The notes beneath the pieces are model-generated. The model searched no databases. It was not told the origin of the DNA and saw only the letters and a list, made by a program, of their open reading frames with translations. From IMG/VR virus record IMGVR_UViG_3300036846_000800, positions 1 to 64,000 of that record: 64,000 nucleotides of DNA, one strand, 5' to 3'. This DNA comes from a virus. Of this stretch, positions 1 through 64,000 are shown one piece after another (the stretch's first letter is position 1; each line of letters begins with the position of its first letter). A program made the translations under genes and the position numbers.

Positions 1-1067
1 TTGCCGCTGTGCAGCTCGTCGTGATGGATGTCCGTCACCATCCCCAGGCGTGCGGTCGTGTCGGTGTGATCGAGGATCAGCGCATGCTCCTTGCCAGGAG
101 CCGTGCGTAAACACCGGCCAATAATTTGCACAAATAGCATCTCGGACTTAGTCGGACGAGCCAGCTGTAGGCAACGCACATCCCAATCAACACCAGTCGT
201 GAGTGTCCCCACGTTGGCAACGACCTTGTACGTTCCAGCATGAAAGCCTCGCTTGATCTCTGCCCGTTCCGTCATGGGCGTGAAGGCGTCTTGATATGCA
301 CAGGGGATACCAGCTTCGTTGAAACGCTCCTGCAGCTGCTTGGCATGCGCGCAGTCGACCGCGAAGAGTAACGTCTTGTCCTTGCCCCAGAGCTTGCGCC
401 ACGTCTCCACCACGTTTGCAACAAGCCCTTGCTCCTGCATCACAGCGGAAAGCTGCCCCTCATTATAGTCGCCGGCCGTGTCCTTCACGCCCGACAGGTC
501 AGGGTGATCAGCAGCATAGACTTTGAACGGCGAGAGATAGCCCAGCTCGATCAGCTCGGCGGTGGTGCTCATCACCAGGAGCGTCTCGAAATATCGCCCC
601 AGGCCTTTCGTCCAGGGCGTGGCCGACAGCCCAATGAACGGCACCTTCTGCCAGTCTTCATGCGTGAGCCACTTGACGTGCTCCTTGTGCAGCTGGTGCA
701 CTTCATCGAACACCACCACTGCACTCTCGGGAAAAGTCTTGCGCGAGCGAATAGTCTGGATGCTCGCCACTTGCACCGGCTTAGCCCAATCGGTCAGCGT
801 ATGATCAGCCTGGATTACGCCCACATCTTTGATGCCCTGGTCGTAGAACATCTCGACGGTCTGATCGATCAGGTTGAGCGCCGACACAACGAACGTGAGC
901 CGATTACCCTTGCTGAGTGCCCCCTCCACTATCGCTGCCGCCAGGAGCGTCTTGCCCGAGCCGGTGGGCGCCTGACAGACTAACCTTCGCACGCCTTGCT
1001 TGACCGTGTCTCTGATCGCCTGGAGGGCTTCTTCCTGATATGGCCTCAGCGACTTGATCGTACTCAT
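1..1067 (-). CDS. SF2 (DEAD/DEAH-type) DNA helicase, C-terminus beyond window edge
   Basis: Minus-strand reading from the ATG at 1067 gives about 355 residues before the left edge, with no stop. Superfamily 2 helicase motifs are visible in order: Walker A APTGSGKT (33-40), the DEVH box (121-124), motif III SAT (148-150), and motif VI QIIGRCLR (314-321) in the second RecA-like domain. The N-terminal LRPYQEEAL is the usual Q-like entry motif. This is the UvsW/RecG-like type used by phages for branch migration or remodelling of replication and recombination intermediates; that role is inferred. The start overlaps the stop of the upstream gene as TGATG, so translation is probably coupled. The true C-terminus is unseen. 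Confidence 0.9.
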   Translation of the reverse strand, partial: MSTIKSLRPYQEEALQAIRDTVKQGVRRLVCQAPTGSGKTLLAAAIVEGALSKGNRLTFVVSALNLIDQTVEMFYDQGIKDVGVIQADHTLTDWAKPVQVASIQTIRSRKTFPESAVVVFDEVHQLHKEHVKWLTHEDWQKVPFIGLSATPWTKGLGRYFETLLVMSTTAELIELGYLSPFKVYAADHPDLSGVKDTAGDYNEGQLSAVMQEQGLVANVVETWRKLWGKDKTLLFAVDCAHAKQLQERFNEAGIPCAYQDAFTPMTERAEIKRGFHAGTYKVVANVGTLTTGVDWDVRCLQLARPTKSEMLFVQIIGRCLRTAPGKEHALILDHTDTTARLGMVTDIHHDELHSG

Positions 1068-1594
1068 CAGAACAAATCCCCTTGACGTTGCTCCTCGGTT
1101 TCCATGCTGCGGATGATGCGCTCGATGTCAGCGAAGTAGCTCACGGGATAAACCGCGAAACAGTGCGAGCCGGTACCGTTTGTCTTCTTGAAAAGTTTCT
1201 TCTCCGGTGCTGCGCCAGCATTGCGGCTCTTGAAAAGATCACGCGCAGCAGCACCAACCGCCCAGGTCTTCTGCGGCACAGGCTCGATCCTTAGCGCCCT
1301 GAATACATAGATGACGGTAATCCCCTCGTTGTCGTTACCAAGATCGGCAACATCGGCATAATCCTCGACATCCTCCTCCTCGATGATATTCGCCCGCTCC
1401 TGCTGATATGCCTCCTCCATGTCAGCTTTCCATTGCTCATCCTCCAGCTGACTGTAGAACCGAGCGAGACATTCCCGATGCACCGTCACTCCACCGTCTG
1501 GTGCGTCGTCGTAGGTCGCGCGCTGGAAATAACCACTGGTCTTGCCGCACACTGCACAACGACCAATCCAGGTCTTGCTCATGACTTGCTCCAT
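1067..1594 (-). CDS. Hypothetical protein with N-terminal zinc-binding motif
   Basis: 175 residues. Near the N-terminus CAVCGKTSGYF is followed by a VHRECLARF segment, a CxxC...HxxC arrangement that would bind one zinc. A very acidic stretch (EEEDVEDYADVAD) follows, then a more ordinary globular C-terminal half. It overlaps the methyltransferase gene upstream by 16 bases and is coupled to the helicase by TGATG, so it belongs to the same early operon. No family is recognised. A DNA- or protein-binding accessory role is only a guess. Confidence 0.65.
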   Translation of the reverse strand: MEQVMSKTWIGRCAVCGKTSGYFQRATYDDAPDGGVTVHRECLARFYSQLEDEQWKADMEEAYQQERANIIEEEDVEDYADVADLGNDNEGITVIYVFRALRIEPVPQKTWAVGAAARDLFKSRNAGAAPEKKLFKKTNGTGSHCFAVYPVSYFADIERIIRSMETEEQRQGDLF

Positions 1595-2163
1595 GTGATC
1601 CGGCTAAGGCTGATCGGCCCGGCATGCTCGCGCTCGAACACGAACCACGCAAAGGCGACGGTGCTGGTGGCCCTCGGCCCCGTCCAGCCATCGCGATGCA
1701 TCCTGGGTAACCTATTTCGAAATACCCACACTCGCGCGAGCGCACCGTCGACCAGATCGCTGCGCTTGGTTCCCTCCAGGAACGCGAGCCTGAGAAGCAT
1801 TACCACCTTGGGGCAAAGCTCGATGGCATGCCGAACGAACTGATCGGCCAATCGGTAAGGTGGATTGGTGACGATGCACTGACAGTCGGCCGGCGCCTGG
1901 GTCTCCAGCAAGAAATCCCAGCCAGTAAGAGTCCAGGTGCTACCGTAATTCACGACGTCGGAAGCAATAACCTCATGTCCTGCTTCGCGCAGCACATCGA
2001 CAATCCTGCCTCTGCCACAGGCGGGTTCCCAAATACGAGCCGGAAGCGGCTCAACCTTGAGGAGGGCTTTCACCGCCTCGGGCGGTGTCTCGTAGCAGTC
2101 CAAGCCGCGCTCGCTAAGGGCGTCGCGTCCTGGGTTTCCCGTGCTCGCCCGATTTGATGTCAC
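1579..2163 (-). CDS. SAM-dependent DNA methyltransferase-like protein (NPPY type)
   Basis: 194 residues with a class I methyltransferase core. IWEPACGRGRIVDVL (around 43-57) fits the SAM-binding glycine loop, ASDVVNYG fits the next acidic strand, and VTNPPY (around 98-103) is the catalytic motif of N6-adenine or N4-cytosine methyltransferases. It is short and lacks an obvious target-recognition domain, like many phage orphan enzymes. Phages use these to protect against host restriction. The start at 2163 overlaps the upstream small gene by 50 bases, so a later start is possible, but the methyltransferase core is intact either way. Confidence 0.8.
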   Translation of the reverse strand: MTSNRASTGNPGRDALSERGLDCYETPPEAVKALLKVEPLPARIWEPACGRGRIVDVLREAGHEVIASDVVNYGSTWTLTGWDFLLETQAPADCQCIVTNPPYRLADQFVRHAIELCPKVVMLLRLAFLEGTKRSDLVDGALARVWVFRNRLPRMHRDGWTGPRATSTVAFAWFVFEREHAGPISLSRITWSKS

Positions 2164-2302
2164 TTGCCATCCACCGCGCCCGATCGCGAAGGGCTTTTAC
2201 GATCGCGATGCACTGCTCTTCAGAGAAAAGAGAACGCACCGCTTCGCTGGTCTCGATCATGTCAGCGAGACGTCCTTCGACTGTCTCCTCAGGCTTTGGC
2301 AC
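2114..2302 (-). CDS. Small hypothetical protein in early minus operon
   Basis: 62 residues, with an acidic helical N-terminal half and a basic tail (GKPRTRRP). Its start overlaps the stop of the ribbon-helix-helix gene by 14 bases and its end overlaps the methyltransferase start by 50 bases. That coupling, rather than similarity, is the main reason to accept it. No domain is recognised. Confidence 0.45.
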   Translation of the reverse strand: MPKPEETVEGRLADMIETSEAVRSLFSEEQCIAIVKALRDRARWMASDIKSGEHGKPRTRRP

Positions 2303-2480
2303 GCAGCTTCTTCCGCTGTTCCAGCTTGCTCAGCACCAGTTCGATACCTCGGGTAACGATCTCTGTCTGGGACGGGGGCGGTGGCCATCCAGGGCCACGG
2401 CTGATGGTCTGCATGCGCTTGACCAGCTCCCGTCGCAGCCGAAACGAAACCTGCGTGGTGTCGTTGTTGCTCTCACTCAT
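2289..2480 (-). CDS. Ribbon-helix-helix-like DNA-binding protein
   Basis: 63 residues starting at the ATG at 2480. An ATG further upstream would run into the divergent promoter and adds an Arg-rich, non-protein-like leader. The pattern TQVSFRLRRELVKRMQ (beta strand then helix), followed by SQTEIVTRGIELVLSKL (second helix), fits Arc/MetJ-type ribbon-helix-helix repressors. It is the first gene of the minus operon and faces the divergent plus operon 40 bases away, so it is well placed to regulate both. Regulation is inferred from position; no operator was identified with certainty. Confidence 0.6.
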   Translation of the reverse strand: MSESNNDTTQVSFRLRRELVKRMQTISRGPGWPPPPSQTEIVTRGIELVLSKLEQRKKLRAKA

Positions 2481-2519
2481 ATGATATTCCGGTCTGTTCA
2501 CTTGACGACTCCATGTCGC

Positions 2520-2547
2520 TTGACTACCGTGTATCGCGGCGTATATA
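2520..2547 (+). promoter_or_regulatory. Sigma70-like promoter of the plus early operon
   Basis: TTGACT at 2520-2525, 16 bases, then TATATA at 2542-2547. Transcription would begin near 2554, just ahead of an AAGGA ribosome site at 2569-2573 and a GTG start at 2582. It lies in the gap between the divergent minus and plus operons. Confidence 0.6.
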
Positions 2548-2581
2548 CGACGACGGCAGGTCTGGCGCAAGGAAAAATCCC

Positions 2582-2782
2582 GTGACCGAAGCAGAGATCG
2601 AGGTCGCAAACAATCGCGAACTGCGCCGGCAACAGGTCAGGCAGCTGCAGCTCATCCTCAACGCGATCAAGGAGACAACCAGCTGGGTCGTCAGATCGAA
2701 CCAAGCCATCGAGCTAATCCTGAGTCAGCTGTTGCCGCCCGAGCCCAAGACGAAGAAGAAGCGCAAGCGGGTGCGCCGATGA
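2582..2782 (+). CDS. Small basic hypothetical protein, first gene of plus operon
   Basis: 66 residues from a GTG at 2582, chosen because AAGGA sits 8 bases upstream and because the in-frame ATG at 2513 would place its first codons over the promoter. A helical middle (EVANNRELRRQQVRQLQLIL) is followed by a strongly basic tail (KTKKKRKRVRR), suggesting nucleic acid binding. It overlaps the next gene by four bases (ATGA). Family unknown. Confidence 0.55.
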   Translation: MTEAEIEVANNRELRRQQVRQLQLILNAIKETTSWVVRSNQAIELILSQLLPPEPKTKKKRKRVRR

Positions 2783-3222
2783 AACGCAAGCACATCTCAT
2801 GGAAGACCAAGTGCGCGGCAGCGCTGCTGGATGCGCAGATCGCGCGCGGGCTGGATACCAGCTGGTACGTCGACGCCAAGCAGATGACCGAGGACCAGTT
2901 TCTCAGCTTGTTTCAGTGGGATCACAACATTTTCCACAGCGGAACGCGCTCGGTTGCCAGCCACGAAAGCGGTCTCATATTCACACCGCTTGATCCTGAC
3001 GTCTTCTGGAACCTGACGCCCATGCTGATCAAGGCACACCGGGAGAAAACCAAGGTCGACGTCAAGATCATCGCCAAGGGCAAGCGCATTCGCAAGGACT
3101 GGCACAAGCTGGTGGAGCTATCCGGGATGACGCGCGAACCGCCATTGTTGCGCAGGCTCCGCTCGCGCGGCTTCGACAAAACCAAGCGCCGCAAGTGGGA
3201 TGGCACGGTGGTGAAGCGATGA
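2779..3222 (+). CDS. HNH-endonuclease-like protein
   Basis: 147 residues. The pattern QWDHNIFH...FWNLTPMLIKAHREKTKVD matches the DH...NLxP...H spacing of an HNH beta-beta-alpha-metal finger, without the zinc CxxC pairs found in many family members. A basic C-terminal half with IAKGKRIRKDW and RRLRSRGF follows, as seen in short phage HNH-like proteins. It could be a nickase or junction nuclease serving recombination with the ERF protein downstream. Catalysis is inferred from the motif only. It is coupled by ATGA overlaps on both sides. Confidence 0.55.
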   Translation: MKRKHISWKTKCAAALLDAQIARGLDTSWYVDAKQMTEDQFLSLFQWDHNIFHSGTRSVASHESGLIFTPLDPDVFWNLTPMLIKAHREKTKVDVKIIAKGKRIRKDWHKLVELSGMTREPPLLRRLRSRGFDKTKRRKWDGTVVKR

Positions 3223-3509
3223 AGAAGAAACCCAGTAGTGTCCGCTCTCACTTTGGCGAGGAAGCCTGGAAGAACTCCATCAAAATCCAACTCTCGGACG
3301 CGCTATGGGAAATGCAACGTCGAGCCCGGCGCGAAGGATTAGAACCCACGCGCTACTATGCAGAGATGATGCATTATTTGTTGGAATATGCGGCTTTCAT
3401 CGGACACGAACGTGGCATCCCGCTCGAAGATTTTTCCCAGTTGGCAGAAGAGGGCTTTGTGCAGGAGTACGAGAGACCTCTAGCAAAAGAGAAGAAACGT
3501 GCGCCCTGA
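3219..3509 (+). CDS. Hypothetical protein
   Basis: 96 residues from the ATG at 3219, which overlaps the preceding stop (ATGA). An in-frame ATG at 3195 would lengthen it by eight residues inside the previous gene. It is mostly helical and charged, with an aromatic HYLLEYAAFIGHER segment. No family is recognised. It overlaps the next gene by 11 bases. Confidence 0.55.
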   Translation: MKKKPSSVRSHFGEEAWKNSIKIQLSDALWEMQRRARREGLEPTRYYAEMMHYLLEYAAFIGHERGIPLEDFSQLAEEGFVQEYERPLAKEKKRAP

Positions 3510-4401
3510 TATTTACACCCGGACCTTCCGACGTGCGATGTACTCGTATGTCAACAACGGGTTCTTTGCGCGCGACCTTGACGCCGATGATTGGGAGTTC
3601 ATCGAGCGCCTGCGCGAGCGCGGCAGTATCGCTGTCGGCATTGTCGGTGACTGGGCGCCGGACGGCTCATTCGGCTACGGACAGAACCAGGGATATGCAT
3701 TCGAAGAAGAGCGGGAGTTCTGGGAGAACCCCTGGCCGGTCGAGCGCTACACGGTCAATCGCACGGCAGTGGTACGTCCGCTGCTGTACGCCGAAAAACC
3801 TGAAGTGGTCAGGGCGCGAAAGGAAAAGCGCGCACGCGACAAGGCTCTCCTGGCCACCACACTGAAGGCAGAACGGGAAGAGTGGAACAGACAACAAAAA
3901 GAACGTCAGCTGCACCAGCTCCAGGCTGTGATCGATGACCACGAATGGGACCGCGCGGCGCCAAAGCCAAAGTTTGGCAAGGTGGTGAACCGGCATTTCA
4001 TCCCGCAGTGGAAACTGGACGAGGAGCGCCGAAAGCGCCTGCCTCAATCGAAGCGAGCCAAGGCAGCTAAATATGAGCTGCGAACGCGGCGCAGGCTGGA
4101 GCTGGAACGTGTACGCGAGGCCAACGCAGCTGCGCAAACAGAGGATGCAAGGGAGAAGCTGCGTCAGCGGTGGCACGCCGAACGAGTCGCAACTGCGCAA
4201 ACTACTGTCTTCGTCGCAAAAAATATCAAAGAAGGCCTCAAGCGGAAAATCTTTGCCGCCATGGACGCAGAACTGCGCGCGGTCTGGACGATCAATGCGC
4301 TGATGCTAAAGACAGGTACCCACGAGGTGTATCGAGAACTCCTGATCCAGTGCTGTCGCGAGATCATCGCCGATGGCTACTGCGATAGGGCGGCGGCATG
4401 A
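3499..4401 (+). CDS. Long charged helical hypothetical protein
   Basis: 300 residues from a GTG at 3499, with AAGAGAAG just upstream. The first 80 residues look globular and aromatic (YVNNGFFARDLDADDWEF). Residues 100-230 are an uninterrupted Arg/Lys/Glu-rich helical stretch, probably coiled coil. The end has a short globular domain with two adjacent cysteines (LIQCCREII). No family is recognised. It sits in a translationally coupled run between an unknown gene and a zinc-finger gene. Confidence 0.6.
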   Translation: MRPDIYTRTFRRAMYSYVNNGFFARDLDADDWEFIERLRERGSIAVGIVGDWAPDGSFGYGQNQGYAFEEEREFWENPWPVERYTVNRTAVVRPLLYAEKPEVVRARKEKRARDKALLATTLKAEREEWNRQQKERQLHQLQAVIDDHEWDRAAPKPKFGKVVNRHFIPQWKLDEERRKRLPQSKRAKAAKYELRTRRRLELERVREANAAAQTEDAREKLRQRWHAERVATAQTTVFVAKNIKEGLKRKIFAAMDAELRAVWTINALMLKTGTHEVYRELLIQCCREIIADGYCDRAAA

Positions 4402-4652
4402 GGCGCGTCCCATCAGAGGCGCGAGGTCCGGGCAGCTACAGCCACCGCCGCTGCCAGTGCGGTGAAACGATTACTGGTGACACGTTCCAGTGTGACAGCT
4501 GTCGACCGTATCTGAGCCCAATCGCACAAGCGGCAGGCGAGGCCACACGCAGACGATACGAAAAGATTGCCGCGCTCAAGCGCGAAGGACGGGCGCTTCA
4601 AACAACGATCAGGCGCTTTGGAAGGAGATTACGATGGCCATATCTACGATAA
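4398..4652 (+). CDS. Small zinc-finger-like protein
   Basis: 84 residues starting at an ATGA overlap. CQCGETI...FQCDSCRP gives four cysteines in CxC...CxxC spacing, a likely zinc ribbon, followed by a basic helix (RRRYEKIAALKREGR). A nucleic-acid-binding accessory role is plausible but unproven. Its last 19 bases carry the strong ribosome site of the next gene. Confidence 0.55.
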   Translation: MRRVPSEARGPGSYSHRRCQCGETITGDTFQCDSCRPYLSPIAQAAGEATRRRYEKIAALKREGRALQTTIRRFGRRLRWPYLR

Positions 4653-4888
4653 AGGACACCGCTGACATCAGGGCCAAATTATTGGAAATCTGGCGATTGG
4701 TGGACAGGAAGGAAATCTCGGTCACCGAGGCGAGGCTTCATATCGGGATGGCACGTGCTGTCCTGGATACGCTCAAGGTCGAGATCGCTGCCGCACATCT
4801 TAATCAGTCACAGCTGCCGGGTGTCGCAATGATCGGCACGACCGACGCGCTATCGCTATCGCGGAAGGCACCGCGCGGAAGAAACTGA
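4634..4888 (+). CDS. Small hypothetical protein
   Basis: 84 residues. The start at 4634 is set by a very strong ribosome site, GGAAGGAGATTACG directly ahead of the ATG. The N-terminal two thirds (LLEIWRLVDRKEISVTEARL) predict two helices, resembling small phage proteins in recombination operons. No family assigned. It ends two bases before the next start. Confidence 0.6.
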   Translation: MAISTIKDTADIRAKLLEIWRLVDRKEISVTEARLHIGMARAVLDTLKVEIAAAHLNQSQLPGVAMIGTTDALSLSRKAPRGRN

Positions 4889-4889
4889 C

Positions 4890-5831
4890 ATGCTCAAGAG
4901 AACAGAGAGAATACTGATGAACGAGTGGGATTGGTGGCAAGACAAGCTCGCTGGTGGCAACCCAACGCCGATCCAGAACGAGCCGCAATCTGGGTTTTAT
5001 CGCAAGTCAAGCAAAGAGCATTACGGTGCCCGCAAGACGTTTATGCCCGTCGCCTTCTGGCGCGGTGATGACGGTTACGTCCACTGCCGTATCGGCGACG
5101 AGGACGTCAGCGACATCAAAGCCCTGGAGACCTGGAACGGCGGCGTCCACGCCAATCCCGTCACAGAGGAAGCCTATCGCGCTGTTGCAGAACGTGGTGA
5201 GTCCTGGCCCGACGAGCATGAATTAGTTCCAATGCAGGGGCACAACCGTCCGCCCGAGGACTTCTCCTACGAGGGATTACGGGATGCGATCGAGCCGCTC
5301 GCGCGCGAGGCCATCCAGCGCATCGATTTTGGGCCGGCGGTCACCACCCAGGACGAGGCCGACCAGCTGGCGAATCTCTCTGATCGCTTGGCTGAACTCT
5401 GGAAGAAAGCCGACGAAGCCCGCAAGGAAGAAAAGCGCCCCTACGACGAAGGCGCCAGGGTCGTCCAGCTGAAGTGGTCGCCGCTGCTGTTGGCGGCAGA
5501 GGCCTACAAGAACGTCAAATACAAACTGATTACGCCTTGGCTGCAAAAACTCGAAGAAGCAAAAAAGCAGGAAGCCGAGGCGGCGGCAGCGGCGGGCGAG
5601 CCCCCAGCTGTAGATGACCCGTCCCGCCGCCCCCGTGCCGGCACCCGTGGTCGAGCTACCAGCTTGAAGTCGACCAAGCGCGCCGAGATTACCGACTACC
5701 CCGCTTGTCTCGCGTTCTTCGCCGAGAGCGAAGACGTGAGAAGCACCGTGCAGATGCTCGCGAATCGGGCAGTGCGCGCAGGCCTCAGCGTTCCCGGGGC
5801 CAAGCTGGTGGAAGAACAGAAGGCTGTTTAG
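4890..5831 (+). CDS. Hypothetical protein upstream of ERF recombinase
   Basis: 313 residues. The start is uncertain: ATG 4890 has GGAAG upstream, and ATG 4917 (MNEWDWWQDKL) also fits. It has a globular N-terminal part with an aromatic segment (FMPVAFWRGDDGYVHCRIG), then a long coiled coil (about 140-240) containing EEAKKQEAEAAAAAGEPP, then a basic linker and a small C-terminal domain. Its place directly before the ERF gene suggests a partner in single-strand annealing or a DNA-binding accessory; that is inference. No known catalytic motif was seen. Confidence 0.55.
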   Translation: MLKRTERILMNEWDWWQDKLAGGNPTPIQNEPQSGFYRKSSKEHYGARKTFMPVAFWRGDDGYVHCRIGDEDVSDIKALETWNGGVHANPVTEEAYRAVAERGESWPDEHELVPMQGHNRPPEDFSYEGLRDAIEPLAREAIQRIDFGPAVTTQDEADQLANLSDRLAELWKKADEARKEEKRPYDEGARVVQLKWSPLLLAAEAYKNVKYKLITPWLQKLEEAKKQEAEAAAAAGEPPAVDDPSRRPRAGTRGRATSLKSTKRAEITDYPACLAFFAESEDVRSTVQMLANRAVRAGLSVPGAKLVEEQKAV

Positions 5832-5843
5832 AAAGGACCAAGT

Positions 5844-7025
5844 ATGACCGACACCCAGCCCACTACACCACGCCGCCCCATCGTGCCGGGGCCGAGTGGT
5901 ATCGCCGCCAAGGCCGTCGCCATGCGCGAAGAGACGCGCAAATTCGAGGAGGTGCGCAAATTACCGGAGCCCGTCAACGAGGCGCCCATCAGGGGGCTGG
6001 GCAAACCGCTGCAGTCAATGTCCCACCCCATCGTCAGCTCGATCGGCAAGCTGGCCGGCGCCATTGCCGGCGTGATGGCCCAGGTCGGCACCATCAAGAA
6101 GGGCGGCTACAATGCCTTTCACAAATACAACTACGCCAGGATGGAAGACCTGCTGGAGGCGATCACTCCGCTGATGGGGCAGAACGGCATCGCCGTGTTC
6201 CAGAACGAGGTCGAGATCAAGTCGGTCGAGAACCGGATCGCCGTCACCTACGAGTTCACCGTCGCCCACGCCAGCGGCGAGATTATGCAGGACCTGCGTC
6301 AGACTGGCATGTGTATCGCCAGGAACAGCAAGGGCGACTACGACGACAAGGCCATCAACAAGTGCCACACCCAGGCACGAAAGTATTTTCTTCTGTCGTT
6401 GTTCCAAGTACCGACCGGCGATTTCGAGGACAATGATCCAGAAGACGCGAATCAGCGTCAAGAACGCCGTCCTGTTCCTGGGCCGAAGTCCGAGCTGCGG
6501 GTAAGGGAGATTGGCGCCGAGGTAACACCCGAGAAGACAAAAGAGCGCGCCTCGGAGGAGATGCTCAAGAGTGGCCAGCCACACAAGATCACGCTCGGTC
6601 AAGGTGCCGGCGCCGATCAGTGGGCGGGTGCTTACCTGCGTGCCATCGAGCAAGCCAAGAACTTGGCCGAGATCGAGGCCTGGGACGAGTTGAACAACGA
6701 CATCTTGCAGAAGCTATCGGACAAGTATCCCGAGGTCTACGCCATGATCACGGCAGCGGTCGAGCGCCGCTTCGCCGCTCTTGGGATCACTCCTGCTCCT
6801 GCCATGCCAGACCCCAAGGCCGATCCGATAGAGGCCTCTAACTGGGTGGCCGGCCAGCTGCAGAACCTCAAGACCTACGAGGCTGCAGAGAGCTTCTGGA
6901 ACGAGGTCGTGGCGCCGCGTGAGAATGACTTTGATCCAGGCTTTTGGGACATGCTGATGAATGAGTGGAGACGTACCGAGGTGAGGCTCTCGCCACCATC
7001 GGAGGATGAGCCAGAGGGGGGATAG
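5844..7025 (+). CDS. erf: ERF family single-strand annealing protein
   Basis: 393 residues with AAAGGACC upstream of the ATG. Residues about 45-205 show the ERF superfamily pattern: SIGKLAGAIAGVMAQV, then GGYNAFHKYNYARMEDLLEA, ITPLMGQNGIAVFQNEVE, and a beta-rich segment ending ARKYFLLSLFQVPTGD. ERF proteins form rings that anneal complementary strands in phage recombination and genome circularisation. The C-terminal half (about 210-393) is a longer, acidic, helical extension not typical of the minimal domain and may bind partners. It is flanked by the probable HNH and repeat proteins of the same operon. Confidence 0.85.
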   Translation: MTDTQPTTPRRPIVPGPSGIAAKAVAMREETRKFEEVRKLPEPVNEAPIRGLGKPLQSMSHPIVSSIGKLAGAIAGVMAQVGTIKKGGYNAFHKYNYARMEDLLEAITPLMGQNGIAVFQNEVEIKSVENRIAVTYEFTVAHASGEIMQDLRQTGMCIARNSKGDYDDKAINKCHTQARKYFLLSLFQVPTGDFEDNDPEDANQRQERRPVPGPKSELRVREIGAEVTPEKTKERASEEMLKSGQPHKITLGQGAGADQWAGAYLRAIEQAKNLAEIEAWDELNNDILQKLSDKYPEVYAMITAAVERRFAALGITPAPAMPDPKADPIEASNWVAGQLQNLKTYEAAESFWNEVVAPRENDFDPGFWDMLMNEWRRTEVRLSPPSEDEPEGG

Positions 7026-7946
7026 ATGGCTAAATCCACACGCGACAAGCCCACACACAGGCAGTGCCGCTATTGCAAGGAATGGTTCGAGCTTCGACCC
7101 CGTGCTCATTACTGGCAGAAGTTCTGCACCTTAAGTTGCGCGGCCTCGTATCGCACCTCGCAACCTAAGTGGAAAAAGCAGCACGGCGAGAAAGTTAGAG
7201 CCAAAAGCGATCCCGAAACCATGCGCCAGAAATCGCTCAAGGCCTGGAGCAATCCCGAAATCCGCACTCGCCTCTCCGAAAAGACTCGACAGCGCTCCAA
7301 CAGCAAAGAGCACCTTGCCTGGATGGACAAGCACAACGAGAGACTATGGGCAGATAAAGAGTTCCGTGAGCAGCACAGCAAGCGCGCAAGCCAGACGCTG
7401 AATAAACTCTGGGAAGACCCTGTGTACCGGGAGAAGATATCAGCGCAGACAGTCGAGCTTAACAAGCAACGCTGGGCTGACCCGGAGTTCCGCGAGCGGG
7501 TCAGTAGAAATATCCGCATTGCAAAGCTCGACATGCTGGAGAAAAAACGAACCATCAAAGCCATGCGCGAACTGGCAGCGCGGCCGGAAGAACAAGCGCG
7601 CAAAAGCAAGATGATGAAAGAGCGCTGGGATGATCCAGAAGAGCGCACCAAGATGACCAAACGATCCAGTGAAACAGCCACCAAGAGATGGCGCGACGAT
7701 CCGGCTTACCGGAAGAAACAAGCTGTCCATCTATCAGCGTGGGCAAAATCACCAGAGAATCGCAAGCGCATGAGCGAGATGGGTAAAAACCCGGAGAGCA
7801 TTGCGCGCACAGCGGCTCTCTGGACCCCCGAGCGCAGAGCAGAGCAAGCGGAGAAAAACCGCAAGCTCTGGGCTGATCCTGAGTACAAGGCGCGTGTCAG
7901 TGCTGCTATCAGCAAGGCAAAGCGCAAACTTAATCCTGAGGCATGA
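7026..7946 (+). CDS. Zinc-ribbon plus NUMOD3-like tandem-repeat DNA-binding protein
   Basis: 306 residues beginning two bases after the ERF stop. The N-terminus has CRYCKEWF...KFCTLSC, a four-cysteine zinc ribbon. The rest is about nine copies of a roughly 20-30 residue unit built on W-x-D/N-P-E-x-R (for example LWADKEFREQ, LWEDPVYREK, RWADPEFRER, RWRDDPAYRKK, LWADPEYKAR). This resembles NUMOD3 modules, the helix-forming DNA-binding repeats attached to GIY-YIG and HNH homing endonucleases. No nuclease domain is present. It may be a stand-alone sequence-binding array or a homing endonuclease that lost its catalytic part. Confidence 0.6.
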   Translation: MAKSTRDKPTHRQCRYCKEWFELRPRAHYWQKFCTLSCAASYRTSQPKWKKQHGEKVRAKSDPETMRQKSLKAWSNPEIRTRLSEKTRQRSNSKEHLAWMDKHNERLWADKEFREQHSKRASQTLNKLWEDPVYREKISAQTVELNKQRWADPEFRERVSRNIRIAKLDMLEKKRTIKAMRELAARPEEQARKSKMMKERWDDPEERTKMTKRSSETATKRWRDDPAYRKKQAVHLSAWAKSPENRKRMSEMGKNPESIARTAALWTPERRAEQAEKNRKLWADPEYKARVSAAISKAKRKLNPEA

Positions 7947-7965
7947 GGTGCATTTCAACGACAGA

Positions 7966-8037
7966 ATGATGCTCGTCACGATCTGTTTTCTCCAGATCAT
8001 AACTCTCATTCTGGTTCTCAGTGTGCTGGCGAAATGA
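7966..8037 (+). CDS. Possible 23-residue membrane peptide
   Basis: MMLVTICFLQIITLILVLSV followed by LAK: a single hydrophobic helix whose stop overlaps the next start as ATGA. There is no strong ribosome site (GAGG at 7945-7948 is far), and a GTG at 7948 could add six residues. The coupling and hydrophobic content support it; the short length argues against. Confidence 0.35.
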   Translation: MMLVTICFLQIITLILVLSVLAK

Positions 8038-8492
8038 CCACCGAGACGATCCTGGTGAAGCGCCGTGCCGCCTACAAGGGCGAGGTCGGGCTGTTCGCCG
8101 ATAACGAGATGAGCGAGAGCGATCTTGCGCTCGCGACCATGGACGAGGAGGTGCTCTGCAAGTGGTACAGCCCACGTAATCTCCAGGCCATGCGGTTCCT
8201 CTGGGGTCTAGTCTGGAAGACGTGGCAGAACACCGACATCTGGCTCGACCACCACAAGGCAATGGAAGACTTCAAGGCGCGCATTCACTTCACCAAGATG
8301 CTATGGAACCCACAGGCCAAGAAAACCAAGCCCGCCATTAGGTCGCTTACGCGAATCAACAATGAGGAACTCCGTCTGGTAACAGAGAGAATCATGGATG
8401 TGATCTGCCAGGAAATCATTCCAGGCATAGAGAAGGACGATCTGCGCCGCGAGGTCGAGGAGATGTTGGATGGAAAGAAAGTGAGGACCTAA
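8034..8492 (+). CDS. DUF1367-like phage protein
   Basis: 152 residues. The pattern of a short acidic N-terminus, then KWYSPRNLQAMRFLWGLVWK and a helical HHKAMEDFKARIHF stretch, resembles the DUF1367 family of lambdoid and other phages, whose members sit near recombination genes and are of unknown function. The match is by eye and moderate. It begins at an ATGA overlap and ends one base before the next gene. Confidence 0.5.
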   Translation: MTTETILVKRRAAYKGEVGLFADNEMSESDLALATMDEEVLCKWYSPRNLQAMRFLWGLVWKTWQNTDIWLDHHKAMEDFKARIHFTKMLWNPQAKKTKPAIRSLTRINNEELRLVTERIMDVICQEIIPGIEKDDLRREVEEMLDGKKVRT

Positions 8493-8493
8493 C

Positions 8494-8736
8494 ATGAGAT
8501 CACACAACAAAACGGCCCAAGCATATTACCGCGTGATCGATTACCTCTCGGATCACGGAAGCATCACGCACCAAAAAGCCTGCGAGATTGGTGGGTGGAA
8601 CCACGCCACATATCACCTCGCCAGACTTTGTCAGCGCGGAGACTTGAAACGCAAGGGCTATAACAAGTGGACGTGGGCGAAGCCGTGCTGCAACCTACCA
8701 CTGAAACAGCGGCGCTTTTGCGAGTGTCGTTGGTGA
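8494..8736 (+). CDS. Small winged-helix/HTH-like protein
   Basis: 80 residues with GAGG upstream. YYRVIDYLSDHGSITHQKA followed by CEIGGWNHATYHLARLCQRG and LKRKGYNKW reads as a helix-turn-helix with a wing, similar to phage proteins that regulate transcription or load replication proteins. The tail has four cysteines (CCNLP...CECRW) that may bind metal. No specific target can be given. Confidence 0.55.
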   Translation: MRSHNKTAQAYYRVIDYLSDHGSITHQKACEIGGWNHATYHLARLCQRGDLKRKGYNKWTWAKPCCNLPLKQRRFCECRW

Positions 8737-8770
8737 CCGACATCGGATTGAGCGATGAAAGGACGATGGT

Positions 8771-9055
8771 ATGAACCAGATCGAATTTCTCTTGCGGCTT
8801 TCGGAGAATGCGCAGGACAAGGGCGACGAGATCGCCACCAGACAACAAACCGAGCGTGCCACTCACGTCACGGAGCTGCTCGAACTGCAGCGCATGGCTA
8901 CCATCGCACTACGAAACATCGAAGAGGAGCTGGCCCGCTTTGGGGTGACGAAGCGCACCACTCCTCAGCCGCAGCAGCTGCCATCAAAGGACTCGAATCC
9001 TCTGGCGTTTGGCAGCAAAGAGAAAGTCGCCGGCAATCAAGGGAAGGCCCCATGA
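8771..9055 (+). CDS. Small coiled-coil hypothetical protein
   Basis: 94 residues; the start is fixed by GAAAGGACGATGGT before the ATG. A frame from 8755 that overlaps it is not protein-like. Residues 1-60 form a helical, leucine-rich stretch (TELLELQRMATIALRNIEEE), and the tail is disordered and Pro/Gln rich. It overlaps the next gene as ATGA. Family unknown. Confidence 0.5.
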   Translation: MNQIEFLLRLSENAQDKGDEIATRQQTERATHVTELLELQRMATIALRNIEEELARFGVTKRTTPQPQQLPSKDSNPLAFGSKEKVAGNQGKAP

Positions 9056-9150
9056 CCAATGCAAGGACGCTAATGCTGGTGGCTGCCGTTCTGTTTCTTG
9101 CTAATGTGATTGGGATATGCGTCGTGGCGTGTCAGATGCCGTTGAGATGA
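9052..9150 (+). CDS. 32-residue single-pass membrane peptide
   Basis: Starts at the ATGA overlap with AAGGCCCC upstream. After MTNARTL comes one hydrophobic helix (MLVAAVLFLANVIGICVVAC) and a short tail. Coupling to the upstream gene and a typical transmembrane composition support a real small gene. Function unknown. Confidence 0.45.
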   Translation: MTNARTLMLVAAVLFLANVIGICVVACQMPLR

Positions 9151-9239
9151 TATCCACCGTCCAAAAAATAATGGTATCGATTGATGCTGTATCTGTATAG
9201 CATGAAAATTCTCTACACCCTCACCGAGGAGAACAGAGC

Positions 9240-9992
9240 ATGAAGTTAAGGACCATCCTCCTGGCCAGCGCTGTAGCGTTGGGACTGGCCGGTCCGGCAA
9301 ACGCAGAACTTGTCCTGTTTGGCGGGAGTGACCTCCTGTCGTTCGTGGACGTCGGCGCCGAAGGCTTCGGTAACGTCAACCGCGCCCTGACCTTGCAGAC
9401 TAACGGCATCGAATTTGGTGCTCGTGGTTTTGGTAACGTCCTGGTTGACGAGGCCATCAGCGGTGCTGACAAAGGCGGCACTCCAACGATCGGGTCGTTG
9501 GGGTGGACAAGTGGTGCTCAAGTCGGCATCGGTTTCAACACCGATCAAGCCGGTCAGAAAGACGGCATCACGCTAGACGCTTTGAAGTTGACGGTGTGGA
9601 ATCTAGCTGGCACGCCTGTGTTCACCGCCAGCTTGGCAACCTCGCCGATCAACTTCAGTGCCATTGCGCTGGCGCTTCAGAGCGGCAACGGCAATGCGGT
9701 GTTCGACTTCGAACTCAATGCCGCAGAGCAGCTTCAGTTCTCGGCCATGCTGGCAGCCAATCCCGGCTCCGCTAACTTCACTGCGGGGCTGTCATCCATA
9801 CTCGGCTGCACCTCACCAGTGGCAGCAGGGTGTCTGGTGTCGGACGATGGACCTGACTCCTTCACCTTCTTCTCACAGGCAGCAGTAGCGGTGCCCGGCC
9901 CGATCGTGGGTGCCGGCCTTCCCGGCCTGATCGCCGCATGTGGTGGTCTGTTTGGGTGCAACTGGCTCCGCCGTCGGCGACGCATCGCCTGA
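9240..9992 (+). CDS. Secreted protein with signal peptide and PEP-CTERM-like sorting tail
   Basis: 250 residues with GAGGAG seven bases before the ATG. MKLRTILLASAVALGLAGPANA is a clear Sec signal peptide, cleaved after the second ANA alanine. The mature part is beta-rich and acidic with many Gly/Asn/Asp residues. The end, VPGPIVGAGLPGLIAACGGL followed by a basic cluster (LRRRRRIA), is a tripartite exosortase-type sorting signal (short motif, hydrophobic helix, Arg cluster) like those I know from Bradyrhizobium and relatives. In the phage this protein would be exported and anchored by the host machinery. It may modify the cell surface; the function is unknown. It sits between the recombination operon and two terminators, as a moron would. 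Confidence 0.75.
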   Translation: MKLRTILLASAVALGLAGPANAELVLFGGSDLLSFVDVGAEGFGNVNRALTLQTNGIEFGARGFGNVLVDEAISGADKGGTPTIGSLGWTSGAQVGIGFNTDQAGQKDGITLDALKLTVWNLAGTPVFTASLATSPINFSAIALALQSGNGNAVFDFELNAAEQLQFSAMLAANPGSANFTAGLSSILGCTSPVAAGCLVSDDGPDSFTFFSQAAVAVPGPIVGAGLPGLIAACGGLFGCNWLRRRRRIA

Positions 9993-10183
9993 CAAGAACC
10001 ACCTCACAACTGCTTAGCACCTCTGGACAGTTGTGAGTGGACCGGCCGGTTGCTCTGACGCCTTCCGGCCGGTCCTTTCAACTCCCTCTCTTTGTAGCGT
10101 AGCGTAGCGTAGCGTAGCGTTAGGGACGCCGTGGTGAGTCGCGGCGTCCCGCTTCAGTTTCCTCATGGATGGGAGAATACACG
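9993..10183 (+). terminator. Cluster of hairpins, with a probable terminator at 10039-10078
   Basis: Three perfect inverted repeats occur in 150 bases. CTCACAACTG (10003-10012) pairs with 10028-10037. GGACCGGCCGG (10039-10049) pairs with 10065-10075 and is followed by TTT, the best terminator candidate. GGGACGCCG (10123-10131) pairs with 10142-10150, just before the next ribosome site. Between the last two lies a GTAGC tandem repeat. Confidence 0.6.
10094..10120 (+). repeat. GTAGC tandem repeat, 5.4 copies
   Basis: Five exact copies of GTAGC plus GT, running into GTAGCGTTA at 10114-10122. The same GTAGCGTTA 9-mer occurs twice at 61853-61878. Confidence 0.9.
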
Positions 10184-10828
10184 ATGCAGCCTTTTCTCGC
10201 GATGATTACCCCTCTCAGTGGTGGCGGGGGTCCGGTTGATCCTGGCTTCGGGGTTCCCGGATGGCCTGCTCACCCGATCGCTCCCGGTGGTCGGCCTCCC
10301 GGTATCTGGGGTGGTGCCCCACCTTGGATCGACAACACTCTACCCGGTCCACAACCAATACCGGGATGGCCTCCAGTCGTCATGCCACCGATCTACTATC
10401 CGCCCGGTGGCGGTGGCGGTCCGCCGCTTGGTACCTGGGGCGGTGATTCACCCTGGCCTGGATACGCGAGACCTCCGATCGCCCCAGGCGGTCGACCCCC
10501 GGGAATTTGGGGTGGTCCGCCGAATTGGATCGACAACACGTTGCCCGGCCCGCAGCCCACGCCCGGCTGGCCTCCGGTCATCATGCCGCCGATCTTCATT
10601 CCGATCCCGCCCGGTGAGAAGCCACCCGAGCCCGGCAATGGTCTCACACCAAGCCATCCGATCTATATTCCGGGTGAGTCTGGTCCCGGTGGAGTGAAGC
10701 AGCTAGTGTTTGTCTACATCCCCAGCATTGGGGGTGTCTGGTTCCTGGTCGATGTTCCGGCAGCACCGCCGCCGGCACCGACACATCCGATCGTGGAGCC
10801 ACCCCCTCCGGGAGGCCCAAAAAAGTAG
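10184..10828 (+). CDS. Proline/glycine-rich protein with internal duplication
   Basis: 214 residues from the ATG at 10184 (GGGAG eight bases upstream; an ATG at 10169 lacks this). Two copies of a roughly 75-residue module are visible, each with IAPGGRPPGIWGG, then WIDNTLPGPQP, PGWPPV and MPPI, separated by a glycine run. The last third has a short globular segment (VKQLVFVYIPSIGGVWFLVD) before a proline tail. There is no signal peptide or transmembrane helix. It may be a flexible structural or adhesive protein; no family was recognised. It lies between two terminators, so it may be transcribed on its own. Confidence 0.6.
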   Translation: MQPFLAMITPLSGGGGPVDPGFGVPGWPAHPIAPGGRPPGIWGGAPPWIDNTLPGPQPIPGWPPVVMPPIYYPPGGGGGPPLGTWGGDSPWPGYARPPIAPGGRPPGIWGGPPNWIDNTLPGPQPTPGWPPVIMPPIFIPIPPGEKPPEPGNGLTPSHPIYIPGESGPGGVKQLVFVYIPSIGGVWFLVDVPAAPPPAPTHPIVEPPPPGGPKK

Positions 10829-10845
10829 GTCCGCTCCGCTCATGG

Positions 10846-10873
10846 GCGGGGCACCATAAGCCCCGCTCTTTTT
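10846..10873 (+). terminator. Rho-independent terminator
   Basis: GCGGGGC (10846-10852), a 7-base loop, GCCCCGC (10860-10866), then TCTTTTT. It follows the stop of the Pro/Gly-rich gene by about 18 bases and closes that transcript. Confidence 0.85.
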
Positions 10874-10908
10874 ATAAGCGCGTCAATCGCTGCCTAGATC
10901 GTATCAGC

Positions 10909-11103
10909 ATGCTGCTGCCGCCACCGACACCCATCGGATTACGGCTTCGCATGTACGAGGTGACGCGACTCGACGTCGCGTGTGCCGTCGGCGGGATACT
11001 GATCTCTGCCGGCGCGTGGTGGTACCATGCCAACTGGCAATGGTTCGTGATCGGCTTGCTGCTAGTGGTGCTGTCGTGGATGATGGATCGATGGATGTTC
11101 TAG
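10909..11103 (+). CDS. Small two-helix membrane protein
   Basis: 64 residues (50 if started at the ATG at 10951). Two hydrophobic segments, VACAVGGILISAGAWWY and WFVIGLLLVVLSWMM, are separated by a short polar turn. Neither start has a good ribosome site. It lies directly next to the oppositely oriented lysis cassette, so a holin or antiholin role is possible but unproven. Confidence 0.4.
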   Translation: MLLPPPTPIGLRLRMYEVTRLDVACAVGGILISAGAWWYHANWQWFVIGLLLVVLSWMMDRWMF

Positions 11104-11183
11104 CCGACGTCGTATTCGGTGCGGCCCTGTTCGCAGTGGGCTTTAGATTCGTTTCTGGCCGTTGGCCCTGGAACTTTAGGTGA
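11091..11183 (+). CDS. Possible 30-residue membrane peptide
   Basis: The frame MDVLADVVFGAALFAVGFRF plus a WPWNFR end overlaps the preceding gene by 13 bases and stops seven bases before the convergent spanin-like gene. One hydrophobic helix; weak ribosome site (GGATGATGGATCG). Listed because the frame is protein-like and well placed. Confidence 0.3.
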   Translation: MDVLADVVFGAALFAVGFRFVSGRWPWNFR

Positions 11184-11189
11184 CCACCG

Positions 11190-11558
11190 TCATCTCCGCT
11201 GTTCCAAATCCTGCTCACGCTTGGCCATCGACTGTACGGCTTGATGATAAGCCCCGCGCGCAATGGTCAAACCTCTCCTGAAATTAGTCGCGTCTTTGGC
11301 CCCGTCAGTGAGCCATACGTTCCATAACCTAATGAGATGGGCATGATAGGCGTCATCAAGCGCCTTGCGATCGGCCGCCAACAAGTTGGCATCGAGCGGT
11401 ACACCGCTGTAGAGATCGCCTTGTGGTGCAGCTGCTTCGACCTGCCAGCGATCGCTCAGATATCCGCACAACGCTAGCGCAAACAGGATTATCAGGCAGA
11501 TTACGACCGTCAGCACGATCCGATGACCGAGCGACATGTCCTCCAGCGGACGCATCAT
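11190..11558 (-). CDS. Membrane-anchored protein, inner-membrane spanin candidate
   Basis: 122 residues. An N-terminal transmembrane helix (HRIVLTVVICLIILFALALC) is followed by about 85 mostly helical, charged residues that would lie in the periplasm. This is the layout of Rz-type inner spanins, and the gene ends the lysis cassette two genes after the endolysin. No outer-membrane lipoprotein partner (lipobox) was found nested inside it, so the assignment is positional. Confidence 0.45.
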   Translation of the reverse strand: MMRPLEDMSLGHRIVLTVVICLIILFALALCGYLSDRWQVEAAAPQGDLYSGVPLDANLLAADRKALDDAYHAHLIRLWNVWLTDGAKDATNFRRGLTIARGAYHQAVQSMAKREQDLEQRR

Positions 11559-11568
11559 CTTGGCCCGC

Positions 11569-11766
11569 TCATTGGTGAAAGCGTCGCCGTGCTTGCGCGC
11601 GCGGCTCCTTGACCTCTAACCCGGTGCGAAACACGGCGTGGCGGAGGTGATGCGATAGGCTGTGCCACAGCTCCTCGTTGTCACGTTCTTTGCGCAGCTG
11701 CCGGAAGTCTTCGTATGCATGGTGCACGTGACGATGCGCTGCGTCGTGGTTCGTCCAGTCGCTCAT
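11569..11766 (-). CDS. Small histidine-rich hypothetical protein in lysis cassette
   Basis: 65 residues from an ATG at 11766 that overlaps the endolysin stop as TGATG. The N-terminus is His-rich (NHDAAHRHVHHAYEDF), the middle is helical and the tail is basic. There is no transmembrane helix or signal. Coupling to the endolysin suggests a lysis-related or late role. Confidence 0.5.
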   Translation of the reverse strand: MSDWTNHDAAHRHVHHAYEDFRQLRKERDNEELWHSLSHHLRHAVFRTGLEVKEPRAQARRRFHQ

Positions 11767-13340
11767 CAGTCTTCCTCCCACGGCTCCCCGTTCAGGTAGA
11801 CGTCGACGTCTCCCGTCACTTCGATCTTAACTTTTCCCTTGGCGGTGATCATCACCTGAGGATTATCAGGCTCGGGTTCCGGCTCGGGTTCAGGCGGCTC
11901 CATGCCCTCCTCGACCAGCGCCTGAATAGCCTGGAGCATCGCATCAGCCTCGCTGCGAAGCTCGACCGCACGCTCATTGATTGGCCCCCAGTGCTTCCTG
12001 GCGTTTCTGAGCCCGACAGCAGTCACAAAGACGTGGAAGGCCGGCGCGTACTTGCTGAGGAACTGGTACTGCGCTCCCCCACCGGTACCGAACCCACCCA
12101 GATCAGACTCCTTGAGCGACACCCCCTCCTGGAACTGTGCCCTGAAGCCGCAGGGATTATCCCAGTACTCACTCAGGAGTGGCGGTATCTCGTCTCGACA
12201 GGAGCGGATATTCCAGGAGGTCTGGAAAAGCGAAGCCTCAGCGGTGTCAGCAGAAACGTTAGAGGCGGATTGATCCCGACCCTCGGAATATCTTCCCGAG
12301 GACTCGCGCATGCCAAGGCCAATCATGAGCACAAACAGATGCCTGAGGGTGTCCAGCCCGTCCTCGCTGTTATCCATCCCTTCGTCTTCGAACTCATCCT
12401 CGTACCACGCCATGGCATCGGTATCGTCATCGTCCACGTCGACGGCCCGAGCCATCTCGTAGGCCGCATCGTCCTCGGTGTTGTACCTTGCAACGGCCAG
12501 CGCAAAACTCAGCGCCATGCCGATGATGTACCCGACAGGAGCTACCCCTCGGTTGTCCCCCCAGTCGTAACGGGCAATGGAGCTGTGCCTTGCCGTGTCG
12601 CTGATGGCGGCAATCAGATTGGGCGGGAGCCCGTCTGTGCCGGCGATGACCTTGGTGTCCAGCTCATCGAGCTTCTCCCAGGTGGCCGGGCCAACCTCAC
12701 CGTCCGCAGTGAGGCTACAGGCGCCCTGGTACCCCTTCACAGCGCTGTCAGTGATGCCCCCGAAGTCGCCGTCGACCGGGTGCACACCGAGCGTGGTCTG
12801 AATCGACATCACCTCGGGGCCGCTGGCACCTTCCCCCACGCTGCTTCGGGGGATCGCCGGGATGGGATAGGACATCGGCCAGACATAGGCGACCACCGTG
12901 TCCGGGTCGTATTCGTCCACCGTCACCGCGTCGGACTGGTTGCCGCCACGACAGGCCAACATGCCACCAGACCACTCCTCGAATATGGTGATGTGGCCGC
13001 CGCCGGATCGCTCCATCGCGACGAGGCATCCCTGCACCGGCGACGGCAGGTGGGTGTAGTTGGGATCGTTCGCCCAAGACAGCGCCCACATCCACTTGTC
13101 AGTATCGGTCGCCCCGAACGGGCCGCTGATGTCGGCGACCGCCATGCAGAACGCTGCTGTGACGCCGCACCACGCGATGCTATCGTCGGTGTAGAGGGAG
13201 GCGTAGTCGGCCTGCGGAGGGAACTTCTGGCCGATGAAGGCGGCCATTGCCTCGATCTTGGGGTTCGAGCCGTTGCTGTACTCGGTCAACCCCGTAATCG
13301 CCCGCATCGCTTGCAGCCAGGGCGGGATATCATCAGCCAT
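11766..13340 (-). CDS. Modular endolysin: TIGR02594-type peptidase, PG-binding domain, lysozyme-like domain
   Basis: 524 residues. Residues about 1-160 match the TIGR02594/NlpC-like layout: LQAMRAITGLTEYSNGSNP, a likely catalytic cysteine in SIAWCGVTAAFC (about 58) and a histidine in GGHITIFEEW (about 115). Residues about 170-230 are a peptidoglycan-binding 1 domain (MSIQTTLGVHPVDGDFGG, DGEVGPATW). Residues about 330-480 look like a transglycosylase or muramidase, with GLGMRESSGRYSEGRD and EASLFQTSWN. A Glu-Pro repeat then links to a short beta tail. Two cell-wall cutting activities are therefore expected. There is no signal peptide, so release depends on a holin. Confidence 0.8.
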   Translation of the reverse strand: MADDIPPWLQAMRAITGLTEYSNGSNPKIEAMAAFIGQKFPPQADYASLYTDDSIAWCGVTAAFCMAVADISGPFGATDTDKWMWALSWANDPNYTHLPSPVQGCLVAMERSGGGHITIFEEWSGGMLACRGGNQSDAVTVDEYDPDTVVAYVWPMSYPIPAIPRSSVGEGASGPEVMSIQTTLGVHPVDGDFGGITDSAVKGYQGACSLTADGEVGPATWEKLDELDTKVIAGTDGLPPNLIAAISDTARHSSIARYDWGDNRGVAPVGYIIGMALSFALAVARYNTEDDAAYEMARAVDVDDDDTDAMAWYEDEFEDEGMDNSEDGLDTLRHLFVLMIGLGMRESSGRYSEGRDQSASNVSADTAEASLFQTSWNIRSCRDEIPPLLSEYWDNPCGFRAQFQEGVSLKESDLGGFGTGGGAQYQFLSKYAPAFHVFVTAVGLRNARKHWGPINERAVELRSEADAMLQAIQALVEEGMEPPEPEPEPEPDNPQVMITAKGKVKIEVTGDVDVYLNGEPWEED

Positions 13341-13346
13341 GCTTGC

Positions 13347-13361
13347 CTCCCGAATCGGGAG
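13347..13361 (-). promoter_or_regulatory. Hairpin covering the endolysin ribosome site
   Basis: In minus-strand sense CTCCCGA-T-TCGGGAG is a perfect inverted repeat whose right arm is the Shine-Dalgarno (GGGAGG), six bases before the endolysin ATG. Folding would hide the ribosome site, a simple way to delay lysin translation. Confidence 0.45.
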
Positions 13362-13506
13362 ACCATATTAACACGCAGACCCCGGCGAGTGGTTGGTCCA
13401 CCGGGGCCAGCGTGCGGAAGTCAAACGTACAAGGGTGACAGTACTCCTGCCGTATGATCACCGGCAGCGCGGCCGGCGCGCTCTCCCTTTGTGTCGGCTA
13501 TCAGAC
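13362..13506. other. Intergenic spacer between holin-like genes and endolysin
   Basis: No gene is seen. In minus-strand sense it holds CCCCGG...CCGGGG (15-base loop) and a TTAATAT A/T patch near 13364-13370 that could be a -10 box. There is no convincing -35. Confidence 0.5.
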
Positions 13507-13599
13507 TTAAGAAAGTAACCAGATCGCAATCAGCGTGACAAGGACGGTCCCCACGATGATCGCGACGCCCCATCGGATATCGTTATTGGTATCCATCAT
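13507..13599 (-). CDS. 30-residue single-pass membrane peptide in lysis cassette
   Basis: Reads MMDTNNDIRWGVAIIVGTVL, then VTLIAIWLLS and a TAA stop. It has one transmembrane helix with a short polar N-terminus. Its start overlaps the stop of the four-helix holin candidate (TGATG), so it is coupled. It could be a pinholin-like or antiholin peptide; function inferred from position only. Confidence 0.5.
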   Translation of the reverse strand: MMDTNNDIRWGVAIIVGTVLVTLIAIWLLS

Positions 13600-14024
13600 C
13601 CACGCGAAAGCAGACTACCAGCATGATAACCAAACAGCAGGTTAGCAGCGGCAACCAGCAGGGCAATCAGTACGATGGCGCCAAGCACATACTTTATGAT
13701 CGGCGCCAGCGGGGCTCCACCCATGTTCGACACGATCCAATCAACGATCAAGTTGATCACGTAGAGCACGACCACGGCGACGATCACCGCGACAGCAAAC
13801 CATACGACGCCGAGAGGTGAGACGGTCACCCCGCCTGCCAGCCCAAACACCGCAGCGATGGTGACGATCAGCGCGATCAGCAGCAGCGCACCGATGGCGA
13901 TCTTCGCAATCTTGGCGAAGAAGTCATCCGGCGCCACCTTATCGATGCTGAGAAAGAAGATGCCACCCGCCGCCAGCAGCGCGATGATGTTGACCAGAAA
14001 TTGCACCAGTCCCGAGCCTGACAT
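13596..14024 (-). CDS. Multi-pass membrane protein, holin candidate
   Basis: 142 residues with GGAGG seven bases before the ATG. Four hydrophobic helices are evident: LVQFLVNIIALLAAGGIFFL, KIAIGALLLIALIVTIAAVF, VVWFAVAVIVAVVVLYVINL and YVLGAIVLIALLVAAANLLF. There are few charged residues and a short tail. First gene of the cassette with the endolysin, so a holin role fits. It matches no holin family I can name, and an inner-membrane exclusion protein is an alternative. Confidence 0.55.
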   Translation of the reverse strand: MSGSGLVQFLVNIIALLAAGGIFFLSIDKVAPDDFFAKIAKIAIGALLLIALIVTIAAVFGLAGGVTVSPLGVVWFAVAVIVAVVVLYVINLIVDWIVSNMGGAPLAPIIKYVLGAIVLIALLVAAANLLFGYHAGSLLSRG

Positions 14025-14149
14025 AGTAGCCTCCGTCGCGGTTGACTTTCATCGGCCCCTGCATTACACGTAAAGCATGGTCAAGTACGTCTACACGCCA
14101 GTCGATTGGAGCCGCTACCGGTTCTATGCCCGCCGCGAGACGTGGCGAC

Positions 14150-17100
14150 CTATTGCTGTTCCTCGCCGCCCGGGCGTAGTGCTCCAGCTCCGACGACCGC
14201 CGCGCCGCCAAGACCGAGCAGCGGACGCCGCCCGGTAACGTGCTCAGCCCACGCCTGCTCAGGGGTAATGCCCCTCACCTTTGCGGTGACCCAGGCGCGG
14301 CGGTTCAGTTCCACAGCCAACGGCACGGGTATTGATTTGAGACCAGTGTACTCGCCACCGCCGATCCAGGTGGCGGCCTGCTGCTGGGCTTGTGGCACCC
14401 CTGCACGCTGCGCTGCGCGCCCACCCAGGCGTTCCAGCGCAGCGTATTCTCCTGGCAGTAGTCCGCCCGCCGTAGCTCCCTCACCAAACGCCTCTGCGCC
14501 ATACGGCATGCCGACCATGTTGCGGATGTCGTGGGTGTCGACCGTGCGCGGCCCATAATTACCGCTGAGGTTCTGCCGATAAGAGAACGGTTTCGGGTTA
14601 CTGACCGGGTCGCCCATGTTTTGCAGATACTCGCGCACGCGCGCAGCGTGCTGCACCTGCGACTTGGCTCCGTAGCCAGCAGGCGGCGGGCCGGCAAGCG
14701 CCTGTACGGTCTTGCCGCTGACCGGATCGGTCATCGATATGACCTGCGGTAGCGGCTCTCCACGCATGACATTGCCGAGGTAGTAGCTCGACCCGCGCAC
14801 GTTGCTGCTGATCGGGTTCACCATCGAGGTGCCGGCGAGCGCATCAATCCAGGCTCTCTGCGCCTGAGGACCACGCTCGGGGCCTAGTATCTGCGGGAAG
14901 GTAGCGAGCGGCTCCTGGATGTTGTACCAGCCCCAGTCTCCAGGGCCGGCCTTACCAGCCGCGCTCTCGATGCGACGCAACCCACCCTGAGCAGCTGGCG
15001 CAAGACGCTCGGTCATCTTTGGTGCAACACGCGGCAACGGAAACTGCTCAACGTCCGGCATGCGGCGTAGAGTTTCGGGGCTGAGATCGAAAATGCTCGG
15101 CGCTGTGCCTTGCTCCCTAAGAACATCGAACTCCTTCTCGGCTCTGGTGATTTCTTTTTTGACCGGAGCAAAGGCCTGCTTGCCCGGTTCTGCAGCTTCC
15201 TGCGATGGCAGCTGGAACCCCGGCTTCTTGAGCCTGCCCTGCTGGAAAGCCTTACGCTCCTCTGATGTCAGCGTTTCGAGCGCGGCCCGATCTGCCATCT
15301 TGAGCCGTGTCGCAGCCTCGATAGCCGCCGGTGTTTGTGTTTGTAATGACGGCTTTACCAGCGAGCTGGGCGGCTGACCAATCAGCCCAAGGTCATGGTA
15401 GAGCTGGCGCAGCTGCGGCTGGGTCATCTCTCCGCTTGCCTCAGCCGCGCGGGCGATCTCTTCCGGCGAGGCCCTTGCTGCTAACTGTGGCGTCCGCCGT
15501 ACCGCACCAGCACCGAGCACCGTTCCCGCTCCCCGCACTGCTGAGAACGGCGAGCCAACTACCGCCATCGCAGTCTCGGCACTTGGTGCGGGGTCAAACT
15601 CCTCAGGCCGAAAGAAGGCATTACCGCCCTGCCGCCCTGCATAATCAAGCGCGCGTGCCGCTGCACTCGGTGGAGCACCGGCCTCCTTGGCTTCACGATT
15701 GGCAGCGGCAGCCCCGGCAGCACGGGTCAGCGCAGGGTGCGCCGCCGCCGTGCGCTCGAAGGCATCCCGCTCCAGCGCCTCGGGCATCTCTGGAACATCA
15801 CCGCCCTCGGCACGCCGCCGGGTGGGATCGCGCGATCCGCCACCGCGCCGGTCCTCGATGTTGAGACTTTCGGGAAAGCTCGCCAGCGCCTCCTGATTCA
15901 TCGGAATGCCGCCGAACGGGGGAAAGGTCGGATAACTCGGGTTACCCACCGCCGCGAGGTAGTGATGCAGCACCTGCGGATCGAGCGGGGCATTCCAGTC
16001 GGCCCGTGGCGGCGGCACATAGCGATTGCGACCGACGTCGTTGACGCCGACTTGCTCGGCCAGACCGCCATCGGCCATGCCGAGGGTCTGATAGATGCCG
16101 GTCCCAGGATCGCGCCAGCCCTGCGACTGTGAGTAATCAATGAAGCTCTCGCCGGGGGTCATCACCCGGCTGGTGGGGTCGGTGTAGTTCTCGTCGTCTT
16201 CGTTCTCCCACTGGGAATTATCGGTGGGGTCAACGCGCTTGGCGCGGCCGGTGATCTCACGTTCGCCAGTGGGATAGTCGAGGCTACCGCCCCGCGCACG
16301 CGAATCAACACGTGGGAGGTAGCCCTCCGGTGTGGTGTCCGCCTCGAACGCGCCCCACCCCTCGGCGGGAATGCCACGCCCTCGGAGCTGGTTGTAGATG
16401 TCCTCGCGCGACGTCGCCGGCGGTCCCTTAGCAACCTTGAGGGGGCGCTTCTGCGCAGCCAGCTGTGCGCTGAAACCACCGCTGCCTGGACTGCTCCCCA
16501 GCAGCGCCTCGTGCTTCTCGCGCAGGCCTACCGGAGCGGCCGATTGCTCCCGCGCTTCTCCACCATCCTGTAGAGCTTGGCTTGGCCACGGGCGTGGGCC
16601 GCGAGCGCCAGCAGCCGCTCCCGCTCCTTGGGATCGCCCTCCCGTGCCGCCAATCGCTGGAACACCACCGCCCGCTTGGCGTGATTCTGGCTGCGGTTCT
16701 TCAACATTGGGTAACGTCGCTCCTAGACCAACACCAACACCGCCTGCTGTGGGAAGGGCCGCGCCTCGACGGCTAGACGGCCGGACAGTAAGGCGCAACG
16801 GAGCAGCAGGAGTAATATCGGTCAGCATCTTTGCAAGAGACTCGTTCGATTTTGCGTGTAACCAAGCCTGTGTGGGCTTCCCCAAAGTGTTCTGATAAAT
16901 CGATTTGAAAAACCCCAGCCCGAGCTTGTGTGCAAAGGCATCCCTTGCCAGCTGACCAAAGATTGAGTCAGCTTCCTGTGCCTGTGCCTGTCGGCGAAAC
17001 GTAGCGCTGTTGCCCAACGACTGCGCCGTTACCTCAGCCGTTGCAATCTCGTGGTCGAGTGCTTGCTGGAAGTTCTGGTTTGCTCCTGGATTAGGCATCA

Positions 17101-18679
17101 TTGCGCCGATCTTCGCGCGCATCTCAGCCGAGCGCATCACTCTCGTCCAGTCCGGCATCTTGGCTGGATTGGAGCCCATCGCATTACGGATCGCGGACAC
17201 TGCACCAATGCGATAGCCTTCGCGCTCGCTGCTGCTCATCTCCGCAAGGCGCGCCGTCAGCTCCTCGGCTGTCATGTTCCGACTGATGATGCTCTTGCCT
17301 TCACCAATCGCCTCCAGATACGCGCTTGGACCGGCCCAGGCCTCGCGCGCTGCTCTGTAAGAAGGAACCTCTGCATCCAGATTAGCGCGCAGGTCTTGCG
17401 TGAGCTTCGTGAGAGTACGCGCCTTCTGACTCTGACCGGCCCTGATCGCGGCCGAGGTCATGTCATCAAGCTGTCGCTTGGTGTAGTCCCAGAACTGGAC
17501 ATTCGGAAAAGCCGGTATCTGCCCGCCGGTGAATGTCAACATTCCTCCACGGTCTACGACAGCACCTGGGTTCATCGCGCCATAGCCATCGGCGACTGCG
17601 TTGTTTCTCCAGACCGACACCGCCTTGCGCATGGCAGCCTGCACGAACGGTGCAGCCGTCAGCTGTTCAAGCTTGGGATTCCAGACAGCACGATCGCCAT
17701 CAGCATAAGTCTGCTCGTAAAGCGGCGCAGCATTGGCTTTGCGCTCCGCCATCGTCTCCTCGATGGCTTTATAGGCAGTCTGCCGTGTACCGGTGGCCGC
17801 CGTCAGGTCGTTGGCAAGCCGCCCCATCTGTGCTTTTTGGCGCTGCTCCAGAAACGGAACAACGAGATTGCGACCAGCCCCTGGTTCCTGTGCAACATTC
17901 TCCAGCAGATCGCGCACACCCTGCTTGGCAACATCTGCGATCGTGGCCTCGGGCTTGACCTGACGAACCTCCTGCAGACGCTGGATCAATGCCTCGGGTG
18001 TATCGTTGTCGGCTTTCAGTGCCTTCGCCATTCTGGCGGCAGCGGCAGTGTCTTCACCGATACCGGTGAGACGCCCAAGGATTTTTGCTCCTGCTGAAAA
18101 ACCAATGCCGCCAGCTGTTGCCCCGGCGAGCGCGCCGCCGATGCGACCGGCCGCTTCGTATCCCGGCCCCGCCGGTTCCAGGGCTTGGCCACCCGCCTCT
18201 GACGCCAGACCTCCCGCGACTGCCGCCGGGATTCCTACCGCGAGCTTACCGGGCATGGCCGCAGCACCCGGCACGAACTCCGATGCGGTACGCGCATACT
18301 TCCCCGCCGTCGTTGCGGGCTCTGGCAGATATTGCTCAATGCCCTTCTTCCCTGTCGGGACTTCCGCAACGGGCTTGGTGAAGTACTCAGGCAGGTATGG
18401 TTTTGCTTTTGCCCAGATACCAAACGGGTCCTCATTGCCGTGGCTCAGCTCACCTAGACCAGCATCCTCGGCCGCCTTGACCAGCTGTGCTGGCCCGGTA
18501 GCCATCGTCTCGACACCCTTGATCAGACCTGCTGGGACTTGCTTAGCAACATCGATCGCTGTCTCACCCCAAGTCGGATCATGCTTCTGCAGGAAGGCAT
18601 TGGGGTCAAACCCGCCGCTCGCTGTCGGTGCTTCGTGCTTCTGCAGAAAAGCATTAGGATCGAACTCGTCAGCCATCAC
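14150..18679 (-). CDS. Giant internal virion / DNA-ejection protein (1509 aa)
   Basis: 1509 residues. The N-terminus holds two copies of FDPNAFLQKH 20 residues apart, a short motif common at the start of podoviral ejection proteins. Residues about 40-220 have Ala/Gly-rich amphipathic segments (AVGIPAAVAGGLASEAGGQA, IGGALAGATAGGIGFSAGA) that could enter membranes. Residues about 220-620 are long helices. The middle third is disordered with GG-type micro-motifs (RARGGSLDY, GMADGGLAEQ, RRRAEGGDVPEM). The last 250 residues are globular (GDWGWYNIQEPLATFP, NPISSNVRGSSYYLGNVMRG). It overlaps the next virion gene by four bases. Role inferred from size, position and composition; no lytic domain seen. 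Confidence 0.6.
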   Translation of the reverse strand: MMADEFDPNAFLQKHEAPTASGGFDPNAFLQKHDPTWGETAIDVAKQVPAGLIKGVETMATGPAQLVKAAEDAGLGELSHGNEDPFGIWAKAKPYLPEYFTKPVAEVPTGKKGIEQYLPEPATTAGKYARTASEFVPGAAAMPGKLAVGIPAAVAGGLASEAGGQALEPAGPGYEAAGRIGGALAGATAGGIGFSAGAKILGRLTGIGEDTAAAARMAKALKADNDTPEALIQRLQEVRQVKPEATIADVAKQGVRDLLENVAQEPGAGRNLVVPFLEQRQKAQMGRLANDLTAATGTRQTAYKAIEETMAERKANAAPLYEQTYADGDRAVWNPKLEQLTAAPFVQAAMRKAVSVWRNNAVADGYGAMNPGAVVDRGGMLTFTGGQIPAFPNVQFWDYTKRQLDDMTSAAIRAGQSQKARTLTKLTQDLRANLDAEVPSYRAAREAWAGPSAYLEAIGEGKSIISRNMTAEELTARLAEMSSSEREGYRIGAVSAIRNAMGSNPAKMPDWTRVMRSAEMRAKIGAMMPNPGANQNFQQALDHEIATAEVTAQSLGNSATFRRQAQAQEADSIFGQLARDAFAHKLGLGFFKSIYQNTLGKPTQAWLHAKSNESLAKMLTDITPAAPLRLTVRPSSRRGAALPTAGGVGVGLGATLPNVEEPQPESRQAGGGVPAIGGTGGRSQGAGAAAGARGPRPWPSQALQDGGEAREQSAAPVGLREKHEALLGSSPGSGGFSAQLAAQKRPLKVAKGPPATSREDIYNQLRGRGIPAEGWGAFEADTTPEGYLPRVDSRARGGSLDYPTGEREITGRAKRVDPTDNSQWENEDDENYTDPTSRVMTPGESFIDYSQSQGWRDPGTGIYQTLGMADGGLAEQVGVNDVGRNRYVPPPRADWNAPLDPQVLHHYLAAVGNPSYPTFPPFGGIPMNQEALASFPESLNIEDRRGGGSRDPTRRRAEGGDVPEMPEALERDAFERTAAAHPALTRAAGAAAANREAKEAGAPPSAAARALDYAGRQGGNAFFRPEEFDPAPSAETAMAVVGSPFSAVRGAGTVLGAGAVRRTPQLAARASPEEIARAAEASGEMTQPQLRQLYHDLGLIGQPPSSLVKPSLQTQTPAAIEAATRLKMADRAALETLTSEERKAFQQGRLKKPGFQLPSQEAAEPGKQAFAPVKKEITRAEKEFDVLREQGTAPSIFDLSPETLRRMPDVEQFPLPRVAPKMTERLAPAAQGGLRRIESAAGKAGPGDWGWYNIQEPLATFPQILGPERGPQAQRAWIDALAGTSMVNPISSNVRGSSYYLGNVMRGEPLPQVISMTDPVSGKTVQALAGPPPAGYGAKSQVQHAARVREYLQNMGDPVSNPKPFSYRQNLSGNYGPRTVDTHDIRNMVGMPYGAEAFGEGATAGGLLPGEYAALERLGGRAAQRAGVPQAQQQAATWIGGGEYTGLKSIPVPLAVELNRRAWVTAKVRGITPEQAWAEHVTGRRPLLGLGGAAVVGAGALRPGGEEQQ

Positions 18680-21600
18680 TGAATCCCCAACGTCTTCTTG
18701 ACCCTTGCGGCATTTGGATCATTGGGATTATTTCTGAGCCACTCCTCCGCCTTCGCTCGCTCGTCACCAGAGATTGTTGGTGCAGCTGGAGCCGTCTTGC
18801 GGGCAGACGGCGGCGCAGATTCAGGCCGGTTCTTGAGAACATCACCGGGCTTGTATTCCTCCCTCGACTTGATCCCCAGGAACTCATCCAAGGCACCCTT
18901 TGTAGTCGCCTGCTCCCGGCTCATATCGATGAGCATCTGATCCACGACCGCGCCCATCTGACCATGCGTGTATCCTTGTTCAAGCAGTGAGCGCGCATGC
19001 TCTCTCATGCCTTCGGTGGTGACGCCGGTTCGCGTCAGCGCATTGGCATAGCTGGCAGCCAACGTCTCGACGGCGACACCAAGCCTCCTGACCTCTGTAC
19101 CGCCGGTGTTCTTCTGATAAGCCAGAATCACATCATTGAGCTTCGGATATTGCGTTCTCGGAATCCTGGCTGAAATATCCAATACGATAGGTGCCGTGCC
19201 CTGAACGTTCGCAATCGCCGTCTCCATGCTGGCGAGACGATTGGCAAGCACGCGCGCACCAGACTTCATCCCACCGAACTTGGCGACCATTGCGTTCGCT
19301 TCGTCAGGTCCCTTTCCTTGCTCGGTGTAGTAATCCGCAGCACGGTTTTTGTAGGCTTGCTTGAGCTTGCCCATCTCCTTGCTGTTTCCAAGGTTCTGCA
19401 GGATCGAAGTGTCACCCTTGGCCAGCCGCTGCGCATTGAAATCAAACTGCTCCGGTGAGGTGTTATTCTTTTCCAGAAGCTTGCGAAGCTCCGCCTCCTT
19501 GGCGGGCGGATTCTTGTAGCGATAGCCCTCCCTCGCGACCTGAGCTGCCGTCTCCTTCTGATCGTCAGTCGTGACCGGCGCACCCGGCCCACCGGATATC
19601 GTCTCCACATCTGGCGTGGTGGCCTGTGTCTGCCGCTGCGTAGTTGATGGTGCAGCAGGCTGTGCTGGCTGTGCCGGCTGCGCTGGTGCCGGTGCTGCAG
19701 GCGCGTTACCTACGCCCGTCGACGGCGCAACTGGAGCTTTTACAGATGGAGCTGTCGGCGCGGGCTGCGCTGGTGCCGGTGCTGCGGGCTGTGCAGGAGC
19801 CGTTTGTGTCGGCCACGGTTGCTGCGGCGGCGCATTTGGGTCTTCCGGCGGCGTGTACCGCTTGTAGCCCCCTTGTCCATCCGGGACCAAAACATCATCA
19901 CCGACCTTGAACGGTTTGCCTTCAGTCACCCCATGTTGTCGCTTGGACTCTTCCAGCTGCGCCTGACCAGGACTCTTCAAGCCAAGGTCCATTATCTTGC
20001 CATCGCTGTGACGAACAGCCACCATTCCATCAGCGGTGGTGATTATCTGCGGCTTTTCATCGAGCACACGGTTGCGCTCAGCAATCTGCTGCGCCGACAT
20101 CGACTGTGCTGCACCACCGATGGCGCTAAGCTCCCGACCCCTGATGCCGGGCTTGGCCATCAGCGCGGTGCCGAACTGCCAGAACGGATTGGTTGCCAAG
20201 CGCTGGGCAAACGTTGCAGGAGGCGCACCCATACCGGGGATTTGGCGCGACCCGCCAGGAGGGCCGGCGCCGACCCTGGGGCCAGCCATGCCCTGCTGCT
20301 TCTGCTCGCCGTCTGTAACCCCGACCTTCTCTCGCTCGCCTTCCGGGTACTTCTGCTGCGCAACGTCAGCGCCCTGCGGCCCGCGCGGGCCGATCCCCGT
20401 CATGCTGGGTCCGGTATATCCAAACCGACGTGCTGCCGGGAGATCAGGCCCCTCGACACCAGCATATTCCGTCCCACTCCCGGTCTGTACCGAGCCGGTC
20501 TGCGGGCCGCCGGCAAACCCAACGTAGCGTCCCGTGCGCGGGTCAAAGCTGGCATTGCCGGTCGCAAAGTTCACCGGGTTGGCACCGCCCCATAGCGCCG
20601 GACTGACGCCGATACCGGATGCAGCACGGGCGTTCGTCGTCGTCCCGGGGTAATACCGATCCGGCGTGTCAGGACCTCGGCTCAACGTATAAGGCAGCGA
20701 CTCGCCGCGTGCTGCAGCCCGATCCAGAGTGAGCGCTTGATAAGCGTTACGCGCCGCCGGGTTGGTGCCAACTTCCGCCGTAGTATTCGCGTCGAATTTT
20801 TGCCTCAGCGCCGGATTGCTCTCCAACATCGGTCGGAAGCGCTCGCGCACCCGCGCAAGGTTGGGCATGTCCTCAGCCTGCTTGGGTAACTCGCCGCTGG
20901 GTGAGCCGCGCGCCGGCCCAGCAATCCCAGGCGACAGCTCTCGCCCCCTCGGATCAAGCACACCGAGATCGGTCATCGTGAGCTGATCGTCGTCAACGTC
21001 ACCACCTTCCTGGCGCCTTTGCGGTGCGTGGGGTGGGAGCGCCATCGGCCCGACGACCTTGGGGTAGCTCTTGGGATCGCCCTTGTAGCGGAAGCCGTAG
21101 AGCGGCTCGCCGCCGTCGGTCTTACCCACACGCTGCACATCGGTCTTGGTCTTGGGATCGGACAGCGCGAACAAGCTCGTCGCCACCGGGATGGCCTTGG
21201 TGGCCAGCTCCAGGCCCGATTGCAGCGTGCTCTTCTGTGGGACAGCAGCTGTTCCAGCCGTCTGCTGTATCGGGAACGTCGGTGCCTGCCCTTTGATATT
21301 CGGCCGGCCGAACAGACTAGAGATGTTCACCCGCTGGTGCTGCGGAGTGTTGTATCGCGTGGAGGACGCTGCCGGCGCCGGCTCGCTGCCGCGATCCCCG
21401 CGATCCTGGTATTCCGGCAACCCCGCCGGCTCGTGATCGCCGTACTCGTCGTCGTCGGCCGAGCCGCCGTCCGCCAGCATGGGGATGGCCACCAATCCAC
21501 CGTTGCTGTGGCGGGCAAGTATGATAGGCACGAGCCCACCGCGTGCGCGCGGCCTGACAATGCCGCCACGTTTCTGGCCGCCAGCGCCAGTGGCAGCACC

Positions 21601-22368
21601 TATGAGACCGATGCCCGCGCCCGCCGCGCCTATGGCCTGGGCAGCGCCGCTTTGCGAAGGAGGATTGTTGGAGCCGGCCGCAGTCTGGCCAAGCAATGGT
21701 CCCACGCCGCCCAGCAGACTGCCGTACCAGTTCAGCGACTGGAACGGATAGGCCGAGGACATCATCGCGTTTTGCTGCGCGACATCCGCCTCCTTCTGCG
21801 CCTGCTGCTGCTGCATGGTGCCCCAGCCCAGCGCAGCACCCGCACCCTGCAAGCCCATCGTCTTGAGCTGGTTGTACTCGTTGAGCGCCTGCGTGTAGCC
21901 GGCCTGACGTAATCCAGCGATCACCGGCGCCTGTGCCAGCTGCTGCTGACCGGCCATAACCCCCTGGGCAACGCCCGCGCGATCGCCGCCGAAGGCATTG
22001 CCAGCCTTGATCGCACCACTGAGCAGGTCGTTGGACTGGATCGCGTTCTGATTGTTGAACCAGTCCTGGGTCTTGTTCACCACGTCTTCGGTGAAGGGAG
22101 ATTCAATGCTCTGCACCTTGGCGGGGTCGAAGTTCCCCATATCCAGGCCTTGATTGAACAGCGTGTTGCCGGCCTGCGTCTGCTGCGCGTTCAGCGGCGC
22201 AACTGTTCCCAGCATCGCCGGATTGAACGCCGTCTTTGACACGTCGTTCGCCCGGTTGAGGAAGTCGGTGTAGAGGTTACCCGCAAACTGGCTTGGCGCC
22301 GTTGTCGAGTTAAACGTGGTCGACGCCGCGCTGGGAACTGGAGGTGAGCCGCCGCCCTTACCGCACAT
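18676..22368 (-). CDS. Giant internal virion / DNA-ejection protein (1230 aa)
   Basis: 1230 residues. The first 240 are a helical, Gln/Ala-rich domain (GNTLFNQGLDMGNFDPAKVQ, LNEYNQLKTMGLQGAGAALG) like podoviral internal proteins. A stretch of GG motifs follows (QKRGGIVRPRARGGLVP, HSNGGLVAIPMLADGG). The middle is disordered and rich in Pro, Ala and Gln (about 820-950). The last 250 residues are an ordered helical domain (AELRKLLEKNNTSPEQFDF, ETAIANVQGTAPIVLDISAR, YTHGQMGAVVDQMLIDMSRE). It sits in an ejection cluster with the 1509- and 1955-residue proteins. Function by context. Confidence 0.6.
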   Translation of the reverse strand: MCGKGGGSPPVPSAASTTFNSTTAPSQFAGNLYTDFLNRANDVSKTAFNPAMLGTVAPLNAQQTQAGNTLFNQGLDMGNFDPAKVQSIESPFTEDVVNKTQDWFNNQNAIQSNDLLSGAIKAGNAFGGDRAGVAQGVMAGQQQLAQAPVIAGLRQAGYTQALNEYNQLKTMGLQGAGAALGWGTMQQQQAQKEADVAQQNAMMSSAYPFQSLNWYGSLLGGVGPLLGQTAAGSNNPPSQSGAAQAIGAAGAGIGLIGAATGAGGQKRGGIVRPRARGGLVPIILARHSNGGLVAIPMLADGGSADDDEYGDHEPAGLPEYQDRGDRGSEPAPAASSTRYNTPQHQRVNISSLFGRPNIKGQAPTFPIQQTAGTAAVPQKSTLQSGLELATKAIPVATSLFALSDPKTKTDVQRVGKTDGGEPLYGFRYKGDPKSYPKVVGPMALPPHAPQRRQEGGDVDDDQLTMTDLGVLDPRGRELSPGIAGPARGSPSGELPKQAEDMPNLARVRERFRPMLESNPALRQKFDANTTAEVGTNPAARNAYQALTLDRAAARGESLPYTLSRGPDTPDRYYPGTTTNARAASGIGVSPALWGGANPVNFATGNASFDPRTGRYVGFAGGPQTGSVQTGSGTEYAGVEGPDLPAARRFGYTGPSMTGIGPRGPQGADVAQQKYPEGEREKVGVTDGEQKQQGMAGPRVGAGPPGGSRQIPGMGAPPATFAQRLATNPFWQFGTALMAKPGIRGRELSAIGGAAQSMSAQQIAERNRVLDEKPQIITTADGMVAVRHSDGKIMDLGLKSPGQAQLEESKRQHGVTEGKPFKVGDDVLVPDGQGGYKRYTPPEDPNAPPQQPWPTQTAPAQPAAPAPAQPAPTAPSVKAPVAPSTGVGNAPAAPAPAQPAQPAQPAAPSTTQRQTQATTPDVETISGGPGAPVTTDDQKETAAQVAREGYRYKNPPAKEAELRKLLEKNNTSPEQFDFNAQRLAKGDTSILQNLGNSKEMGKLKQAYKNRAADYYTEQGKGPDEANAMVAKFGGMKSGARVLANRLASMETAIANVQGTAPIVLDISARIPRTQYPKLNDVILAYQKNTGGTEVRRLGVAVETLAASYANALTRTGVTTEGMREHARSLLEQGYTHGQMGAVVDQMLIDMSREQATTKGALDEFLGIKSREEYKPGDVLKNRPESAPPSARKTAPAAPTISGDERAKAEEWLRNNPNDPNAARVKKTLGIQ

Positions 22369-23008
22369 GTTCCTCTCCGCTCTTGTTGCTTCGGCTTACG
22401 CGAATCAACGTCTCGACTTGCGGCCGTACCCGTTCTTCTCCGCGCGAACGTCCGCTATTGAGCTTGTTCAAATCCTCGATAGCCGTCATCTCACGCCGCG
22501 CTAGATCACCCTGGCGCGGCGTCTCGCCATACATGAAGAAGCCGCCGACGCAGGGCACATGTCGCGCATACATACGAATTTTCGCCTCGGTGCGTAAAAA
22601 ACTAATGATCCCGCAGAAGAACGGCATGATCTTCCCGCGCGTCTTGAACCACTCGTGCGCCCACTTGCCCTGCTCTAGGAGCTTCCTCCCGTAGTCGCTC
22701 CTCCGAAAATCAGGGTGCACGTAATTCCAGCGCTCCAGCAGATACTCGTCATCGCTGTACCAATCGCTGGCAATGCACATGCCCAAAGTCGCCACCACGC
22801 GTGGTCCCTCATCGATCACAAAGATGATCCCACCCTGGCGCTCGGTCGCAAGACGAATGCCGGCGAGAACCTTCTCGCGGTTCATGCTGAACATCGCGTT
22901 CTCAGCATGCAGCAACACCAGCAACCCAAATATCTCGCCCTCGTCAGCCTTGGTCGCGAGCCGCACTCCCGGCACACCTGCTTCGAGATCGAACAACGGA
23001 GGTTTCAC
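22358..23008 (-). CDS. GNAT-fold acetyltransferase-like virion-cluster protein
   Basis: 216 residues. VRLATKADEGEIFGLLVLLH at the start, GGIIFVIDEGPRVVATLG in the middle, and YVHPDFRRSDYGRKLLEQGK match the GNAT pattern of motifs C, D and A, with RRSDYGRKLL in the acetyl-CoA loop position. The last 40 residues are basic. Phage GNAT-like proteins occur in some podoviral internal-protein clusters; their substrate is not known. It overlaps both neighbours, so it is expressed with the ejection proteins. It may modify host or virion proteins. Confidence 0.65.
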   Translation of the reverse strand: MKPPLFDLEAGVPGVRLATKADEGEIFGLLVLLHAENAMFSMNREKVLAGIRLATERQGGIIFVIDEGPRVVATLGMCIASDWYSDDEYLLERWNYVHPDFRRSDYGRKLLEQGKWAHEWFKTRGKIMPFFCGIISFLRTEAKIRMYARHVPCVGGFFMYGETPRQGDLARREMTAIEDLNKLNSGRSRGEERVRPQVETLIRVSRSNKSGEEHVR

Positions 23009-26000
23009 TGCACAGGCCTCGGTAGTTTCTGGAGATGACTGATCACATGCTTGCGCACCATCAACACACTGTTGGAGAGAGTCTTCTTACCCAGCTCAGG
23101 ATCACCCTGGCCCAGCTCACGCACGAACTCGGGGTCGACCAGACACTCGCCACCCGCCGTCACGATGGGCACCAGATCATCGGTGTCACCGCCCTGCGCA
23201 AACCCCTTGGTGACGCCCCTGGATATCTGAGCCGTCGGCGCCCGCACTGCACGCGAGCGCATCGCGTTCTGGATGCCCATCGGCCCAATGCTGTGCGAGA
23301 TCGCCTGCCCCCACAGCTTGGCGCCGGCATTGGTGTTGCCCTGACCGAGGCCCGAGACCACGTCAGCTGGAAGCACGAACGATCCGGGCGCCGTCCGCAT
23401 CGGGATGCGATCGGTGCGGCCGGCCACCGAGCTGTTGATCAGATGCACCCCAGGCGGGTTGATGGCCGGACGGATGTTCGCCCCACTGTAGTGCGCTTGG
23501 CTTGCCATCGAGCGCATCTGCGCGGGACCAAACGACTTGAGCCCACCAACCGCGTAGTACCCCGGCTCGGTCACATAGCCGCCCTCGGCCATGCCGAAGG
23601 AGGGCTGCGGTTGCTGCAGCGTGAGGGTCTTGCTGTCATCCTGAGCCGGCGCCGGGTTCTGCTCCTTGCGCGAGAAGCCGATCTCACCAAACATCTGCCC
23701 CAGCTGCTGATCATTGAAACCGGCATTGGTCAGCCCAGCAGCAATCCTCGGATCGCTCTGCATTGCCCCGGCCGCTTGCCCAGGGTTCTGCGCAACCATC
23801 CGCTCGGTCTCGCCACCCATCTCGCTGACGCTCTGGCTGGCACCAGTACGCCCGCCGAGGCCGCCGGGACTGACCCCGGGACCAACAAGACCAGGAGCGG
23901 CACCAGTACGACCGCCTGTGCGACCGCCGGGGGTCGGCGCTTCGGTTTCCGGCGCTTCGGTCTCTGGGGTGCCGGCTTGCGCAGTCGGCCCAGCCGGTGA
24001 ACCGGTAGCTGGCTCGCCGCTGCCGGGTGCAGGCGCGCCACCGACAGGCGCTGCCTCGCCACCAACCCCGGGAGTAGCCGGCGCAGTCTGGGCTGTCTGC
24101 GCTGGCGTCGCTGCAGGCACGCCCTGAATGCCGGTGAAACTTGGAACACCGGTGAAACCCTGCTGCGGATTGTCGGGCTGATCGGTGAAGGCTGCCGGTG
24201 CAGCAATCGACCCATGCGGCCCAAGACCAGCAATGGACGGACCAACCTGTCCATGCGGCCCAGCAGCGGGGTCGCCTCGACCTGGAGATACGCCGTAGGG
24301 CGCGGTCGCTCTGTCGCCCTTGTCGGCAAGATTCGATGGGGTTGCCGGAACGCCACTGCGACCCTGGATACCGGGGAAGCCACCGATCGGGTCGCCCGGT
24401 TGGGCGAGCGCGGGACCGAACACATCAAGAGCTGGTCCCAGCTGTCCCGGCTGGGCCAGACCGTAAGGATTGGCCAGGGTTTGTGGCGCCTGCGTTACAG
24501 TCGTCGGAGCAGGACTGGGGAAATCCGTCAGCGCCTCGGTCTGGGCGCCGAGCGTGCTCTCCCAGCCACCCGGCAATCCACCTGTTGTACTCTTCCCACC
24601 GGTAAAGCCAGTGACATAACTAGGAGCAGCAGTCGGCTCAGCAGTCGGTGCGGGAGACAGATCAGTGAAGGCGTTACTCACTGTCTGGTTGGGCGACGTC
24701 AGATCGTCAAAGGCATTGCTCACCGTCTGGTTTGGCGACGTCGTTAAATCTTCAAAGGCTTGGGACACCGTCTGGTTAGGACTGGGAGTGGGATTACTTA
24801 AATCCATACTCTCAAAGTCAGGGCTGGGGAGGTCCGCAAAGGCTTGAGACACCGTCTGGTTAGGGCTCATGCTCGCAGGCGCCGCGATGCTGCGATCAGC
24901 AGCAGTGAGCGTGTCCTGCGCTACCGATGGCACCGCATACGACGGGGTCGCCATCGGGTTGGCGTGCGCTGCCGCAAGGTTCTCCATGTCCTGTTGTGTG
25001 GCAGGTTGGCCCTTCTCCCCCAGGGCCGTGAAGGCATTGCTTACCGTCTGATTTGGCGACGTCAAAGCATCGAAGGCAGCGCCCACTTGCGCGTTGGGCG
25101 ATCCGGCAAGCGCGTCAAAGCTATTCGCAACCGACTGCGCCGCCGTCGGCCCCTGCGTGGTCTGCCCGACGTTCGACATGCCAGTGAAGGCACCGGGCGC
25201 GAAGCCCGCTGGATCGCCCTTGCCGCCAGTGAAGCTGGTCTGGGCACCGGGCGTCACCCCCTCAAAGCCGGTCATGCCGGGGCCAACCATGCCGGTGACC
25301 GCACTGGGGGCGGCCATGTTGCCGTAGCTTGGATCGCCGAGCCCCGCGTGAGTGGCGGCGGCTTGCGTCGCACCGCGATCGCCCTTGCCCTGCGTGCTCT
25401 CGTAGCCGAGCGAGGGCTGACCGGTGAAGGCGCCGGGAGAGAAGCCGTAGCTCGGATCAGCGGCGAAGGACGTCACCGCACCGGGGGTCGGCCCCTCGAA
25501 GCCGCTCATGGTACCGCCGATCTGACCCGGCGCCGCCAAGCCGGGGGCCGCCATGTTCTGTGCCGCCGCCGTCAGCGCATTGGTCAGGCCCTGCGATGGT
25601 GCCGGCGCGTCCGCCAGCGCATCGAAGCCCGCTCCCACCGCCTCGGCGGCACTCGGGGCACCGGTGAGCCCAGCCAGCCCCATGTTCCCGCCAACCACAC
25701 CGTAATTTGCCGCCTGCGCTGACCCAACGAGTCCGCCGCCCAGGTTGGCTTCTCCAGGTGTTGGCGTGTTGAACGACGGGGCCGGACCAATATCGAACGG
25801 GCTAGGCGCAGGCGTGAACGTCGGTGGTGCAACAGGAGCGAGCGGTACTGCCGGCGATACCGGAACTGTCGGATCGACAACCGGCTCGTCGTGGGTCATG
25901 CCCACATACGGATCAAGCGAAACCGCTGGCGCGGCCAGCGCGGGCGCACCGTGCGCCACACCGGTATAACCAAGGCTTTCGATAGCTCCAGTGATGGCGT

Positions 26001-28872
26001 TGGCAGCAGGGGCGAGACCGGAAAGCGCGCCGCGCGCATCCGGGCCTGGGTCTTGTGTTGCAGCTGGAGCGAGACCAATGCCGTAGTTGCTCGGGTTGGC
26101 GCCGAACGGCCCACCTATGTCAGGGTCACTGGTGGGATCAGAAGTCTGTGTCTGTCCTACAGCAGCACCGGGAGGAGCCCCTGGCTCGGCAATACCGGAT
26201 ACTACGCCAAGCGGCCCTTGCGTAACCTGACCCGGAGAATAGGCCGGGGTACCCTTGCTGGCGGGGGATTCAAAGCCAGGATCAACATCAGCTGCGGGCG
26301 CGGTATTATCAGTGGTGAGCGAGGCCTGATTAGGATCGCCGAGCACGCCCGTGCTTGGGTTGGTGTTCCCTGGGCCAAAATTACCGAAGTCGCCGGGGCC
26401 AGCAGGAGTACTCATGCTGGGGTTGTCTACGGCGCCAGTCCAGCTTCCAGTGCTCGGGCCACCCTTGCCGCCGGTCTGGCCTTCGGAAATCCCAAAACCC
26501 TGGGTGCCCTCGCCAATGTCACCAATGCCGGCAGACCATCCCCCCATCCCAGCTGGCCCGCCGGTGATGCCCAGCGACGGGCCGCCGATGGCACCAACCG
26601 CACCCAAACCGAGAGCGCCACCGGGGCTCTCGCCAACACCCGTGATGCCGCCAAGCCCTGTGAGTGCAGCATTGACCCCGCCAAGGCTGCCCCAACTACC
26701 GCCAAACGCTCCTGGCCCGCCACGTCCCGCACCAATGCTGCCGTAGTTGCCGGTGTACCCAGTCGGTTCGCCACTCAACGGGTCCGTGCTGACGGTTCCA
26801 GGTGCGGCGATGCCGGGAGCGCCAGCAAGCCCAAACGTGCTTGCCCAACCAGGAGTGGCGACAGCAGGGTCACTGATATCGCCCAGGCTCGACGTCGTCA
26901 CCGCAGGACCAGGACCAGCACTCGGGGGCGCACCCTTGTCCCCCTTGTCCGCAGCCTGCGTCGCCTCAAGCGAGGCTGGCGTAGCCGCCACCTCTTCTGC
27001 TGCTGGCGCGGCGCCCTTACCGCCACCCTTGCCGCCCTGGTCGTCCTGCGCCGCTGCCGGCTCATCCGCAGCCGCTGGAGCCGCCGCCGCCACACTTGTA
27101 CCGGCGCTCGGCTCACCGCCGGTATCCGAAGCGGTGCTCGTGCCGCCGCCGCCACCACCTGTATCGCTGCTCGTGCTGGTGCCCGCCGTACTCGCCGCTG
27201 TGTCGCTGACGCCCCCGAAGCCGCCAAGGGCTCCCACGGCAGCAGCGCCCTGATTGCCGACGCCGGTCTCGCCCGTACCCCAGCCACCGCCGCCAGGAGC
27301 AGCGCCTAAACTGGCATTGCCAGGGGCCGCATTGGCCGCAGTCATGGCGCCCGCGAGACCACTAACCGCGCCAGTGAGCCCGGAAGCCGATAGCGAGGCA
27401 CCCGGGCTGGGGCCACCACTACGGCCACCGCCGCCCTGATCGTCCTGGCCGCCAAGAGCGCCACCACCCAGAGCGCCACCACCCAGAGCGCCACCACCAG
27501 CAACGTTACCGCCAGCAACGTTACCACCACCCAGGCCGCCACCCGAGCCGCCACCGCCGCCACCCAGGCCACCCGCCGCCGCCTCAGCCGCACCGAGGGC
27601 ACCAGCGAAATTACCGAGGCCATTGGTGCCGCCGCCTCCCGCGTCACCCTCGGCGCCAAAGCTGCTGGTTCCCGGCATTCCCACGCCGAGGTCACCGCCG
27701 TAAAAGCCGCCAGACAGCGCGCCCACGCTGGCATACGCCCCATAGGCCGCCGCCTGGGCACCCGGCATGCCCATGGCGGACAGCGCCGCCGCTATGTCCC
27801 CAGGGGCGGACATAGCCCCCAAGCCCTGGGCCGCCAGACCCGCCGCATAGCCCGTATTGCCTACCGCACCCGAGATACCGGATATCCCGTAAGCCGCCGC
27901 CGACGGATTACCGAAGTTGCCGACATCGCCCGTTGGACCACCTGGGGCACCCGGAGCCCCCGTCGTGCCCGTCGTAGAGCCAATACCACCCTGACCGAAG
28001 CCGGCCTGACCACCGGTCTGACCCTGACCCGGGCCACCTTGGCCCTCGCCAGGACCGCCCGCTGCCGCTGCTGCCGCGCCAAAGCCACCACCAAAGCAGC
28101 CGCCGCCAGTGTCACCGGCCGCCGCGCTGCAACCGCCGCCGCCACCGTCACTGCCGCCGCTATTGCCGCCACCGCCGCCGGCACCAGCACCAGTGTCGCC
28201 AATACCACAGCCACTGCAGCCGCCGCCGCTGCAGCTGCAGCCGCCGCAAGCACCACCGCCGCATGAATCGCCGGTGCAACCACACCCGCCACCCGCGCTG
28301 CAGCCACCGGCACCCGCGTCGCCGCCACCAGCATCGCCACCACCGCCGCCATCCTGGAGGTACTTCGGACGGCGCTGACCACGCACCTGGGTGTCGAATA
28401 GCTCTTCGATGCCATCCTGGTCCGGGCCACGACGGCGACGGCGCGGGCGAGGTAGGTCAACGACCTCGTGATTTCGCCTGCGGAAAAAGTTGGAAGGGGT
28501 ATCGCCACCGTCACGTCTCTTCGGCGGCTCAATGCCCGGAAGACGCTGGTCGAAACCCTGTAACCGGCGCTGGTTCGCAAGCAGGTGATCGATGGTCTGC
28601 AGATAAGCCGGCGGATACTGCACCAGCGGAACGAGCTGGGCATCATCCTGCTTGCGCGGCAGATCGCGATCGAAGTCGTGATCGACTATGCCGCCCTCGG
28701 CATACTTGGACTGCCCGGTCTGGCTCAGTCCGATGGCGATCGCCTGCTTGCGGTTGGTAACGGTGGGTCCGGTCTTCGAGCCGCTGTGGAGAGCGCCGCG
28801 CTTAAACTCGCCCATCACCTCGTGCATACCGGAGCGCTTCTGCGCCTTGGTCCGCATCGGCCCCAACGGCAT
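23005..28872 (-). CDS. Giant repeat-rich virion-cluster protein with N-terminal DUF6496-like domain (1955 aa)
   Basis: 1955 residues. The first 60 resemble DUF6496 (MHEVMGEFKRGALHSGS, then VTNRKQAIAIGLSQTGQSKY). Residues about 175-240 are a Gly/Cys patch with around ten cysteines (for example GGCSCSGGGCSGCG). About 240-1150 are low-complexity Gly/Ala/Pro/Ser with collagen-like pieces. About 1260-1480 contain some eight copies of a 12-15 residue unit, SPNQTVSxAFxDL. The last 250 residues are ordered, with MRTAPGSFVLPADVVSGLGQ and GGECLVDPEFVRELGQGDPE, a C-terminal pattern of podoviral internal proteins. It ends by ATGA overlap with the GNAT gene. It is probably an extended internal or ejected protein. 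Confidence 0.6.
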   Translation of the reverse strand: MPLGPMRTKAQKRSGMHEVMGEFKRGALHSGSKTGPTVTNRKQAIAIGLSQTGQSKYAEGGIVDHDFDRDLPRKQDDAQLVPLVQYPPAYLQTIDHLLANQRRLQGFDQRLPGIEPPKRRDGGDTPSNFFRRRNHEVVDLPRPRRRRRGPDQDGIEELFDTQVRGQRRPKYLQDGGGGGDAGGGDAGAGGCSAGGGCGCTGDSCGGGACGGCSCSGGGCSGCGIGDTGAGAGGGGGNSGGSDGGGGGCSAAAGDTGGGCFGGGFGAAAAAAGGPGEGQGGPGQGQTGGQAGFGQGGIGSTTGTTGAPGAPGGPTGDVGNFGNPSAAAYGISGISGAVGNTGYAAGLAAQGLGAMSAPGDIAAALSAMGMPGAQAAAYGAYASVGALSGGFYGGDLGVGMPGTSSFGAEGDAGGGGTNGLGNFAGALGAAEAAAGGLGGGGGGSGGGLGGGNVAGGNVAGGGALGGGALGGGALGGQDDQGGGGRSGGPSPGASLSASGLTGAVSGLAGAMTAANAAPGNASLGAAPGGGGWGTGETGVGNQGAAAVGALGGFGGVSDTAASTAGTSTSSDTGGGGGGTSTASDTGGEPSAGTSVAAAAPAAADEPAAAQDDQGGKGGGKGAAPAAEEVAATPASLEATQAADKGDKGAPPSAGPGPAVTTSSLGDISDPAVATPGWASTFGLAGAPGIAAPGTVSTDPLSGEPTGYTGNYGSIGAGRGGPGAFGGSWGSLGGVNAALTGLGGITGVGESPGGALGLGAVGAIGGPSLGITGGPAGMGGWSAGIGDIGEGTQGFGISEGQTGGKGGPSTGSWTGAVDNPSMSTPAGPGDFGNFGPGNTNPSTGVLGDPNQASLTTDNTAPAADVDPGFESPASKGTPAYSPGQVTQGPLGVVSGIAEPGAPPGAAVGQTQTSDPTSDPDIGGPFGANPSNYGIGLAPAATQDPGPDARGALSGLAPAANAITGAIESLGYTGVAHGAPALAAPAVSLDPYVGMTHDEPVVDPTVPVSPAVPLAPVAPPTFTPAPSPFDIGPAPSFNTPTPGEANLGGGLVGSAQAANYGVVGGNMGLAGLTGAPSAAEAVGAGFDALADAPAPSQGLTNALTAAAQNMAAPGLAAPGQIGGTMSGFEGPTPGAVTSFAADPSYGFSPGAFTGQPSLGYESTQGKGDRGATQAAATHAGLGDPSYGNMAAPSAVTGMVGPGMTGFEGVTPGAQTSFTGGKGDPAGFAPGAFTGMSNVGQTTQGPTAAQSVANSFDALAGSPNAQVGAAFDALTSPNQTVSNAFTALGEKGQPATQQDMENLAAAHANPMATPSYAVPSVAQDTLTAADRSIAAPASMSPNQTVSQAFADLPSPDFESMDLSNPTPSPNQTVSQAFEDLTTSPNQTVSNAFDDLTSPNQTVSNAFTDLSPAPTAEPTAAPSYVTGFTGGKSTTGGLPGGWESTLGAQTEALTDFPSPAPTTVTQAPQTLANPYGLAQPGQLGPALDVFGPALAQPGDPIGGFPGIQGRSGVPATPSNLADKGDRATAPYGVSPGRGDPAAGPHGQVGPSIAGLGPHGSIAAPAAFTDQPDNPQQGFTGVPSFTGIQGVPAATPAQTAQTAPATPGVGGEAAPVGGAPAPGSGEPATGSPAGPTAQAGTPETEAPETEAPTPGGRTGGRTGAAPGLVGPGVSPGGLGGRTGASQSVSEMGGETERMVAQNPGQAAGAMQSDPRIAAGLTNAGFNDQQLGQMFGEIGFSRKEQNPAPAQDDSKTLTLQQPQPSFGMAEGGYVTEPGYYAVGGLKSFGPAQMRSMASQAHYSGANIRPAINPPGVHLINSSVAGRTDRIPMRTAPGSFVLPADVVSGLGQGNTNAGAKLWGQAISHSIGPMGIQNAMRSRAVRAPTAQISRGVTKGFAQGGDTDDLVPIVTAGGECLVDPEFVRELGQGDPELGKKTLSNSVLMVRKHVISHLQKLPRPVQ

Positions 28873-28911
28873 CTAACCCTCCAGCTTCGCTAACAGCGCC
28901 TCCTGGGTTGA

Positions 28912-29184
28912 TCACTCCCCGACCTGTTCAGTGGCATCCGCCGCAGGCTCCCGCTGTGCTTCCAGCTGCTGCAAGAGCTTGATCAACGCACGTCTGTTTT
29001 GATAGGAGACAAAGTCGCGATTGACGAGGCTGGCACCCAGCCGCAGCGCATCGATGCGGGCAATCTCCGCCTTGGCCGACGCGATCAGCTTCGGATCGGG
29101 TGCAGGCATTTCCACTCTCACTGATTCGCCAAGGATATCACGGCGGTAGACCTGCGTCAGATAGCGACTCAGCTCCTCATGCAT
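28912..29184 (-). CDS. Small hypothetical virion-cluster protein
   Basis: 90 residues, helical (LIASAKAEIARIDALRLGAS, RALIKLLQQLEAQ), with an acidic tail. It overlaps the Tat-like protein gene by eight bases, so it is coupled to it. No family recognised. Confidence 0.55.
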   Translation of the reverse strand: MHEELSRYLTQVYRRDILGESVRVEMPAPDPKLIASAKAEIARIDALRLGASLVNRDFVSYQNRRALIKLLQQLEAQREPAADATEQVGE

Positions 29185-29569
29185 CGTAGCCCTCTTCCCA
29201 CGGTAACGGGTGTGCGCGAGGCGGCGTGAGCTGGTCGGTCGGCTTCTCCATCAGCACCAGCCCGCCCTGCTCGATCCAATAGTGCGGCTCAACCGAGAGC
29301 AGGATGTGATGCCGGGACGCTGGCACCGGATTCCAGCCCGCCTTGATCATCGCCACGATGTTCTGCATGTCAGGCTCGTCTTGGGTGATGAAAATCCGCT
29401 TCCACTGGTAGGTCATGCCAGACGGCGGCTTGAACGGCAGATCGAGGAAGGGCATGGCAACCCGCTCCTTCACCACCGTGGGCGCGGCAACCGCTGCAGC
29501 TCCGGTTGCCCCGGCCGCCACCGTCACTCCGAACATCTTCAGGATTGAACGTCTGGATGCATCCATCAT
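29177..29569 (-). CDS. Virion-cluster protein with twin-arginine-type N-terminus
   Basis: 130 residues. MMDASRRSILKMFGVTVAAG followed by ATGAAAVAAP has the SRRxxLK motif, a hydrophobic core and an AxA-like end of a Tat signal peptide. The remainder includes KAGWNPVPASRHH and GGLVLMEKPTDQL, a small conserved domain that also occurs in the 195-residue protein at 44512-45099 (GWRPVMHHHF, MILMERPMRLT). Such domains are common in phage structural clusters. Export by Tat would be odd for a virion protein; the RR could also be chance. It overlaps both neighbours. Confidence 0.55.
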   Translation of the reverse strand: MMDASRRSILKMFGVTVAAGATGAAAVAAPTVVKERVAMPFLDLPFKPPSGMTYQWKRIFITQDEPDMQNIVAMIKAGWNPVPASRHHILLSVEPHYWIEQGGLVLMEKPTDQLTPPRAHPLPWEEGYDA

Positions 29570-29745
29570 CGGCTGAACTTTCCATCAAAAGCCGTATGCA
29601 GACGCTGAATCGCCTGCACCGTCAGCAGTATGTGCTGATTGAACTGGTCAACCCACGGCATTCCATAGCGATCGATCTGCTGCGCGAGGTCCTCGTGCGA
29701 GAGCTGCTGCTGTCCTGGTTGCGTTTTGAACTGCGGGTCCAGCAT
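29566..29745 (-). CDS. Small hypothetical virion-cluster protein
   Basis: 59 residues from the ATG at 29745, which overlaps the preceding stop as TGATG. It is polar and Gln-rich, with a helical HILLTVQAIQRLHTAF segment. Coupled at both ends. Family unknown. Confidence 0.5.
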   Translation of the reverse strand: MLDPQFKTQPGQQQLSHEDLAQQIDRYGMPWVDQFNQHILLTVQAIQRLHTAFDGKFSR

Positions 29746-30005
29746 CACCCCACCACCTTCCACTTGGTCCCGTCGTAAAACGCCAACACCGTGTTGGTGC
29801 CACCACCCACGGTAATCGCCGATCCCCAGGTGTTCACTGTGCTATCAGTCATGCAGACGATCGTCCCCTTCCCAATCCTCGTAGGCAGGTCCGCAAAGGT
29901 CACCGGGGTCAAGTTGTAGCCGGTCGACTGATCGATGTGCTCCGCCAACGCAAAGACACTTTGCGCCATCAGCAGCTGGGTCTGGGCAAGAACATCAGCT
30001 CTCAT
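29745..30005 (-). CDS. Small hypothetical tail-region protein
   Basis: 86 residues. A helical N-terminus (LAQTQLLMAQSVFALAEHID) precedes a beta domain ending NTVLAFYDGTKWKVVG, a pattern often seen at the ends of phage tail or fibre accessory proteins. It lies just downstream of the tail nozzle gene. Function not recognised. Confidence 0.5.
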   Translation of the reverse strand: MRADVLAQTQLLMAQSVFALAEHIDQSTGYNLTPVTFADLPTRIGKGTIVCMTDSTVNTWGSAITVGGGTNTVLAFYDGTKWKVVG

Positions 30006-30015
30006 AATCTTCGCC

Positions 30016-32811
30016 TCATGGCCTTCGTCCTGCTGGCTTGACCCGGAAGGTCGTCACCCCGAGCCGGGCGGAAAACCCCATGACCGGCTCCCACTCATAG
30101 CGTTGTGCCACATACTTCGTGCGTACCCGAGGCGCAAAGTACTGCGTCCCAGGCGTCATCGACCATGGCCCGTAGTAGTGCTCAGGTCCCTGCGCATAGT
30201 TCTTGGCCTTGAGCTTGATCTTAACCCCGCCATTCTTGCCAAACCACTTCAGGTCCGGCTCAACATGGTCGATCGATAGCATCACACTTCCGTCTCCCAG
30301 CTCGGTGTATCCGGTCTCGGCAAACACACCTCGCATCGGCTGATCGTCAGCGTCAAAGCCCACTTCATGCTGCTGAATGAGATTACTCTTGTCAGCACCA
30401 AGGGGCGTGCCCCAGATGCTGTTATCGATCCAGGCCGATCGCCACAGCTCACCACTGTCCCACGCTGGTCCTGGCTCCAAGAAGTTGATCTTTACATAAC
30501 GCGTATTCTCGTTCTGGGTCAGCACCCCGGTCGTCGGCTGGTAATCCAATGGCATGTTGCCGAAAACAAGCTGTGCACCCCAGATGACGAGACGATTTGG
30601 CGGTACCCCAAGATAGCTTAGCGCGATGCCATTGGTGAGATTGATGTAGAGGTCCAGCGACGGCGCATTATCACTGGTGAACGTCATCACATAGCGGCGC
30701 CAGCCATTAGCCGATCCTAGCCCCAGAGTGTCGGTCAGCACGCTCGCACCGAGCAAGGAAAACCTGGGAGATGTCACACCGGACGTGACCACCGCACCAC
30801 TACTCACGTTGAAAGTAGCAAATACACTTCCAACTTCCGTAACAGCGCGAAGAGTTAGATTCCTGGTCGAGCTGCTATGAGCGTACACCGAATAAGTGAA
30901 CGTGATCGGCAGGCCAGCTTTATCTATCCTTTGAAAGATCGAGTGCGGACCGTTGACCGGCAACTCCACCAGATCGAAAGCCGTATCGGTCAGGTCCGGC
31001 GCAAAGGGGATTGTCACGTCCTTGCGAATGCCCTGCACATCGGCATTAAGCCAGCTGATCGGCGGCAGTCCCGAGTCATCGAACCAGCCAATGTTCACAT
31101 ACTGCGGCTCGTAAACATAAACCGGTGTGAAGATAACGACCTTCTGCGCAGCAGCCCCGTCCTTCATCCAGTTGAGGTTGGAAAACAACTGCGAGAACTC
31201 CAGCAGGTTTCCAGACTCACCCACCAAGGTGCGCTGTGAAGGAAAATAAAACGCCATCTCATTGGTCGATGAGTTGGGCGCAGCAAAACACTTGTGGATG
31301 TTGACCTTGTCGATGTCCTCAAAAATATAGTCCCACACCGTACACGGCAGCGGCTGAACACCGGTGTCACCAACTTGCCAGAAGTTCTTTTCACCCTGCC
31401 AAACCGTCACCCGCCCCATCGTGTTTATCGCATTCGGTGCCACCAACCCACAGCCGGTGCCCATGATCGTAAAGCCGTAGATCAGCGGCGGACCGATATA
31501 GCTCATGCCCCACAGATCAGTGTCGGTCACGATAAAGGTAATCTGCGGCGCCTGGATCGCGCCCATGATGCGCGAGCCGCGCGAGAGCCTGAAACTTCCA
31601 GCCTGATTGCTGACTGTTGCTAAGTATTCATCGAACGATCCTGCATCGGACCATCGGAGCAGCAGCGGATCGATAACACCGGAGCCCATGATCGGCTCGG
31701 TGCCCCAGAGCACGACCTGTGCCTGCGGCATGGCGACAAACATGCCGTTGCTATTCTGCGGCGCCGTCGCTGGAGAGCCGGCACCGACAGGCGTCAGAAA
31801 CGGCCCGTTCTCGATCGGCGGATGGTACACCTCCAGCGGCCCACCCGTTCTCAGCACCAATCCATCCTCACCAAGATTGGTCAAAAACCAACTGTGCGTC
31901 TGCGGATTACCCAAAGGCTCCTGGAGCGCGAGCCCAATCACCGTACCAACCGAGGTCGTGAACAGCCCGCCGGTCGGATGATCAGCCGAGCACCCGACAT
32001 ACACTTGCTGCGCAGCAGTACCCCCACCATTGCCCGTCCCCAGAGTACCCATCTGGAACGTGAAATGATCCGCATCCACCACAGTGTCCACTGTGATCCC
32101 TGTCTCAGCCGGCGCCGTGAAGTTCACGATCTCCCAGGTACCAGAAGCACCCGCCCTCACCTTCGTGGCTTGCGCAAACTTAATCTGAGAGCCAGGACTA
32201 AACCCATGCGCCTTCCAGGTTACCGTCATCACGTTGACGATGTTGTTATCCAACAAAGGAAGCCCGTAGGTACCGGTCTCGGTCACCAGCGCGGGAGCCA
32301 TTATATCGAAAGTGAATCCCGTCCCAGGGATCACGTCCTTGACGGTGAAAAATGTGCTCGCGAGAATCGTTCTTCCACCAATCGAGATCGGCAGCTCCAG
32401 CAGAAAAGTCCCGCCCACAGTCGCAATAGCCGTGGTGTTTACCGTAACTGTTGTAGAACCGCTGGTGACGCTGAACGTCGTCTCGTTGCCGGTGGGGCCA
32501 ATCTCCAGGATATAACCGCCATTCAGAGCAACTTGTCGACCAAGACCGTATTGCGCATCCTGAACAACAATGCCGACACCGAAATCACCGCCAACCAAAA
32601 GATTTTTGTAATTCTCAAGATCGGTCCATGCATGCATCTTGCGAATGACCGCAGCAAACGGCGCGTGAGTCATCCGCTTCCAGCCACCCATCTTCTCCAG
32701 CAGACCATTGCGCCAGCGCACCAGATTGCCCGCATACCAGGACCCCTGGGCCTGAACCTGGGTGGCCTGCGATTGAAAGCCGGGCTGTGCCGCAGGCTTA
32801 ACCAATGGCAT
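30016..32811 (-). CDS. Tail nozzle / tail tubular protein B-like
   Basis: 931 residues, beta-rich. The N-terminus SWYAGNLVRWRNGLLEKMGG, then HAWTDLENYKNLLVGGDFGV, is the opening pattern of podoviral nozzle proteins, and residues about 330-560 keep the propeller-like beta segments (ITFIVTDTDLWGMSYIG, RVTVWQGEKNFWQVGD). Inserted beta modules occur at about 115-290 and again at about 640-800. Its place next to an adaptor gene fits the head-tail-nozzle order. YEPQYVNIGWFDDSGLPPIS (about 560-590) recurs in the small protein at 33914. Confidence 0.65.
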   Translation of the reverse strand: MPLVKPAAQPGFQSQATQVQAQGSWYAGNLVRWRNGLLEKMGGWKRMTHAPFAAVIRKMHAWTDLENYKNLLVGGDFGVGIVVQDAQYGLGRQVALNGGYILEIGPTGNETTFSVTSGSTTVTVNTTAIATVGGTFLLELPISIGGRTILASTFFTVKDVIPGTGFTFDIMAPALVTETGTYGLPLLDNNIVNVMTVTWKAHGFSPGSQIKFAQATKVRAGASGTWEIVNFTAPAETGITVDTVVDADHFTFQMGTLGTGNGGGTAAQQVYVGCSADHPTGGLFTTSVGTVIGLALQEPLGNPQTHSWFLTNLGEDGLVLRTGGPLEVYHPPIENGPFLTPVGAGSPATAPQNSNGMFVAMPQAQVVLWGTEPIMGSGVIDPLLLRWSDAGSFDEYLATVSNQAGSFRLSRGSRIMGAIQAPQITFIVTDTDLWGMSYIGPPLIYGFTIMGTGCGLVAPNAINTMGRVTVWQGEKNFWQVGDTGVQPLPCTVWDYIFEDIDKVNIHKCFAAPNSSTNEMAFYFPSQRTLVGESGNLLEFSQLFSNLNWMKDGAAAQKVVIFTPVYVYEPQYVNIGWFDDSGLPPISWLNADVQGIRKDVTIPFAPDLTDTAFDLVELPVNGPHSIFQRIDKAGLPITFTYSVYAHSSSTRNLTLRAVTEVGSVFATFNVSSGAVVTSGVTSPRFSLLGASVLTDTLGLGSANGWRRYVMTFTSDNAPSLDLYINLTNGIALSYLGVPPNRLVIWGAQLVFGNMPLDYQPTTGVLTQNENTRYVKINFLEPGPAWDSGELWRSAWIDNSIWGTPLGADKSNLIQQHEVGFDADDQPMRGVFAETGYTELGDGSVMLSIDHVEPDLKWFGKNGGVKIKLKAKNYAQGPEHYYGPWSMTPGTQYFAPRVRTKYVAQRYEWEPVMGFSARLGVTTFRVKPAGRRP

Positions 32812-33539
32812 CAGGGCGCCCTCGCCTGGGCAGCAGCGGGCGCTGCTTCACCGCGCATGCTCATCACCTCGGCCATGATCGCGTTACGCAAATAAGTGTA
32901 CTGCGTTTCCCAGCTCATGGCCCTGGTCGGATCGTCAGCCTGCGCACCAAAATCACGCTGATAGCCAGTGCCGAACACCATGCAAGCGCAGATGAAGAGT
33001 TCAGGATAATGCACACTCAGGAACGTCTCCCGATTGGTGGAAGAGAGAATTTCCGGCCGGACAACCCCCAGGAACTCCGCTGGATAAGCACGGTCCGGCG
33101 TCGGCATGAAACGCACAGTATAAGACAACGGCCCTTGCGTTCCTGGCACCGGCGGTGGCGGCGGTATCGACCCGATGATCGCGTACTTCTGCGGAACACC
33201 CGGCCGCAGCGAGGCATTGGGCCAGAACATATCCAGCGCCTCGGGCGATATTCTTTCCAGCGGATGCCGCCTGCTGTTGAGAGTGACAGGACCGGCCGGC
33301 GTGAAGACATCGATCGACCGCAGCACCAGCACATTCACCGGGACAAATATCTCCCGATTGCGCGCAACCAGCGTCGTCGCTTGTGACGTGGTCGTTACCA
33401 GGAAAGCCAGCTCGCGGTAAATCCTGCCGTCGGCATAGGCGAACATGGTCGGAAGGATGCGCGTGAAGTTGCTGTCCTCGCTGTTCTGCGGAACCTCCAG
33501 CATGGTCGCGAGCGTGGCAACAACCTGATCATATTCCAT
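32811..33539 (-). CDS. Phage adaptor / tail tubular protein A-like
   Basis: 242 residues. NFTRILPTMFAYADGRIYRE at the start, then beta and helical segments ending PELFICACMVFGTGYQRDFG, match the adaptor proteins that join portal to nozzle in short-tailed phages. The tail is Ala-rich. The last base is shared with the nozzle start, so they are coupled. A second adaptor-like gene lies at 41043. Confidence 0.6.
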   Translation of the reverse strand: MEYDQVVATLATMLEVPQNSEDSNFTRILPTMFAYADGRIYRELAFLVTTTSQATTLVARNREIFVPVNVLVLRSIDVFTPAGPVTLNSRRHPLERISPEALDMFWPNASLRPGVPQKYAIIGSIPPPPPVPGTQGPLSYTVRFMPTPDRAYPAEFLGVVRPEILSSTNRETFLSVHYPELFICACMVFGTGYQRDFGAQADDPTRAMSWETQYTYLRNAIMAEVMSMRGEAAPAAAQARAP

Positions 33540-33543
33540 TGTT

Positions 33544-33882
33544 TTAATCCACGTTCACCCCACGGACGTGCGTCCATAAAGTCTTGGTGTTGCCCAGCGT
33601 GGTAAAAACCTCTGCCCGCACGACATACGTCACGTCGGGCAGCAGTCCACCAATGCGCTGGATGGTTGCCGTCTTTAGCTGGTTGGAACTGTCGAATGGC
33701 ACCACCACCATCGAGGTACCCTCCAGACGGGCGGCCGGCGTCGGATCAGCACCGTCAACAACCGTCATCGTCCAGATCGATGACGTCAGCTCCTCTGTGG
33801 CGTCAAGATCATTGACGAAATCGAGCCCAAAGGATTCAGACTCGACCTGCTCCTGAGGTGAGAAGTCCCGTCCGAGATACAA
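33544..33882 (-). CDS. Small virion protein, Ig/FN3-like beta domain
   Basis: 112 residues. Beta strands with SSIWTMTVVDGADPTPAARL, VVVPFDSSNQLKTATIQRIG and DVTYVVRAEVFTTLGNT fit an Ig-like or fibronectin-like domain, as found decorating phage heads and tails. No catalytic residues. Placement between adaptor and fibre genes supports a structural role. Confidence 0.5.
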   Translation of the reverse strand: MYLGRDFSPQEQVESESFGLDFVNDLDATEELTSSIWTMTVVDGADPTPAARLEGTSMVVVPFDSSNQLKTATIQRIGGLLPDVTYVVRAEVFTTLGNTKTLWTHVRGVNVD

Positions 33883-33913
33883 CGCCGCCTCCTATGTCTC
33901 ACGCTCACTCACC

Positions 33914-34219
33914 CTACCTGATTCTTCGGACCTCATTCTTGAGGAACTGATCGGGCTGCGACAGCGCCCTGATGCTCATGGGAATGTAAAACACATCGTC
34001 ATCGATGAATAAATCTGCCGTGACTTCGATCGTGATGGGCGGCACCGAAAAAATCACGTCATCATCGATGAACATCTCCGCCAGCTCTAGTGTGAACAGT
34101 GGGATGATGGTGCCGCTGCTGTCGGCAGCCAGATCGCGATCCAGCCATGACGTCATCGACATGCCGCTGTCGTCCAGCCAGCCGGTGATGAAGTACTGCG
34201 GTTCGTAGATGCTGAACAT
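33914..34219 (-). CDS. Small virion-region protein with repeated FIDDDV motif
   Basis: 101 residues. The N-terminus IYEPQYFITGWLDDSGMSMT resembles a segment of the tail nozzle protein. Two copies of [DE]-[LM]-FIDDDV follow (EMFIDDDVIF, DLFIDDDVFY), each after a short beta strand. It may be a duplicated nozzle module that became a separate protein. Family otherwise unknown. Confidence 0.5.
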   Translation of the reverse strand: MFSIYEPQYFITGWLDDSGMSMTSWLDRDLAADSSGTIIPLFTLELAEMFIDDDVIFSVPPITIEVTADLFIDDDVFYIPMSIRALSQPDQFLKNEVRRIR

Positions 34220-34221
34220 GG

Positions 34222-36261
34222 TTATGATCCGTAGTGCTCGGTCACGATGACGATGCCAGCAGCGCCGTTGCCGCCAGCTAAGCCACCGCCTCCTGCCGCC
34301 CCGCCATTGCCGCCAGCTCCAACGCTATAAGAATAAGTCGCGGCAGGACTAGTGATGAGCTTGCAACAATAGCCGCCCGCACCGCCGCCAGTACCGGGTA
34401 TCTGAGTTACGGCGCTGGACATAGCCCCGCCGCCACCGCCAGCACCGCTATTTATCGGTGCAGCACCTCCCGCCACCGCGTATGCACTAAATCCGCCCCC
34501 AGCAAAAAACGAGGCACCCCCAACGCCACCACCGCCAGCAGTACTTCCTGCTATTGCCACATCGGAGCCACCGCCACCACCGCCTGGAATGTTGATATCG
34601 CCACCGCTTGCATTGCCTCCCGGACTGCCAATCGTACTGCCATTGGCCGCTCCACCGTTGCCAATCATTGACCCAAATGTTGTGTTTCCTCCAGCTGTCG
34701 CAGCACCTCCTCCCTGGCCAGCATTTCCTCCTCCACCACCACCGACCAACTCAACCTCGATCCACGTCGCACCGGTCGGCCGGTTGTAGGTGCCGCTGCC
34801 TGAGATGAAGACTTGTCGTGTGGGTGGAATAGGAGCAGCGACTGCCGCCAGTGCAACATACTCGGTGACGATGACAATGCCGGGGGAGCCGTTGCCGCCA
34901 GTCTGAGCAGTGGTGTTTGTAGCATTAGAACCGGAACCGCCCGAACCATAATTGGTCGCCGGATTGCCGGTGCCATTAAGAGCAAGAAGTGGCGCTCCAC
35001 CACCACCAAAAATTGAGCTACCACCACCGCCTGACCCGAGTACAAGAGCAGCAGAAGAATTATTGTTATAAAGTCCTGTTATGCCAGGAGCACCACCGGA
35101 TACAATATCACCAACAGCACCAGTGACCGATCCTCCAGCGCCTCCGGTCCCTATTTTAGTACCACCAACATTACCATCGGCAGCATTACCCCCCAACCCT
35201 CCTTTGCTCACACAGAGTATACCAAAGCTCGTATCGCCACCATTGTTACCAGTATTATTCGACACTCCCGTTCCACCAGCGCCGATGGTTACTGTTTGAG
35301 AGATGCCTATTGTCGCAGCATTCAAAACCTTTCTAGAGTAACCCCCGGAACCGCCGCCGCCACCAGCCATACATTGAGTTGCGTTTGCACCAGCTGCGCC
35401 ACCGCCCGCGCCGCCGCCACCAATAGCCTCGACAATTGCCGACACCAGATTGGCGCTTGGCGTGTACGTGCCTGACGCCGTGAACACCTGCACCCTGGGT
35501 GCACTGGCAAACCCGACCGCCTGCGCAACACCTGCAAGCGCGGAGTAGTACTCGGTTACGATGATGATGCCAGCTGCACCGTTGCCGCCTGCAGCACCGT
35601 TAGCGCCAGCAGCAGCGCCAGCCCCACCAGCGCCGACAGCATAAGAATAAGTCGCAGCCGGTGAAGCAAAGATGTGCCTAACAGTACCGCCAGCAGCGCC
35701 GCCACAACCAGATAAAATAGTAGAGGACGTGCCCGCAGCGCCTCCACCGCCACCACCCGAACCCGAATTGGATGCAGCATTACCCCCAACAGTATTGTAA
35801 GAACCGCTCCCCGCCCCGCCCAATGAACTTGAACCGCCAACGCCACCAGATGAAGAAAACTGACCAGAGTAAGTAGATACCGAACCCTGACCTGCTCCAC
35901 CAGCAATGTTGAGAATACCACCTGAAGCAGTGCCACCAGCCCCACACACACTATTTGAAGAGCCCATTCCTCCGCCTGCTGTGAGCGGGCCAAAGGTTGT
36001 GCTGCCGCCTACAGTGCTGAGTGCACTCTGATTACCACCACCTCCTCCGCTGCCGCCCCCAACCAACTCCACATCGATCCACGCCACCCCAGCAGGCGTG
36101 GTGTAGGTACCCGAACCCGAAACAAAAACACGCCGCGTCGTCGGCACCGTGTTGATGGTGCTCGCCGCCGTCCAGGCGTAACCGTTCCAGGTGTAAACCG
36201 GGCCACCAGCGGGACTGAAGGTCTGCCCTACGGTCGGAGAGGCTGGGAAATCGAATGCCAT
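34222..36261 (-). CDS. Glycine-rich tail fibre (679 aa)
   Basis: 679 residues. The N-terminus FDFPASPTVGQTF...GPVYTWNGYAWTA is a small phage fibre-attachment domain. Three repeat blocks follow, each opening with a strand such as VFVSGSGTYTTPAGVAWIDV and leading into long Gly-rich stretches with scattered beta. The C-terminus is GNGAAGIVIVTEHYGS, which also ends repeat units internally. Such Gly-rich sequence suggests polyglycine-II-type packing at a fibre tip. It is a paralogue of the next gene. Receptor binding is expected. Confidence 0.65.
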   Translation of the reverse strand: MAFDFPASPTVGQTFSPAGGPVYTWNGYAWTAASTINTVPTTRRVFVSGSGTYTTPAGVAWIDVELVGGGSGGGGGNQSALSTVGGSTTFGPLTAGGGMGSSNSVCGAGGTASGGILNIAGGAGQGSVSTYSGQFSSSGGVGGSSSLGGAGSGSYNTVGGNAASNSGSGGGGGGAAGTSSTILSGCGGAAGGTVRHIFASPAATYSYAVGAGGAGAAAGANGAAGGNGAAGIIIVTEYYSALAGVAQAVGFASAPRVQVFTASGTYTPSANLVSAIVEAIGGGGAGGGAAGANATQCMAGGGGGSGGYSRKVLNAATIGISQTVTIGAGGTGVSNNTGNNGGDTSFGILCVSKGGLGGNAADGNVGGTKIGTGGAGGSVTGAVGDIVSGGAPGITGLYNNNSSAALVLGSGGGGSSIFGGGGAPLLALNGTGNPATNYGSGGSGSNATNTTAQTGGNGSPGIVIVTEYVALAAVAAPIPPTRQVFISGSGTYNRPTGATWIEVELVGGGGGGNAGQGGGAATAGGNTTFGSMIGNGGAANGSTIGSPGGNASGGDINIPGGGGGGSDVAIAGSTAGGGGVGGASFFAGGGFSAYAVAGGAAPINSGAGGGGGAMSSAVTQIPGTGGGAGGYCCKLITSPAATYSYSVGAGGNGGAAGGGGLAGGNGAAGIVIVTEHYGS

Positions 36262-36263
36262 CC

Positions 36264-37781
36264 TCAGCTCCCGTAGTGCTCGGTCACGATGATGATGCCA
36301 GCCGCCCCGTTGCCACCGGCTAAACCAGCACCGGAGGCAGCAGCACCAATGCCAGCCGCACCAACAGCATAAGAGTAAGTCGCTGACGGACTCGCAATTA
36401 GCTTGCGACAGTAACCACCAGCACCGCCGCCAACACCAGTTGCCGATATCGCGTTAGTGTTGCGCGCTCCCCCGCCCCCACCAGCGCCAATAGTAAGTGC
36501 GGGTTGTCCAACACTGCCGTCGGTGCCTCGTCCGCCGCTACCGAAGAAAGAAGCGCCGCCAGTACCTCCTTCGCCATTAATGTTGTTGTCGGCCGCGCCG
36601 CCACACAGTCCCATCCCGCCATTAGCATTAACATCCCCACCACTTGCATCGCCGCCAGCAGTGCTGGCAAGGCCACCATTCGCCGTCAACGACCCAAACG
36701 TCGTGGCACCTCCAGCGCCGCCAGCAGTTGCGATGCCGTTTTGACCGCCGCCACCACCGCCAACCAACTCCACCTCTATCCACGTTACCCCAGCAGGCCT
36801 GTTGTAAGTGCCTGACCCCGAGGTGAAGACTTGCCGAGTTGGTGGAATGGGAGCAGCGACTGCCGCTAGCGCGACATACTCGGTGACGATGACGATGCCG
36901 GGAGAGCCAGCGCCGCCAGCAGCGGTGGACGCACTTGCACATACAGAAGCCCCACCGCCACCCGCACCATAGCCTGTCGCTGCATTTCCATTGGCCGAGT
37001 TTGCAAAGGAGAAGCCACCAACACCACCACCGCCTACGGACGACGAGCCGCCAATACCACCCGCACCAACAATACCTGGATTGCTTGGCGCCCCAGCGCC
37101 TTGACAGCCAGTAGCTCCTGTCCCAACCACATCGCCCGTGCCAAGGCCACCACCTAGCCCAGGAATACCGGAGGCAGCCGCAGGCGCCGAGCCGATACCT
37201 CCCTTGGCAATACAAAACGTGCCGAAACTGGTATCACCGCCGTTACCACCATAGCCTGTGCCTCCAGACGCACCAGCAGCACCTATTGTCACCGGTTGTG
37301 AGGCACCAATCGCCGCTGCGGTTAGTACCTTTCTTGAATAACCACCGGCACCGCCACCACCAGCCACCAAGATTGTAGTAGCACTGCCCGCAGTGCCACC
37401 ACCGGCCCCACCTCCACCCCAACATTCCACGATCGCCGACACCAGATTGGGCGATGGCGTGTAGGTACTCGACGCCGTGAAGACCCGCAACTTGGCTTGG
37501 GTGGCGAGTGTTGTCGGTGCTACTGCACTGCCCGCCGCTACCACCCACTGCGTCGAGTTGCCGTCGTTATACGAAACCCACAGACTGCCGGAATCGCTCT
37601 CCCACCACAGATCGCCCTGCTTGGGAGTAGCCGGTGGCGTATCAGAAACGGTTACACTTGAGCCGCCACCACCGCCGCCGCCACCCATCGCAGTCCACAT
37701 CCCCTGATCAAAGGTATAGGTGATGCCAGCAAAGGTATACTGCTGGCCGACCGTCGGGGAGCTGGGGAAGTCAATCGCCAT
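36264..37781 (-). CDS. Glycine-rich tail fibre paralogue (505 aa)
   Basis: 505 residues. Starts IDFPSSPTVGQQYTFAGITY, then a Gly-run linker, a DLWWESDSGSLWVSYNDG domain, and two Gly-rich blocks (VFTASSTYTPSPNLVSAIVE, VFTSGSGTYNRPAGVTWIEV). It ends with the same GNGAAGIIIVTEHYGS as the neighbour, so the two arose by duplication. A pair of fibres with variable Gly-rich tips could widen host range. Confidence 0.65.
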   Translation of the reverse strand: MAIDFPSSPTVGQQYTFAGITYTFDQGMWTAMGGGGGGGGSSVTVSDTPPATPKQGDLWWESDSGSLWVSYNDGNSTQWVVAAGSAVAPTTLATQAKLRVFTASSTYTPSPNLVSAIVECWGGGGAGGGTAGSATTILVAGGGGAGGYSRKVLTAAAIGASQPVTIGAAGASGGTGYGGNGGDTSFGTFCIAKGGIGSAPAAASGIPGLGGGLGTGDVVGTGATGCQGAGAPSNPGIVGAGGIGGSSSVGGGGVGGFSFANSANGNAATGYGAGGGGASVCASASTAAGGAGSPGIVIVTEYVALAAVAAPIPPTRQVFTSGSGTYNRPAGVTWIEVELVGGGGGGQNGIATAGGAGGATTFGSLTANGGLASTAGGDASGGDVNANGGMGLCGGAADNNINGEGGTGGASFFGSGGRGTDGSVGQPALTIGAGGGGGARNTNAISATGVGGGAGGYCRKLIASPSATYSYAVGAAGIGAAASGAGLAGGNGAAGIIIVTEHYGS

Positions 37782-37783
37782 GT

Positions 37784-39592
37784 TTATAGCTTTATCATCA
37801 CATTCCAGTAAGTGCTCGGGCTCATGGTGTCTACCGGCGTACCGCTACCAGCAGCAACAGTCGTAACGCCGGTGGCAGCGCCGTAGATGCTAATGCCGGT
37901 AGTGCGCGTGTCGGTCCATGCCTGCTCGCCGTGCATGTACGGGACCGGAAACTGGTCGCCACCGTTATCGGAATGGTCCCAGCCGGATGGATTAAAGATG
38001 TGGGCATGGCCCGGATCGTAAACGGCGTGAGCATGATTCGGATCGCTGATGCCATGCGCATGGGAAGGCATATTGCCGAGAGTTATCGTCACCGTCTCAG
38101 TACCGTATGTTGCACCGAGCCCGCGCGCCGTCAGTCCAGCACCGCTGCCAGCAACCGCAATGCTGCGACCCAGTTGCTTCGTCAGTGTCATCCGGCAGTT
38201 TGCAGCCCACGCCGCTGCCGCAGTGCCCTGTGTCGCGCGCGTCGTCGCGGCTCCGCTGCTCGTTAATAGCGGCGCACTAGTGTCACTGATGTTGGCGAAC
38301 AACAGATTGAACAAGTCTTGGCAGTCAGCGTTCGCGCGCGTGCTAGAACCGGATGTGGCACTGCCAATCGTGCCATCATTCATCATCACCCAACCACTGT
38401 CGGCAATGACCTTGAGCGTGATCTTGGCATCACCGGTCGTAAAGCCCGTCGGTGGTGAAACAGCGGGAGCCGGCACCGGCGACACCTGCACCCACTGCAA
38501 ACTGTTGCCGTCATCAACGTAGATTGCCAGCGCACCGGTCGTCAGGTTGTACCAGAAGTCGCCGGGGACCGGCGTGGGTGAAGTCGGCGGTGTGGTCGAA
38601 GCGGTGTAGCGATTGGAGCCACCGCCGCTGCCGCCAGCGACAATGCTCCAGCCCAGGCTCTTACGCGCGTATTGCTGACCATCATTTGGCGCCTCTGGCA
38701 CCGGGCCAGTCGGGCCAACCGGGCCAGTCGCGCCAGTCGCGCCGGCCGGTCCGGTCGCGCCGGTCGGTCCAGTCGGGCCAGTCGGGCCCGGTACCGTGCT
38801 GCTGGCTCCAGGCGGGCCAGTCGGTCCAGCAACACCGGCTGGGCCAGTTGCGCCAGCAACACCTTGCGGACCCGGCGGTCCTTGCTGTCCATCCGGCCCA
38901 TCCACACCCGGCGGCCCGGATATACCTTGCGGCCCGCCCGGACCTTGCACACCCTGCGGGCCGGTTGGACCAAACGGACCCGAACTGCCCTGTGGTCCCT
39001 GCACACCCTGCGGCCCAGCCGGACCTTGTGATCCTGGCGGCCCCTGGATCGAACCGCCCGACACCCATGCAGTACCGTCCCAAATCCACAGCGAGTCGTC
39101 GGCAGTGACGATCCAAGCATCACCTTGAGTGTTGCCGGTCGGCGGCAGGGCACCCACCGTCGCCTTCGAGCCCTTCATGGTGATGCCGGTACCGGCCGCA
39201 CCCTGTGAGCCCTGAATGCCTTGCGGACCCTGCGGCCCCTGCGCCCCGGCGGCGCCGTCCACTCCAGCTGGTCCAGTCACCCCTGCTGGACCCTGCGGAC
39301 CAGCAGGACCCTGCGGACCACCAGGAGCACCTGGAATCCCCTGCGGACCCTGCGAGCCTGTCGCACCCGTTTGACCGCTCGCGCCTTGCGGACCCAGTGG
39401 ACCGGTCAACCCCGGATCGCCCTGCGCTCCGGTTGGCCCAGGTGGCCCCTGCGGACCGAGCGGACCCCGCGCTCCCGGCACGGCATGCTCGGCAACCGTC
39501 ACATCGATCCCGAGCAACTCATCGGGCAAAATCACATCAACGATAAACGCAGTGCTCTCGATCGCAACAATCTCGGGAGGAGCACTCATCAT
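37784..39592 (-). CDS. Collagen-like tail fibre with His-rich collar tip (602 aa)
   Basis: 602 residues. After a short N-terminal head domain, two blocks of Gly-x-y collagen repeats (about 40-130 and 185-300) are separated by a small beta domain with [19 protein letters not shown]. Another such domain follows ([20 protein letters not shown]). The C-terminal 200 residues are a tail-collar type tip with [19 protein letters not shown] and DPGHAHIF, His pairs that bind metal in short-fibre tips such as T4 gp12, ending WNVMIKL. The tip is duplicated in the protein at 51308. Likely receptor-binding fibre. Confidence 0.75.
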
Positions 39593-39963
39593 TTCACCGG
39601 CGTGGCTATGAACTCGAACTCGCCGGGCGTGCTATCTGTCACATCCGAAGTGATGGTGACCTGACCGCTAATCGGTGTCCGCACATCACCTGAGACATAG
39701 CTCAGCTGCAGGTCCCACACGCCTGCTATCGGCAGCAGCTTGCTGGCCGCAGCCGTCAGCGTCACATCAATGATGTTGGGTAACGTGAGCGTACAAAGCA
39801 GCGGCACAATCTGTGTGCCTGCCGGTCTGTCGCGTATCTCAGCTTTGGGGGTAACGCCGGTGAGATCGACCGGCGACGTCATCTCGCTGTCTGCCCACAG
39901 CTTAAACTGCCAGCTCGCGCTGTCTCCACGATAGATATCCAACGGGTAGTTCGCCGGTTGCAT
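39589..39963 (-). CDS. Small beta-rich tail protein (BppU-like N-terminal domain)
   Basis: 124 residues. [20 protein letters not shown], then [14 protein letters not shown] and [20 protein letters not shown], resembles the beta domain at the start of phage upper-baseplate and fibre-anchor proteins (BppU-like). It overlaps the collagen fibre start, so it probably attaches that fibre. Confidence 0.5.
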
Positions 39964-39987
39964 GGTCGCGTCCCACCATAGCCGCCA

Positions 39988-40287
39988 TCATCCGTGAAAA
40001 TTCGTGCTTTTTCCGTCGTGAAACGGCATCTCAAGTGTCTGCGTGAACGGAAAAACATTCCTGCGCTTGCCAGTCACCGGATCATAGTGCTGGTCGATCA
40101 GCAGCGTCTTAGCCTTGGCGAACAACTCATCGATGATGGCCTCCGCCTCCTTGCGCAACATCACCTCCTGCCGAAGCGCATTCACCAGCAGATTGCTCGC
40201 CGCACTCAGAACATGATCCAACGGTCGACCACGGCACAGCTTGGCCATCGCCTCAAACAGTTCCTGATCTGGACCCGTACCGCTCAT
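39988..40287 (-). CDS. Small helical hypothetical virion protein
   Basis: 99 residues from ATG 40287, which follows the preceding stop by one base; an ATG at 40314 would add nine residues inside the previous gene. It is mainly helical (QELFEAMAKLCRGRPLDHVL, AEAIIDELFAKAKTLLIDQH). No family recognised. Confidence 0.5.
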   Translation of the reverse strand: MSGTGPDQELFEAMAKLCRGRPLDHVLSAASNLLVNALRQEVMLRKEAEAIIDELFAKAKTLLIDQHYDPVTGKRRNVFPFTQTLEMPFHDGKSTNFHG

Positions 40288-40288
40288 G

Positions 40289-40720
40289 TCAAAGCCCAAA
40301 GATTCCTTGCGCATTCCACTTCACGATGACGTTCCCACCATTGGTTAGCATCGGCAGCCCGATGACCCCGGTATCTTCATAAAGCACCAATCGCCAGCTG
40401 TTGTTGGCACCGTTGTTTTGCCGATAGAGCGCGATGGCGCCAACCACATCCCCTGTCACGTTCGTGAATGTAACGGTATCGCCCGAGAAAACTCTTCCAT
40501 TCACCGTCGGTGTCGTAATCCGTGGCACAACACCACCCACCACATTGGTGAGATCGGTATAAAACTGATGGGCGTCCGAGTAGACATAGCCGCCTGCAAT
40601 GGTGAGAAGCACCACGTAAACACCATTGACAGGCTGGATGTCGCCGACATCGAGCGAATTGTTCGCGTCCAGCTCCGTCATCAGGGACTGTTTCCACAAC
40701 GGATAAAGGGCGTTTGCCAC
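40289..40720 (-). CDS. Beta-rich structural protein
   Basis: 143 residues. A sequence of beta strands with ANALYPLWKQSLMTELDANN, VYVVLLTIAGGYVYSDAHQF and GDVVGAIALYRQNNGANNSW fits a small phage tail or fibre accessory protein found in many Caudoviricetes. No enzyme motif. Lies in the head-tail joining block. Confidence 0.55.
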   Translation of the reverse strand: MANALYPLWKQSLMTELDANNSLDVGDIQPVNGVYVVLLTIAGGYVYSDAHQFYTDLTNVVGGVVPRITTPTVNGRVFSGDTVTFTNVTGDVVGAIALYRQNNGANNSWRLVLYEDTGVIGLPMLTNGGNVIVKWNAQGIFGL

Positions 40721-40731
40721 TTACAGTCTCC

Positions 40732-41043
40732 TCAAGGTATTTTCGGCGGCACGAAATCCGGCGGATGCAGGAGCTGATCGGCCTCGACCTTGCTCTCGCG
40801 CCGAGGATTGAGGATCGGCACCGGATCGGCCGGCAGCACGATGGGCCGCAGCGTCGGGTTGGGAATGTCGTTGCATTTCGGGCAGACCAGGAACCCAGTC
40901 CGGCGTATCTGCCGCCCGTGATACTGGGTATCCCAAACCAGGGCGTTGTGATTGTACAGAAAGCCGCAACGCTCGCAGATCGCAAACGCCTGCGGATGCT
41001 GCGGGTCAACCCTGGCGTGGCCCCTGGGTGCAAAGCGCGCCAT
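40732..41043 (-). CDS. Zinc-ribbon protein in virion cluster
   Basis: 103 residues. FAICERCGFLYNH near the N-terminus and FLVCPKCNDIPNP further on give a four-cysteine zinc ribbon spaced about 28 residues apart. The C-terminal half is proline-rich. Similar short zinc proteins occur between adaptor and fibre genes in related phages. Function unknown. Its start codon overlaps the stop of the adaptor gene by one base. Confidence 0.6.
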   Translation of the reverse strand: MARFAPRGHARVDPQHPQAFAICERCGFLYNHNALVWDTQYHGRQIRRTGFLVCPKCNDIPNPTLRPIVLPADPVPILNPRRESKVEADQLLHPPDFVPPKIP

Positions 41044-41735
41044 CAGTACACCGCACTCGTGTACGTGCTCAGCGCCGGCACAATACGAAGTTGCGAGTCC
41101 TCGATGTCACGCTGCTTGGCCTTGGTGAAAGTCGCCGACGCCATGCCAAATAATTCCTGAGTGCGTGCTGGCGCATACGACACGCTAAGTTTGAACGCCA
41201 GCCCCGCCACATAGGCCTCAAGAAACCGATAGGGCGTGTCCGCACTGAGCCCATCCGGCAGACTCGCGTCCTGCATCTGACGCGCACGGTAATATCGCAG
41301 CGTGCGCGGCTCAGCGTCATCTGGCGGCTGCCAGAGCGTGATGACAGGATCGATCTGCTTGTTGAACCAGTAGACCGTGGGCGATCCCGGGGTCACCTTG
41401 TCGGGGAAGCTCGCGTAGAGGTCGCGATCCACCGAAGTAATAATTCGATCTTTCGGAGTGTCGCCGGTCGAAATGTAAGCCGCCATGATCATCACGGTGG
41501 CCGGGTCCACGTCATATGTCGCTTGACCCGGCACCAGCGGCGTGGACATGAGTTCCACGGTCCACAGATTGACCTGATCGTTCGACCACTCCACTTGAAG
41601 TAGATTGGCGGCCACCGCTGCATCAAAGAGATGATCAACGGTCAGCGTCGTGCGCCGTATCTGACATCGGCCATATGCCGCGATGATCAGGTCCGAGAGC
41701 GCCGGGTTCCATTGATAGGTGTTGCTGGTTGCCAT
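41043..41735 (-). CDS. Head-tail adaptor protein
   Basis: 230 residues. Helical N-terminal domain (NPALSDLIIAAYGRCQIRRT), then a beta insertion (TPLVPGQATYDVDPATVMIM), ITSVDRDLYASFPDKVTPG, TVYWFNKQIDPVITLWQPP, and a C-terminal helix AYVAGLAFKLSVSY. This is the usual order of the podoviral adaptor or tail tubular A family. With the 32811 gene the phage has two adaptor-like proteins. Confidence 0.6.
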   Translation of the reverse strand: MATSNTYQWNPALSDLIIAAYGRCQIRRTTLTVDHLFDAAVAANLLQVEWSNDQVNLWTVELMSTPLVPGQATYDVDPATVMIMAAYISTGDTPKDRIITSVDRDLYASFPDKVTPGSPTVYWFNKQIDPVITLWQPPDDAEPRTLRYYRARQMQDASLPDGLSADTPYRFLEAYVAGLAFKLSVSYAPARTQELFGMASATFTKAKQRDIEDSQLRIVPALSTYTSAVY

Positions 41736-41992
41736 CAGGGCACCGTGCCAACCTGAAAGACCGGAATAGCATTAACCGCAGCAACCGGGCCGCCAGTCAT
41801 GACGACTGGGATCGGTGCCGCTGGGCTAAGCGGATATGTGGAAGCAACAAAAACCACCGGCTGCGTGATAACCGGCGCAACTGGCACCGAGCCGTTGTTG
41901 ATGACAACAACAGCTTGCGCCTCAACCGGCGCGGTATTGCCGGGAACGCTCTGAACGGGCATTGCGCTGACTGGAGCGAAAGTCGCCGCCAT
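41735..41992 (-). CDS. Small Val/Pro/Ala-rich protein
   Basis: 85 residues of valine, proline and alanine with almost no charge (VSAMPVQSVPGNTAPVEAQA, VVVINNGSVPVAPVITQPVV). No signal peptide; it may be extended beta. Shares one base with the adaptor start. Unknown function, possibly a small virion decoration. Confidence 0.45.
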   Translation of the reverse strand: MAATFAPVSAMPVQSVPGNTAPVEAQAVVVINNGSVPVAPVITQPVVFVASTYPLSPAAPIPVVMTGGPVAAVNAIPVFQVGTVP

Positions 41993-42012
41993 CGTTTCCT
42001 CTTATTACAAGC

Positions 42013-42110
42013 GGAGAGGTTAGACCTCGCCGACACAAGGGGAGGGCCTCTGTCTCGGCCTAACCTCTCCTGACCTGCGTGCTGAAGATGTGCGGGTCCG
42101 CACGCAGGTC
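42013..42110 (-). terminator. Two tandem perfect stem-loops between DUF6582-like and Val-rich genes
   Basis: GGAGAGGTTAG (42013-42023) pairs exactly with 42060-42070, and GACCTGCGTGC (42072-42082) pairs exactly with 42100-42110, the latter touching the stop codon of the upstream gene. Neither is followed by a T run in the minus direction, so they may act as RNA processing or stabiliser hairpins rather than simple terminators. Confidence 0.6.
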
Positions 42111-42852
42111 ATTTCTGTCCGATACCAGGATACTTCGCCTCCACCTTGGCACGGACTTTCGCCGCGACTGGTTTGCCCGACGAGCGCGCCAGCGCATCCA
42201 CGGCGTGACTTTCATCCGGGATTGGATAGGAGCCAGAGCCGGCGCCCTTCGGCCCCTCGCCCTTGCCCGGGAGCGCGAAGTCGCTCTTGGGAAGGCTCTG
42301 CCGCTGAGCAGCGCTGAGCTTGCCGCCATCGGCGCGCTTGGCGACGCCACCGGCCTTGTATCCAGGTTCGTTCTTAGGCAACCGCTCCTCTTCAACCTTG
42401 ATACCCTTGTAGGTCCCTAACGGGCGTGTTCGTGACAGCGCAGTCCCCAGTGGCCCGCGCGGATCGATCTTGAGCGGCTCTACGTCAGGTTTGATCCCGC
42501 CGCCACCCTGGCGCTTGGCGACGCCACCACGCTTGAGGTTCTGCTTGGCGAAAGGGTCGTTCTTCTGCTCGCCCGGTTCCTCCTCGCGCTTCTCCATCTT
42601 TTTCTCGATGGAGCCGCCTGACGCGAATCCGCTTACAAAGCCGCCCCGCCGGAAGTGCGGCTTGCGATCAGCGCGCGCGGGCGATGATCCACCGCTCACC
42701 TTGGCGTGGAAGGTGTTCTTGGTAACCCGGGTGGGTTTGCGCGGCCAGCGCGGCGGCTCGGGCGCTTTGATGTCGTCGGCAGGAACGCCGATGGCATCGT
42801 CGCGCACGTCACGGGGGCTGTTGCCAATAGGACCAGCAGGAAGACGCGCCAT
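42109..42852 (-). CDS. Basic protein with GG micro-motifs and DUF6582-like C-terminus
   Basis: 247 residues, strongly basic. It has several copies of the GG micro-motif seen in other virion-cluster proteins (FRRGGFVSGFASGGSIEKK, LKRGGVAKRQGGGG, YKAGGVAKRADGGKLS). The last 60 residues, SLPKSDFALPGKGEG and SYPIPDESHAVDALARSSG, resemble the small DUF6582 module (FALP...YP..D..HA..AL.R). It sits directly before the major capsid gene. Role unknown; nucleic-acid binding in the head is plausible from charge. Confidence 0.6.
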   Translation of the reverse strand: MARLPAGPIGNSPRDVRDDAIGVPADDIKAPEPPRWPRKPTRVTKNTFHAKVSGGSSPARADRKPHFRRGGFVSGFASGGSIEKKMEKREEEPGEQKNDPFAKQNLKRGGVAKRQGGGGIKPDVEPLKIDPRGPLGTALSRTRPLGTYKGIKVEEERLPKNEPGYKAGGVAKRADGGKLSAAQRQSLPKSDFALPGKGEGPKGAGSGSYPIPDESHAVDALARSSGKPVAAKVRAKVEAKYPGIGQK

Positions 42853-42872
42853 CTGTTTCTCCCTGCATGATC

Positions 42873-43784
42873 TCAGCTCGTCGGGAACGATCCGTAGACC
42901 GCCCGCCAGTCAAAGTACGAGAACGCATAGCGCTCGCGGCCCTTAACTTTAAGATTATCGGTGTCGAAGTCGACGTACATGTCCATCTCGAACGGGACGC
43001 GGTCGTAATAGATCAGCCCGCGTTTGTCGGTCTTGACGAACCACGCGAAGTTACTCGTGAGAAACTCGTCCACGATGTAATCGCGCAGACCGCCACCGAC
43101 GTGCTGGATGGCGTTGACGTCATTGTCGTTGGTGCCGGGACGGAGCGTCGTGCGTAGGAGTCTTACGATGATCGGCTCCAGCGCCGCCGGTACCAGTACC
43201 AGCTCGGCTCGCGCCGCCACCTTGATGTTACGCTCATCCACCCAGTTGTTGCGGATGGTGGTCATCGCGGTGAGCAGCGTGCTTTCGTTCAGATCGATGT
43301 CGGCCGCCGGCTTATTTGCGACTGCGCCAACGTCAATGGGGTGCGCGATATCAAACAACGCTTTTCCGTCACCGCCGATGGTCGAATCGTACACCGTGCC
43401 GGTGTTGAAGATGTTGGCGGCGTAGATTTCCTTGGTGGTCGCAAACACGTCTTGCAGACCCAGGTTCGACGGATTGAACTCCGCCCGGTATTGGTTGTCT
43501 TCAACGGCCTTCCTGGTGACGATGTAGCCGAGCGAGAGTTCTTTCATCTCGGCGCTGTAGAGCCAGCGCTCGCCGGCTCTCTCATCGAAGTAGGTGCTCT
43601 GCGCTTCAGCCTTTTCCTTGGCAAGCGGCAGATACGCCATCTGGGTGCGCCGCTCCAAGGCCATCTTGGAGGTGCGCTTCTCGAAGAGTCTTGACCACTT
43701 GGTCTCGATCTTCTTGTAGCGACCCTCGACAGCAGCTAGGCCGGGGAACAACTCGTTTTTGATTGATGCAAGATCAATAGCCAT
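42873..43784 (-). CDS. Major capsid protein
   Basis: 303 residues, full length for a compact HK97-fold coat of this type (similar to the Mu-like/GpT group). Segments include LASIKNELFPGLAAVEGRYK, FDERAGERWLYSAEMKEL, GYIVTRKAVEDNQYR, AANIFNTGTVYDSTIGGDGK and a C-terminal DKRGLIYYDRVPFEMDMYVD. It lies between scaffold and adaptor genes as expected. It would form the icosahedral shell. Two of its motifs reappear in the protein at 57711. Confidence 0.85.
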   Translation of the reverse strand: MAIDLASIKNELFPGLAAVEGRYKKIETKWSRLFEKRTSKMALERRTQMAYLPLAKEKAEAQSTYFDERAGERWLYSAEMKELSLGYIVTRKAVEDNQYRAEFNPSNLGLQDVFATTKEIYAANIFNTGTVYDSTIGGDGKALFDIAHPIDVGAVANKPAADIDLNESTLLTAMTTIRNNWVDERNIKVAARAELVLVPAALEPIIVRLLRTTLRPGTNDNDVNAIQHVGGGLRDYIVDEFLTSNFAWFVKTDKRGLIYYDRVPFEMDMYVDFDTDNLKVKGRERYAFSYFDWRAVYGSFPTS

Positions 43785-43809
43785 AGGTCAGCCCTTTCCC
43801 TGTCCCGCC

Positions 43810-44394
43810 CTAGATGCCGATAGCCGGTCCACGCAGGAACCAGTCGTTGGGCACCACCTCAACGATGTTGTTGGCGCTGGTCGCGTCGTAGCCATCACTG
43901 ATGGGCACGCCGGCATTGCCGATGCCGATGATCTTGAACGGGAAGTTGGTGGAGGCGGTGGTGGTCGGTACGCCGAGCGCCCACTTGGAGAACCCAGTGA
44001 CGGACGCCGTCACTACAATGTCGACGTTGGAGCCGATATCGGCCAGCGTGATCGGGCCAACACTGGCCATGGCCTCGAACACCACGTTGTAATCATCCAT
44101 GATGAAGGCATCGACCAATCCAACGGCACCTGATCCGGGCCAGTAATTGCTCCAGATCGGATAGCCGAGCGCCGCCGTCAGATAGTGGCAGCCGACGAAG
44201 ACCCCGCGCATGAGGTGGCCATCAGCAGGAGCCGAGACCGCCACGGTGCCATCCGCAAGCTGCTTGACGCAGTCGCCGCGATTAAGCGCGCCCGCGTTGT
44301 TCTGCATCTTGCAAGTGGTGTGATTGCTGCTCCAGGCCGCGCCATCAATGCGACGGATAGGCCGGAATCCAAAAGGCGCGTTGGTGTTCACCAT
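43810..44394 (-). CDS. Capsid-associated structural protein
   Basis: 194 residues from ATG 44394, with AGGGGGAG seven bases upstream. It is beta-rich: NTNAPFGFRPIRRIDGAAWS, GAVGLVDAFIMDDYNVVFEA and NIVEVVPNDWFLRGPAIGI. Genes of this size and pattern directly beside the capsid gene often encode decoration proteins or alternative coat components. No enzyme motif. Confidence 0.65.
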   Translation of the reverse strand: MVNTNAPFGFRPIRRIDGAAWSSNHTTCKMQNNAGALNRGDCVKQLADGTVAVSAPADGHLMRGVFVGCHYLTAALGYPIWSNYWPGSGAVGLVDAFIMDDYNVVFEAMASVGPITLADIGSNVDIVVTASVTGFSKWALGVPTTTASTNFPFKIIGIGNAGVPISDGYDATSANNIVEVVPNDWFLRGPAIGI

Positions 44395-44488
44395 AGGCTG
44401 GCTCCCCCTCAAGGGTTGCCGGCGTTGGCGAGCAGCGCCTCTGTCCGAGCGGTGTCTAGCTGTCAGCGCATCCGAGTAGCGAACGCGA

Positions 44489-44505
44489 CCCTGAGTTACT
44501 CAGGG
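44489..44505 (-). terminator. Palindrome after the 44512 gene
   Basis: CCCTGAGT-T-ACTCAGGG, a perfect 17-base palindrome, 7 bases past the stop of the minus-strand gene at 44512. Candidate terminator or processing hairpin; no long T run follows. Confidence 0.4.
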
Positions 44506-44511
44506 ATTTGA

Positions 44512-45099
44512 CTATTCAGGTATCTCTATGGCCTCGCGCGAAGTACGGTTCGCATACACAACACGCGGCATGCTTCCGTCCGGCGTGGCCTCTACCTTCT
44601 GGCGATTGACCTGCATGGCCCGAGTCGCCTCGTGTATTTCCTCATTTCTAGCCTTCACTGTCAAGCGCATGGGTCGTTCCATCAGGATCATGTCCTTGAC
44701 GATGACGGCGCCCTGGGTGCCCGGAGGCGAGAACCTTCCGGGGAAGTGATGATGCATGACCGGCCGCCAGCCCTGAGCGTGATAGGCGCGCTGCTCGGCG
44801 TAATCCGGCTTGCCATAGGTCTCGTAGCGCTTCCAGTTGAAGTCGATCTCGTTATCGATGTTGCCCCTTTTGGGGTCGCCCCGGGTCGGCGCGTACTTGG
44901 CGTAAATATCCGAGATGTCAAACGGATCGATGTTCTGATTGCCCGAATGCAGTCGTTCACGGTCGGGGTCGACCCGCAACACATCGTCGTCTTCATCCTC
45001 GTGCGGCGGATCAGGGCGCAGCGCCTGCTCGCGATCTTCACCAGAAGCACCCAGGCCGGCATGCGGCTCATCGCGGATCGGCGACGGGATACGGTTCAT
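44512..45099 (-). CDS. Structural protein with GWxPV-type domain
   Basis: 195 residues. The acidic N-terminal 60 are disordered (PPHEDEDDDVLRVDPDRERL). Then comes RYETYGKPDYAEQRAYHAQG with GWRPVMHHHFPGRF and VKDMILMERPMRLTVKARNE. Proteins with this pattern lie next to capsid genes in short-tailed phages; the function is not known. The GW.PV...H...LMERP module is shared with the Tat-like protein at 29177. Confidence 0.6.
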   Translation of the reverse strand: MNRIPSPIRDEPHAGLGASGEDREQALRPDPPHEDEDDDVLRVDPDRERLHSGNQNIDPFDISDIYAKYAPTRGDPKRGNIDNEIDFNWKRYETYGKPDYAEQRAYHAQGWRPVMHHHFPGRFSPPGTQGAVIVKDMILMERPMRLTVKARNEEIHEATRAMQVNRQKVEATPDGSMPRVVYANRTSREAIEIPE

Positions 45100-45245
45100 T
45101 TTCGTCTCCTCTTATGACGGACGTAGGGGCGCCGCTGGGGGAAGTCGCCCCAAAACCAGACGCCCTCGTGGGGCATCTGCCAGTCAAGCGGCGGAAACGT
45201 CCCAAAAATCCCGGTCCATGGCTGATAGACAAAGTCGTAGCGCAT
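45096..45245 (-). CDS. Small aromatic hypothetical protein
   Basis: 49 residues from ATG 45245 (GAAGAG upstream), reading MRYDFVYQPWTGIFGTF and VWFWGDFPQRRPYV. An upstream ATG would overlap the scaffold gene by 58 bases. Trp/Tyr-rich with a basic tail. It overlaps the following gene by four bases. Unknown. Confidence 0.5.
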   Translation of the reverse strand: MRYDFVYQPWTGIFGTFPPLDWQMPHEGVWFWGDFPQRRPYVRHKRRRK

Positions 45246-45250
45246 GCTCT

Positions 45251-46243
45251 TCACGTAATGGGCGTAATCCGCCCCTCTTGCAGAAGTCTGACGTAGTTCT
45301 GCGCCCACTCTCTTTCGGACACGTTCTGCTCCTGCGCCAGACGACGCATCTTTGGGGTCATTCTAAACTCGCCGCCATTCATGCCGCCGCCACCACCGCC
45401 ACCGCCCGAGCGCGAGACCGGTGCTGCCATGGTCGGGGCACCACGCGAAGGCACCGAAGGTGGGTTACCAGAGCCGGGTGTCTGCGCCACGAGCGCCCTC
45501 TCGATGTAATCAAAGTATCCAGGCGTATCGACTTGGTGACCGGCATCCCGCGCATTCTCGTGGGCAGAGATCGCCACATGTTTCAGCGTGCCATCGCTGC
45601 GCACCAGCTCCGGGTGCTTACGGAGGAAGTCTTTGGTGGGCTCGGAGCGGTTCATGATCGCCCGCTCCAGCGGATCGGTGGGAAGTTGCGGCTGCGGCTG
45701 AGCTTGACGCGGCTGCGGCTGCTGGGGCTGCCGTGCCTGCTGCTGCGCCTGCTCGCGCTGCTGCGCCAGAACCGCTTGGTCGCGTTCCAGCACCGCCAGC
45801 GCACCACCCAGGCGCCCGATCTTGAGATTGATGGTCTGGGCGCGCTTGAAGTCGCCGTCCTGCAGGGCGCGCTCACCCTCGCCCGCCAGCGCCTCCATCT
45901 GGTCCTGCGTCGCCTTGATCTGGTTCTCGTTGAAAAGCTCGTAGGTGGAGACACCCCGCCGCTCGGCCTCCTGGGCGAGATACATCGCCTGATCACGCTC
46001 GGCCGCGAGCCGGCGGTTGTCCTCGGTGACACGAGCGCGTTCTTGCCGCTCGACCGCCATCTGACGTTGCAAGTCGGCCAGCCCGGTTTGCGGCGTGGCG
46101 GGCGCCGCAGCTGGACTAGTGCCTGAAGGACCTGGGACCGGCGGCGGCTTGGCTGCTGCTGCTGGCTTCTCCTCTGCCGGCTTATCCGGCTCGTCGTTCA
46201 GATTGATGATGCTCTCGGAAAGCTCCTCGTCTTCGTCAGCCAT
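45251..46243 (-). CDS. Scaffolding protein
   Basis: 330 residues. Acidic start (DEDEELSESIINLNDEPDKP), an Ala/Pro linker, then a long coiled coil from about 60 to 185 (QERARVTEDNRRLAAERDQA), a Gln-rich run, a helical part (FLRKHPELVRSDGTLKHVAI) and a short C-terminal helical hook (RMTPKMRRLAQEQNVSERE) that could bind coat protein. Composition, length and position next to the capsid gene fit podoviral scaffolding proteins. Confidence 0.75.
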   Translation of the reverse strand: MADEDEELSESIINLNDEPDKPAEEKPAAAAKPPPVPGPSGTSPAAAPATPQTGLADLQRQMAVERQERARVTEDNRRLAAERDQAMYLAQEAERRGVSTYELFNENQIKATQDQMEALAGEGERALQDGDFKRAQTINLKIGRLGGALAVLERDQAVLAQQREQAQQQARQPQQPQPRQAQPQPQLPTDPLERAIMNRSEPTKDFLRKHPELVRSDGTLKHVAISAHENARDAGHQVDTPGYFDYIERALVAQTPGSGNPPSVPSRGAPTMAAPVSRSGGGGGGGGMNGGEFRMTPKMRRLAQEQNVSEREWAQNYVRLLQEGRITPIT

Positions 46244-46256
46244 GGCCTTTCACCTT

Positions 46257-46739
46257 TCAGTAGACCAGCCTCGGATCAGGTATTCGCATCACGATCTGGG
46301 TGTCCTTGAGCCGTCGGCAGTGGATACGATCCATGGTGAACTGCCGGCCCTCCATGATGTCAAAAACCACCCAGTCGCCGATCTCGACGGTCTGGTCGTA
46401 AAACTTGATATGATCATCGTCCCTGAACGCCAGTGGCCCCTTGGCGATCACCACCCCGACTTTCCCTTGGTACAGCGCCTCGTCGTGCACAGAGTCTGGA
46501 AGTATGAGGGTCACTTTGCCGGACCCGATCTTGTGCGGCAGAAAATACGTCGCCGTGATCACCCAGTTATGGAACACGGTGACCTGTTTCGCCCACGCGC
46601 ACCGATCCAAGAGAAACCCCTTGGGATCGGCAGCGTAGTCCTCGGCCAGCTCATCGTCGGTGCCCCAGGGCGGCAGCGGCGCCTGATGCATGGTGGAGAG
46701 GCTGGTCCCACGCGGACCAAGCAAGGCCGGGTCTACCAT
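46257..46739 (-). CDS. GroES-like co-chaperonin
   Basis: 160 residues. The C-terminal 110 read as a GroES-like beta barrel: GKVTLILPDSVHDEALYQGK, VGVVIAKGPLAFRDDDHIK, VEIGDWVVFDIMEGRQF and LKDTQIVMRIPDP. The N-terminal 50 is an extra helical part. Phage co-chaperonins of the T4 gp31 type redirect host GroEL to fold capsid protein, and this gene sits among portal, scaffold and coat genes. The mobile loop is not obvious, so the partner is uncertain. Confidence 0.65.
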   Translation of the reverse strand: MVDPALLGPRGTSLSTMHQAPLPPWGTDDELAEDYAADPKGFLLDRCAWAKQVTVFHNWVITATYFLPHKIGSGKVTLILPDSVHDEALYQGKVGVVIAKGPLAFRDDDHIKFYDQTVEIGDWVVFDIMEGRQFTMDRIHCRRLKDTQIVMRIPDPRLVY

Positions 46740-46990
46740 CAGTTTGCTCGCATATGTGTTACGATCGGCTCATCGTCCTTGTTCATCTCGCGCGCCACAG
46801 CGCGCATCAAATCCAAGGCCGCCTCGAAACCCAGAATAAGACCCTTGGTGCGCTGGAACTCTTCCCAGTTCTGCGATCCCAGTATCTGTTGGTAAAGCCC
46901 GGGCGTTTTACCATTGTCGCCACCCTGAAGCTGCTTGATTATCGCTCGCTCCAGCATGACGGCAAAATCCAGACTTCCTACCAGCATCAA
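46739..46990 (-). CDS. Small helical hypothetical protein
   Basis: 83 residues, with ERAIIKQLQGGDNGKTPGLY and a helical QRTKGLILGFEAALDLMRAV. It shares one base with the GroES-like gene start. Small helical proteins at this place between portal and scaffold are common; no name can be given. Confidence 0.5.
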   Translation of the reverse strand: MMLVGSLDFAVMLERAIIKQLQGGDNGKTPGLYQQILGSQNWEEFQRTKGLILGFEAALDLMRAVAREMNKDDEPIVTHMRAN

Positions 46991-46999
46991 ATCTTGCCC

Positions 47000-48226
47000 T
47001 TAGAGTTCCGTCTTGGCCGGGACCTTGGCATTGCGCGCAAGCCGCCCAGTGGCGGAACCGGCACCATGGATCGAGCCGCCGTCGGCATAGCCCTTGCCCT
47101 GGTTGCGATACTTGGTGCCCTCCAGCCCAGGGTCCTTACTCTCCTGGTTCTTGGGGACAAAGCCGCCAGACTTCATGCCCTTCTCCTTCTTCTCTTCGGC
47201 CTTGAGCATCTTGCCGAACAGCTTCTTGTCCTCTGCCTCGTCGCCATGTTTCGCATCACCAACGGCGCCACCTTTCTTCTTGTAGATGGCGCCGCCCTTC
47301 TTGGCGTAAGACGTGGTGGTCCCAGGCGCCGGCCGCGCCAGCACCGAGGTCGCCATGCGTCCCATCGGCACCGTCACCGGTTGCGAGAACGGGATTGCCT
47401 GCCGGCCCGAGACATTGGTGGCACCCTGCTGCGCCGGCACCGGCTGACGGCCAGGGAATAATCCCATCAGGCCAGAGCCGCCAGGGGAAACGACATTGCC
47501 GGCACCGCCGCCTGGAGCACCCATGCCGCCGCCGAACTGAGCTTTCTCGACCTCGCCGCCCTCGACGTCGCCACCCTCGGCGCGCTTCTTTACACTGCCA
47601 CCCTTTTTGTGCGCGGACACCGCGCTATCGACCTTGCTGGTGGGCGAATGCGGGAACCCGGAATAGCCCTTGCCGGGGGTATCTCCGCCGATCGCGCGCT
47701 TTTTCACGCTGCCGCCGGCTTTCATGCCGGGAGGGCGCACTCCTGGAGGCGGCATCGGCGGCCCACCCGGTCCCACCGGCAGTGCTCCCGCCGGACCCGC
47801 TGGCATGGGCGGACGAACCGGCATCGGGCCGCCGGGAACTGGACCAGCTCCACCCACCGGCACCGGCACCGGGACTGGTCTATTCACCGGCACTGGCGCA
47901 ACACCGGGAACGGGCGGCCGGGCACCCGCACCACCGCCACCACCGGAGCCACCACGGCCACCGGCATGAGAAATAATAATGTTCGTGGTCGCGTGCGGTG
48001 CTTTTCGCTTCTTGCTGACGCCGCCGCCGAAGGCGAAGCGATCCGGGCGCGACTTCGCGCTACCTCCAGAGATCGTCATCGGCGTGGATGAGCCGGCGTT
48101 TTTCTTTGGAAGACTCTTGGCCTTGTACATCGAGGATGACCCCCAGGACTTCCCGGCGGTGCCACCTAGACGTTTAAGCCGAGCCTTTTGTGAAGCCTTT
48201 GCCTGTCCGGCCATGGGGTGCGCCAT
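47000..48226 (-). CDS. Basic Gly/Pro-rich protein with GG micro-motifs (408 aa)
   Basis: 408 residues, low complexity and basic. It has the richest set of GG micro-motifs in the window: KAGGSVKKRAIGGD, KKGGSVKKRAEGGDVEGGE, YAKKGGAIYKKKGGAV, MKSGGFVPKN and YADGGSIHGAG. A Pro/Val run (about 105-180) sits between. No ordered domain is evident. Proteins of this composition are known in marine and other short-tailed phages without assigned function; a DNA-condensing head component is a guess. Confidence 0.55.
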   Translation of the reverse strand: MAHPMAGQAKASQKARLKRLGGTAGKSWGSSSMYKAKSLPKKNAGSSTPMTISGGSAKSRPDRFAFGGGVSKKRKAPHATTNIIISHAGGRGGSGGGGGAGARPPVPGVAPVPVNRPVPVPVPVGGAGPVPGGPMPVRPPMPAGPAGALPVGPGGPPMPPPGVRPPGMKAGGSVKKRAIGGDTPGKGYSGFPHSPTSKVDSAVSAHKKGGSVKKRAEGGDVEGGEVEKAQFGGGMGAPGGGAGNVVSPGGSGLMGLFPGRQPVPAQQGATNVSGRQAIPFSQPVTVPMGRMATSVLARPAPGTTTSYAKKGGAIYKKKGGAVGDAKHGDEAEDKKLFGKMLKAEEKKEKGMKSGGFVPKNQESKDPGLEGTKYRNQGKGYADGGSIHGAGSATGRLARNAKVPAKTEL

Positions 48227-48249
48227 GATCTTCTCCCGTGATTCGCCCT

Positions 48250-50565
48250 TCAGATGATACGCCCTAAACCACCACCTTGCGGCATGATCGGTAAGTTCGC
48301 GAACGTCTGCGCCACTGGTGTAGCCTCTGGGTGCACCAGCGCGCCCTGCACCAGTTCCATGTGCTTCTGCGCGAGCTTGGCGCCCTCGATGCGCTCTTGC
48401 GAGGCGCGCTGTTCACTCGCGGAACGTATTTTTGCGTTCTCGGTGAGCGCCTTGAGCTGCTGCGAGAGATATTCCAGCTCGGCCTTGCGCTTAGAGTCGG
48501 CTTCCTTTTGCGCCAGTTCGCTGGCTTTTTGCGACATCTCGGCAATCTTGCCGGCGACTTTCGGGTCCTGCTGGCTGTCCGGGGGCGCGAACAGCTCGTC
48601 CACGTTGCCCAGGCCCACCATGGTCGCCACCCGCCTGACCACGGCGTGCAGGTCCCACATTTGCGGATTGAGCTGAACCAGCTGCACCAGCGCCACCGCT
48701 TTCATCACCCGGATCGTGTGGGACGGCGTATTCGGATCGGCCTGCGGGGTGAGATTACAGTCGTTGAGTGCCTGAACCAGATCATCCTTTTCCCACTGCC
48801 AGCCCGGAACATTGGGCTTGGCGCAAAGCAAAGCCTCGGGGTCCTCGATGAACAGGTCCCGCAGCAGCTCAAACTCCTCCGCCTGCGACTGGTGCATGCC
48901 CTTGTGCACAGAGTCCAAGACTTTGACCGCTTGGTCGAGCATCGCAAGAGTCGTTCCGACCGGGACGTCCTGGCGGCCCTCGCCGACCATCAACTCGGGC
49001 GTGCCGCCTACCCGGCGCGCTTCCTCCTCGATCTTGGAAGTAATCTGGACGAGGCCGGCGGTGGCGTCTTTGTACGGCAGCGCCATCACGTTGTTGCCGA
49101 TCGGCTGACCGCCGGTGTTGATCCTCACCCCGGCGCCAAGCCCGACCCGGAACGTCATCGTATCTTGTCGACCCACGGTCTCCGAGTAGAAGAACCCCGG
49201 CCACGACGCGAACGCGGCGCTATCCAGCGCCAGCCGCCACGCGGTGGTGATCGCCGCCGTGGCATTGCCCATAATGTGTAGAAGACCGATGCCGTAGAAG
49301 CCCATGCCGTCGACAAACGTGTATTTCACAATCGGCATGTGCTTGATGTAACGATCGTCGTCTTCTTGCCAGTTGCGACGTACTTCGAGCACCGTCTGCG
49401 AGTCTTTGTCGATGGTCACCCGATAGGGGAGGGGTAATCCGGTATATTTGCCGGCTTCCTTGTGCTCGAAGCCGGCGATGTCCAGCTCGCAGTAGGTTTC
49501 GTACACCGTATGCTTGTAATCCTCCGGGCGCATCGAAAACGTGGACAGACCAGCGACGTCATGCTCGGCCTCGACCAGACTATCGACCTCGGGCGGGACC
49601 GGCGTGGTGAGATCGATGTCGATATAGGTGCCGGCGAGCTGCATCCGCTTCATCACGGACTGTCGCATTAAGATACGATGCGTGACCCGGCCGCACTCCT
49701 GCAGGGAGACCTCGTTATCGTCCACGATCACATCGGCCGCATCGATGGCGCGCGAAACGGGTCTACGCCGGATCGGATCGCGATAGACCTTCTTGAAGGC
49801 GCTGCCGCCAAAGCCCTGCTTGAAGAACATCCGGTTGGTGTCAGCGTAGTACTCTTTATCTACGACCGTGAGATACCTGTTGAAGAGTGTCTCCAGCATC
49901 TCCGCTTGAGTGTCTCGATCGTCGCCGCGCAGCTCGCGCGGGATTTTGAACTGCTGCTCCAAGAAATCCCGATGTGGGGTTTTCAAAGTCGCATCGCTGC
50001 GCATTTTCACCGGCCCCTCGGCCGGGAGCAATTCTCCCCGGGCGTTGGCCTGGAAGCGCAACACCGCGTCCAACAGGATAGGCGTGCGGATGGTGCTCTG
50101 GCCCTCGACCGCCGTGTCGGCATCTGCCGAAGGCGACCTGGGGTTCTCGATCTTCATCGCCAGATGTTTTATTCCGGCGGCGCGCCGCTCCAGCCACTCT
50201 TGTCGGGTTTGGAGGTCAGCGTCGATGCCGTTGAGCAGTTCATCGCAGATTCTGCCCAGCTCGCGATCATCGATGTACTCAGCGAGGTTGGCGTCGTGCT
50301 CCTTGGCGGCCCCGGAGGTGTTCTCCTTGCGCGGCGGCTTGCCGTCCAGACGTATTACGAGGCTGCCGTCAGCCTGCTCGATCCCGATTTGCCCTACCGG
50401 CTTCCCGGCGTCTTCCTGGATGACCACCGTGAGCGGGTTCTGATCATCCAGGTGAGACTCATAGTCGGGCAGTTTAGAGGGAATCTCATCGTCCAGATTA
50501 CGATAATGCTCGGTGGGGGTAACACCGTTGCCACTGCCATTCACTGAAGACGTTCCGTTGGCCAT
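48250..50565 (-). CDS. Portal protein, P22 gp1-like
   Basis: 771 residues. The long N-terminal part includes ELLNGIDADLQTRQEWLERR and STIRTPILLDAVLRFQANAR; the core has FFKQGFGGSAFKKVYRDPIR, ADVIVDDNEVSLQECGRVTH and NMVL-like membraneless segments. The stem-to-crown region has GFYGIGLLHIMGNATAAITT and a long C-terminal coiled coil (SELAQKEADSKRKAELEYLS). This is the P22-type portal, which forms a dodecameric ring for DNA entry and attaches the tail. Placement after terminase is as expected. Confidence 0.8.
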   Translation of the reverse strand: MANGTSSVNGSGNGVTPTEHYRNLDDEIPSKLPDYESHLDDQNPLTVVIQEDAGKPVGQIGIEQADGSLVIRLDGKPPRKENTSGAAKEHDANLAEYIDDRELGRICDELLNGIDADLQTRQEWLERRAAGIKHLAMKIENPRSPSADADTAVEGQSTIRTPILLDAVLRFQANARGELLPAEGPVKMRSDATLKTPHRDFLEQQFKIPRELRGDDRDTQAEMLETLFNRYLTVVDKEYYADTNRMFFKQGFGGSAFKKVYRDPIRRRPVSRAIDAADVIVDDNEVSLQECGRVTHRILMRQSVMKRMQLAGTYIDIDLTTPVPPEVDSLVEAEHDVAGLSTFSMRPEDYKHTVYETYCELDIAGFEHKEAGKYTGLPLPYRVTIDKDSQTVLEVRRNWQEDDDRYIKHMPIVKYTFVDGMGFYGIGLLHIMGNATAAITTAWRLALDSAAFASWPGFFYSETVGRQDTMTFRVGLGAGVRINTGGQPIGNNVMALPYKDATAGLVQITSKIEEEARRVGGTPELMVGEGRQDVPVGTTLAMLDQAVKVLDSVHKGMHQSQAEEFELLRDLFIEDPEALLCAKPNVPGWQWEKDDLVQALNDCNLTPQADPNTPSHTIRVMKAVALVQLVQLNPQMWDLHAVVRRVATMVGLGNVDELFAPPDSQQDPKVAGKIAEMSQKASELAQKEADSKRKAELEYLSQQLKALTENAKIRSASEQRASQERIEGAKLAQKHMELVQGALVHPEATPVAQTFANLPIMPQGGGLGRII

Positions 50566-50574
50566 CCCACGATA

Positions 50575-50925
50575 CTACCCGCTACCGAACCCAGCTTGAT
50601 CGGTGTACATCAGCATATTGCCAACAGCGAGCTTGGCCTTGCAGAGCCGAGCAACCACGATGCCATCCGTGTGCTGAACGGAGACGCCGACGCTGAGCGT
50701 CGGATCGTTGTTGCGTATATGCAGGGTCCTGACGTTGCGCTGAGTGGAAGCAGGCGGACCACCGCCAGCAACATTGGTCGTGGCCGCAGCGCTGATTGCA
50801 GTATTAGCTCGTCCGGGAGTGATGGTCCCGGCCGAAGTATCGACCCAACTCGCGTGTACGGTGACAGCCGCCGCCGAGTCGGTGACGACCTGCAATCGAT
50901 CGTTAATCGAGGTGAGCAGCAACAT
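50575..50925 (-). CDS. Small beta-domain virion protein, duplicate of fibre N-terminus
   Basis: 116 residues from ATG 50925, which aligns with the start of its paralogue; a GTG at 50949 is less likely. Reads LLTSINDRLQVVTDSAAAVT and RTLHIRNNDPTLSVGVSVQH. It matches the first 110 residues of the protein at 51308 (LASTTDKLQVVTESTGAINV, KTLHVNNSGTTNNTVTVQHT). Probably a trimeric or ring-forming beta domain on the virion. Function unknown. Confidence 0.6.
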   Translation of the reverse strand: MLLLTSINDRLQVVTDSAAAVTVHASWVDTSAGTITPGRANTAISAAATTNVAGGGPPASTQRNVRTLHIRNNDPTLSVGVSVQHTDGIVVARLCKAKLAVGNMLMYTDQAGFGSG

Positions 50926-50945
50926 CGCCTTTATCTTCCTCGGTA

Positions 50946-51311
50946 TCACTTTCCTTTGTGGAGAGCGACAAATGCATCTATTTCAGCCTTTTGTTGTGCA
51001 TGGAACGCATCAAAGCGCGCCTGTTCTTCGCGCTGCTTTCTAGCCTCGGCACGCTGTGCGGCCTGTTCCACCCGGGCGATCAAGTCATCGCCTTCCGGCC
51101 ACGGCATCGGACCGCCCGCGACAACATTGTTGTCCTTGACATAGGCGTGCCGCACACCCGGTTCATAGATGACCTCGGTCATGCCCCCGGGAAACGGCGG
51201 GGGATCATGTTGCCAGTCGTCTCTGAATTTGTGACGCTCTTCGAGATATTGCTTCTGCGTGTTGCACACACGCATGAAGCCGTCGGGATGGAGGTGGACT
51301 GCTGGTTTCAT
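50946..51311 (-). CDS. Hypothetical protein, possible fibre-associated chaperone
   Basis: 121 residues. The first half is globular (VHLHPDGFMRVCNTQKQYLE, MTEVIYEPGVRHAYVKDNN), the last 45 a charged coiled coil (ARVEQAAQRAEARKQREEQA). The start overlaps the stop of the fibre-tip gene, so it could be a fibre assembly chaperone; only position and layout support that. Confidence 0.45.
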   Translation of the reverse strand: MKPAVHLHPDGFMRVCNTQKQYLEERHKFRDDWQHDPPPFPGGMTEVIYEPGVRHAYVKDNNVVAGGPMPWPEGDDLIARVEQAAQRAEARKQREEQARFDAFHAQQKAEIDAFVALHKGK

Positions 51312-52255
51312 AGCTTTATCATGATGTTCCAGAACGACATGGGATGCAGGACGTTGAACGGCACCGAACCACCGGCACCAGCAATGCCGATGCCGGTATA
51401 TGAAGGAAACACATCATTGAGAGCATAGCCATCGCCCCCGTCGTTCACAAAATGACGATCGTGCGGGTCGTTTTCGCACAAAACTCGGGGCGGATGCTCG
51501 TGCGTTGGGTCGCTTACGCCATGGCCATGGAACAGCAACTCGGCTCCGGTCGGAGCATGGGTCTCTTCGCCCGCAAACCCGCCGAGTGCCCGGCCGGTGA
51601 GCCCCGGACCAGTACCAGCGATGGACAATGAGCGGCCGAGCTGCCGGGTCAACTGGATGGTCTTGTGCGCAGCCCAATCCGACGCCGCTGACCCGCCGCG
51701 ACCGCCGCTCACGGGTGCCCAGGTGTTGGCAATATTATTCCAGAGCAGCGTAAACAGGTTCAGGCAATCGTCGTTGGCCCTGGCGGTACCCCCGGACAGG
51801 GAATCACCGATGCTGCCGTCATTCATCAGCACCCAGCCAGCATCGGCCACCGTCTTGAGCGTGAGCTTGGCATCGCCGGTGGTCTGCCCCCCGAACCCAA
51901 GACTGCCGCCGCTGGCGAGAAGAAAACCGACCTCATCGATGTATTGCAGCGTCTGATCTGGCGGAAGCAGCATTCTATGCATCTTGGCGACCACAGTGCC
52001 GTCGGTATGCTGCACCGTGACGGTATTGTTGGTCGTGCCGCTATTGTTCACATGGAGAGTTTTGACATTGCGCTGCACGCCGCTGTTGGGTGCGGCCACG
52101 ACATCCGTAATAGCAACGACGCTGATGACAGTATTCTGGCGGCCGGGGTTCACCGAGCCTGCCACGTTGTCGAGGTAGCTGGCGTGGACGTTGATCGCGC
52201 CCGTGCTTTCGGTAACAACCTGGAGCTTGTCGGTGGTAGAGGCAAGAATCAGCAT
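51308..52255 (-). CDS. Short fibre: beta head domain plus His-type collar tip (315 aa)
   Basis: 315 residues built from two modules found elsewhere in the window. The N-terminal 120 match the protein at 50575. The C-terminal 190 match the tip of the collagen-like fibre at 37784: GDAKLTLKTVADAGWVLMND, RQLGRSLSIAGTGPGLTGRA, then FHGHGVSDPTHEHPPR and a MSFWNIMIKL end. His pairs suggest metal binding at the tip. It is likely a short tail or head fibre sharing receptor chemistry with the long one. Confidence 0.65.
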   Translation of the reverse strand: MLILASTTDKLQVVTESTGAINVHASYLDNVAGSVNPGRQNTVISVVAITDVVAAPNSGVQRNVKTLHVNNSGTTNNTVTVQHTDGTVVAKMHRMLLPPDQTLQYIDEVGFLLASGGSLGFGGQTTGDAKLTLKTVADAGWVLMNDGSIGDSLSGGTARANDDCLNLFTLLWNNIANTWAPVSGGRGGSAASDWAAHKTIQLTRQLGRSLSIAGTGPGLTGRALGGFAGEETHAPTGAELLFHGHGVSDPTHEHPPRVLCENDPHDRHFVNDGGDGYALNDVFPSYTGIGIAGAGGSVPFNVLHPMSFWNIMIKL

Positions 52256-52295
52256 GGCGAGCCAAGCTCCCCCGGAAAGGAGCCCAGCTTAGCGT

Positions 52296-52320
52296 AATCC
52301 CCTCGATTCGCTAGGGGGTT
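52296..52320 (-). terminator. Imperfect hairpin after the 52319 gene
   Basis: AATCCCCT (52296-52303) pairs with AGGGGGTT (52313-52320), one mismatch, overlapping the TAA of the minus-strand gene. There is no T run; possible weak terminator or processing site ahead of the fibre gene. Confidence 0.3.
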
Positions 52321-52636
52321 ATCTTTGCCCGCCGTTGCCCTTGGGCAGGATCGGCGCCGGCATCCAGGCGCGCGGCGGCTTGTGCGGCATTCCCGCCGAG
52401 GTACGCCACTCGCCCAGCTGGCTCTGCGCCATATAGACCAGTCCCTCCTCACACGCGCACTGCAGCAGCACGTCCAGCGGCGGCGGGATACTCATACTTC
52501 GCCACGCCGTGCGCGCATACTCAGTGAGCTTGTGCTCGATGGCAGCGATCTGTGCCAGCTGTATCTGATCGTAGACCCGCTCCGACCAGTGTCGCAGGAA
52601 GCTCTCCTCGTCAGTGTCACGAATGTTTTCGATCAC
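52319..52636 (-). CDS. Hypothetical protein next to the Acb2-like gene
   Basis: 105 residues. A helical N-terminal two thirds (SFLRHWSERVYDQIQLAQIA, LQCACEEGLVYMAQSQLGEW) and a Pro-rich tail. It overlaps the Acb2-like gene by four bases, so the two are co-translated. No family recognised. Confidence 0.55.
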   Translation of the reverse strand: MIENIRDTDEESFLRHWSERVYDQIQLAQIAAIEHKLTEYARTAWRSMSIPPPLDVLLQCACEEGLVYMAQSQLGEWRTSAGMPHKPPRAWMPAPILPKGNGGQR

Positions 52637-52854
52637 GATCTAGGTGCCCCGTCCGCCTCGCGCGTGATCGCGACGTTGGCCCACATCGCGACCTCGCGCA
52701 GCTTGCGCAAGACGTAGGTTTTATCCGGCCCGTCCGGCACGATCTGTTCGAGCAACGCACCATAGACCGTGGTGGCAAAGCGCACCTGTCGCATCTGCTC
52801 AAACTGCTTCTCAGTTGGCTTGAGATAATCGAACGTCTCCGGGTGCAGGGTCAT
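52633..52854 (-). CDS. Acb2/Tad1-type cyclic-nucleotide sponge candidate (anti-CBASS)
   Basis: 73 residues. The pattern FDYLKPTEKQFEQMRQVR, then LEQIVPDGPDKTYVLRKLRE and VAMWANVAITRE, agrees with the small helical-hairpin family of Acb2 proteins (LxxAxMWANAAIAR at the C-terminus is its hallmark). Acb2 binds cyclic di- and trinucleotides and blocks CBASS and related defences; Tad1 relatives bind gcADPR. The assignment is by eye from the motif, and binding residues were not checked. It lies directly downstream of the terminase gene and is coupled to the 52319 gene. Confidence 0.65.
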   Translation of the reverse strand: MTLHPETFDYLKPTEKQFEQMRQVRFATTVYGALLEQIVPDGPDKTYVLRKLREVAMWANVAITREADGAPRS

Positions 52855-52865
52855 ATTCGTTCCTA

Positions 52866-52895
52866 GCGGTTCCAGACTTATCGGTTCCAGACTTG
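52866..52895 (-). repeat. 15-base tandem duplication at the end of terL
   Basis: GCGGTTCCAGACTTA (52866-52880) is followed by TCGGTTCCAGACTTG (52881-52895). The inner copy encodes the last codons of TerL and its TAA; the outer copy repeats VWNR and a TAG in frame, so readthrough would add four residues. Confidence 0.8.
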
Positions 52896-54590
52896 TGGCT
52901 GCGGCGGAAGCACGTAATTCGGTCCGCCCCAGGCCGGATACAGCGGCGACGGCTCGCGCTTGTATTGCTTGTCGATGACGTCCTCCAGCTCGTCCTCATC
53001 CGGCAAGGTGGCGAGGCCAAGCGCGCGAAAATGCGTCAGCGCCTGTGACATGGCGTCGGCCAGATCGTCGTGCGCGCCCTTCGGCATGTCGGCACATTCC
53101 GACATCACTTTCTCGGCCCAATCCTTGAACAGATAATCGCCGTTGCCGGTGGGCTCGGCCGGCGCATAGATCAGCCCGCACTCGAACAAATTCTGCACGG
53201 AGTACATGCGCGCGACCTTGTCGCCTTCCGGGTTGACCAGAGTCACGCCGAAGTCGGCGCGATCCAAAGTCTTCGGATTATGCGAGAGCGAATCAGCGAT
53301 GTGGCGGGCGCGTCTTCGTAGTTCTTGTGCCACCGGGTGTCCCGAGGCTTTGTCCTCGACCAAGACTCTATCAACTTTGAACTTCTTGCAGGTTTCCTCG
53401 ATCTTTTTGATCAAGTCGTAGAGTTCGAGCCGCTCGGCCCACGCCCACATCAGGATTAATCTTCGATTTTCCCAAATATCACGGCAGACGCCTAAGACGA
53501 CGCCGGCCGACGGGTCGTTTTGCTTTTTTTCGGTTTGTGCGGTGTCTAAGGAGAGCACGGTATAGCTCATCACTGGGAACTTCGGCCAAGGCACACCAAA
53601 CTTGCCGCAATCCTCCGGTGTGTATGCACGCCAGTGTTCCCGCTTGATGATGCCGCCACCACGTGGGGCCGGGCGCTGTTGATATTGCCCGGCATAGGCA
53701 AAACTCCCTTTCTCGCGCTCGATCTTGGCGACTGCTTCCGGCGAAAACCGCTCTGGCCACGCTAGGTCTCCCTCTTCGGTGCGCGGATCGACCCAGCCGA
53801 TAGTGTTATACGGCTCGCGTCCAGCCTCGAACTCCATCGGCACCATCAGATGGCAATAGGTCCATCCCTGTTCGAGGATGAAGCCTGAAATATCCAGCTG
53901 ATGCACTCGCTGCATGATGATGACGATGGCCGAATCGTCAAGGTTATTAAGCCGGTCGGTGATCGTCTCACGGAACCATCGAACCGTATCGGTCCTAACG
54001 ATGTCTGATTCGGACTTGTGGACGTCATGAGGGTCGTCAATGACGACACGATCTCCACGTTCACCAGTACCGATTCCTTTGACAGACGAAGCAAACTTGG
54101 ACCCGGTCTTGTTGTTGGTGATTTTGATCTCGCCTTCTTTCTCAAGCTGGAATTTCTCACCCCACAGCTCCTTGAACTTGTCGCTCATCACCAGCTTGCG
54201 GAACTTGGTGTTGTCTCTTTCGGTCAGGCCAGAGCTATACGAAAAACTCACGTAGCGCAGGTGCGGCATGTTCATGGCGCCCCATTCCCAGGCCGGCCAA
54301 AACACGTTCACCATCAGCGACTTCATGCTTCCGGGAGGGATGTTCACGAGCAATCTGGTGATTTTCCCCAAGGTCACCGCTTCCAGGTGCTCGCATAGTG
54401 CATATAACAGCCAGCCCTCAACCAACTTGGTTTCGGGTTCCAGGATGTTCCAGAAATATCTGACGAACTCGATCAGCCCACCCGCTTGCGCTTGACGTTT
54501 GCGCTCGTCGCGAAGAAACCTCTCCTTGCGCAACGTGACCAGCGTCTGTTCCGCCAGCTCGGGGGTGAGGGGCTCATCACTTGTCTTCAT
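52878..54590 (-). CDS. terL: Terminase large subunit
   Basis: 570 residues. ATPase: PPGSMKS Walker A (85-91) and VVIDDPHD Walker B (182-189, DD at 185-186). Nuclease: SLDTAQ (347-352, Asp349), VEDKASG (411-417) and DDLADAMSQA (508-517). It packages DNA through the portal ring. The start at 54590 overlaps the RHH gene by four bases. The first metal Asp and the other nuclease residues are intact. A 15-base duplication sits at its stop. Confidence 0.92.
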   Translation of the reverse strand: MKTSDEPLTPELAEQTLVTLRKERFLRDERKRQAQAGGLIEFVRYFWNILEPETKLVEGWLLYALCEHLEAVTLGKITRLLVNIPPGSMKSLMVNVFWPAWEWGAMNMPHLRYVSFSYSSGLTERDNTKFRKLVMSDKFKELWGEKFQLEKEGEIKITNNKTGSKFASSVKGIGTGERGDRVVIDDPHDVHKSESDIVRTDTVRWFRETITDRLNNLDDSAIVIIMQRVHQLDISGFILEQGWTYCHLMVPMEFEAGREPYNTIGWVDPRTEEGDLAWPERFSPEAVAKIEREKGSFAYAGQYQQRPAPRGGGIIKREHWRAYTPEDCGKFGVPWPKFPVMSYTVLSLDTAQTEKKQNDPSAGVVLGVCRDIWENRRLILMWAWAERLELYDLIKKIEETCKKFKVDRVLVEDKASGHPVAQELRRRARHIADSLSHNPKTLDRADFGVTLVNPEGDKVARMYSVQNLFECGLIYAPAEPTGNGDYLFKDWAEKVMSECADMPKGAHDDLADAMSQALTHFRALGLATLPDEDELEDVIDKQYKREPSPLYPAWGGPNYVLPPQPQVWNR

Positions 54591-54790
54591 CCCTGCTCAT
54601 CCTTGTCTTTCTTTCCCAGCTCCCGGCGCAGGATCATTCGCATCCAGCCGCTGAGCGACAACCCGAGCGCGTTTGCGCGCGCGCAAAACCCGCGATCCTC
54701 CTCGGCATTGAGGCGAATCATCACCGATATATCACGCCGGCCCGCCTTAAAGCGGGTGCCGCGCTTAATCTTGCTAATCATGCTTGTCAT
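54587..54790 (-). CDS. Small ribbon-helix-helix-like protein upstream of terL
   Basis: 67 residues (64 from the ATG at 54781). Basic start, then ISVMIRLNAEEDRGFCARAN and LGLSLSGWMRMILRREL, an Arc-like strand-helix-helix pattern. It is coupled to terL by a four-base overlap. It could be a regulator of late genes or a packaging-site DNA binder; a separate terminase-small-like gene exists at 60003. Confidence 0.55.
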   Translation of the reverse strand: MTSMISKIKRGTRFKAGRRDISVMIRLNAEEDRGFCARANALGLSLSGWMRMILRRELGKKDKDEQG

Positions 54791-54819
54791 AATGTAGCGA
54801 TTCGTCTACAAAACGCAAC

Positions 54820-55155
54820 ATGCAGGTTGGTGAGGATCATCATATCCCGCAAAGCCACTGCTTGAGCTGCGGTGAAGTACTCGATGGCGCCACCTGCGTC
54901 GGCTCCGATAATAAACCGTCGCCCGGTGACGTGTTTGTGTGCATCGAGTGCGGGCACATCATGGCGTTTGACCAAGGGTTAAAATTCCGCGAGCTGACCA
55001 ACGAAGAGAGTGTGGCGATAGCAGGCGATCCTTATTTGCTGGCGATCCAGCGCGGGCGCAAACACGCGATGGACAGACACGAACTCAGACGCAATGTGGC
55101 ATCAGATTCCACTCCTGCATCTACTGACAGCAAGCGAGAGCGTGATGACCGATGA
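54820..55155 (+). CDS. Zinc-ribbon protein, first of plus accessory cassette
   Basis: 111 residues. HCLSCGEVLDGATC and FVCIECGHIMAF carry two CxxC pairs about 22 residues apart, a zinc ribbon. The tail is basic and Ser/Asp rich. The reverse-strand frame here lacks any conserved pattern. It begins a plus-strand cassette that opposes the minus-strand late genes and is divergent from the terL operon 30 bases away. Confidence 0.6.
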   Translation: MQVGEDHHIPQSHCLSCGEVLDGATCVGSDNKPSPGDVFVCIECGHIMAFDQGLKFRELTNEESVAIAGDPYLLAIQRGRKHAMDRHELRRNVASDSTPASTDSKRERDDR

Positions 55156-55516
55156 CGAGCGCGAACAGCTGCGCGCCAAGGTCGAGCAAAAGTCTGCTGA
55201 CTTGTCGACGGCGGCACAGCGCATAATCGAGCGCGACGAAGAGATCGAGCATCTGCGCGGCTTGCGCGCGGTGGACGCCTCAGTGATCCGGTATTACGAG
55301 CAGGCTGATACTAAATGCGCGATTGAGATCGAGCGGCTCACCAAAGAAAACCTGGAGCTGCGCGCCGGTGGCGCCAAGGTGACCCATGCGCTCGACTGTG
55401 CACTGCAGCTGACCGAGGTGCTGATCGCCTTCCTGCCCGAGGGCCAGCCGGTGCATCCTGGACTGGAGACCGCCAAGGGCGCGCTCGCACAAGCGCTGAA
55501 GGAACTGCGACAATGA
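55145..55516 (+). CDS. Coiled-coil hypothetical protein
   Basis: 123 residues from ATG 55145, overlapping the previous stop by 11 bases. Residues 1-90 are a coiled coil (DEREQLRAKVEQKSADLSTA, RDEEIEHLRGLRAVDASVIR) and the C-terminal part is helical. Ends four bases into the next gene. Confidence 0.5.
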   Translation: MTDDEREQLRAKVEQKSADLSTAAQRIIERDEEIEHLRGLRAVDASVIRYYEQADTKCAIEIERLTKENLELRAGGAKVTHALDCALQLTEVLIAFLPEGQPVHPGLETAKGALAQALKELRQ

Positions 55517-55722
55517 GCGAAGAACGTGAGCTGCCCGTCATGCGCGCCGCCGAGCCGATCGCCAAATGCGAGGTCTGCGGCCACAGGCTCTACCGCACCA
55601 CGACCAGATGCCAAGCTGCCGAGCATGGGTTCGCGGGCCAGCCAGAAAACTGCGCCCTCGAAGGCGAAGACTGGCTGAAACTGCGATACGCCATGCAGAT
55701 GCAAAACGTCTGGAGCACGTAA
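55513..55722 (+). CDS. Small zinc-binding protein
   Basis: 69 residues with AAGGAA upstream. AKCEVCGHRLYRTTTRC and a later cysteine (PENCALEGEDW) could bind one zinc, a rubredoxin-like knuckle. Function unknown. Stop shared with the next start (TAATG). Confidence 0.5.
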   Translation: MSEERELPVMRAAEPIAKCEVCGHRLYRTTTRCQAAEHGFAGQPENCALEGEDWLKLRYAMQMQNVWST

Positions 55723-56057
55723 TGCCGAACGGCGACGACAGAGACGATAGCGAGCGCGCTGGCGACCAGCAACGGCTGTTCCACTACGAGACCGAGATCG
55801 AGCGGCTGGGAATCGAGGTGAAGCGCTGGAAGACGGCGCATAACATTGCGTGTTTCAACCTCACCGAGCTGAACCATCAGCGCGCGCTGCTGATGGAGGC
55901 GCTCACTAATGCGATGATCCTGCTGGATCGGCTTCTTACCGAGATGCGGCAGGCCAACGTAACACCGTCGGCCGGCGTGATCGTTCACAAGGCGGAGTTC
56001 GACCGGGCCATGACGAAGCTGCTCACTTCCAGAGAGAAAGAGGAAAAAACCCCATGA
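55722..56057 (+). CDS. Coiled-coil hypothetical protein
   Basis: 111 residues from ATG 55722 at a TAATG junction. An acidic start (GDDRDDSERAGDQQRLFHYE) leads to a long helical stretch (ALLMEALTNAMILLDRLLTE). Unknown family. Coupled on both sides. Confidence 0.5.
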   Translation: MPNGDDRDDSERAGDQQRLFHYETEIERLGIEVKRWKTAHNIACFNLTELNHQRALLMEALTNAMILLDRLLTEMRQANVTPSAGVIVHKAEFDRAMTKLLTSREKEEKTP

Positions 56058-56314
56058 CCAAGAAGCCCAGCAAGCGAACTGCTGCTGCCGATGTGATGAT
56101 CACCCAAGCGACCGACCCGCTGGCAGCGCAACAAGACGAGCCCGTGAACGAGCCCCCCGTGACCATGCGGGTGAACTCGTTCACCGATCTGGCGACCATG
56201 CGCGAGCAAGCCTCACGGCGGCGCAACACCACTGCCAACACCATCGCCGAGCTGGTGGAATGGCGCAGCGAGATCGATGCCACCATCGCCTATCTGCGGG
56301 CGCAGGAAAAATAA
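56054..56314 (+). CDS. Small helical hypothetical protein
   Basis: 86 residues starting at ATGA. The disordered basic start is followed by a helical RRRNTTANTIAELVEWRSEI. Part of the same coupled cassette. Unknown. Confidence 0.5.
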   Translation: MTKKPSKRTAAADVMITQATDPLAAQQDEPVNEPPVTMRVNSFTDLATMREQASRRRNTTANTIAELVEWRSEIDATIAYLRAQEK

Positions 56315-56327
56315 AGGAACCAACACC

Positions 56328-56684
56328 GTGAGTGACGTCTTCGCTGAGGATACCACCTTCGCTAAAGAACCCGGCGCGGTCGCGAGCGAGCATCAGCGCT
56401 TAATGCGACAACTAGCGCGCGCTACCTGGGAGAAGGGCGTGGCGCAGGGCTCGCACCAGCGGCTACGCACCGCCATCACGCTGGCGCTGCAACTGAGCCA
56501 CGGCGGCACCGACATTGCCGACATCCAAAGATTGTTAGCCGCAGTGCTGGAGGTCGATGACCAAATCCTGCAGCACACCGTTTCGAAGGACACCGGCCCG
56601 ACAAAAGACGTCGCGAAGGATATCACGCCGGAATACCCGGCGGATCATCCGGCTCCAGGTGACTTGGGGACCGTGCCGCTGTAG
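56328..56684 (+). CDS. Helical hypothetical protein, last of plus cassette
   Basis: 118 residues from GTG 56328, chosen for AAAGGAACC upstream. Helical middle (ALARAT-like QLARATWEKGVAQGSHQRLR, IQRLLAAVLEVDDQILQHT) and an acidic, Pro-rich tail. No family recognised. Confidence 0.5.
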   Translation: MSDVFAEDTTFAKEPGAVASEHQRLMRQLARATWEKGVAQGSHQRLRTAITLALQLSHGGTDIADIQRLLAAVLEVDDQILQHTVSKDTGPTKDVAKDITPEYPADHPAPGDLGTVPL

Positions 56685-56688
56685 GTTG

Positions 56689-56787
56689 AGCGCACGCAGG
56701 CGTGGCGGCAGCGCGCGAGGTGGTCGACTTAAGACAGTCCTTTCACCATCAACAAGGTCGCGGTTCGACCCCCGGCGGAGGTGCGCT
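56689..56787. other. Stem-closed 99-base element between convergent genes
   Basis: AGCGCAC at 56689-56695 pairs with GTGCGCT at 56781-56787, enclosing a GGTTCGACC that looks like a tRNA T-loop. The T-stem does not pair well and no cloverleaf fits, so this is not called a tRNA. It lies between the plus cassette and minus genes. Confidence 0.3.
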
Positions 56788-56815
56788 GAGTGCGTCGTGA
56801 AACCCGGCAAGCCGC

Positions 56816-57061
56816 CTACTTCTTCTTGTTCTCAGCGGTCCTTTCGCCTCTGGCTTCGGCTTCCTTCTCCTTCTCGGCGCGCTCGTGCATCGCCTTCTCG
56901 TCCTTGGCGTCTTTTTCCGCCGCCTTCTTGGCTTCCGCATTTTCCTTGTCGAGCTGGTCGCGCACCTTCTCGCTCTCCTTGGCGTCCGCCTCCAGCTTCT
57001 CCTTGGTGGCTTCCTCGATTTCCTTCGGGGTGCGGAACTTGCTCTCGGCTTTCTCGGTCAT
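56816..57061 (-). CDS. Highly charged coiled-coil protein
   Basis: 81 residues, nearly all Lys, Glu, Asp and Ala (EKVRDQLDKENAEAKKAAEK), with AGGGAG before the ATG. Likely a single long helix, perhaps a DNA-like or spacer protein. Unknown function. Confidence 0.5.
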   Translation of the reverse strand: MTEKAESKFRTPKEIEEATKEKLEADAKESEKVRDQLDKENAEAKKAAEKDAKDEKAMHERAEKEKEAEARGERTAENKKK

Positions 57062-57093
57062 CTGGGTAACTCCCTATGCTTGGTCGACCACCT

Positions 57094-57501
57094 CTACTTG
57101 TGCGCGGGCGGGTGCGAAGGATTATGCGCGATCGCGGGTGTAGGCGTGTGCGCGATCGCAGCTGGCTCCTGCTGAACCGGCGCCTCCAGCGCCAGCGGCG
57201 AGACCCCGCCGACACCGAGCGGCGCCGTATTGGGATACATCTTCGGCCACGTATTGGCGACGTTCTCCTGGGTGCGCATATAGGTGCACCACGCCCCGGC
57301 GGCCGGCCGCGACCCGGCATCGTAATAGGGGGTGTTGAGCGCCGGGGTAAACGTGGCGCCGTCGGCGTTGAACACGCACAAATCAAAATGCGTGCGGTCA
57401 ACCGTGTGCACCACCATCGCCGGCAGTGGCGCCGGCGGGGTCACATTGGCGTAGTACCAGACGACGGAACCAACCTGTGGGCGAAGAATGCTCCTGGGCA
57501 T
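57094..57501 (-). CDS. Hypothetical protein with Pro/Ala tail
   Basis: 135 residues with AAAGGAG before the ATG. A beta N-terminal half (RPQVGSVVWYYANVTPPAPL, RTHFDLCVFNADGATFTPAL) and an Ala/Pro/Thr tail with repeated AIAHTPTPAIAHNP. No family recognised. Confidence 0.5.
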   Translation of the reverse strand: MPRSILRPQVGSVVWYYANVTPPAPLPAMVVHTVDRTHFDLCVFNADGATFTPALNTPYYDAGSRPAAGAWCTYMRTQENVANTWPKMYPNTAPLGVGGVSPLALEAPVQQEPAAIAHTPTPAIAHNPSHPPAHK

Positions 57502-57526
57502 GGGTGTTCTCCTTTCGCGGCCGACA

Positions 57527-57709
57527 TCAGCTCACGCGATTCGCCAAGCCTAGCACTCCTCCTTCATTCTTGCGATAAGCCCCATCCATCCGCAGCCGCT
57601 CGGCCCGGTGCGCGTACTTGCGCACCCGCTCCGGTCGCGCTGCATTGCGCCGCGCAATCAACACGCTCGCCGGAATAATCCGCCGCCGTAAAGCTCGCGC
57701 CGTGCTCAT
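57527..57709 (-). CDS. Small basic hypothetical protein
   Basis: 60 residues, about one quarter arginine (RALRRRIIPASVLIARRNAA). It begins one base after the stop of the 57711 gene, so the two are probably linked. DNA or RNA binding is likely from charge. Confidence 0.45.
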   Translation of the reverse strand: MSTARALRRRIIPASVLIARRNAARPERVRKYAHRAERLRMDGAYRKNEGGVLGLANRVS

Positions 57710-57710
57710 T

Positions 57711-58379
57711 TCACATGTCCAGCTCGCGATACGGCGGCCACGGCGCCCTCGGCTTCGGCGCCTCCAGCGCTTGCGCCTGAAAGTACAAATTCTCCTGCGC
57801 CCGCTCCAGCTCCTGCCGGCTCTCGGGCATGAACTCGATCAGCTCGCGGGTCTGCTGCGGGTCGAGCTGCGATCGCTGTGCCAGCTGCCCCAGCTGCCAC
57901 AGCCCGAGATCGCCGCGCACGGTCTGCCCCAGGCGCGGCCCCAGCGACTGCAGGTACTGGTTGTCCTCAACCGCCCGCCGCGTCACTTGATACGCCTGCG
58001 CCAGCTCCTGCCGCTGCTTTGCCTCGCGCTCCGCCGGTGTCACCAGCTGCTGATACGCCGCCATCGAAGCAACCGGCGGAGCCGGCGTGGAAGCAGCACC
58101 ACCCTTGAAACACATCTTCAGCTCCTTCCGCACCACCTCGTGCCAAACTCTGTCATCGAGGTCCTTGCGGGTGATCGCAAACCGGGACCACCTCGGTCCA
58201 GTCTCATCCGGTATCGGCACCACCACCCAGATCACATCAAGGAGGTTATCCTGCCAGACGCGGGAACCCGCAGGCAGCATCCGCTCCAGCGCCCGTATCA
58301 CACTCCGCACCGACACCGGGTCATCCCCCGCCAGACCGGGGTAGAGTTCATCCCGCAGGTTACTCAGACTGATCGCCAT
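57711..58379 (-). CDS. Protein sharing two capsid-protein motifs
   Basis: 222 residues. N-terminus LSNLRDELYPGLAGDD parallels the capsid LASIKNELFPGLA, and VTRRAVEDNQYLQSLGPRL parallels the capsid VTRKAVEDNQYRAEFNPSNL; nothing between them aligns clearly. The rest is helical with an acidic/Pro tail. It may be a rearranged capsid relative, perhaps a minor shell or assembly protein, or a mimic. It overlaps the next minus gene by 20 bases. Confidence 0.55.
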   Translation of the reverse strand: MAISLSNLRDELYPGLAGDDPVSVRSVIRALERMLPAGSRVWQDNLLDVIWVVVPIPDETGPRWSRFAITRKDLDDRVWHEVVRKELKMCFKGGAASTPAPPVASMAAYQQLVTPAEREAKQRQELAQAYQVTRRAVEDNQYLQSLGPRLGQTVRGDLGLWQLGQLAQRSQLDPQQTRELIEFMPESRQELERAQENLYFQAQALEAPKPRAPWPPYRELDM

Positions 58380-58602
58380 CCGCGCCTCCCTCCGCTTGCT
58401 CGCTCATCTGGTTGAGCGCATCGAGCATCACGCGCAGCCTACGCTCGTCCAGCGCCGTCCACGGGTCCATGTGCTGGTTAAACACACACACGTCGGCAAA
58501 CCCCTCCCACATATCCACAATGGTCCGCCGGTTCACATCCGGCCCGCCGCTGCAATCAAGCAGGGTGCGCGTCACCCCAAATCTCGGTATCCTCTTGCCC
58601 AT
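58360..58602 (-). CDS. Small hypothetical protein
   Basis: 80 residues from ATG 58602, chosen for AGAAGG six bases upstream. FGVTRTLLDCSGGPDVNRRT and ALDERRLRVMLDALNQMSEQ read as globular then helical with an acidic tail. Its start overlaps the divergent gene's start at 58601 (CATG). Confidence 0.5.
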   Translation of the reverse strand: MGKRIPRFGVTRTLLDCSGGPDVNRRTIVDMWEGFADVCVFNQHMDPWTALDERRLRVMLDALNQMSEQAEGGADGDQSE

Positions 58603-59221
58603 GAAAGCCTTCTGCACCCACTGCCAAGCCACCGACCACTACATGTCCGCTTGCCCCAAGCTCGCCGCACCCTCCCGTGGCGACCCCCGGGTCGAAACCC
58701 ATACCCTGGATGAACCCATCCCGCGCTCGATCCTGCGCCGGCCGCTGGCCTTTGGCCCCAGGCCCGTGGGAGTGACGACGTCAAATGTCGCCGTGACGCC
58801 ATCCGTCGCCACACCGAAACCTTTCGCATCTGCCGCCCGCATCATGGAACTCGAAGCCGAGGTGAAGCACCTCAAGCGGTACGCCGCTCAATTAGCTCTG
58901 GAACTATCTCGCGCAACATCTGCCGCATCTCCTCCGCCACCCGCATCAGCCGCTCAAATTCCTCCTCCAGCTCGCGGGAACGAACCTCCAACTCCTCGCC
59001 ACATTGCGGACACCAGCAACGTAATCCATCCATCGCAACCTCCTGTCTCGGTCACGAATACTACCCACGAGGTTTCGGTGACGCCAGAAGTTTCCGTGAC
59101 GGCTCCCAAAAAGAACAAAGGCGGCCGGCCACGCAAAGCCGACGCCCTCACCCCAGCCGAGCGCGCCCGCCGCCGACGTGAAAAGCTCAAACAGCGAACC
59201 TATGTGAAGGGCATGGAGTAA
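58601..59221 (+). CDS. Zinc-knuckle and AT-hook-like DNA-binding protein
   Basis: 206 residues from ATG 58601; a start at 58412 would add a non-protein-like leader. FCTHCQATDHYMSACPK is a CxxC...C knuckle with a histidine. A helix (MELEAEVKHLKRYAAQLALE) is followed by a long Pro/Ser/Thr disordered stretch with repeated VSVTPEVSVTAP. The end, NKGGRPRKADALTPAERARR, has an AT-hook core (GRPRK). No ribosome site is strong here. Likely a host- or phage-DNA binding factor. Confidence 0.6.
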   Translation: MKAFCTHCQATDHYMSACPKLAAPSRGDPRVETHTLDEPIPRSILRRPLAFGPRPVGVTTSNVAVTPSVATPKPFASAARIMELEAEVKHLKRYAAQLALELSRATSAASPPPPASAAQIPPPARGNEPPTPRHIADTSNVIHPSQPPVSVTNTTHEVSVTPEVSVTAPKKNKGGRPRKADALTPAERARRRREKLKQRTYVKGME

Positions 59222-59251
59222 ACCTACCCACCCCTCAAGGAGAACCACCCC

Positions 59252-59596
59252 ATGCCTATGACCAAACCCTCCCACCCCCCACTCACCCTCGAAGCCATGG
59301 TCGCTTGGCTCGAAACCCAGCCCCCAGGACAAGAATATATCTGGCAGGACCCCGTGAAGTGTCTTATGGGCCAGTACCTTAGCGCGAATAACTCTTCCTG
59401 GGGCACGGTCGCCTATAGCGAGCTACCGGGCTACGACGAAATCGCCCAAACTCAGCCCTGGACCTTCGGGGCAGCTCGGGAAAGAGCGCTCGAACACGCC
59501 AAAACCCTGCAACTAACAGCCCAAACCCCACAAGTAGCCCCAACCCTCGAACTAAAGGCCACACACAGCGAACTGGTCCCGCTTGCCCCCGAATAA
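59252..59596 (+). CDS. Hypothetical protein
   Basis: 114 residues with AAGGAG upstream. TLEAMVAWLETQPPGQEYIW, then DPVKCLMGQYLSANNSSW and YSELPGYDEIAQTQPWTFG, looks globular with one helical part and a Thr/Gln tail. Similar small proteins occur across phages without a known role. It ends the plus island. Confidence 0.5.
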   Translation: MPMTKPSHPPLTLEAMVAWLETQPPGQEYIWQDPVKCLMGQYLSANNSSWGTVAYSELPGYDEIAQTQPWTFGAARERALEHAKTLQLTAQTPQVAPTLELKATHSELVPLAPE

Positions 59597-60002
59597 CCCC
59601 TGAATAACCCTACCCCGTAGAATTTTTTTCTAAAATCACGCGCGAAATTCCCCCCACGGGGCCTTCGCAGGTGCAATAATTTTGGAAGATTGTTCTCTCT
59701 GACCCCCCGTGGAAAATAAGGCAGACCTACCAGTTCTGGTAGGCCAAAAACCGGATTAGCTTATAGATCAACGACTTAGCGGACCGGAGTGGGGGAATAG
59801 GGCGGATATGGGGGAGGGGCCTGACCCAAAACAACTTTCTCATTCCGCCCCCCCACCCCCCACCCATGTGCCCTGGGCGCCGCGCGGCCGTGGATTACGT
59901 CCACTTCTCAGATACATAACCGGAATCGCTAACCGGGTTTCTCAACACCACGAACGTGGGCAGGAGGGGGACCGCTTCCTATGCAACAGCGGAACGGATG
60001 GA
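59597..60002. other. Noncoding region with palindromes and G-quadruplex, candidate packaging site
   Basis: No gene is seen. CCTACCAG-TT-CTGGTAGG is at 59726-59743; CCACGGGG and CCCCGTGG form an inverted pair around 59655-59712; GTGGA...TCCAC and CCACG..CGTGG are near 59890-59960. A G-tract run at 59791-59819 is followed by a C-tract at 59846-59866. It lies directly after a terminase-small-like gene (minus) and a plus gene. Confidence 0.5.
59791..59819 (+). repeat. G-quadruplex-forming G-tracts
   Basis: GGGGG, AATA, GGG, CGGATAT, GGGGG, A, GGGG: four tracts with loops of 4, 7 and 1. A C-rich run (59846-59866) downstream could also fold back on it. Confidence 0.7.
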
Positions 60003-60470
60003 CTAACTCACTGATCCATCAGGCGAAGGGGGCGGCACCTCTTCCTGGGGAAGCACAGGGGAAGCCTCGATGACCTTGGCGCCGTCGCCGGACCGCTTCG
60101 CCAGCATCTCCTCGATCGCCGCAATGGCGCTGTCGAGCTGCTCGTCGCTGAGGCCCTTGGCGCCCTGGGAGTGGGTCACCTCCAGCTCGCGCGGGACCAG
60201 CAAAACCAGCAGCTTGAGGAATACTGCCGGCTGGTTCAGCATCACCTTACGTATGGCCTTCTGCCCGCCCTGGCGGAACGCGAGATGCATCTCCCGGATG
60301 GTGTCGGCATTGAGCGACCGACGGGCGCGGCCTGGGTCGGCACCTGCTAGGCCAGACGACCCCTTCTCCCATTGTCCTTTGCCGTTACGCTTAGGGTTAG
60401 CTGGGGGTGGTGGCTGGCCAGTGGTGAGAGCCCTGCCAGCACGTTCTGCTTTGGGCTTGGTCTTTGCCAT
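60003..60470 (-). CDS. DUF5681-like, probable terminase small subunit-type protein
   Basis: 155 residues from ATG 60470; the upstream extension is not protein-like. NPKRNGKGQWEKGSSGLAG is the DUF5681 GxFxxGxSGNPxG-type motif. Then NADTIREMHLAFRQGGQKAI, a KVMLNQPAVFLKLLVLLVPR helix pair and LSDEQLDSAIAAIEEML, like small-terminase proteins of alphaproteobacterial phages. Such proteins recognise the packaging site and recruit TerL. It lies 5.4 kb from terL, which is unusual but seen. Confidence 0.65.
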   Translation of the reverse strand: MAKTKPKAERAGRALTTGQPPPPANPKRNGKGQWEKGSSGLAGADPGRARRSLNADTIREMHLAFRQGGQKAIRKVMLNQPAVFLKLLVLLVPRELEVTHSQGAKGLSDEQLDSAIAAIEEMLAKRSGDGAKVIEASPVLPQEEVPPPSPDGSVS

Positions 60471-60495
60471 AGCTGTGGAGGATAGACCTTGATCC

Positions 60496-60705
60496 CTATG
60501 CTTGGGTAGTGCTGTGGCTCGCGGCCTGTCCAGGGTGCTCCGCTGGGCGCTTGGCGGGCCATCCATGCAGCACGTCGAGGGCGAGGCGATTGAGGTGGCT
60601 GTCGAAGAATGGTGGGGCCAGCCACATGATGGCTGTGGGGCCGCGCAGCACTGGGGCGCAGTTCACCTTCAGCTCGCGGCGCAGCTGGCGTTGGCGGCGG
60701 GTCAT
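60496..60705 (-). CDS. Small basic hypothetical protein
   Basis: 69 residues from ATG 60705, overlapping the previous stop by four bases (ATGA). TRRQRQLRRELKVNCAPVLR and MWLAPPFFDSHLNRLALDVL. Basic start, hydrophobic middle. Unknown. Confidence 0.5.
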   Translation of the reverse strand: MTRRQRQLRRELKVNCAPVLRGPTAIMWLAPPFFDSHLNRLALDVLHGWPAKRPAEHPGQAASHSTTQA

Positions 60706-60860
60706 GGCCTGGGCTCCAGGGCCTGGATGATGGCAGCTCGCAGCCGATCGGTGCTGCAGGGGAGGGTGTCGAGGTGGCCGGCGAGGAAGTGGCGCAGGTC
60801 GCGCTCGGCCTGCAACCTGACCTTGGTTTCGATCTGGTGCAGGCGTTGAGCGCCGGTCAT
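60702..60860 (-). CDS. Small helical hypothetical protein
   Basis: 52 residues from ATG 60860 at an ATGA overlap. QRLHQIETKVRLQAERDLRH then LPCSTDRLRAAIIQAL: two helices. Coupled on both sides. Unknown. Confidence 0.5.
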   Translation of the reverse strand: MTGAQRLHQIETKVRLQAERDLRHFLAGHLDTLPCSTDRLRAAIIQALEPRP

Positions 60861-61060
60861 GACGGCATACCGCCTGGGTCGCTGGCCAGCTGGGCGCGCA
60901 CCAGGGCATCGAGTGGCTGGCCAGTGCGGGGGCAGGGCGGATGGGGTCGTGTGTCCCCATCGCACACCGATGAGAGCCAGACAACCAATACCCCAAACGC
61001 CAGGGGCAATACCCCAACCGCCAGAGCTGCGTAGAGGTCCGCTTTCTGCAAGTAAGTCAT
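60857..61060 (-). CDS. Small membrane-anchored hypothetical protein
   Basis: 67 residues. One hydrophobic segment, DLYAALAVGVLPLAFGVLVV, then a Pro/Cys-rich polar tail. It starts four bases after the 61064 gene stop. Unknown. Confidence 0.5.
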   Translation of the reverse strand: MTYLQKADLYAALAVGVLPLAFGVLVVWLSSVCDGDTRPHPPCPRTGQPLDALVRAQLASDPGGMPS

Positions 61061-61063
61061 TAG

Positions 61064-61378
61064 TCACCAGCCCTCGGAACACCAGTCACGATTACACCGA
61101 TGGGTGACATCGGCGCTTCCCGCGCTGGGCTGGTCGAGGCCCAGCTCACCCTGGTCGACCTCGGCTGGCGCACTGGTAACGGCGGCGCCTGTGGTATCCG
61201 CGCCGGCGGCGGGTGGGCTCATAGCCCCAGGCGGTCTTGCGGCGAAAGGGGGTGCGACAACCTGGGCCAGCGCGGCCCGCAGCAGCGCCTCGGTCAGCTC
61301 CTGGCCGTTGCCGGCAGCGGCGCGCGCGGCAGCCACCAACTCGGCAATGACGTCTTCGAGATCAGCATCGCTCAGCAT
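61064..61378 (-). CDS. Hypothetical protein with Ala-rich middle
   Basis: 104 residues. An acidic helical N-terminus (LSDADLEDVIAELVAAARAA) with TEALLRAALAQVVAPPFAAR, then a Pro/Thr disordered part. The tail has RCNRDWCSEGW, two cysteines. Unknown. Confidence 0.5.
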   Translation of the reverse strand: MLSDADLEDVIAELVAAARAAAGNGQELTEALLRAALAQVVAPPFAARPPGAMSPPAAGADTTGAAVTSAPAEVDQGELGLDQPSAGSADVTHRCNRDWCSEGW

Positions 61379-61420
61379 GGTGAACGCTCATTCGCCTAAT
61401 GTGCTCATCGTAGCCACGAC

Positions 61421-61497
61421 GTGACTACACGTAGCTATACGTAGCTAGCATAAACCTACTAGCATTATCAACATCTTAGCTCAGCGTGTGTAGTCAC
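61421..61497. repeat. Inverted and direct repeats upstream of the 61064 operon
   Basis: GTGACTACAC (61421-61430) is inverted at GTGTAGTCAC (61488-61497). Between them ACGTAGCTA occurs twice, and an A/T-rich run follows (61452-61478). Possible operators for the minus operon. Confidence 0.6.
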
Positions 61498-61659
61498 TAG
61501 TCTGCAACCTCGTACCAGACATGGAACTTTCTGTTCATATTAGACTGCCGCTGCAAGGCGTTAGGAAGCCCGTAGAGCAATGCTTCACACCGCGCTAGGG
61601 TGATGAGGGGGCGCCACGTTTAACGCATCCTGGAGGTTTTCGCCTTTCGTTCCTTTCAT
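61497..61659 (-). pseudogene. Very small gene interrupted by a +1 frameshift
   Basis: From ATG 61659 the frame reads MKGTKGENLQDALNVAP and soon stops. Skipping one C at the CCCCC run continues as LITLARCEALLYGLPNALQR and ends KFHVWYEVAD at 61497, a convincing 53-residue protein. It is one base out of frame. AAGGAG lies 12 bases upstream. Either a programmed frameshift, a mutation, or an assembly error in the C run. Neighbours are intact. Confidence 0.45.
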
Positions 61660-61683
61660 GGTCTGTTCCACTCCTTATATATA

Positions 61684-61696
61684 TGCCACGGTGGCA
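61684..61696 (-). promoter_or_regulatory. Palindrome beside a ribosome site
   Basis: TGCCAC-G-GTGGCA, just after the 61700 stop and before TATATATAAGGAG (minus sense) of the 61659 gene. Possible promoter/operator or hairpin. Confidence 0.35.
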
Positions 61697-61699
61697 GGG

Positions 61700-61840
61700 T
61701 CAGTCCCAGCCGGCGACAGCAATCATGAGATAGCAAGCGGTTGGGCTATCCGGCACGGTCATGGCCGTGACCCATTGCAGCCCGGCCGGCGCATAGACCA
61801 CAACCCAGCCGCCAACACACTCGATCGCTGTCAGCTCCAT
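61700..61840 (-). CDS. 46-residue small protein
   Basis: Reads MELTAIECVGGWVVVYAPAG, then LQWVTAMTVPDSPTACYLMI and AVAGWD. Ribosome site CGAGG eight bases before the ATG. Hydrophobic but beta-like. Two GTAGCGTTA copies lie 12-38 bases upstream, perhaps operators. No family recognised. Confidence 0.5.
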   Translation of the reverse strand: MELTAIECVGGWVVVYAPAGLQWVTAMTVPDSPTACYLMIAVAGWD

Positions 61841-62242
61841 CTGTTACACCTCGTAGCGTTACATATGAGGTAGCGTTATTCGCTGTAGCAGTTCCATCGC
61901 GGCCCTAGTGCCACAATCACAGACCTGCTTCTTTTCCCCTCGCTCGGTCCTGGGGTGGGGCAACACTGTTGGGCTAGGTCACGGCTTCTTCGGCTGCCCC
62001 TTCACTTGCTGCTCGACCGGCGGGTGGGGAGGCCGCGCGCGCGTGATTCCGCGCTGAGTCGCGGGGGCTGTCAATCACTGCATTCTGCGAGTGATCATTC
62101 TCCTATCGGTAGTGGCTGACTATGCGATGACACAATACCCATGGGGTGCATCCGGGTAGGGGCTGTGGATAGCTGGACAGCAAGCCTGACCTGTTGAGCG
62201 GATTGCTTAGGATGCTAAGTAATTAAATAACACCATGTCATG
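61841..62242. other. Divergent regulatory region, possible origin
   Basis: GTAGCGTTA at 61853-61861 and 61870-61878 (direct, 8-base gap). A CCGCG..CGCGG hairpin near 62053-62069. TGTGGATAG at 62164-62172 matches the DnaA box TGTGGATAA in 8 of 9. TTGCTTAG..CTAAGTAA (one mismatch) near 62203-62222, and AT-rich GTAATTAAATAA after it. No coding frame with support. Confidence 0.5.
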
Positions 62243-62271
62243 TTGACAGAGTGACCGTAATATGCTTTACA
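62243..62271 (+). promoter_or_regulatory. Promoter of the right-hand plus operon
   Basis: TTGACA at 62243-62248, 17 bases, TTTACA at 62266-62271. Perfect -35 with a weak -10. The first gene starts at 62310 behind GAAAGGACTGAGCT. Confidence 0.55.
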
Positions 62272-62309
62272 CGTATAGCTCAACTCTAACCCAATGAAAG
62301 GACTGAGCT

Positions 62310-62513
62310 ATGACCGAGTACACCGTCCACTTCCAGAAGGGCACCCGCGTCGGTGCACGCTCCACCCGCATGGTGCAGATCGAGGCCGAGACCGCGAAGG
62401 AGGCCGCGACCAACGCGCGGCGCGAGTTCAACTCCGAGCATCACGACAACAACAAGTATCGCCTCGTCCGCATCGATCACTTCGAGGGCTACAACATCGT
62501 GATCGATTACTGA
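62310..62513 (+). CDS. Small hypothetical protein, first of right-hand operon
   Basis: 67 residues; AAGGA upstream. EYTVHFQKGTRVGARSTRMV then IEAETAKEAATNARREFN and a beta end (YRLVRIDHFEGYNIVIDY): a beta-alpha-beta fold. Small phage proteins like this are common near replication genes; the role is unknown. Confidence 0.6.
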   Translation: MTEYTVHFQKGTRVGARSTRMVQIEAETAKEAATNARREFNSEHHDNNKYRLVRIDHFEGYNIVIDY

Positions 62514-62514
62514 C

Positions 62515-62667
62515 ATGGAAAGCCTCGCCCTCTCCTTCGCCGCGCTGGGCCTGAGCGGCATCAGCATGACCCTCTCCTGGCTTGGGCGCTACACCCAAGC
62601 CACCTCCTACGCCCTCGGCGCGATCGCCTGCGCTTGTGGTGCGATCATCCTCGCAGTGTGGGGCTGA
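62515..62667 (+). CDS. 50-residue membrane protein
   Basis: Reads MESLALSFAALGLSGISMTL, SWLGRYTQATSYALGAIACA, CGAIILAVWG. Two hydrophobic helices around a short polar turn. It starts one base after the 62513 stop (TGACATG), and the next gene starts two bases after its stop. Unknown. Confidence 0.55.
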   Translation: MESLALSFAALGLSGISMTLSWLGRYTQATSYALGAIACACGAIILAVWG

Positions 62668-62669
62668 CC

Positions 62670-63425
62670 ATGACCCCCGAAACCCTCATCGCCCAGGGCG
62701 CCTTGTTCGTCGTCAATCACTCAGGCGGCAAGGACTCGCAGGCCATGTTCATCAAGCTCCTGGAGCGCGTGCCGGCCAGCCAGCTGCTGGTGGTGCACGC
62801 CTCGCTGGGCGAGATGGAGTGGCACGGCGCGCTGGAGCTGGCCCAGGCGCAGGCCCAGGCCGCTGGCGTACCCTTCATCGTGGCACGGTCCGACAAGTCT
62901 CTCCTGGACATGGTCGAGCGTCGGTTCGCAGCGCGCCCCGAGGTGCCGAGCTTCCCGAGCGCTTCGCACCGGCAGTGTACCTCTGATCTCAAGCGCGGGC
63001 CGATCGAGCGCGAGGTGCGCCGCTATGCCAAGGCGCACGGTCTCACCCTGATCGTGAACTGCACCGGCATCCGCGCCCAGGAGAGCCCCTCCCGCGCCAA
63101 GGTGCAGGTGTTCACCAGGAACGAGCGCAACAGCGCCGCAGGGCGCTCCTGGTTCGATTGGGCGCCCATCCACAGCCTCACCACCCTCGATGTGTTCCAG
63201 AGCATCGAGCGCGCCGGCCAGCAACCGCATCCGGCTTATGCCGCCGGCAATCAGCGCCTGTCGTGCGTGTTCTGCATCATGGGCTCGCGCCATGACATCG
63301 CCCTGGGCGCCAAGGCCCGCCCCGAGCTGTTCGCGCGCTACGTCGAGCTGGAGCAGCGCACTGGTTACACCATGCATATGAGCCGCAAGTCCCTCACCCA
63401 GCTGGTCGCGGAGGCCGCGCTATGA
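62670..63425 (+). CDS. PAPS-reductase/DndC-family phosphosulfate-type enzyme
   Basis: 251 residues from ATG 62670. PP-loop HSGGKDSQAM (17-26, SGGKDS), then LLVVHASLGEMEW, SASHRQCTSDLKRGPIE, NCTGIRAQESPSRAK, W-x-P (DWAPIHSLTTLDVF) and HPAYAAGNQRLSCVFCIMGS with a conserved cysteine pair. These are PAPS reductase superfamily features. In phages such proteins may alter sulfur metabolism or take part in DNA modification; the latter is unproven here. It is co-translated with a zinc protein. Confidence 0.75.
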   Translation: MTPETLIAQGALFVVNHSGGKDSQAMFIKLLERVPASQLLVVHASLGEMEWHGALELAQAQAQAAGVPFIVARSDKSLLDMVERRFAARPEVPSFPSASHRQCTSDLKRGPIEREVRRYAKAHGLTLIVNCTGIRAQESPSRAKVQVFTRNERNSAAGRSWFDWAPIHSLTTLDVFQSIERAGQQPHPAYAAGNQRLSCVFCIMGSRHDIALGAKARPELFARYVELEQRTGYTMHMSRKSLTQLVAEAAL

Positions 63426-63625
63426 CCCTCGATCACCTCCGCGTCCGCCAGCACCAGAGCTGCCCGCTGTGCCACCGCGCCAAGGGCTTCGGCCTGCTGG
63501 TGTGCTGGCCCTGCTTCCGCGCCTACGACCTGCGCAACGGCAACCCCCTGGTCGATCGCCGGCTCGATGCCGCCGAGGCCAACCTTGCCGTGCTCGAAGC
63601 CTCCAACACCGTGAAAGGACACTGA
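63422..63625 (+). CDS. Small zinc-finger-like protein
   Basis: 67 residues starting at ATGA with the PAPS-reductase-like gene. SCPLCHRAKGFGLLVCWPC: two CxxC pairs in a compact zinc knuckle, then a helical tail (AAEANLAVLEASN). A partner of the upstream enzyme is possible. Confidence 0.6.
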   Translation: MTLDHLRVRQHQSCPLCHRAKGFGLLVCWPCFRAYDLRNGNPLVDRRLDAAEANLAVLEASNTVKGH

Positions 63626-63627
63626 CC

Positions 63628-64000
63628 ATGCCGACCAAGTCTCAAATCGCCGCCAGCAAGATCAACGCCGGCCTGCGCGCCCGCAACGCCTTCATCTGGA
63701 TCAAGACCCCCGAGGAGGCACGGGTCGAGCGCTACCTGATCGAGGCTTGCGCCGCCGCCGCCTATGTCCCGCGCTTCTGGGACTGTGGCGCAGGCGTCCA
63801 GGACATCGCCGGCAACGTCCTGCCAATCGGTGGTCCCTCCATCGACGTCACCTTCCAGACCATCCGCGAGCGCGCCACCACCGGCAACGAGCGCGGCGCC
63901 TGGATACTGCGCGATGTTGCACCCTGGCTGATGGGCGCCGGCAGTGGCCCTCAGCTGACTGTGCGCCCCCTGCGCAATCTTGTGCGGTTGCTGCCCAGCG
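63628..64000 (+). CDS. AAA-type ATPase, N-terminal part (runs off right edge)
   Basis: 124 codons before the window end. IAASKINAGLRARNAFIWIK, then ERYLIEACAAAAYVPRFWDC and GAWILRDVAPWL with RPLRNLVRLLPS, match the N-terminal domain of a family of phage and plasmid AAA ATPases whose Walker A lies further on. The ATPase core is outside the window, so this is by N-terminal pattern only. Confidence 0.5.
   Translation, partial: MPTKSQIAASKINAGLRARNAFIWIKTPEEARVERYLIEACAAAAYVPRFWDCGAGVQDIAGNVLPIGGPSIDVTFQTIRERATTGNERGAWILRDVAPWLMGAGSGPQLTVRPLRNLVRLLPS

Follow-up and report, generated by a model that had tools for sequence, protein, structure and literature searches.

A predicted Acb2/Tad1-type sponge encoded beside the terminase large subunit gene of an uncultured phage

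The open reading frame for a 73-residue protein lies directly behind the gene for the terminase large subunit (terL) of an uncultured phage, and the question that this locus raises is whether the product serves DNA packaging, like its neighbour, or counters host defence. The window, by which we mean the whole 64,000-bp stretch of DNA analysed here, comprises positions 1–64000 of a 71,103-bp IMG/VR virus record and has a G+C content of 61%. On the strength of sequence comparison and a structural model, we give a probability of roughly 0.78 to the reading that the protein, which falls in the phrog_1454 branch of the Acb2/Tad1 hairpin family, is an oligomeric sponge predicted to sequester cyclic-nucleotide immune signals.

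The gene occupies 52633–52854 on the minus strand, 3′ of terL (52878–54590, minus strand; PF17289, E 8e-10; phrog_38, E 1e-80), with 23 bp between the terL stop and its own start. A Shine–Dalgarno-like AGGAA (52855–52865, minus strand) precedes the ATG, the sequence 5′ of the start being AGGAACGAAT-ATG. The first-pass annotation had pointed to a distinctive turn and C-terminal end in this frame, and both are found in the 73-residue translation, as VPDGPDK at residues 39–45 and VAMWANVAITRE at residues 55–66. Compared with its closest relative (L002), the gene has a dN/dS of about 0.27 (0.218/0.809, NG86) and is shown by this codon comparison to be under purifying selection. Its place in a late block after terL, also proposed earlier, is real in this genome; however, it does not fix the time of expression, because relatives also have the gene in a divergently oriented operon or close to genes for replication.

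On the minus strand, terL and the predicted sponge are followed by gp105, by further genes for small proteins and, still within the packaging block, by an SU10-type portal protein (48250–50565, minus strand; phrog_1216, E 1.5e-19; PF23899 just below the cut-off). The start of gp105, a 105-residue protein (52319–52636, minus strand), overlaps the stop of the sponge gene by 4 bp (GTGA), which makes translational coupling of the two plausible. Searches of gp105 against Pfam, PHROG and PADLOC profiles gave no significant family match. It can now be given a place, since in relatives a homologue is conserved after TerL with or without a sponge between the two, and normally comes directly after TerL with none; such a homologue is seen in L036, L045, L058, L088, L090 and others, with a sponge nearby or not, and gp105 is, judged by gene order, part of the packaging block. 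Other genes in the window deserve mention in their own right. A 67-residue frame at 54587–54790 (minus strand), which overlaps the terL start by 4 bp and has a sub-threshold NikA-like match of ribbon-helix-helix type, is possibly a small terminase or a regulator. A related domain (TDKLQVVTESTGAINVHASYLDNVAGSVNPGR...) occurs in three copies in the structural region (50575–50949, 51308–52255 and 37787–38446, minus strand), and relatives carry two copies of it between TerL and portal. A PAPS-reductase-like protein (phrog_424; 62634–63425, plus strand) and a DNA methyltransferase (phrog_799; 1579–2163, minus strand) are possible host-takeover or counter-defence genes.

Family membership is the firmest part of the argument. 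The 73-residue protein matches PF24729 (Acb2_Tad1_hairpin) over profile positions 2–58 of 58 with 35 bits and an E-value of 1.6e-8, above the curated Pfam gathering cut-off of 27 bits, and matches phrog_1454 with an E-value of 2.8e-13; it is the sole PF24729 match in the whole 71,103-bp record. A scan of viral contigs gave 136 confirmed relatives, of which 80 homologous IMG/VR loci were kept (identity 54–77%), and all 58 distinct aligned relatives match PF24729, with E-values up to 0.01, and match no other family. Across the alignment of these window-like proteins, here called class A, P13, Q17, M21, R25, G42, D44, T46, R50, R53, W58, N60 and G69 are invariant, and the near-invariant positions include F8, Y10, L11, K45, T64, R65, D68, P71 and R72. 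Class A was also found in two cellular genomes, one Rhizobiales assembly and one Verrucomicrobia metagenome-assembled genome. Direct sequence searches of the PDB with the protein or the class A profile returned no sponge, and PADLOC-DB profiles gave no match to it; PADLOC holds mainly defence models, not anti-defence ones.

The predicted fold points the same way. An AlphaFold2 model built on the 58-sequence alignment is an antiparallel two-helix hairpin (helices 15–38 and 43–64) with a pLDDT of 96.5, and its first Foldseek match in the PDB is 7uq2, T4 Vs.4 with cGAMP (probability 0.98, TM 0.67, E 0.21), Acb2 of a Pseudomonas phage (8h2x/8h2j) following at ranks 7 and 10 with a probability of 0.33. 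All Foldseek E-values against the PDB are above 0.1, which we ascribe to the small size of the protein; the probabilities are in line with the profile match. Among viral models (BFVD), 18 of the 20 best matches are named Acb2/Tad1 hairpin proteins, with probabilities of 0.98–1.00. The assignment to Acb2/Tad1 made by the first-pass annotation, including the accession PF24729, is thus borne out by both profile and fold, the structural comparison that it proposed having yielded a helical hairpin with T4 Vs.4 as best PDB match, and the protein joins a known family as a new member.

How it relates to the individual members of that family is more varied. T4 Vs.4 is a proven cGAMP sponge, and PHROG 717 was the source of its homologues (Jenson et al., PMC10097602); it shares with the window protein PF24729, the helical hairpin, an N-terminal tyrosine, a basic residue at the K23 position and a conserved MW-A motif in helix 2. 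The two differ in that the window protein belongs to PHROG 1454, has the short PDGPDK turn where Vs.4 has a long loop, ends in an additional conserved DGSPR, and is encoded next to terL rather than among vs genes. In Mycobacterium phage BigBubba, gp102 carries the annotation of a CBASS antagonist (PMC11953737). It is itself in phrog_1454 (E 1e-29) and has the P-x-G-x-(D/E)-K turn and the WAN-AI-R end, with 40% identity over 42 residues of the hairpin; it differs in having histidine where the window protein has Y10, in the absence of the DGSPR end and in its place among replication and accessory genes. Pseudomonas phage Acb2 (8h2x, 8h2j, 8ixz) has the hairpin fold, consistent with its weak Foldseek match, but is some 20 residues longer and shows no sequence match in the direct PDB searches. 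Acb2 homolog 43, whose structure is solved (PDB 9ptq), is a hairpin with the turn motif PEGREK; it is matched by BigBubba gp102 and by a mixed-family profile (E 3e-5); its relation to the window protein is indirect. Tad1 (7uav, 8smd, 8kbe) has a C-terminal hairpin domain covered by PF24729, and the mixed-family profile gives a weak match to its structures (E ~0.3). Unlike the window protein, it has an N-terminal beta-sheet domain (PMC12043709), and no such sheet is present in the model of the 73-residue protein.

Whether the ligand site of Vs.4 is kept as well can be approached residue by residue. In Vs.4, cGAMP is contacted by Y8, H11, K23, R79 and F82, the F82A change weakens binding more than 25-fold, and L29, A66, A73 and A77 lie at the hexamer interface (PMC10097602). 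We mapped these by hand from the Pfam end points (Vs.4 7–83 to profile 1–58; window protein 10–65 to profile 2–58), with T4 Vs.4 alone as the reference. On this mapping Y8 corresponds to Y10 and K23 to R25, both kept, while H11, R79 and F82 correspond to P13, V61 and T64, so that three of the five contacts are not kept; the K23/R25 and H11/P13 pairs assume an ungapped helix 1. The interface residue A77 corresponds to A59. Within class A, Y10 is conserved in at least 90% and R25 is invariant, and the class has a conserved C-terminal end of its own, T-R-x-x-D-G-S-P-R. The tyrosine that stacks and its basic partner thus appear to be kept and the C-terminal half of the pocket not. The class does not simply retain the pocket of Vs.4, and we infer a sponge with a modified ligand site whose ligand may differ from that of Vs.4.

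Gene order was compared in related phages. A search for related TerL proteins gave 50 IMG/VR records (identity 73–87%), and exactly one PF24729 protein is present in 34 of them, 27 being above the cut-off and two cut by contig ends. With the window added and the two cut sponges left out, 33 placements can be compared: relative to terL the sponge gene lies 5′ on the same strand in 23, 5′ on the opposite strand in six and 3′ on the same strand in four, one of which is the window. Class A accounts for 20 records plus the window; another 12 carry class B, which has the motif M-S-x-G-E-x-x-V-x-x-x-F-N-P-S-G and falls in phrog_717. On the terL flanks of related phages L173–L199, class B is seen in the place near terL that class A takes elsewhere. 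Outside this TerL clade, class A adjoins unrelated terminases, portals, Sak4, SSB and DNA polymerase genes, mixed neighbours such as an accessory gene has. Since class A is replaced around terL by members of the PHROG of Vs.4, there is good evidence that the two classes do the same kind of job.

This exchange also weighs against a role in packaging, in which the hairpin fold would be shared but the protein would be an oligomerising packaging or assembly accessory, e.g. a small terminase subunit. The gene adjoins terL here, and in 26 of the 33 clade records no more than about 1 kb separates the two; a small terminase was not identified in the window. However, the gene is dispensable, since some long records of the clade, among them G029 (71,071 bp), G049 and G050, have zero PF24729 matches; its order and strand change freely within the clade, its relatives elsewhere adjoin Sak4, SSB or DNA polymerase genes, and its fold matches that of Vs.4. 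We consequently rejected adjacency to terL as a mark of a packaging role, given the varying position and strand and the long records that lack the gene, and consider such a role improbable. Loss of activity in a decayed or vestigial sponge is more improbable still: the window protein lacks a C-terminal tail that is found on 18 related sponge proteins, but most relatives lack it likewise, the motifs are intact and the low dN/dS speaks against decay.

A more serious competitor, although one that we hold to be only possible and that is a sub-case of the sponge reading, is a sponge for a signal outside CBASS, such as the cyclic ADP-ribose of Thoeris, a cyclic oligoadenylate or a decoy nucleotide. 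It would account for the loss of three of the five Vs.4 cGAMP contacts and for the strong conservation of the class-specific T-R-x-x-D-G-S-P-R end, and sponges of the superfamily bind several types of signal (PMC12043709); the retention of Y10 and R25 leans the other way, and nothing stands directly against it. We infer that the anti-CBASS label is probably right, yet 'Acb2/Tad1-type sponge of unknown ligand' is the safer one, because those contacts are not kept. For a sponge in this wider sense, the hairpins would form an oligomer resembling a hexamer, and pockets between its subunits would bind a cyclic nucleotide or a cyclic ADP-ribose-type signal, with Y10, R25 and the C-terminal segment T64-R65-x-x-D68-G-x-P-R72 as candidate contacts. 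The signal would come from CBASS, Thoeris or type III CRISPR systems of the host and would be held and not degraded, keeping the effector off and allowing the phage cycle to be completed. In this genome the sponge gene would share a transcript with the packaging genes.

The C-terminal tail is a subject of its own. It consists of 17 residues, EYPADHPxxGDLGSVPL with a variable fourth position (E-Y-P-x-D-H-P-x-x-G-D-L-G-S-V-P-L), and is found at the end of many proteins of both classes. Tail-only searches, with the window included, gave 22 tail-bearing contigs, on which the tailed protein is of class A in 15, of class B in three and another small protein in four (window, L091, L109, L207); we saw it in the window, L045, L048, L049, L058, L086–L101 and L207. 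In the window it forms the last 17 residues (EYPADHPAPGDLGTVPL) of a 135-residue protein of unassigned family (56277–56684, plus strand), for which a search for relatives found none and a single-sequence AlphaFold2 model was poor (pLDDT 57). In records searched whole, the tail occurs once per record as a C-terminus. Of the four cases with the tail on another small protein, three (window, G012, G020) have an untailed class A sponge encoded elsewhere in the record. One tail per clade genome is nonetheless not a rule, as G004, G001 and other long records have none by the patterns used. Nor is the tail a DNA element: synonymous codons are used interchangeably in it (GAC/GAT 8:7, with four Leu codons and three stops), and it is thus the peptide that is conserved. 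Searches of named phages and the PDB with the tail gave zero matches. The cargo-loading peptide of Thermotoga encapsulin ends in GGDLGIRKL (quoted in PMC7565527); the two have just G-D-L-G and the final L in common, a resemblance that serves as a lead but tests nothing. That the tail is a transferable targeting tag, e.g. for capsid loading, which would make 56277–56684 an unrecognised injected counter-defence protein, is a long shot, and the tail may just as well serve in partner docking, localisation or turnover.

These observations add a clade of uncultured phages, represented in IMG/VR, to the range of the Acb2/Tad1 sponges, and the swap of two distant sponge classes around terL favours a sponge function for the PHROG 1454 branch, as yet uncharacterised. 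Were the tail indeed a loading tag, the sponge, or elsewhere other small proteins of counter-defence, would be carried in the head and delivered together with the DNA. Common to sponges and unrelated small proteins, the tail offers a handle for finding new counter-defence proteins.
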